Shown here piece by piece: positions 1 through 25,445 of a stretch of DNA of 25,445 bases. The position numbers and the translations under genes are program-made. The notes under the pieces are model-generated. The model had not been told where the DNA came from. It saw only the letters and a program-made list of their open reading frames with translations, and searched no databases. Origin of the DNA: a virus; IMG/VR virus record IMGVR_UViG_3300042291_001997, positions 1 through 25,445 of that record; one strand, given 5' to 3'. Within the stretch, counting starts at the first letter, position 1. Each line of letters begins with the position of its first letter.

Positions 1-323
1 TATTATCTCAATTAGGTATTGAAGTTTCTAAAAATGAATGGTTAGCTATTAAACTACATGATGGTTTATATGATGAATCAAATAAATCTTATTTACTATC
101 GTGGGGTCCAGAAACTAAATTACGTACATCATTACCATTTATTATCCACCAGGCTGATTTATTAGCAGCACGTATTGAATTTGAATGTGAGTGGTTAGAT
201 AAATTAAACGGAACTCCAGTTGAAGCTCCTAAACCGTCACCTTTAAAATATAAACAACAATCTCAAATATCAATACCAGAAAATTCAAATCTGAAAGATA
301 TAATGAGTAATTTCTTTGAATAA
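1..323 (+). CDS. HD-type metal-dependent phosphohydrolase-like protein, C-terminal part (5' end outside window)
   Basis: The gene enters from the left; the open frame uses codons starting at base 3 and stops with TAA at 321-323, giving 106 residues. The visible part contains LHDGLYDESNKSYLLS, then a PFIIHQADLLAARIEFE stretch. This His-Gln-Ala-Asp helix followed by Arg-Ile-Glu resembles the C-terminal part of HD-superfamily phosphohydrolases found in T4-like marine phages, where such proteins are presumed to act on nucleotides in the host cytoplasm. The catalytic HD residues would lie upstream and cannot be seen. The last 30 or so residues are polar and Pro/Ser/Gln-rich, probably a flexible tail. 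The next gene starts one base after the stop. The family call is from recall of similar sequences, so it is moderate. Confidence 0.55.
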   Translation, partial: LSQLGIEVSKNEWLAIKLHDGLYDESNKSYLLSWGPETKLRTSLPFIIHQADLLAARIEFECEWLDKLNGTPVEAPKPSPLKYKQQSQISIPENSNLKDIMSNFFE

Positions 324-324
324 T

Positions 325-600
325 ATGGAATTAATAATATACATTACTATTACTTTATTAATAGCATCAGGTTATGCTACTTTTAATATGTTTAGAAAAA
401 TGGAACGATTAGAAAAAATTGTTGATCAACAAAATCAATATATTACTAACATTTCTGAACTGATAGAATTATCAAATAAAAAAATAGGGGAGTCTGAAGT
501 TGCGCAAGCATTTAAATCAGATGATGATATTGGTTTTTTCTTTGAGACATTACAAGAAATTCAAACTCAATTGAATTCTTTTAAAACTCGAAACAATTAA
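325..600 (+). CDS. Small membrane-anchored coiled-coil protein, function unknown
   Basis: A 91-residue protein. I chose the ATG at 325, one base after the upstream stop, over an in-frame TTG at 316 because TAAT-ATG junctions recur in this genome and the TTG would overlap the previous gene. Residues 2-20 (ELIIYITITLLIASGYATF) form one hydrophobic membrane segment. Residues about 25-55 are charged and heptad-like and the C-terminus is acidic then polar, so it is probably an inner-membrane protein with a cytoplasmic helical domain. I do not recognise a family. It lies between the hydrolase-like gene and the late sigma factor and ends two bases before the sigma gene, so it is probably co-transcribed with both. 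It has no holin-like second membrane segment. Confidence 0.7.
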   Translation: MELIIYITITLLIASGYATFNMFRKMERLEKIVDQQNQYITNISELIELSNKKIGESEVAQAFKSDDDIGFFFETLQEIQTQLNSFKTRNN

Positions 601-601
601 T

Positions 602-1357
602 ATGGATTTAATATCCCCTCCAGAAGAAGAGGTACTTTTAACTAAAAAAGGAACAATACGTAAACGTAAACCTAAAAAATCAATTCTATATTTTACTTCA
701 GATACTGAAGAAGCAATTATAGAATATTTAGCCTCTAAAGATCAAGATAATCGTAATCATATATTTGATCAACGTATTGATTATGCTTTTCATAAATTAG
801 CAGAAAATATCATTCATACATTTAAGTTTTATTATACTGATGTTGATACTATTAATGAGTTAAAACATGAAGTAGTAGCATTTCTTTTAGAAAAACTTCA
901 CCTATATGATCAATCTAAAGGTAAAGCGTATTCTTATTTTGGTACTATTGCTAAACGTTATTTAATTATATATAATGAAAAAAATTATAAAAAAATTAAA
1001 GGTAAAGGTACTTTAGAAGAAGTAGATGAGGATAAAATTATAGTTGAAGATTTGGTTCGTGAATCAAATAATGATGCTGATTTAAATGATTTTATTTCTT
1101 ATTTTGTTCGTTATATGGATACTTATCTTGAAAAATATTTTCCAAGAATTCAAGATCAAAAAACAGCAGATGTTATTTTAGAATTATTTCGTAAACGTGA
1201 AAATTTAGAAATATTTAATAAAAAAGCCATTTATATTTACATTCGCGAAATGATAGATGTTGATACTTTTCAAATAACTAAAGTAATAAAAGTATTAAAA
1301 AAGGTATATTATAATTTATATAACGAATATTACGAAACAGGATTTGTAAAAATCTAA
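602..1357 (+). CDS. T4 gp55-like late transcription sigma factor
   Basis: A 251-residue protein with the features of the T4 late sigma factor, which binds host RNA polymerase and directs it to late promoters. The N-terminal 30 residues are Lys/Arg-rich. Residues about 56-130 match sigma region 2-like helices: FDQRIDYAFHKLAENI, then a stretch around residues 71-100 ending in VVAFLLEKLHLYD, then KGKAYSYFGTIAKRYLI. The last block corresponds to the FDP-x-K-x-x-xAYFTQI-type segment of gp55. T4 gp55 is about 185 aa; the extra length here is mostly C-terminal (residues 140-251, helical). The gene lies just before the structural block it would activate. The next gene is preceded by a TATTTATA element, a candidate target. 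The identity is an inference from motif pattern, supported by context. Confidence 0.75.
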   Translation: MDLISPPEEEVLLTKKGTIRKRKPKKSILYFTSDTEEAIIEYLASKDQDNRNHIFDQRIDYAFHKLAENIIHTFKFYYTDVDTINELKHEVVAFLLEKLHLYDQSKGKAYSYFGTIAKRYLIIYNEKNYKKIKGKGTLEEVDEDKIIVEDLVRESNNDADLNDFISYFVRYMDTYLEKYFPRIQDQKTADVILELFRKRENLEIFNKKAIYIYIREMIDVDTFQITKVIKVLKKVYYNLYNEYYETGFVKI

Positions 1358-1364
1358 AAAAATA

Positions 1365-1372
1365 TATTTATA
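1365..1372 (+). promoter_or_regulatory. TATTTATA element upstream of the 1387 gene (candidate late promoter)
   Basis: TATTTATA lies 14 bases before the ATG at 1387, in a 29-base gap that is otherwise A/T only. The following AATAAAATAAATATT leader strongly resembles the one before the gene at 12573, which has the same element. The motif is the exact reverse complement of the T4 late promoter consensus TATAAATA. Whether it works as a + strand promoter here is inference. Confidence 0.4.
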
Positions 1373-1386
1373 ATAAAATAAATATT

Positions 1387-1752
1387 ATGGATTTTGAACA
1401 AAAAATATTCGGTCAAAAATCTTTTTCCGATTTATTAAAAAATATATACGATAATTCTCGAGAAAAAGAAAAACAAATAAAAGACTTAATTTCGGGATTA
1501 AAACCACTTGTGACCGATACTCAATCTGCTTTGATGGTTGTTCCATTAATTAAAGAATATCTTGACGTATCTGTTAAAAATGATGATTCATTAATCAAAA
1601 TGGCAGGTATTGTACAACGCGCTATGAATAATAGTGGAAATGGTACTGATGACTTTTTAAGTGAAGCTGAGTTAGATCAAATACGAGGTGAAGTTCAAAA
1701 AATTGGTACTGAGATAGATAAACCCCTCCCAATAAATGAAGATTTCAAATAA
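1387..1752 (+). CDS. Conserved-type phage protein of unknown function, next to baseplate genes
   Basis: A 121-residue, mostly helical soluble protein. The N-terminus contains FGQKSFSDLLKNIYDNSREK and then KQIKDLISGLKPLV. The middle reads as an amphipathic helix (VVPLIKEYLDVSVKNDDSLI) followed by KMAGIVQRAM, and the tail is Asp/Glu-rich. I recall similar short proteins next to late genes in marine T4-like phages, but none with an assigned role. It has no signal peptide or membrane segment. It is the first gene after the candidate late-promoter element at 1365, so it probably opens the late structural operon. The next gene starts 17 bases before its stop. It could be a chaperone or minor baseplate component, which the sequence does not settle. 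Confidence 0.7.
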   Translation: MDFEQKIFGQKSFSDLLKNIYDNSREKEKQIKDLISGLKPLVTDTQSALMVVPLIKEYLDVSVKNDDSLIKMAGIVQRAMNNSGNGTDDFLSEAELDQIRGEVQKIGTEIDKPLPINEDFK

Positions 1753-2902
1753 TTTAGGAGTTGTTGTTAGTAGTTTAGGTTCTACTGGAGGTGGTGCTTT
1801 ACAAACATCTAATATTGGAAAAGTATTTCATGTTATTATAGACGAGAATTCAGTAGGTTTTACTGATTGGAGTAGTATTGGGAAGGTTTACTACGTTGAT
1901 CCAAAATCACCATACCCATTAAAAGATAATTATAACAGTATTGAAGAATTAAATACATATGATAGCGCTATATCTTTATCTTCATCTAATAGATCTATTC
2001 CTGTTATAGGAGAGTTAATTTTAATAATAAATGCCCCCTCAAAATCTCCAAATAAACCTCAATCATATTATATAAATCATATAAATATATATAATAATAC
2101 AAACCATAATTCTCAGGTTATATATAATAAAAAGGAAGATGGCACTGCTGATTTAGGATTAGGGATAATTGAAAAAAATGTAAGTAATTTATTTCCATTT
2201 GAAGGTGATAATATTATTAATGGGAGGTGGGGACATGGTATACGATTTAGTAGTACATTAAATGAAAATAATCTTGAAAACTTTTGGAGTATAACTGGTA
2301 AAAATGGAGATCCTATAACATTATTAGTTAATGGATATAATCCCTCTCCAGAATTAAAAGGAAAACCATATGTTGAAGATATAAATAATGATAAATCATC
2401 ACTGTATTTAACTTCAACCCAAGCTATTCCTATTCAGATAGATAATAATATAGTTAATCCTTTATTTACTTCACAATTTCCTGAAAAATATTATGATTCT
2501 CAAGTTATATTAAGTGCAAATCGTATATTAATTAATTCAAATAAAGACGAAATATTATTATACTCTAAAACAAATACAAGTATATCGTCAAAAAATACAA
2601 CCTTTATATCTGCGGCCCAAAATGTATTAATAAATGGTGGACAATATGTATTTTTAGGATTAAATAGCAATAATGGAAAACTTCCAACAGAACCTGTATT
2701 ATTGGGTGATAAAACTATAACCTTACTTAACGATTTATTAACTAACTTAAAAACATTCTCCTCAGCATTAAATAATGCTATTGATAATTCATCTCGCCCA
2801 TTACTATCAATTTCAGCTCCTGCTAGTTCATTAGAAGGTTCTATGGATGCTATAATTAAACAATTAGAAGGCATTAAATCTAAAAAAGTATATACAATAT
2901 AA
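1736..2902 (+). CDS. Baseplate hub/spike-like protein (gp5/VgrG-type OB domain, no lysozyme domain)
   Basis: 388 residues. The ATG at 1736 overlaps the previous gene by 17 bases; no other in-frame ATG occurs until near the C-terminus, so this start is well supported. Residues about 28-55 (GKVFHVIIDENSVGF, then DWSSIGKVYYVDP) and residues about 90-125 (IPVIGELILIINAPS) resemble the N-terminal OB-fold domain of phage central spike proteins. Residues about 245-345 hold short alternating strands (SQVILSANRILINSNKDEIL, then LINGGQYVFLGL), a pattern typical of beta-helical spike tips, ending in PVLLGDKTITLLNDLL. There is no room for, and no sign of, the T4 gp5 lysozyme domain. The gene precedes gp25 and gp6 homologues, which fits a baseplate hub tip. 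Alternative: another OB-fold baseplate component. Confidence 0.6.
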   Translation: MKISNNLGVVVSSLGSTGGGALQTSNIGKVFHVIIDENSVGFTDWSSIGKVYYVDPKSPYPLKDNYNSIEELNTYDSAISLSSSNRSIPVIGELILIINAPSKSPNKPQSYYINHINIYNNTNHNSQVIYNKKEDGTADLGLGIIEKNVSNLFPFEGDNIINGRWGHGIRFSSTLNENNLENFWSITGKNGDPITLLVNGYNPSPELKGKPYVEDINNDKSSLYLTSTQAIPIQIDNNIVNPLFTSQFPEKYYDSQVILSANRILINSNKDEILLYSKTNTSISSKNTTFISAAQNVLINGGQYVFLGLNSNNGKLPTEPVLLGDKTITLLNDLLTNLKTFSSALNNAIDNSSRPLLSISAPASSLEGSMDAIIKQLEGIKSKKVYTI

Positions 2903-4146
2903 TGGCTCTAGGAAATTCAAAAGTTGTAAAATCAACTAAAAAAGTTGGAGGTTTAATTCAAAGTGGATTAGAGCGTGTTGGTAAAACTATAAATAATTTA
3001 AATCAAATAATAATAGCTACCCAATCAGGATATGAAAGGGGAGAAGCTATTATAAAAGAAGAAGTAGCAACTAGACTTTTATTAAAGGGTCTTGAAATCG
3101 ATCGTGATCAAGCTATAAAATTTTATAATAAAAGATTTGAAAAAGAAGAAATTGATAATGAACAATTAAAAGGTATATTAAAAGAAGTAAATAAAATATA
3201 TGATGCTAGAGAAAAAATATATAATGATAGACTTGAAATTTTAAAAGAAGATAGAGATCAATTAAAATCATCATATAATGAATTATTAGCTAAAACTTAT
3301 AGAGAAGTATCTCAACGAAAATTAAAACAACGTCAAGCTGAAAAGACTTCTAACAAAGATAAAGCAAATAGACCTAAACCAACAGAAATAATAGGATTTA
3401 TATGCTCATTTGCTAATGTAATTATATCAAATATAGCTATTGGTAATAAAAAAATAGAAACTTTAGTTGATGATACTATTACTATAATTGAGAATGCTAC
3501 TACAAAACAAGATATTGAAAAAGCAAAATTATTTAGGAATAATGCTTTAATAGTAATAGCAGCTAATAGAAAACGTCTTACTACAATCCAACAAGTAATA
3601 GATATTTTAAATATATTAGCTCCTTTAATTACTCCTATTGTTACCTTCTTTAAATTAAATCCTATCCCTTCAGCAGTTCCTCCGGGAGTTGGTGTTCCTT
3701 TAGGTACAATTACAACAATAAGTGATAAAACTAGAAAATTACAAGATATTATAGATTCATCATTATCTATAGTTTCGGTTTTAAGCAGTGTTGTTTCTAA
3801 ATTAATAGATGATTTAGAATATCAAGAAAGTAGATTAAATCAAATAGGTAATATATTAGAACAAAATTTAAATAATCTATCAATCAATGATTTAAATGAT
3901 TTATTATTATCTTCTTCTCAAGGATTAGGTTATTTAAGTGGATATGATTATAAAGGATTTAAATTTTTTATAAAAGAAGAAAATAATCCTAATTTTGTTG
4001 TTAAAGGTAATAAACGTAGATATGCAACCGCAGTTAATAAAGATGGCAATGATGTATTGCAAAGTTCATCTTCATTTACTTTAGAACCTGATGTGTTAGT
4101 TGAAGAATTAAAATTGCAGATAGACCAAAAGGGTCTCGTAGCTTAA
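2902..4146 (+). CDS. Coiled-coil baseplate/tail structural protein, function unknown
   Basis: 414 residues, starting on the last base of the previous stop (TAATG), so translational coupling is likely. Residues about 50-150 are strongly charged and helical (KEEIDNEQLKGILKEVNKIY, then YDAREKIYNDRLEILKEDRD), a probable long coiled coil. Residues about 160-330 alternate Ile/Val-rich helices with a Pro/Gly segment near residues 250-270 (PIPSAVPPGVGVPLGTI). The C-terminal 60 residues form a distinct compact domain beginning GYDYKGFKFFIKEE and continuing through KRRYATAVNKDG to EELKLQIDQKG. I recall similar C-terminal domains in large marine phage structural proteins, without a known role. Its position between the spike-like protein and the wedge genes suggests a hub or tail-tube-end component. 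No enzyme motif is visible. Confidence 0.65.
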   Translation: MALGNSKVVKSTKKVGGLIQSGLERVGKTINNLNQIIIATQSGYERGEAIIKEEVATRLLLKGLEIDRDQAIKFYNKRFEKEEIDNEQLKGILKEVNKIYDAREKIYNDRLEILKEDRDQLKSSYNELLAKTYREVSQRKLKQRQAEKTSNKDKANRPKPTEIIGFICSFANVIISNIAIGNKKIETLVDDTITIIENATTKQDIEKAKLFRNNALIVIAANRKRLTTIQQVIDILNILAPLITPIVTFFKLNPIPSAVPPGVGVPLGTITTISDKTRKLQDIIDSSLSIVSVLSSVVSKLIDDLEYQESRLNQIGNILEQNLNNLSINDLNDLLLSSSQGLGYLSGYDYKGFKFFIKEENNPNFVVKGNKRRYATAVNKDGNDVLQSSSSFTLEPDVLVEELKLQIDQKGLVA

Positions 4147-4154
4147 TATTTATA
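4147..4154 (+). promoter_or_regulatory. TATTTATA element immediately upstream of the 4158 gene
   Basis: TATTTATA followed by ATC and then the ATG at 4158. It fills the 11-base gap between two structural genes. If it were a -10 element the transcript would begin at or inside the start codon, so it could serve the internal in-frame ATG at 4263, the downstream genes, or not be a promoter. It is one of four such copies in gene gaps. Confidence 0.3.
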
Positions 4155-4157
4155 ATC

Positions 4158-4463
4158 ATGAAAGTAGACGTATTTAAAAAACTTATTAAAGAAGCTGTTC
4201 GTGAAGTTCTAAGAGAAGAACTATCACAAGTTAATCCTACTCAAATACAAGAAAACAGAACTATGAGTTTTACAACTCAAGATGTTGATATGGTAGCGTA
4301 TAGACAAAATCTAGCAGCTAGTATGGGTTTAACCCCTCCATCCCAACCTAATACGAAATCAAAAGTTCAATCAACCGGAAATCCATATTTAGATATTATA
4401 GCTGAAACAGCTTCTACTATGACTTCCCAAGATTTAGCTGCGATGAGACAATATAACGAATAA
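4158..4463 (+). CDS. Short charged protein in the baseplate operon, function unknown
   Basis: 101 residues. The N-terminal 24 residues (VDVFKKLIKEAVREVLREEL) form a strongly amphipathic, charged helix. After this the chain is polar and Pro/Ser/Thr/Gln-rich to about residue 75, and it ends with a short helix (DLAAMRQYNE). The layout suggests an adaptor that docks by its N-terminal helix and is otherwise flexible. I do not recognise a family. The next gene, gp25-like, starts two bases after its stop. An in-frame ATG at 4263 (MSFTTQD) could give a shorter form lacking the helix; the 4158 ATG is preferred because it fills the gap and the helix is well formed. Confidence 0.6.
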   Translation: MKVDVFKKLIKEAVREVLREELSQVNPTQIQENRTMSFTTQDVDMVAYRQNLAASMGLTPPSQPNTKSKVQSTGNPYLDIIAETASTMTSQDLAAMRQYNE

Positions 4464-4465
4464 TC

Positions 4466-4885
4466 ATGCCGATACCTCAAGTAGTAAGAATAGATCCTAG
4501 GGATTTAGATAAAAATAAAGCTATAGGGGTATCTATTCCTTTTAATGGGGGAGGAGTTTTTAAGAGTACATTTTCAACTAAAGATCAAATTAAATCTAAT
4601 TTAATTAATCTTTTATTAACGTACAAAGGAGAAAGAGTATTAAATCCTCAATTTGGTGCTGATTTACCTAGATTATTATTTGAACCTATAAATAATGAAA
4701 CATTATTAAAAATAGAAAATCAAATAGTAACTAGTGTGTCAACTTATATTCCTGAAATTACTATAACTAATATAGAAATAACACCAGATACTGATAAAAA
4801 TACAATATATGTTAATGTTATTTACCAATTAAAACTCTCAGGAACAACAGATAATATAATAATTGACTTTTCAACATTACAATGA
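4466..4885 (+). CDS. Baseplate wedge protein, T4 gp25-like
   Basis: 139 residues, close to T4 gp25 (132 aa). This family forms the inner wedge of the contractile-tail baseplate and contacts the sheath and gp6. The diagnostic segment is at residues about 40-75: IKSNLINLLLTYKGERVLNP, then QFGADLPRLLFEP. It corresponds to the family pattern T-x-x-GER-x-x-x-P-x-FG-x-x-L-x-x-x-LFEP. The second half has the expected alternating strands (VTSVSTYIPEITITNIEI, then IYVNVIYQLKL). The family is sometimes labelled lysozyme-like from old annotation; its role is structural. The stop overlaps the next start by four bases (ATGA), the usual gp25-gp6 linkage. High confidence from motif and context together. Confidence 0.88.
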   Translation: MPIPQVVRIDPRDLDKNKAIGVSIPFNGGGVFKSTFSTKDQIKSNLINLLLTYKGERVLNPQFGADLPRLLFEPINNETLLKIENQIVTSVSTYIPEITITNIEITPDTDKNTIYVNVIYQLKLSGTTDNIIIDFSTLQ

Positions 4886-6693
4886 TAAACGAAGATAAAA
4901 GTATTAAATATGTAAATAAATCATTTGGTGATTTTAAAGCATCTCTTCAAGAATTTGCAAAAACATACTTTCCAAACACATATAATGACTTTTCAGACGC
5001 ATCTCCTGGGAGTATGTTTATTGAAATGGCTTCATATGTTGGTGATGTTTCTTCATTTTATATTGATTCTCAAATTCAGGAAAACTTTTTAAATTTAGCT
5101 AAAGAAAAAGAAAGTTTATATAATTTAGCTTATTCATTTGGGTATAGACCTAAATCATCATATGCTTCAACTACAAATATTGATATTTATCAATTAATCC
5201 CATCTGTAGGAGGTTCCCCAAATTTATCATATTCACTTCTAATCCCAGCTAATACTACAGTAACTAGCAATACTGATTTTTCTAAATTTATTACTATTGA
5301 AGATGTAGATTTTTCACATACTTCATCAGCAGAAATAACTTATTATAATACTGATTATTTTTTAATGAAAAAATCAGTTCCTGTAATTTCAGCAGAAATA
5401 AAAACGTATACTGCTAGTATATCCACCCCTACTAAATTTAATTCCTTTACTATAAATGATAGTAATATTCTTCAAATTTTAGAAGTTAAAGGAGATGATG
5501 GTGATAAATTTTATGAAGTTCCTTACCTAGCACAAAATGTTATATTTTCAGGTTCATTAAACCCATCATCAGGAAGTGATGGGATTAATTATCTAATGAA
5601 TCTTCAACAAGTTCCTAAACGATTTGTTACTAGAATTAAAAATTCAGGTTCAATTGAATTGCAATTTGGAGCTGGGGTTGCTGATATCAATAATTCAGAT
5701 ACTGTAATTCTACCTACTCCAAATAATATCAATTTAGGATTAATATCCAGTATAGCAGATACCGCAGGAAATTATAATAAAGCATCTATTTTTTATACTA
5801 AAAGTTATGGTGTAGCGCCTTCTACTAATTTAAATATAAAATATTTAGTTGGAGGTGGTATAGAAGCTAATATCCCTGCTAATTCTTTAACTGCCTTAGA
5901 TACTACATTATCTTCAGGTTGGTTTAAATATAGTCCATCTGATGCTGGAATAAAAACATTAATAATTAGTAATTTATTAATTAATAATCCATCACCTGCT
6001 ACGGGAGGTAGAGGAGGAGATACAGTAGAGGAAATTCGTTTAAATACTTTAAATGCTTATACAGCACAAAATAGAGCAGTAACTAAAGAAGACTATATAA
6101 TTAGAACTTTAAGTTTACCTTCCCAATATGGTAATATAGCAAAAGCTTATATTACACAAGAAATTTTTAACTCAACTGGTAATTTATTAAATAGTAATCC
6201 ATTAAGTTTAGATTTATATGTTTTGGGATATAATTCAACTAAAAAATTAATTAATGCTAATACTACATTAAAAAATAATTTAAAAACATATCTTAATCAG
6301 TATAGAATGATTACTGATGCTATAAACATCAAAAACGCATTTTATATTAATATAGGAGTTGATTTTGAAATTAATGCTGATCCAAGCTATAATAATAAAG
6401 AATTATTATCTAATTGCATATCTCAAATAAAAGATTATTTTAACATAGACTCATGGCAGATAAATCAACCTGTGGTTATATCCGAGATTAATGCGCTTTT
6501 ATTAAAAGTTCCTGGCGTTAGATCAATTCATAAAATAGAAATTACAAATAAACAAGGAGGAGATTATTCTCCATATGGATATGATATTATCTCATCTACT
6601 AGAAACAATATTGTATACCCTTCAATAGATCCTAGTATATTTGAAATTCGCTTCCCAGATAACGACATAAACGGTAGAGTAATTACATATTAA
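4882..6693 (+). CDS. Baseplate wedge protein, T4 gp6/baseplate J-like
   Basis: 603 residues; T4 gp6 is about 660. The N-terminus has the conserved wedge motif at residues about 37-92: DFSDASPGSMFIEMASYVGD, then FYIDSQIQENFLNLAKEKES, then SFGYRPKSS. Residues about 374-424 contain GGRGGDTVEEIR, then TAQNRAVTKEDYI and a PSQYGNIAKAYI strand. This matches the baseplate_J core, where the T-x-ED-Y element follows the Arg-rich loop. The C-terminus (about residues 490-570) has a ferredoxin-like pattern ending VPGVRSIHKIEI. Gp6 dimers form the ring that holds baseplate wedges together around the hub. The gene overlaps gp25 upstream and is followed two bases after its stop by a beta-sandwich protein. 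High confidence. Confidence 0.88.
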   Translation: MINEDKSIKYVNKSFGDFKASLQEFAKTYFPNTYNDFSDASPGSMFIEMASYVGDVSSFYIDSQIQENFLNLAKEKESLYNLAYSFGYRPKSSYASTTNIDIYQLIPSVGGSPNLSYSLLIPANTTVTSNTDFSKFITIEDVDFSHTSSAEITYYNTDYFLMKKSVPVISAEIKTYTASISTPTKFNSFTINDSNILQILEVKGDDGDKFYEVPYLAQNVIFSGSLNPSSGSDGINYLMNLQQVPKRFVTRIKNSGSIELQFGAGVADINNSDTVILPTPNNINLGLISSIADTAGNYNKASIFYTKSYGVAPSTNLNIKYLVGGGIEANIPANSLTALDTTLSSGWFKYSPSDAGIKTLIISNLLINNPSPATGGRGGDTVEEIRLNTLNAYTAQNRAVTKEDYIIRTLSLPSQYGNIAKAYITQEIFNSTGNLLNSNPLSLDLYVLGYNSTKKLINANTTLKNNLKTYLNQYRMITDAINIKNAFYINIGVDFEINADPSYNNKELLSNCISQIKDYFNIDSWQINQPVVISEINALLLKVPGVRSIHKIEITNKQGGDYSPYGYDIISSTRNNIVYPSIDPSIFEIRFPDNDINGRVITY

Positions 6694-6695
6694 AC

Positions 6696-7772
6696 ATGGC
6701 AGTATATAAAATATTCCCCACTAAAGACGCTTCTATATATTCATATTATCCAACTAAAAATGCTGGATTGGATGAAATTTTAGATATAAGTTTATATGAA
6801 TCTATTGAAAGTACAGCTGAAGTATCTAGAGCATTACTTGCTTTTTCAAATACTGAAATTACAGATATTTTATCTAATAAAATAGGTTCTTCTAATTATA
6901 AAGCATATTTAAAATTATATTTAGCAAATGCTTCTGAAATTCCATTAGATTATACTTTATATTGTCATCCAATATCAGGCTCCTGGGATATGGGAATAGG
7001 ACGTGCAGCTAATATACCTTCTACTACAAATGGAGTAAGTTGGAAATATAAAAATACGATAAGTGGAAGTATATTTACTTCATCAGTTGCAAATGCTACT
7101 AATGCTTATAATGGATCTAATATTGGAGGTGGAAGTTGGTGGACTGGAAGTAATTTAATTGCTACTCAATCTTTTAATTATACAACCAATAAAGATATTG
7201 AGTTAGATGTCACCAATGCTGTTAGTTCTAGTTATTATCATGATGGATTTATTATTAAACATTCTAGTTCATTAGAATTTTTTACAAGTTCTGCATTTGA
7301 ACTTAAATATTTTTCTACTGATACCCATACTATTTATCCTCCATGTTTAGAATTTAGATGGAATGATTTTTCTTATTCTACAGGATCACTAACAACAGTT
7401 CAATCAGATAATATATCTATCTCATTAGCAAATAATAAAGGCGAATTTCAAGAAGACTCAGTTAATCGTTTTAGAATAAATACAAGAGATAAATATCCTA
7501 CTAGGACTTTTCAAACATCTTCATTATATACTAATAATAAATTATTACCTACATCTTCATATTATGCTGTAAAAGATATTAAAACTGAAGAATTTATAAT
7601 AGACTTTGATACAACATTTACTAAACTATCAGCTGATTCAAGTGGTAATTATTTTGATTTACATATGAATGGTTTACAACCTGAAAGATATTATAATATA
7701 ATAATTAAATCTACAGTAAGTGGAAGTACAATAGTACATGAAGATAATAATTATTTTAAAGTAGTAAGATAA
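6696..7772 (+). CDS. Virion structural protein with DNRLRE/CBM-like beta-sandwich domain
   Basis: 358 residues. Residues about 1-225 resemble the DNRLRE family: an opening YKIFPTKDASIYSYYPTKNA, a central stretch with SGSWDMGIGRAANIP, then NGVSWKYKN, and a closing IELDVTNAVSSSYYHDGFII. In this family aligned beta strands make a jelly-roll often used in surface or carbohydrate-binding proteins. The SWDMG-x-GR segment is common in virion proteins of marine myophages. Residues about 225-358 form a second, FN3-like beta region ending GLQPERYYNIIIKS. It starts two bases after gp6 and its last base is the A of the next ATG. It could be an outer baseplate protein in the position of T4 gp7/gp8, or a short tail fibre attachment. 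No catalytic motif is seen. Confidence 0.65.
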   Translation: MAVYKIFPTKDASIYSYYPTKNAGLDEILDISLYESIESTAEVSRALLAFSNTEITDILSNKIGSSNYKAYLKLYLANASEIPLDYTLYCHPISGSWDMGIGRAANIPSTTNGVSWKYKNTISGSIFTSSVANATNAYNGSNIGGGSWWTGSNLIATQSFNYTTNKDIELDVTNAVSSSYYHDGFIIKHSSSLEFFTSSAFELKYFSTDTHTIYPPCLEFRWNDFSYSTGSLTTVQSDNISISLANNKGEFQEDSVNRFRINTRDKYPTRTFQTSSLYTNNKLLPTSSYYAVKDIKTEEFIIDFDTTFTKLSADSSGNYFDLHMNGLQPERYYNIIIKSTVSGSTIVHEDNNYFKVVR

Positions 7773-8104
7773 TGACTCAAATATCGTTTGATAAAAATGT
7801 TTTTGGCAAAGATAACTTTGAAAAAGTAGTTGATACTAGATTTAAACAGTTATTAGGAACTCAACAATCTCAAGGTGATATAACATTAAGTGATTTTTTT
7901 CAAATATATGAAGATTTATTTTTTCAAATCCCTAAAGAAGGAGATATAGAATCTCATAAATATATTTTAAATAAAACAGCTGAATATTTAGGAATTAAGT
8001 TAAGTGAAGAAAATGATATTCAAGCTTTGTTAAATGAAATTACAACTTTAAGAAGTGAGTTATTAGATGCTAATAAAACATTATTAGATTTAAATAAAAA
8101 ATAA
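7772..8104 (+). CDS. Small baseplate-associated protein with C-terminal coiled coil
   Basis: 110 residues. The N-terminus (QISFDKNVFGKDNFEKVVDT) echoes the FGQKSF-type opening of the gene at 1387, though the similarity is short and may be chance. The middle is aromatic and acidic (LSDFFQIYEDLFFQIPKEGD), and residues about 75-110 form a heptad-patterned Leu/Asn-rich coiled coil (LLNEITTLRSELLDANKTLL). It is linked by TAATG junctions to both neighbours, so it is probably made at the same level as the large baseplate protein that follows and may act as its partner or chaperone. I do not recognise a family with a known role. Confidence 0.65.
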   Translation: MTQISFDKNVFGKDNFEKVVDTRFKQLLGTQQSQGDITLSDFFQIYEDLFFQIPKEGDIESHKYILNKTAEYLGIKLSEENDIQALLNEITTLRSELLDANKTLLDLNKK

Positions 8105-11100
8105 TGGCCGATAATATTAAAATTATAGGGAATATAAATGATATTCAAAGAATATCTAGGATAAAAGATGAAGATCAAAATCTTTTAAATACTCAAATTA
8201 TTAATCAAACATTTGGGTATAATAAAGATTACATAGAATTCTTTATATATGATCTAAATCAAAACCTAATATATTCTAATTTAGATTATAAAAATTTTAA
8301 ATCAGCTAATAATTTTAATTTAAATCCTAATGGAAGTATTCCTGTAATAGAAATAGATCCTGTTAGTGATATCCAATCCCTAAATTACATTTCAGGTGAG
8401 TTTTTATCTCAATATAATTTTTTTAAATCTACTTCATTAGACCCTTCTATAAATTTATTTATTCAAGAAATATCTGATGATCGTACTGAAATAAGAATCA
8501 ATTCAGCTGATATAGCATCAGATAATTTAGTTACTAGAGGAAATTCTATAATTGATTCAGTAACCAATTCAGTAGAACAAAAATCATTTTTATTAAACCA
8601 ATCTAATAATACTCAAATATTAATAGTTAATGCTATAATAGATGAAAACTCTCAAACTCCTAGTATATTATTAAAATTATATGAACCTTTATCGTTAAAT
8701 GTTGATTTAAAATCAACAGTATGGGTATCGGAAGAAATTATTGAACCTTATGTTTTTAACATAAATTTGGATACTTCAATAATTCCTGATCCTATTCCCC
8801 AATTAAAAGGTCCAAATTTCGATATTGATATAGATATAAAACAGAATTTAGGGACTAAATATGAAAATTATTCATCATTAGTATCTTCATTAACTGGCTC
8901 ATCATATCGTCAAGTATTAAATTATATGAATGATTTATCATATGATTTAAATATAGATTATACCTCATTTAATAATTTTATCCATTTTAGCTCAGCTGAA
9001 AAACGTTTAGGAATATTTTATAATAAAGTAAAACAAATTGAAGATTATAATAATAATATAAATGTAATAACTGGTTCTACAAATATTTTAAAAAATGAAC
9101 AAACAGCATCAATTAAACAAAATATTGATGATATTGTTTCTAAATTTGATGGATTTGAAAATTATTTATATTATGAATCATCTTCATATGCTTGGCCTAA
9201 AATAACCTCAGCAAAACCATTTATATTAGCTACTACAGCTTCAGCTAATGTTTGGTACAGTAATTATACTTCATCAGCTAATGAGTATGATGAAGATAAT
9301 TTAGACTATTTATATAACATTGCCCCAGCATATGTAAAAAATGATCCATTAAACTATCAATCATATTATACTTTTACTGATATGATTGGTCATTATTTTG
9401 ATAATATATGGATTTATATTACATCAATTAATGAACTATACAATGCCGATAACAATCTTGAAAAGGGTGTTTCTAAAGATATTGTATATGATGCTTTACG
9501 TTCGTTAGGTGTTAAATTATATAATAGTAAAGGAGACAATGATTTTAAAGATTATATTGGAGGAATCAATAGTGGCAGTACATTATTTACAAATAATTTT
9601 TCTACAACAAGCAGTTATTTAAATAACATACCTAAAAAGGATTTATTAGCTGAAACATTTAAAAGAATATATCATAATATACCTTTGTTATCTAAAACAA
9701 AAGGCACATCAGTTGGTTTACAAGACTTAATAACAACATTTGGTGTTACAAGTAGCATATTTTCCCCAAATGAATTTGGAGGTTCTAATAAGAAAAATCA
9801 ATTAAAAGGATATGATAATGATAAAATTACAATTCAAAATAATACTATAACTGGTAGTGTTTTATCACCATTTATATCATTACAACAACCATTTACAGCT
9901 TCATCTGATTTTACATCAACAGATTTGCATTTTGTAGATTTATCATTTAGCCCACAAACCGAATTAAACTCTAGGGTTTCTGCTTCAATTGCTGTAACTT
10001 ATCCTACATTTTCATTAGATGAATATATTGGAGATCCTAGATTAATGGCTTCATCATCGTATGATGATTTAATCACCCAACAAAATTATTTTATTTCTGC
10101 TAGTTCAGCTATATCAGGTAGTGCAAAACGTTTAGATTATAAAGGATTTATTGAATTAGTAAAATATTTTGATAATAGTTTATTTAAAATGTTAAAAGAT
10201 TTTGTTCCTGCTAGAACAAACGCTCTAACAGGTATAACAATTAAATCTCCTGCATTAGAAAGAAATAAAGTACCTATATACCATCCTAAAGTAACAAAAG
10301 AAACAACATATGATGCTAAATATAGTGGTCCAACTATTACTGAGGATAAAACATACCACTATAATAAAATAACAGGTAATAAATTTTCATTTTATACTGG
10401 TGAGTTTACCGGTTCGTATGTTAATATAAACGATGTATTTGAGAGTTCAAATCCTAATCCATATCTTCATCCAACAAATTCAATTGACATAAATAAATTT
10501 AATCATACTGATTTTAATGTAACATTGAATAATGTTTCTTCAAGTGTATCTTCTAATTCAAGGAAGAAACTAGAAAAAATTTATGTTTCTTTAAATAATA
10601 ATATCTTTTTATCAAGTTCATTTAATGAATACACATCAGACGCTGAATTACAAGAAAGTAATTTATCGTTAAATGGATTTCAAAATTCACGTTACAATGG
10701 AACTAAAATTTCAAGTTTAAAACTTAATACATATAGTCCAGCATCTAATGCCTATTCAGGAGATAATTCTTATGGTAAAACAGCTGTTATTGATCATAAT
10801 ACTAGAAAATTAGGTTTATTTTATCAGATTGCTACTAATCCTTATTTTAACTATCCTTCTAGAAATAATGTGTTTATAAAATACCTTGTTGATGAAAATG
10901 GAAACTTAACTGAATTAAATAAGAAAAATAAAAATTGGAATGAAGTACAAAATATTTTTAAATCTGGGGAATTACTAGCAGTAGCTCAATTCGACAATTC
11001 AAGAGACTCAGGTATAGTTAAAACTACTCAGAAATCAACAGATGGTAATAAACCTATATATAATAGTGGGTATTCTTATTTCCCTATAATATATGCTAGT

Positions 11101-12522
11101 TCTACAGATAAAGAATTATATTTTAATTATACTGGAGATACTAAATCTAAATTATTCAGAATAGTAACTTCGGGTGGATTTATAAGTGGAAGTAGTAGTA
11201 ATAAATATCCTATTAATAGTGGTAAAATATTTAAACTATTTCAAAATGGTACTGATACATTTGATACTGAATTTAGTGATGGTAATGCTTTTTATAAAAC
11301 TAGTGGTAGTTTAAATATGTTTTCAACTTATAGTATTCAAGAAACTAGTAAACAACAATTTAATGCTAATTTCTCAGTAAATGTAGAATTCCCATCTATT
11401 AATCTTTCTGGTTCATTTACATTTAATATTAATAAAGTAGGAACTTTAACTCCCTTAGCTTCCCAATCCTTATCTATAGTTTCTGGATTTACATCAAGAA
11501 TAAACACAGTTTATAAATATTTTAAAAAAACAGATAACGACCTATACTATAATCCTCCCCAAGATATTAAAGTATATGATGGGAGTGGAACTTATGTAGA
11601 AACTTTAACAACTTTAACAACATTACGTAAAGTTTTAACATCCCCTGAACTAACTAGTTATGATTATAATAATCCCTGTAACTTTATTACATCTACAGAA
11701 TTTTACATAACTGACGCAGATTATTTATCTGCTGAGAGTATTTTAGGATGTAATGATACATATGTATTAGGTACCCCTAAACTATATGAATATCCAACAT
11801 CAAAATTATCAGATATTTTAACTTTTAAAGTATCTACTCCATCTACCCCATTTACAGTAGATGATAAAATTAGTTATGAATTTATAACAGGGAGTAATGG
11901 GTTCAATACTACTAATTTTACAGCATCTATATTAGCTGGTGGTTCATTTTCTAATCAATTATCTGAATATCAAGTAGGAAGTAATCCATTTGCTACATCT
12001 TCATTATCTCCCTTTATATCTGGCTCATTAAATAATACTTTAATATTAAATAGTTCATTAAGTTATTTTAAAGATTATTTATTTATGCCTACTGGAAGTG
12101 CTCCTATAACTAAAAATTCTTTATTTGATACTTATGGTGATGTTGATTATAATTTTTCACCTAAAGCTGGAGATTTTATATCTATATATTATTCAGGGGG
12201 ATATTTTGAGTCTTCTATTTTAAATGTTTATACTGATATTTCAGGAAAAATAAATCTAACAGTATCATCAGAATTACCTAGTAATTTAACTAAATTAGCT
12301 TTTGCTAATGGTGATATAACTAAATTTATAATATTAAGTAAAGTAGATGATGAAACTAACTTAATATTAACATTTGATAAAAAACCAGGAAATACATCTT
12401 TAGGATTTATTATTCCTAATAATTTACATCCTGATGTGTTAGCTAATATAGATGTTATAACTAAAGAAGTAAAACAGAAATTAATTGATTTAGGAACAAA
12501 TAGTGGTGGAGGTACATTTTAA
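8104..12522 (+). CDS. Large baseplate wedge/tail protein (gp7-position, tail protein I-like segment)
   Basis: 1472 residues. Three regions recall motifs shared by large tail proteins of marine and Bacteroidota phages. Residues about 411-475 contain YTFTDMIGHYFDNIWIYI and DIVYDALRSLGVKLY. Residues about 518-560 contain FKRIYHNIPLLSKTKGTSVG and end FSPNEFGG, like the 'LPYLLKTKGT...GIP...EFGG' tail protein I-type segment. Residues about 674-730 contain LVKYFDNSLFKMLKDFVPAR and then KSPALERNK. The remainder is Ser/Thr/Asn/Tyr-rich beta structure. It ends in a Gly-rich tail (NSGGGTF). Its size, position after gp25-gp6 and these motifs suit a wedge protein in the place of T4 gp7 (1032 aa), perhaps with added outer domains. 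Assignment to gp7 itself is inference. A 50-base gap follows. Confidence 0.6.
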   Translation: MADNIKIIGNINDIQRISRIKDEDQNLLNTQIINQTFGYNKDYIEFFIYDLNQNLIYSNLDYKNFKSANNFNLNPNGSIPVIEIDPVSDIQSLNYISGEFLSQYNFFKSTSLDPSINLFIQEISDDRTEIRINSADIASDNLVTRGNSIIDSVTNSVEQKSFLLNQSNNTQILIVNAIIDENSQTPSILLKLYEPLSLNVDLKSTVWVSEEIIEPYVFNINLDTSIIPDPIPQLKGPNFDIDIDIKQNLGTKYENYSSLVSSLTGSSYRQVLNYMNDLSYDLNIDYTSFNNFIHFSSAEKRLGIFYNKVKQIEDYNNNINVITGSTNILKNEQTASIKQNIDDIVSKFDGFENYLYYESSSYAWPKITSAKPFILATTASANVWYSNYTSSANEYDEDNLDYLYNIAPAYVKNDPLNYQSYYTFTDMIGHYFDNIWIYITSINELYNADNNLEKGVSKDIVYDALRSLGVKLYNSKGDNDFKDYIGGINSGSTLFTNNFSTTSSYLNNIPKKDLLAETFKRIYHNIPLLSKTKGTSVGLQDLITTFGVTSSIFSPNEFGGSNKKNQLKGYDNDKITIQNNTITGSVLSPFISLQQPFTASSDFTSTDLHFVDLSFSPQTELNSRVSASIAVTYPTFSLDEYIGDPRLMASSSYDDLITQQNYFISASSAISGSAKRLDYKGFIELVKYFDNSLFKMLKDFVPARTNALTGITIKSPALERNKVPIYHPKVTKETTYDAKYSGPTITEDKTYHYNKITGNKFSFYTGEFTGSYVNINDVFESSNPNPYLHPTNSIDINKFNHTDFNVTLNNVSSSVSSNSRKKLEKIYVSLNNNIFLSSSFNEYTSDAELQESNLSLNGFQNSRYNGTKISSLKLNTYSPASNAYSGDNSYGKTAVIDHNTRKLGLFYQIATNPYFNYPSRNNVFIKYLVDENGNLTELNKKNKNWNEVQNIFKSGELLAVAQFDNSRDSGIVKTTQKSTDGNKPIYNSGYSYFPIIYASSTDKELYFNYTGDTKSKLFRIVTSGGFISGSSSNKYPINSGKIFKLFQNGTDTFDTEFSDGNAFYKTSGSLNMFSTYSIQETSKQQFNANFSVNVEFPSINLSGSFTFNINKVGTLTPLASQSLSIVSGFTSRINTVYKYFKKTDNDLYYNPPQDIKVYDGSGTYVETLTTLTTLRKVLTSPELTSYDYNNPCNFITSTEFYITDADYLSAESILGCNDTYVLGTPKLYEYPTSKLSDILTFKVSTPSTPFTVDDKISYEFITGSNGFNTTNFTASILAGGSFSNQLSEYQVGSNPFATSSLSPFISGSLNNTLILNSSLSYFKDYLFMPTGSAPITKNSLFDTYGDVDYNFSPKAGDFISIYYSGGYFESSILNVYTDISGKINLTVSSELPSNLTKLAFANGDITKFIILSKVDDETNLILTFDKKPGNTSLGFIIPNNLHPDVLANIDVITKEVKQKLIDLGTNSGGGTF

Positions 12523-12545
12523 TTAAAAAAATTATAAAATATATA

Positions 12546-12553
12546 TATTTATA
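12546..12553 (+). promoter_or_regulatory. TATTTATA element upstream of the 12573 gene (candidate late promoter)
   Basis: TATTTATA lies 19 bases before the ATG at 12573 within the longest gap of the window (12523-12572). The following leader AATAATAAATAAATT closely matches the one downstream of the copy at 1365. This gap is the best candidate for a new transcript start ahead of the fibre and adhesin genes. No hairpin terminator is seen in the gap. Confidence 0.45.
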
Positions 12554-12572
12554 CGAAAATAATAAATAAATT

Positions 12573-13235
12573 ATGGCAATTTTAAATAACACTACAGTAA
12601 CCGTAGATGCTATATTAACTAAAAAGGGACGTGAATTATTAGCAAGAAATGACGGTTCTTTTCAAATAACCCAATTTTCATTAGCTGATGATGAAATTGA
12701 TTATACTTTATATAATCCTACTCATCCATCCGGATCAGCATTTTATGGCGAAGCTATTGAAGCTATGCCTATGTTAGAAGCATTTCCTGATGAAGCTCAA
12801 ATAATGCGTTATAAATTAGTTACTTTACCTCGTGGCACTTCAAAATTACCTGTTATTTCATTAGGTTACAATACAATTTCATTACGCCAAGGTGCTAGTT
12901 TAACTATTACTCCTCAAACATTAAATTATTTAGGAGCTACTTCAACCTTTGAAGCTAACGGTTATACAGCAACAATATCAGACATTAGATTATTATCTGA
13001 TTTCAGTGGAGTCGGTGTTACAACTACTACCCCTACAACCGATGCTAATACAACTACTGGTACTAAATTAAGTAAATCTGTTCTTGGAACTTCATTTACA
13101 CTATCAGGTACTACAATTAATACCTTATTTGGTACTTCAACAACTCAATTATCAACTACAATAACAGTAGTTGGTAGAGATTCTGGTGCTAGAATTACAA
13201 TCCCAGTAAACATAATTAAAGTAAATAACCTATAA
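12573..13235 (+). CDS. Virion structural protein, marine-myophage type
   Basis: 220 residues. The N-terminal half has a segment I recall from structural proteins of marine T4-like phages: TVDAILTKKGRELLARN, then ITQFSLADDEIDYTLYNPTH, then MLEAFPDEAQIMRYKLVTLP. The function of this family is not established, but it occurs near tail-fibre and baseplate genes. From about residue 95 it becomes a beta-rich, Ig-like region, with a Thr-rich linker near residues 149-165 (VTTTTPTTDANTTTG) reminiscent, on a small scale, of the repeats in the fibre genes. It follows the 50-base gap with a candidate promoter and is followed one base later by the next structural gene. No signal peptide is seen. Confidence 0.6.
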   Translation: MAILNNTTVTVDAILTKKGRELLARNDGSFQITQFSLADDEIDYTLYNPTHPSGSAFYGEAIEAMPMLEAFPDEAQIMRYKLVTLPRGTSKLPVISLGYNTISLRQGASLTITPQTLNYLGATSTFEANGYTATISDIRLLSDFSGVGVTTTTPTTDANTTTGTKLSKSVLGTSFTLSGTTINTLFGTSTTQLSTTITVVGRDSGARITIPVNIIKVNNL

Positions 13236-13236
13236 T

Positions 13237-14238
13237 ATGTCATTTGTTAGATATAATACTGATGATTCAGTAATAAGTTCAGAAACAGTAGTAAGAGGAA
13301 TGTGGACAGCAGATACTGCTAGTTTAACTGCATTCTTTACATCTAGTTTAGTTACTAGTTCATATCACTTAAATGTATATGATACATCAACTACCTCATC
13401 TCTTCAATTTGCTATTCAATATGGCCATTTAAATGGAAGTGGATCATCAGATATAAATTCAGCAGTAGCTGATATTACTCCGACTCGTATTACTTATGGC
13501 CAATATAGAAGTTTAATTTATAATGATGAAAATTCATCATTTAATTTTGGGGGTATAACATCTAAAGATTTCTTTGCTTTAAATATTGCTCGCTCTCGCT
13601 TTAAAGAATCAATTAAGCCAGGCTCATTAGCTCTAAAATTATCGGGTTCTAGTGGAGGTTTAACTACATTAACTTTAACTGATGATAGTATAACAAATGG
13701 ATCTGTTACTAATTTTATTGGATCTAATCGTTATTATACTTTAATTTCAGGTAGTACAGGTACAGCTGCAACATCATTAGCTGGTATTTCTGGTAGTTAT
13801 GGTTTATTATTTCCTGATTTGGGAGTTATATTATTAAATCCATTAGCATTATCGTTAAGTTCAGGTAGTGGAGGTATAGGTTTAAGTATAAATACAGGTA
13901 ATGGAACATCAGGTAATCCAAATTTAGCAAGTATGTATACTGCTATTAGTGGATCTGGTGCTAAATCATTTACATTACAATCTCAAGAAACCGTGTCATC
14001 ACGTTATTTCTTTACTAGAGTTAAAAATAACGAATTTAACTATACAACAAATCCTTCAGTTATAAATGATAGTGGTAGCTTATTATATGATACATTAATT
14101 GATAACCCACAGACTTATATGACTACTGTAGGTATGTATAATGATAATAATGAATTAGTAGCTGTTGCTAAACTATCTCGTCCTTTAATTAAAGACTTTA
14201 CTAAAGAAGCATTAATTAGAGTTAAATTAGACTATTAA
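13237..14238 (+). CDS. Virion/tail-fibre-type structural protein with duplicated C-terminal module
   Basis: 333 residues, Ser/Gly/Thr-rich and beta in character. Residues about 90-130 contain SFNFGGITSKDFFALNIAR, followed by FKESIKPGSLALKLSG. The C-terminal module (about 250-333) contains YFFTRVKNNEFNYTTNPS, then MTTVGMYNDNNELVAVAKLS and ends IRVKLDY. The NEFN...NP and GLYNDxNELLxVAK-type pattern is common at the C-termini of phage structural proteins. It recurs in this window as the separate 104-aa protein at 23096-23410. The function of the module is unknown; a docking or trimerisation role is inference. The gene is coupled to the previous one (one-base gap) and lies immediately before the repeat-rich fibre genes. 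Confidence 0.6.
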   Translation: MSFVRYNTDDSVISSETVVRGMWTADTASLTAFFTSSLVTSSYHLNVYDTSTTSSLQFAIQYGHLNGSGSSDINSAVADITPTRITYGQYRSLIYNDENSSFNFGGITSKDFFALNIARSRFKESIKPGSLALKLSGSSGGLTTLTLTDDSITNGSVTNFIGSNRYYTLISGSTGTAATSLAGISGSYGLLFPDLGVILLNPLALSLSSGSGGIGLSINTGNGTSGNPNLASMYTAISGSGAKSFTLQSQETVSSRYFFTRVKNNEFNYTTNPSVINDSGSLLYDTLIDNPQTYMTTVGMYNDNNELVAVAKLSRPLIKDFTKEALIRVKLDY

Positions 14239-14251
14239 AAAACTATTATAA

Positions 14252-15583
14252 ATGGCTTCATTTAAAAGATTGAAGAGATCGGATGTAATTTCCGTTCCAT
14301 ATGTAGCCAATAAAAATTGGGTTTTTGATTATTGTCCCTATCCTAAAGACCAGTATATCAAGTTATATAAAGGAACCAACGTAACTGGTTCCTTTTCAAC
14401 TAAATACGATTCAGTCACAGAAGGCCAATATGAAAGACTAATCTATTCACAGATAAATCATTTATTTTATCAAAATTATTCATCTAGTAATCAAAATCTG
14501 AATACTAGTTCTTTAATGTCTTCATTGTATTATGATGGAGCTTCTCAAAACCGATTAACTGGATCTTACTTTAACTATAATGATAACCCGGGATTGATTA
14601 AAACTCTTCCTACGGGTGCTATGGAAGGTATTCGTATATTAGCTATAAATCAAGATTTATACGGTCAACAAGTATTACCATATGCATTTGAATTATCATC
14701 TTCTGTTTATTATGTTAAAGATGACGGTATAGGTAACTTAATTGATTATAAAAATTCTAATACCTATATTGGTAATATTTTTTATTCTCATGGTCTTGCT
14801 GTAGTAACACATCAGGATTACCAATTGATGTGGCCTTTACCCCCACTAGCCCAATTCAAACAAGTTGAATTTTTAGATACCGACAGCCCGAAATTTATAG
14901 ATTTAAATACATCTATTGATGGGAGAGGAAATCAAATCAATACTTCCTCTTTATCTGTTTCTGGTCCATATGCTGATTTATGTACTATTTCTCCTAATGG
15001 GACTTTAATCTTTAGTGGCACAGATCCTGGAATATATACTATTTATTATACTTTTGATGCCATAGTAGTTGATTCATCATGTGGACTTGAAAATAAAACC
15101 CTTACAAGTAACCAAGGAATACTAGAAATAATAATAAAATCTAATTGTGGATTTAATGTATCAGTAGTAGAGACTACTGTAACACCAGCCCCTACAACAT
15201 CCCCAACTCCTGGACCAACATCTGCCCCAACAACTTCACCAACTACTTCACCTACAACAGTACCTACTCCAGCTCCAGGATCTACCCCAACTCCAACAAC
15301 TGCTCCTACTACAGCTCCAACTACGGCGCCTACGACAGCACCTACAACTGCTCCAACAACAGTACCTACACCTTCTCCTATCCCACCAACATATACATTA
15401 TTAACAAGATGTGGTGACTTTAGTTCAGGATGGTACTGGGCAGGTGGTGGAACTTTAGGAGAAGCTGATTTAGTTTATTCAGCTGGTGGATATTGTTATT
15501 TTGTAGCTGGTTCAACAATTGATTTAACTGGATTAACCCCAATTTATGGTACTTTAAATAATTGTCCTGATGGATGCTATTAA
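14252..15583 (+). CDS. Putative tail fibre/adhesin with Pro-Thr-rich linker and C-terminal Cys module
   Basis: 443 residues. The N-terminal part (1-205) is Tyr/Ser/Asn-rich (FDYCPYPKDQYIKLYKGTNV; later LAVVTHQDYQLMWPLPP) with no recognised family. Residues about 207-305 look like an Ig-type beta domain containing ISPNGTLIFSGTDPGIYTIY. Residues about 311-380 are a PTTA/PTTS linker. Residues about 381-443 form a small module with four cysteines (starting YTLLTRCGDF, ending NCPDGCY). A related module occurs twice in the 1788-aa protein downstream. There is no signal peptide; virion fibres do not need one. It is the first of three adjacent genes with the same linker type. A perfect 10-bp inverted repeat lies 118-144 bases into the gene. 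Host-contact fibre is inference from position and composition. Confidence 0.6.
   Translation: MASFKRLKRSDVISVPYVANKNWVFDYCPYPKDQYIKLYKGTNVTGSFSTKYDSVTEGQYERLIYSQINHLFYQNYSSSNQNLNTSSLMSSLYYDGASQNRLTGSYFNYNDNPGLIKTLPTGAMEGIRILAINQDLYGQQVLPYAFELSSSVYYVKDDGIGNLIDYKNSNTYIGNIFYSHGLAVVTHQDYQLMWPLPPLAQFKQVEFLDTDSPKFIDLNTSIDGRGNQINTSSLSVSGPYADLCTISPNGTLIFSGTDPGIYTIYYTFDAIVVDSSCGLENKTLTSNQGILEIIIKSNCGFNVSVVETTVTPAPTTSPTPGPTSAPTTSPTTSPTTVPTPAPGSTPTPTTAPTTAPTTAPTTAPTTAPTTVPTPSPIPPTYTLLTRCGDFSSGWYWAGGGTLGEADLVYSAGGYCYFVAGSTIDLTGLTPIYGTLNNCPDGCY
14369..14395. other. Perfect 10-bp hairpin inside the 443-aa fibre gene
   Basis: AAAGGAACCA (14369-14378) pairs perfectly with TGGTTCCTTT (14386-14395) around the 7-base loop ACGTAAC, and one more T follows. 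The shape (A-rich 5' arm, GGAACC core, T run) resembles a small intrinsic terminator, but it lies inside an intact reading frame. It may pause RNA polymerase or protect mRNA, or be chance. Confidence 0.45.
15182..15390 (+). repeat. Pro/Thr/Ala/Ser linker-coding repeat in the 443-aa gene
   Basis: About 70 codons of period-four repeat (PTTA/PTTS units, 12 bp each, for example CCAACTACGGCG), with an internal PGSTPTPTTAP. The same unit and the PGSTP variant occur in the two following genes. Base composition is much richer in C and G than the flanking coding sequence. Confidence 0.9.
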
Positions 15584-15590
15584 TATATAA

Positions 15591-17699
15591 ATGAAACAAT
15601 TTACAGTAACACTTACAGTTAATAATAATTCAGGTCCCTTCAATATATATTATATTGATCCGACTGGAACTTATATTGCTCTGAAAGCCTCTGATTTATC
15701 TCAGGCAGTTGATATAAGTGCGGCTGAATTAACTAGTGGATTTTCAATATATACTAGTGATGATTTAACTTCTATTGATGTATTAAATAATAAACCAACT
15801 TGTAATAGTGTTGTAAGTACACCTTATCCAATACCATCACCAACACCAGCACCATCAACATCCCCAACAACCTCACCAACTACATCACCTACAACTGCTC
15901 CTACTACATCTCCTAGTACGGCCCCCACAACATCACCTACTACTTCTCCAAGTACGGCTCCAACAACATCCCCAACAACGGCTCCTAGTACGGCTCCAAC
16001 AACTGCTCCTACAACAGCACCTTCAACTACAGCTCCAACAACGGCACCTTCAACATCGCCTACAACGTCTCCTACAACGGCCCCGACAACAGCACCTTCA
16101 ACTACAGCTCCAACAACGGCGCCTTCAACAGCACCTACAACGGCTCCGAGTACGGCTCCAACTACTGCTCCAACTGCAGCCCCAGGATCAACTCCTCCTC
16201 CAACTACGGCCCCAACCGAAGCTCCGACAACGGCTCCAACTACAGCACCTACAACGGCTCCAACAACGGCTCCGAGCACAGCTCCTACAACGGCTCCAAC
16301 AACGGCACCTTCAACAGCTCCTACAACGGCTCCAACAACGGCACCTTCAACTATAGCTCCAACCACAGCACCTTCAACAGCTCCTACAACTGCTCCAACT
16401 GCAGCCCCAGGATCAACTCCTCCTCCAACCACAGCTCCAAGTACAGCTCCAACCGAATCCCCAACAACTGCACCTAGTACAGCACCTACAACTGCTCCGA
16501 CAACGGCTCCTAGTACGGCTCCAACAACGGCCCCAACTGCGGCTCCAGGATCAACTCCTCCTCCAACTACGGCCCCAACCGAAGCTCCGACAACGGCTCC
16601 AACTACAGCACCTACAACGGCTCCAACAACGGCTCCAACCACTGCACCTACATCTGCTCCAGGATCAACTCCACCTCCAACCGAAGCTCCAACTACAGCT
16701 CCAAGTACTGCTCCAACGACATCCCCTACAACAGCACCTAGTACAGCTCCTACAACGGCTCCAACCACAGCACCTAGTACGGCTCCAACCACAGCTCCAA
16801 GTACGGCTCCAACTACGGCACCTACAACGGCACCAACTACTGCTCCTACATCTGCTCCTGTAGTACCTCCATTTACAATTCCAAGTTTAACACTTGATTG
16901 TAATGTAGGAACTATGTCTGTAACAGCATCAAACGGAGTACCTCCATATCAATTTAGTGCTGATGGTGGATTTACATATTTTGAAGCTCCATCTTCGGGA
17001 AGTAGTTATTTATTTAGTGGATTATCAGGAATTATAAACCCATGGGTTAGAGATTCAACTGGAAATATATATAGATATGAACAACTTGATTGTGGTCCTC
17101 TTAATGTAACCTTTATACCATCTTATCTAACATCTAATGCAGCTGGTGAAATATTACAAGGTGCTACTTACTATACAGATGAATTCCAAGTACAAAGTTC
17201 AAAAGGCGCTACAATAAGTGTTTCAGGAATACCAGATGCTGGAACTAATACTAGCTTTATAGGATGGTCTTATTACCCATCTGATATACCTAATCCAGTT
17301 ATTACAGCAAATACAAATTATACTCATACTGTTAAAGGTAATGATTATATATATGGTATATTTAAAGATACGGATGTTACTGCAATTCCATTCTGTTTTG
17401 CTTTATCGTTAAACAATACATTAACTGATAGTGAATTAGCTTGGTTCTGTGAAGCTTGTAGAACTCCAACAAATGTATTCTTTAGTACTCCAGCATTAGC
17501 CGCTGTAGGTAATGATCCATCAAGAATTGCAGTATGGTATAAAAATCCAGAATTAACAACTCCCGCAGATAATGGATTCTATAAACAACAATCATCACCA
17601 CTTGGATCTACTATATTTATATTAAATAGTGGTGCCCCATCAGAATTTGCTAAAGTTTGTGATACATCAATAATAGAAAAAGCACCAGTTAATTGTTAA
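15591..17699 (+). CDS. Putative fibre/adhesin with about 350-residue PTTA repeat, SprB-like and InlB-repeat-like domains
   Basis: 702 residues. Residues 1-75 form a small beta domain (MKQFTVTLTVNNNSGPFNIY) of a type I recall at N-termini of phage virion proteins. Residues about 76-427 are PTTA/PSTA repeats with four PGSTPPPT interruptions. Residues about 430-500 (NGVPPYQFSADGGFTYFEA, then a GLSG turn and VRDSTGN) resemble SprB-type Ig modules of Flavobacterium gliding adhesins. Residues about 503-590 (FIGWSYYPSDIP, then NDYIYGIFKD) resemble divergent InlB B-repeat beta domains. The C-terminal 110 residues carry Cys pairs (FCEACRTPTN and KVCDT) and end in Cys. It starts seven bases after the previous gene. 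A host-surface-binding fibre is the likely role, but this is inference; the linker would hold the binding head away from the virion. Confidence 0.6.
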   Translation: MKQFTVTLTVNNNSGPFNIYYIDPTGTYIALKASDLSQAVDISAAELTSGFSIYTSDDLTSIDVLNNKPTCNSVVSTPYPIPSPTPAPSTSPTTSPTTSPTTAPTTSPSTAPTTSPTTSPSTAPTTSPTTAPSTAPTTAPTTAPSTTAPTTAPSTSPTTSPTTAPTTAPSTTAPTTAPSTAPTTAPSTAPTTAPTAAPGSTPPPTTAPTEAPTTAPTTAPTTAPTTAPSTAPTTAPTTAPSTAPTTAPTTAPSTIAPTTAPSTAPTTAPTAAPGSTPPPTTAPSTAPTESPTTAPSTAPTTAPTTAPSTAPTTAPTAAPGSTPPPTTAPTEAPTTAPTTAPTTAPTTAPTTAPTSAPGSTPPPTEAPTTAPSTAPTTSPTTAPSTAPTTAPTTAPSTAPTTAPSTAPTTAPTTAPTTAPTSAPVVPPFTIPSLTLDCNVGTMSVTASNGVPPYQFSADGGFTYFEAPSSGSSYLFSGLSGIINPWVRDSTGNIYRYEQLDCGPLNVTFIPSYLTSNAAGEILQGATYYTDEFQVQSSKGATISVSGIPDAGTNTSFIGWSYYPSDIPNPVITANTNYTHTVKGNDYIYGIFKDTDVTAIPFCFALSLNNTLTDSELAWFCEACRTPTNVFFSTPALAAVGNDPSRIAVWYKNPELTTPADNGFYKQQSSPLGSTIFILNSGAPSEFAKVCDTSIIEKAPVNC
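16182..16273 (+). repeat. 92-bp perfect direct repeat, copy 1
   Basis: Begins CCAGGATCAACTCC and ends ACAACGGCTCC. It is identical, base for base, to 16545-16636. The spacing between copies is 363 bp, a multiple of three, so recombination between them would remove or add exactly 121 codons in frame. Confidence 0.95.
16545..16636 (+). repeat. 92-bp perfect direct repeat, copy 2
   Basis: Identical to 16182-16273; the copies diverge on both flanks (CC versus CT before the block, GAG versus AAC after it). It encodes the [19 protein letters not shown] block. A related but diverged block lies between the copies (about 16398-16440). Confidence 0.95.
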
Positions 17700-17714
17700 T
17701 AAAAACATAAAAAA

Positions 17715-20700
17715 ATGCCATTAAGTTATTCTACAACTATTTCTTATTTAAGTTCAGATTTTAGTTTTGCTAATGCCCAATCCATTAATGGAACTAATAA
17801 ATATAATAATAAGAAAAAAGAATTAGTAGTTACTTCAGGGGCTGCTACTTATGGATATGTTAAACTTCAAATAACTCTTACAGGGAGTAACATTACATAT
17901 GGTGCTGTTACTTTTTCAACATCTAATGAGTCTCCAATATCAATAGGTCAAAATTTAGATGATGTTTTTTATCCATGTGCTTTAGGTAGTCCTAATGGTT
18001 ATGAGATTTCTTTACAAGTTGGAGTTCCTAAAACAATATATGTTATTGTTAATCCTAATTCAAATAAAACAACTAAAAAAATAAATGTTGTAACAGCTGT
18101 TGGAGTAAGTACTGCATCTGCAGCATCAATTGATATTCAATATGATTGTATAGTTCCATTATATGAATACTCTGCTGGAGTTCACGTATATTCTCCATAC
18201 GATGCTGCTAATTCATCTAAGCTAACAGCTAAATTATATTCAAAAACACAAATAGGAACAGGAGATTCAAACCCATTCCCAGTAAACCATAAATTGTGGG
18301 CTTTACCTGATTTTAGTCATCCGGCGTACCCATATTATTATTTAATTCCTAGTAATAATAATGTTATTAAAATAGGAGGTCCGTATGATAGAACATTTGG
18401 TACTAAACTTTATTATAGAGCAACCCATAGTGGGTGGGCTGCTCTTTGGGGTAAAGATCCTTCCGTAATAGTAGAAGAAGAAGGTCCTAATGATTATGAA
18501 GGAGCTACTACTGTTTCTGCATGTGTATTTCCATTAATGACTGATATAGGAAAAGTTAAAAGTTGGTTACATAAATCAACCTATACAAGACCTACATTAT
18601 ACCAATATATTACAGGGTATCATAGTTCTGTTAAAGAAGCTTCTAATGATAATTTCTTTGCTAAGTGGGTATTTAGTAATAATAAATTTCATGCTCTTAC
18701 TGGTAGACGTCATAATATGCTTAGGTTATCCTCTGGATATAAAAGAGGGTTTGCTTCTGATGTGGCTTTTAGTAATAATTTTGAAGTATCACATTTAATA
18801 GCTGGGGGTGTAGCTTTAGGAGCCGCAGCTTGGGCTGGAGTATTATTAGCTAAAGCATTAACATCAACAACAGCTGCTACAATTTCATCAGGAGCTGTTT
18901 CACTTTCATCGGCGGGTGCTGCTGCCGCAGGAGCTAATATTATTGCTAGTTTAACTTCTACTCTTACAGTTGCTGGAATATCTTCAGCCGGAGCTGCGGC
19001 AGGTTCAGCAACAATCCCTATAATATATAGTACAGTATCATCAATTGGTGCTCCTTTAAATACAGTAGTTTTATTTAATTCCTTAGGACAAATAACAGCT
19101 ACATATGCAGGAACTACTACTTATGCTAATATTATAACAGCGGGTCCTGGCTCTACAGCAATTAATGGTGGATTTTTAAATTTAGCTACAGCTCAATCAT
19201 CTACAGCAGCATCATCTGCTATAAAGGCAGGAACTCAATTAGCTACAACTTCAGGTACTTCGGCCTCCTCTGCTGCTACTATAGGTGGTATTGCTGCTTC
19301 TACAGTTGTTCTTATAGTAGTATTAATTATAATAGCAATTATTATATTAGTTCAACTATTAGAAAAAATTGAAACGATAATTAAAGAACAATGTAAAGAT
19401 TTTATTTTTCATTATAATACAAATCCATATATTGAAATCGGAGATTCTTTAAAATTCAAAAACAGAGATCTTGATCTTAGTAATGGTATAAAATGGTACT
19501 TCCCAGAAGATCCTTCTGGATCATTTACTCAAACAAATAATGGGTATTATTGTGACGGAGTTTATTTCTATCAACAATCTGGTGGTGTTGTTACATCAAA
19601 AACTTTATCTTATTCTGACTATACTTTAATTTCAGAAGATCCTAAAATAATAACAGCATATGAAGATTCATTAGATGTTTTAAACCCAACAACAATAATT
19701 GAAATTGATAAACTTCATTTATTACCATATGCATCTGGTGAACCTATAGCATATACAGCTTCAGTACCCATATATTTTAGTGACTATCATGAAAATATAA
19801 TTAATATATATCCTAAAGGTGGATTACAAACTAAAGTTGAAACAAAAGTAATGTATGTTAAAGCTAGTTCATCTTTTAGTTATACTAGTTCGGCTGCTGC
19901 CAACTCATCATCTCTTGACTACTTAAGTTCATCATTAATTCCTTATGTATCATCATCGCAACCCACATACTATCCAGTATACCCTTCAGGATCCACACCA
20001 CCAACTCCTATAAGTATAACATCTTCATTTTTCCCATTAATACCAATAATTGTAACTGGTTCTGTTGATATAAATGTAACATCTTCATTAGACGCCTTTT
20101 TTACTCATGAATTAAAAATTGAAGATGTTCCTACCCCTGTTAATTTATATTATGATAATACTAGTAGTATTAATGTAAGTATAGGGAAAAAACTATATTA
20201 TGATAATTATGGATATTTTGGTGCATTAGATGGATACTATTCAATTTCTGGTTCCGAAGTTCCAGGAATATCAGGATCGTCAAATTATAGAGTATTTTTC
20301 CAAACTAGTAAAGGAATAATAGATAATATATATTATATGCCTTTATCAAGTAGTACAACTGTTACTGATCAAGCAAGTAGTTCTTATTCATTAGTTACTA
20401 ATTATAAAGATTATTCAAGTAACTGGTATTTAATAAATAATGATATAGATCGATTAAATACAGATTATGCTAATATTGTTAGTTATAGTTCTATGGGACA
20501 GATGTATCCAGAATATATAACATCTAGTTCTCTTCTTAGTTCGGATGATGGGCATCCGATTACTTCTAGAAGAGGATTTATATCAGGAAGTATGACTGGT
20601 ACTGGTTCATGTAGTAATTATTTTTATTTATATGATTCTAATTTTTCAACTGCTAGTATAAATGAAGCACCTTCATCTAATTTTTATAAACCGTGGATTC

Positions 20701-23081
20701 CATTAAATGAAAGACCAGCTTTCTCATATTCTCCAACATCATCCGTTCAGATAGATATAGAAGAAGTATGTTTTACATCTGGATCAGATCCTTCAAGTTC
20801 ATTATATGGATTTAACATATATTCACGAAGTGATAACTTTTTACGTTCTTTTGGTACTGATATTTACTTAACTACAAATATATATAAATCAGGAAGTGGA
20901 TCACCTATAATTTATAATATAACAGCATCAGATGCATCTCTTACAGTAAATTATACTTCAAGTTTATCTTACATGACATTTGGTGGAGGATATGAAAGTA
21001 GATGGTTTGTTCCTTATGATAACCGAGTATCAGTAAATGATACTGTAACATCAATTACAATATCATCATTATCTACAGGTAGTGCAGTTTGTAAAACAAG
21101 CTATACTACTGGAAGTTTTACTGGTTGTGATAATATAACTCCTGCTCCAACAACGGCTCCGAGCACAGCTCCTACAACAGCTCCTACAACCTCACCAACA
21201 GCAGCACCTAGTACTGCCCCTACAACTGCTCCAACAACTTCTCCTACTATAGTTCCTACACCTTCACCGGTAACACCTGCTCCAACTACGGCTCCTACAA
21301 CATCTCCTACTACTGCCCCAACAACGGCTCCGACTACGGCACCTACTTCGTCACCTGTTACAATAGCTCCGACAACAGCACCTAGTACAGCACCTACAAC
21401 ATCTCCAACTACTGAACCTACACCTTCTCCAACCGAAGCTCCAACAACGGCCCCAAGTACTGCTCCTACAACCGCACCTACTACGGCTCCAACAACAGCT
21501 CCAACAACTGCTCCTAGTACCGCTCCAACAACGGCTCCAAGTACTGCACCTACAACGGTTCCTACCCCATCTCCAGTTTTACCTCCTTCCAGTGCCTTAA
21601 CCATGTGGGCTAGAACAGATTCAGGAACTAGTCCATTACAAGGATGGGCTACATATTTTGAGTCATGTGCTGGAACAGGCACAGAAATTACAGTATTTGT
21701 AAATGCTACTGGGTATACTTCAATATTTGATGCTTATACTGATGGTAAAGCTTTATATACTACTAATACTCTTACAACATTATATGCTGGTGGAGGAACT
21801 TACTTTAAAGCAGTAGCAAACAATTCATCTGGTGATTATTTTACAATAGATAACTCAGGATTTATTGCTATTTATAGTGCTTGTAGTACACCTGCTCCAT
21901 CAATGGCTCCAACCACAGCTCCAACAACAGCACCTAGTACCGCTCCTACAACATCTCCAACTACACAACCAACTCCAGCTCCTACTCTATTATATTATTA
22001 TGCATTAAGTACTTGTTGGGGACAAGAAACATCTATTGCTATTGGTAGAAGTATTTCTTCATCATATGGAACTGCAGTGTTCCTTATAGGTGGAATATGT
22101 TTCCAATCTAATGGAATAACATCAGGACCAAGTTATGATGTTGATTTAGATTCATACTCAATCATGTCTGGAGGATGTAGTGATGCATCATGTAACCCAC
22201 CAACTCCAGCTCCTACAACGGCTCCAACAACGGCTCCTAGTACCGCACCTACAACATCTCCAACCACCCAACCAACTCCATCTCCTACTCCAGTATATTA
22301 TTATAATGCTACTAGATGTCATGATAGTGTAAATCAAATTGTATATGGTGGAACTAATTACTTTGGTACAGGTACAGTAGTAATATCAGGAGGCACAACA
22401 TATTGTTACACAATCCAAAATGAAGTAATCCCTCAATCATATGATGATACAGTAGGAGCTTCAGTAGCTAATTGTAATAATGCATCTTGTTATGTAACTC
22501 CTGCACCTACATTTGCTCCAACCACATCACCAACTACAGCTCCAACCACATCCCCAACTCCTAATCCAACACCTGCTCCAACCACATCGCCAACAACAGC
22601 TCCAACTACACAACCAACCCCATCTCCAACTACGTCTCCAACTACGTCTCCAACCCCTAACCCAACACCTGCTCCAACAACATCACCAACACCTTCACCA
22701 GTAGCAACACCAGCACCTACAACTTCTCCAACTACATCACCTACAACATCTCCAACTGAAGCTCCAACTTCATCGCCTACTACATCTCCAACTACTGAAC
22801 CAACTCCAAACCCAACCCCATCACCAACTACTGAACCAACTCCAAACCCAACCCCATCGCCAACTACTGAACCAACTCCAAACCCAACACCTAATCCAAC
22901 ACCATCTCCAGTAACACCAACATGTTATACATTTACTAATGATTCATATAGTCCTAGTACTTATGTTGAGTATGTATCATGTGCTGGAAGTTTTACAACA
23001 ACAAATTTAGCTATAAATGATAGTATTTGTGCTCAATCAGTCTTAGTAGGTTCATTATCACAAGGAGTAACATGTATATAA
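17715..23081 (+). CDS. Giant putative tail fibre/adhesin: internal hydrophobic segments, four PT linkers, Cys modules
   Basis: 1788 residues. Residues 1-150 are an Ig-like beta region. Residues about 150-350 are aromatic-rich ([20 protein letters not shown]) and unrecognised. Residues about 361-381 ([20 protein letters not shown]) and 530-549 ([20 protein letters not shown]) are hydrophobic enough to span a membrane, separated by an Ala/Gly/Ser/Thr-rich stretch. Residues about 560-1140 are Ser/Tyr-rich beta structure. Then PT linkers (about 1142-1292, 1392-1424, 1494-1526, 1595-1736) alternate with small modules (1293-1391, 1425-1493, 1527-1595, 1737-1788). Modules two and three share YYY...C, an internal C and a final CxxxxC-type ending with the C-terminus of the 443-aa protein. 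It starts 16 bases after the previous stop behind an A-rich leader. Largest gene in the window; a host-recognition fibre is inferred. Confidence 0.6.
21138..21590 (+). repeat. PTTA repeat array 1 of the 1788-aa gene
   Basis: About 151 codons of [12 protein letters not shown] units with occasional [16 protein letters not shown] and [11 protein letters not shown] variants. It is GC-rich against its surroundings and separates the Ser/Tyr-rich region from the first Cys-containing module. Confidence 0.93.
21888..21985 (+). repeat. Short PTTA linker 2 of the 1788-aa gene
   Basis: About 33 codons ([20 protein letters not shown], then [13 protein letters not shown]). It is nearly the same at protein level as the linker at 22194-22293, so linker plus following module look like one duplicated unit. 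Confidence 0.9.
22194..22293 (+). repeat. Short PTTA linker 3 of the 1788-aa gene
   Basis: About 33 codons ([20 protein letters not shown], then [12 protein letters not shown]), matching linker 2 almost residue for residue while differing in several synonymous bases. Confidence 0.9.
22497..22922 (+). repeat. PT repeat array 4 of the 1788-aa gene
   Basis: About 142 codons. Its flavour differs from the other arrays: mostly [16 protein letters not shown] and [12 protein letters not shown] units with Asn, Glu and Gln, and few PTTA units. It leads to the final 52-residue Cys-containing module. Confidence 0.92.
22788..22895 (+). repeat. Three tandem 36-bp units within array 4
   Basis: Units at 22788-22823, 22824-22859 and 22860-22895 encode [12 protein letters not shown]. 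The first two differ only at the last base (TCA/TCG); the third matches for about 29 bases and then drifts (PTPN). This near-identity points to a recent tandem duplication. Confidence 0.92.
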
Positions 23082-23083
23082 TA

Positions 23084-23091
23084 TATTTATA
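23084..23091 (+). promoter_or_regulatory. TATTTATA element upstream of the 23096 gene
   Basis: TATTTATA then ACAT and the ATG at 23096. It occupies the 14-base gap after the giant fibre gene. Fourth copy of the element in a gene gap. As with the copy at 4147, the very short distance to the ATG is awkward for a -10 element. Confidence 0.3.
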
Positions 23092-23095
23092 ACAT

Positions 23096-23410
23096 ATGCC
23101 AGCAATAGTAAATAAAAACAATTTTAAATTATCATTCACTAACGAACATACAGTGTATGAAAATTACATTACTGCTCAAATTAAAGAAAACGAATTTAAT
23201 TTATCATATAATCCATCTTTACGTCAGACAGGCTCAAATGCTTATTCTGAAATAAAAAATTATGCTACTGGTTCTGATTTTGCACCATACGCAACAACAC
23301 TTGGATTATATAATGACGATAATGAATTATTAATGGTTGCAAAATTTGGTCAGCCTGTTCCTATATCTGTAGAAACAGACATGACCTTCCTAATACGTTA
23401 TGATACCTAA
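23096..23410 (+). CDS. Stand-alone copy of the structural C-terminal module
   Basis: 104 residues. It contains YITAQIKENEFNLSYNPS and, further on, ATTLGLYNDDNELLMVAKFG, ending FLIRYDT. Order and spacing match the C-terminal module (residues about 250-333) of the 333-aa protein at 13237-14238, which has NEFNYTTNPS, TVGMYNDNNELVAVAK and IRVKLDY. It is therefore a diverged paralogue of that module, made as a separate small protein. It closes the fibre cluster and overlaps the next gene by 11 bases. It could be a fibre-docking or fibre-capping subunit; the sequence shows the homology but not the role. Confidence 0.65.
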   Translation: MPAIVNKNNFKLSFTNEHTVYENYITAQIKENEFNLSYNPSLRQTGSNAYSEIKNYATGSDFAPYATTLGLYNDDNELLMVAKFGQPVPISVETDMTFLIRYDT

Positions 23411-23846
23411 TTGGTTATATTTTAAAAAACAGATCACTACGATTGATCAATTTCCCGAAAACACATTTGGTTTTATTTACAAAATCAGTAATATTGATAC
23501 CAATAAAATATATATTGGTAAAAAATCACTATACCACAATAAAAAACATAAGCTGACCAAAAAGCAACTAGACGAACAGCCAGTTACTCGTGGTAGAAAA
23601 TCTACTCATGAGATACTACACGTAGAATCTGATTGGAAAACTTATTATGGTTCGTCTAAAGAACTAGCAGCAGATATTAAATTACTTGGAATTGAAAAAT
23701 TTCGTCGTGAAATTATATATCTAGCTAAAGGTAAAAAACAATTGACATATCTTGAATTAAAAGCACAATTCGAATACGATGTGCTAGAAATTAGTTCATA
23801 TAACGATAATATAGCTGGTAAATTTTTCCGCAAGGATTTGATATAG
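23400..23846 (+). CDS. GIY-YIG-type endonuclease-like protein
   Basis: 148 residues. The nuclease motif is at residues 24-40: GFIYKIS (G-F-I-Y in place of G-I-Y), then KIYIGKK, with eleven residues between the two tyrosines, as in GIY-YIG enzymes. Further conserved-looking parts are SDWKTYYGSSKELAADI (about 78-94), FRREIIYLAKGKKQLTYLEL and QFEYDVL, where a glutamate (E119 or E125) could be the metal ligand. The call is a phage DNA endonuclease, either free-standing homing-type (Seg-like) or involved in host DNA degradation. It differs from T4 DenA in motif position. The ATG overlaps the previous gene by 11 bases, so it is read from the end of the late cluster. Moderate confidence in the fold, low in the biological role. 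Confidence 0.6.
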   Translation: MIPNWLYFKKQITTIDQFPENTFGFIYKISNIDTNKIYIGKKSLYHNKKHKLTKKQLDEQPVTRGRKSTHEILHVESDWKTYYGSSKELAADIKLLGIEKFRREIIYLAKGKKQLTYLELKAQFEYDVLEISSYNDNIAGKFFRKDLI

Positions 23847-23872
23847 TATTATTTCCTAATTATTGTTATAGT

Positions 23873-24814
23873 ATGGAAAATCTAGTTTTGATAAACTTAT
23901 TGGAAAATGTGTTAGGTAAATCTAAACCTACATCGCGAGGCAATCATTCATTCCATTGCCCATTCTGTAAGCATCATAAACCGAAATTAGAAATCAATGT
24001 AGTCACTAACGAGAAGAAAGAAAATCCGTGGCACTGTTGGGTATGCAATACTAAAGGTAAATCAATACATTCATTATTTAAAGCAATGAAAGTCGATCGT
24101 TCTAAAGTAGAGCAGCTAGACGTTATTATTGTACCTGGTAAGCGCCAAACTATTGTTTACAATCAAATAACATTACCTAAGGAATTTAAAACGCTGATTG
24201 ACGTTACTCCATTATCTAAAATGGATCAAATATATGCTAAACAAGCATTACATTTTTTACATAAACGTGATATTACAGACAATCATATTAAAAAATATAA
24301 TATTGGATTCTGTACTGAAGGCGAATATAATGGACGAGTTATCATACCATCGTATGATTCAGAAGGACAATTAAATTATTTTATTGCTCGCTCATTTGAT
24401 CAAGATTCACCTCGTAAGTATAAGAACCCATCAGTACAGAATAAGAATATAATTGGATTAGAATATTTTGTAAATTGGGACGCACCAGTAGTATTAGTTG
24501 AAGGTATGTTTGATGCATTAACAATACAACGAAATGTTATTCCATTATTTGGTAAAGTACTCTCTGAGGCGCTAATGAAACGATTAGTTACTTCAGATGT
24601 AGAAAAAGTATACGTTGCTTTAGATAAAGACGCACAACGTGAAGCATTACAACACTGTCAAACATTAATGAACTATGGTAAAGAAGTTTACTTAGTTGAA
24701 ATGGACGGTAAAGATGCAAATGAAATCGGATTTAAGAATTTCTTAAATATAATTGAAAACACATACCCACTAACATTTGAAAAAATAATGGGTATAAAAC
24801 TAAAAATCGCATGA
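23873..24814 (+). CDS. DNA primase, T4 gp61/DnaG-like (zinc finger plus Toprim)
   Basis: 313 residues; T4 gp61 is 342. The N-terminal zinc-binding domain has C29-x2-C32 (HCPFC) and C55-x2-C58 (HCWVC). Residues about 115-200 are the N-terminal part of the RNA polymerase core, including RVIIPSYDSEGQLNYFIARS. The Toprim domain shows VVLVEGMFDAL with E210 and D214, then YVALDKDA with the D251-x-D253 pair, and later DGKDANEIG. These acidic residues bind the catalytic metal ions for primer synthesis. It would make RNA primers for lagging-strand replication with a phage helicase outside this window. A 26-base gap precedes it. The next gene overlaps by four bases (ATGA). High confidence. Confidence 0.88.
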   Translation: MENLVLINLLENVLGKSKPTSRGNHSFHCPFCKHHKPKLEINVVTNEKKENPWHCWVCNTKGKSIHSLFKAMKVDRSKVEQLDVIIVPGKRQTIVYNQITLPKEFKTLIDVTPLSKMDQIYAKQALHFLHKRDITDNHIKKYNIGFCTEGEYNGRVIIPSYDSEGQLNYFIARSFDQDSPRKYKNPSVQNKNIIGLEYFVNWDAPVVLVEGMFDALTIQRNVIPLFGKVLSEALMKRLVTSDVEKVYVALDKDAQREALQHCQTLMNYGKEVYLVEMDGKDANEIGFKNFLNIIENTYPLTFEKIMGIKLKIA

Positions 24815-25445
24815 TTGAGCAAAACTCAAATGTAATCAAAGATCCAAATATTAAACGGATTGTTGAATACACAGAAAATTCAAAACAAGTAAACATTTTA
24901 GATAGTCGTTTCTACAGACGTAGCGAAAAGTACTACCCATCTGTTACCTCCATATTAAATTTCTTTCCTAAGAATGGTTTTTTCCATTCATGGCTAAAAG
25001 ACGTTGGACATAATAGCGATATTATAATGCGTAAAGCAGCTAATGAGGGAACACAAGTACACAATGCAATTGAAGATTTCTTAGGTGGGAGTGAAATTAC
25101 TTGGATTGATGAATATGGTAATGCTAAATATCAATTAGATGTTTGGAAAATGATCTTACGATTTGCTGATTTTTGGAATCAAGTAAAACCAGAATTAGTA
25201 TCAAAAGAATACCATTTATTTTCTGACCAATATGAGTATGCTGGTACGGCCGATTTAATTGTGAGAATCAACGGGGAACTTTGGTTATTAGACATTAAAA
25301 CATCAAATTCACTACATACATCATATGATTTACAACTCGCGGCTTATGCGCAGGCTTGGAATGAAACTCATACTGAAGCAGTTACACGTACTGGTATTAT
25401 TTGGTTAAAAGCTAAAACACATAAGGAAGGTAAAGAAGGTCAGAT
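24811..25445 (+). CDS. PD-(D/E)XK nuclease, RecB/Cas4-like (3' end outside window)
   Basis: The ATG at 24811 overlaps the primase stop; 211 codons are visible and the frame runs open off the end. Motifs in order: YPSVTSIL (about 42-49), GTQVHNAIEDFLGG with H84, E133 in SKEYHLF, AGTADLIV with D148, LLDIKTS with D161 and K163, and the QLAAY motif at Q175. This is the complete set of the RecB-family exonuclease core (H, E, D, D-x-K, QxxxY). The substrate is probably DNA ends, in recombination, repair or replication, as suggested by coupling to primase. There is no sign of the cysteine cluster of Cas4 in the visible part, although that cluster may lie at the missing C-terminus. High confidence for the fold, low for the exact role. 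Confidence 0.82.
   Translation, partial: MIEQNSNVIKDPNIKRIVEYTENSKQVNILDSRFYRRSEKYYPSVTSILNFFPKNGFFHSWLKDVGHNSDIIMRKAANEGTQVHNAIEDFLGGSEITWIDEYGNAKYQLDVWKMILRFADFWNQVKPELVSKEYHLFSDQYEYAGTADLIVRINGELWLLDIKTSNSLHTSYDLQLAAYAQAWNETHTEAVTRTGIIWLKAKTHKEGKEGQ

What the first reader, a model, noticed from the sequence alone, without database searches (positions are those of the whole stretch)
16182..16636. Perfect 92-bp in-frame direct repeat inside the 702-aa fibre gene
Bases 16182-16273 and 16545-16636 are identical, in a region where other repeat units differ by synonymous changes. The spacing of 363 bp is a multiple of three. This indicates a recent duplication or gene conversion, and recombination here would change linker length by 121 codons without a frameshift. 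It may be a length-variation mechanism for host-contact fibres.
Basis: partly seen in the sequence, partly recalled or inferred. Interest (0 to 1): 0.62.

Follow-up and report, generated by a model that had tools for sequence, protein, structure and literature searches.

The report
Recombining linker repeat in phage fibre
The 92-base repeat is real: it is a fresh copying scar inside a long threonine/proline/alanine spacer of a virus surface protein, and in related viruses these spacers change length and repeat motif quickly, while all the spacers of one virus share one motif.

Summary
Observation confirmed. Bases 16182-16273 and 16545-16636 are identical (92 bp, offset 363, in frame). With the protein fixed and synonymous codons shuffled, no repeat exceeded 44 bp in 2000 trials; shuffling whole repeat units gave at most 62. 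It is therefore a DNA copying event. The tract is bounded, not a 363-bp tandem duplication, and copy 1 looks like a mosaic of copies 2 and 3.

Context: a 343-codon (P-T-T-A)n spacer in an uncultivated T4-like phage, related to Flavobacterium phage immuto in its baseplate genes. It lies in an ~8.3-kb spacer/domain module between two halves of a gene that is single in relatives. A second assembly carries the same array base for base.

Relatives partly support the length-variation idea. Two near-clonal contig pairs differ only by an in-frame spacer indel (48 bp, 12 bp), and the homologous 702-gene spacer spans 117-490 codons. No length variant of this array itself was found.

Beyond the finding: each genome uses one spacer motif in all its spacers, while relatives with nearly identical core genes use others. 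Cause unproven. New variant of a known kind.

The parts
15591..17699 (+). 702-aa ORF: N-terminal domain, spacer, C-terminal domain (probable virion adhesin or fibre protein)
   Evidence: no Pfam/PHROG match
15591..15833 (+). N-terminal domain (81 aa), conserved in 10 related lineages
15834..16862 (+). 343-codon T/P/A spacer, repeat unit P-T-T-A / P-S-T-A (12 bp); 67 xTAP/xTSP units, no TxTP unit
16182..16273 (+). 92-bp exact repeat, copy 1
16545..16636 (+). 92-bp exact repeat, copy 2
16164..16204 (+). 41 bp identical to 16389-16429; overlaps the left end of the 92-bp repeat, so copy 1 is mosaic (shared core 16182-16204)
16389..16429 (+). partner of the 41-bp exact repeat (second GSTPPP unit)
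16863..17696 (+). C-terminal domain (278 aa), 82-88% identical in three related lineages
15170..15379 (+). 70-codon spacer of the upstream 443-aa gene, same motif
21132..22922 (+). stretch of the 1788-aa gene holding further spacers of the same motif, separated by small Cys-containing domains
14822..23129 (+). ~8.3-kb spacer/domain module between two halves of a gene that is single in L074 and phage immuto
23096..23410 (+). 104-aa ORF, C-terminal half of the split gene
15824..16792 (-). antisense 322-aa open frame, the mirror image of the repeat (GAVV)n; judged spurious

Best explanation
The repeat is the trace of a recent recombination event (gene conversion or unequal exchange between mispaired repeats) inside a recombination-prone, in-frame spacer array. 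The array is a (P-T-T-A)n spacer, probably an extended or flexible tether, joining the conserved N-terminal domain of a 702-aa virion protein to its C-terminal domain in an uncultivated T4-like phage related to Flavobacterium phages. The array is a 12-bp codon-periodic repeat with interrupting GSTPPP units, so exchange between mispaired copies stays in frame. Such events copy short DNA tracts, sometimes change spacer length, and help refresh the repeat motif. Shown: the exact tract, its improbability, its bounded mosaic structure, excess exact repeats in relatives, and natural in-frame indels in sister spacers. Inferred: recombination rather than slippage, the tether function, surface exposure and host contact.
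For: Exact 92-bp tract, 0 of 2000 in two nulls. The duplicated tract is bounded; copy 1 shares 41 bp leftward with copy 2 and 92 bp rightward with copy 3 around a 23-bp core, which fits conversion or unequal exchange. Exact repeats beyond both nulls also occur in relatives: 146, 113, 90, 84 and 74 bp. Contigs with no substitution over ~10.9 kb and 18.3 kb differ only by a 48-bp and a 12-bp in-frame spacer change. Thr codon ACG is 23% in this spacer but 1-4% in the domains of the three genes, consistent with propagation of DNA units.
Against: Only one event is seen in this array, and the one other contig holding it is identical. The 41-bp match alone barely exceeds its null. Fold prediction of the C-terminal domain is poor (pLDDT 51), so the function is not tested. 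The four-copy 48-bp run in L012/L022 is 194 bp of perfect repeat, longer than k=127, so its copy number may be inexact.
Confidence: 0.75

Rival explanations
1. Replication slippage or tandem duplication: a 363-bp unit was duplicated head to tail and the rest of the unit then diverged or was rearranged.
For: Offset 363 is a multiple of 3; slippage-like tandem changes are real in sister spacers (48 bp, 12 bp).
Against: Sequence after the tract is at background identity at offset 363, although it should be as young as the 92 bp; the left flank matches copy 2 rather than copy 3.
Confidence: 0.15
2. Assembly artefact: the tract was duplicated or collapsed by the assembler.
For: The record is a metagenome contig; repeat arrays are error-prone in short-read assemblies.
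Against: The array is identical in a contig of metagenome 3300042997; the repeat is shorter than the inferred k of 127; the unit is kept in frame. It was not established that the two assemblies are fully independent.
Confidence: 0.05
3. A dedicated length-switching (contingency-type) device that tunes fibre reach in this phage.
For: In-frame length variants exist in sister spacers; 702-gene spacers range from 117 to 490 codons.
Against: The length is identical in the two contigs with this array; with the same C-terminal domain it stays within 315-371 codons; the 443-gene spacer stays within 69-90 codons across lineages with different motifs; no sign of regulation.
Confidence: 0.1

Closest known systems
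T4 gp37 tail-fibre adhesin, host range expanded by duplications of a small domain (recalled work of Tetart and colleagues; cited in papers found, not read here)
   Same: In-frame duplication between short repeats inside a tail-fibre gene of a T4-like phage
   Different: There the duplicated element is the receptor-binding domain; here it is low-complexity spacer between domains, and no host-range effect is known
Collagen-like (G-X-Y)n segments of phage tail fibres (recalled)
   Same: Codon-periodic spacer repeats in fibre proteins, able to vary in length in frame
   Different: The unit is P-T-T-A, not G-X-Y, and lacks the Gly periodicity of a collagen triple helix
Pro/Thr-rich interdomain linkers of bacterial glycoside hydrolases and adhesins (recalled)
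   Same: T/P-rich tethers between small extracellular domains
   Different: Here in a phage module, with one motif shared by three adjacent genes and turned over between close relatives
Tail-fibre region of Flavobacterium phage vB_FspM_immuto (MW353176)
   Same: Syntenic baseplate genes; 44.8% identity of the gp6-like protein
   Different: No T/P spacer in the fibre-region proteins examined, and the gene that flanks the module here is uninterrupted

Membership tests
T4-like (contractile-tailed) phage related to Immutovirus | gp25 baseplate wedge and gp6-like protein in syntenic order | tested here: met
   PF04965 E 7.9e-14; 44.8% over 100% to the immuto baseplate wedge protein; gene order
T4-like (contractile-tailed) phage related to Immutovirus | T4-type portal protein in a contig of the same virus | tested here: met
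   PF07230 E 1.1e-68 in the contig of L023, which is 100% identical to the window over 6747 bp
Known tail-fibre protein family | match to a described fibre or adhesin profile | tested here: not met
   no Pfam or PHROG match for the 702-aa protein or its neighbours
Collagen-like fibre repeat | G-X-Y periodicity | tested here: not met
   unit is P-T-T-A, read directly
Diversity-generating retroelement | reverse transcriptase gene | tested here: not met
   none among the 17 ORFs of the window scanned with Pfam; the window is a genome fragment
Diversity-generating retroelement | template and variable repeat differing at adenines | tested here: not met
   the two copies are identical
Repeat-mediated length-variable locus | natural length variants of this array | tested here: inconclusive
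   none for this array; present in sister spacers

The most novel reading that the evidence does not exclude
Each phage genome of this group keeps one spacer 'dialect' (P-T-T-A, (P-T)n, T-V-T-P, T-A-T-P, T-N-T-P, T-rich and others) in all spacers of all its fibre-module genes, and switches it as a whole. Dialects differ between relatives with 92-96% identical core protein and agree between more distant ones. This would be concerted evolution of spacers across genes, driven by exchange between genes (the 92-bp tract being one such copying event) or by selection on a shared property such as glycosylation.
Probability: 0.35. Interest if true: 0.68.

Novelty: new variant of a known kind. Interest (0 to 1): 0.47.

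Why it matters
Spacers between domains are usually ignored because they cannot be aligned. Here they turn over faster than the domains, keep the reading frame, change length in near-clonal phages, and stay uniform within a genome. That makes a multi-gene concerted-evolution process in phages measurable, and shows one way in which the length of a phage surface tether, and the domains it carries, could change without breaking the protein.

Tried and rejected
Simple 363-bp tandem duplication: rejected by the fall of identity after 16279. Exchange between genes as the full cause of the uniform motif: only partly supported. 702/1788 sharing in the window exceeds a synonymous-codon null (29 shared 21-mers against 4.8, 0 of 200) but only weakly a stricter unit-shuffle null (6 of 300); L042 passes both, most 443-gene comparisons do not. 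Hydroxylation or glycosylation as the reason for the motif: inconclusive. Prolyl-hydroxylase-like genes in 3 of 10 and GT2 glycosyltransferase matches in 5 of 10 related records, all fragments. Structure of the C-terminal domain: low confidence, not searched further. No PDB relative by sequence (best hit E 0.58). No relative of the 1788-aa N-part in cultured phages or in genome contigs, none of the 702 C-terminal domain in cultured phages. Paper searches found no description of such spacers in phages in the held library.

Full report
WHAT WAS CHECKED. The two stretches are identical over 92 bp, 363 bp apart and in frame. The array codes for P-T-T-A / P-S-T-A units, so amino-acid repetition is expected; the question is whether the DNA is more alike than the protein demands. 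Shuffling synonymous codons with the protein fixed gave a longest repeat of 22.9 bp on average and 44 at most in 2000 trials; permuting whole P-delimited DNA units among equal peptides gave 32.2 and 62. The repeat is therefore a copying event at DNA level.

ANATOMY. At offset 363 the sequences are alike from about 16141 to 16279 and then fall to background, so a short tract was copied, not a 363-bp unit. The array holds four GSTPPP units (16182, 16407, 16545, 16659). The first shares 41 bp on its left side with the second and 92 bp on its right side with the third, with a common core at 16182-16204. That mosaic is what conversion or unequal exchange between mispaired units would leave. The 41-bp match alone is near the top of its null, so the mosaic reading is likely but not certain. 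The antisense frame 15824-16792 is the mirror image of the repeat.

ARTEFACT. The window is a 25,445-base IMG/VR record. A contig of metagenome 3300042997 is identical to it over 14,574 bp including the array, and a second contig of that metagenome is identical over 6,747 bp. The two overlap by exactly 127 bp, which suggests k=127; a 92-bp repeat is below that. Exact repeats longer than k would tend to be lost or miscounted, so longer copies may be under-recorded in all these contigs (inference).

SURROUNDINGS. The window carries a gp25-like protein, a gp6-like protein, a SegE-like GIY-YIG endonuclease and a DnaG-like primase. Cultured relatives by the gp6-like protein are Flavobacterium phage immuto (44.8%) and Microcystis phage Mel-JY01 (42.5%); neither has T/P spacers in the proteins examined. 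The N-part of the 443-aa gene and the 104-aa gene at 23096 match the two halves of a single gene in L074, and the 104-aa gene matches the C-terminal part of immuto QQO92083. The ~8.3 kb between them, holding the 702-aa and 1788-aa genes, is thus a module placed in, or grown within, an ancestral gene.

RELATIVES. Loci sharing the 702 C-terminal domain or the 443 N-part were compared. Near-clonal pairs are informative. L010 and L012 show no substitution over ~10.9 kb and one 48-bp in-frame difference in a spacer of the 1788-gene homologue. L066 and L067 show no substitution over 18.3 kb and one 12-bp in-frame tandem duplication in a proline-rich spacer. Other near-clonal pairs, including the window's, show none. 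So in two of about eight cases the only difference is an in-frame spacer length change. The first case involves 194 bp of perfect repeat, so its copy number may be inexact.

LENGTH. The spacer after the 702 N-terminal domain spans 117-490 codons in ten lineages (coefficient of variation 44%), while the 443-gene spacer spans 69-90 (9%) (lengths, statistics). With the window's C-terminal domain the 702 spacer is 315-371 codons. Length variation across lineages is therefore real for this spacer; for this array within a population it is not shown.

MOTIF UNIFORMITY. Window: 119 xTAP/xTSP units and no TxTP unit in three genes; L020 and L024 show the reverse, 0 against 128 and 0 against 106. Over 16 representative loci, spacers of different genes of one genome are much more alike than spacers of different genomes (tripeptide cosine 0.78 against 0.34; 0 of 2000 label shuffles). 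This is not simply kinship: window and L038 are 96% identical in the first 190 residues of the 443 protein but share almost no spacer motif (0.28 and 0.03), while window and L041 at 80% share it (0.92 and 0.97). L043 shares the window's 1788 N-part at 95% but none of its motif. Whole-module transfer explains some of these cases; L043 seems to need replacement of the spacers around a retained domain. Sharing of DNA between genes exceeds a synonymous null in several genomes but weakly under the stricter null, so the cause stays open.

MECHANISM AND CONFIDENCE. Most likely: recombination between mispaired spacer repeats (0.75), in a spacer that probably acts as a tether. Slippage or tandem duplication 0.15, contingency-type device 0.1, artefact 0.05; these overlap in part. 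The function of the protein is inferred from position only.

VERDICT. The repeat by itself is an ordinary product of recombination in a repeat array. The wider pattern, fast-changing spacers that stay uniform within a genome, is a new variant of a known kind and worth testing.

Noticed in passing
14252-14822 and 23096-23410: Two halves of a gene that is single in L074 and phage immuto are separated by the ~8.3-kb spacer/domain module.
   Followed up: yes
15170-15379, 15834-16862, 21132-22922: All spacers of three adjacent genes use one motif; relatives with similar domains use other motifs.
   Followed up: partly
L020 6595, 7309, 12547; L024 6661, 7375, 12553: A rare interruption (GT-I/V-x-GAT) recurs in the spacers of all three genes in each of two genomes.
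   Followed up: partly
L024 13504 and 13867: Identical 90-bp spacer stretches 363 bp apart in the 1788-gene homologue; they seem to flank a small domain, as if a domain was inserted or duplicated through its spacers.
   Followed up: no
23400-23846: SegE-like GIY-YIG endonuclease gene shortly downstream of the variable module; it could promote exchange nearby.
   Followed up: no
L066 and L067, near 14225: 12-bp in-frame tandem duplication in a proline-rich spacer is the only difference in 18.3 kb.
   Followed up: yes
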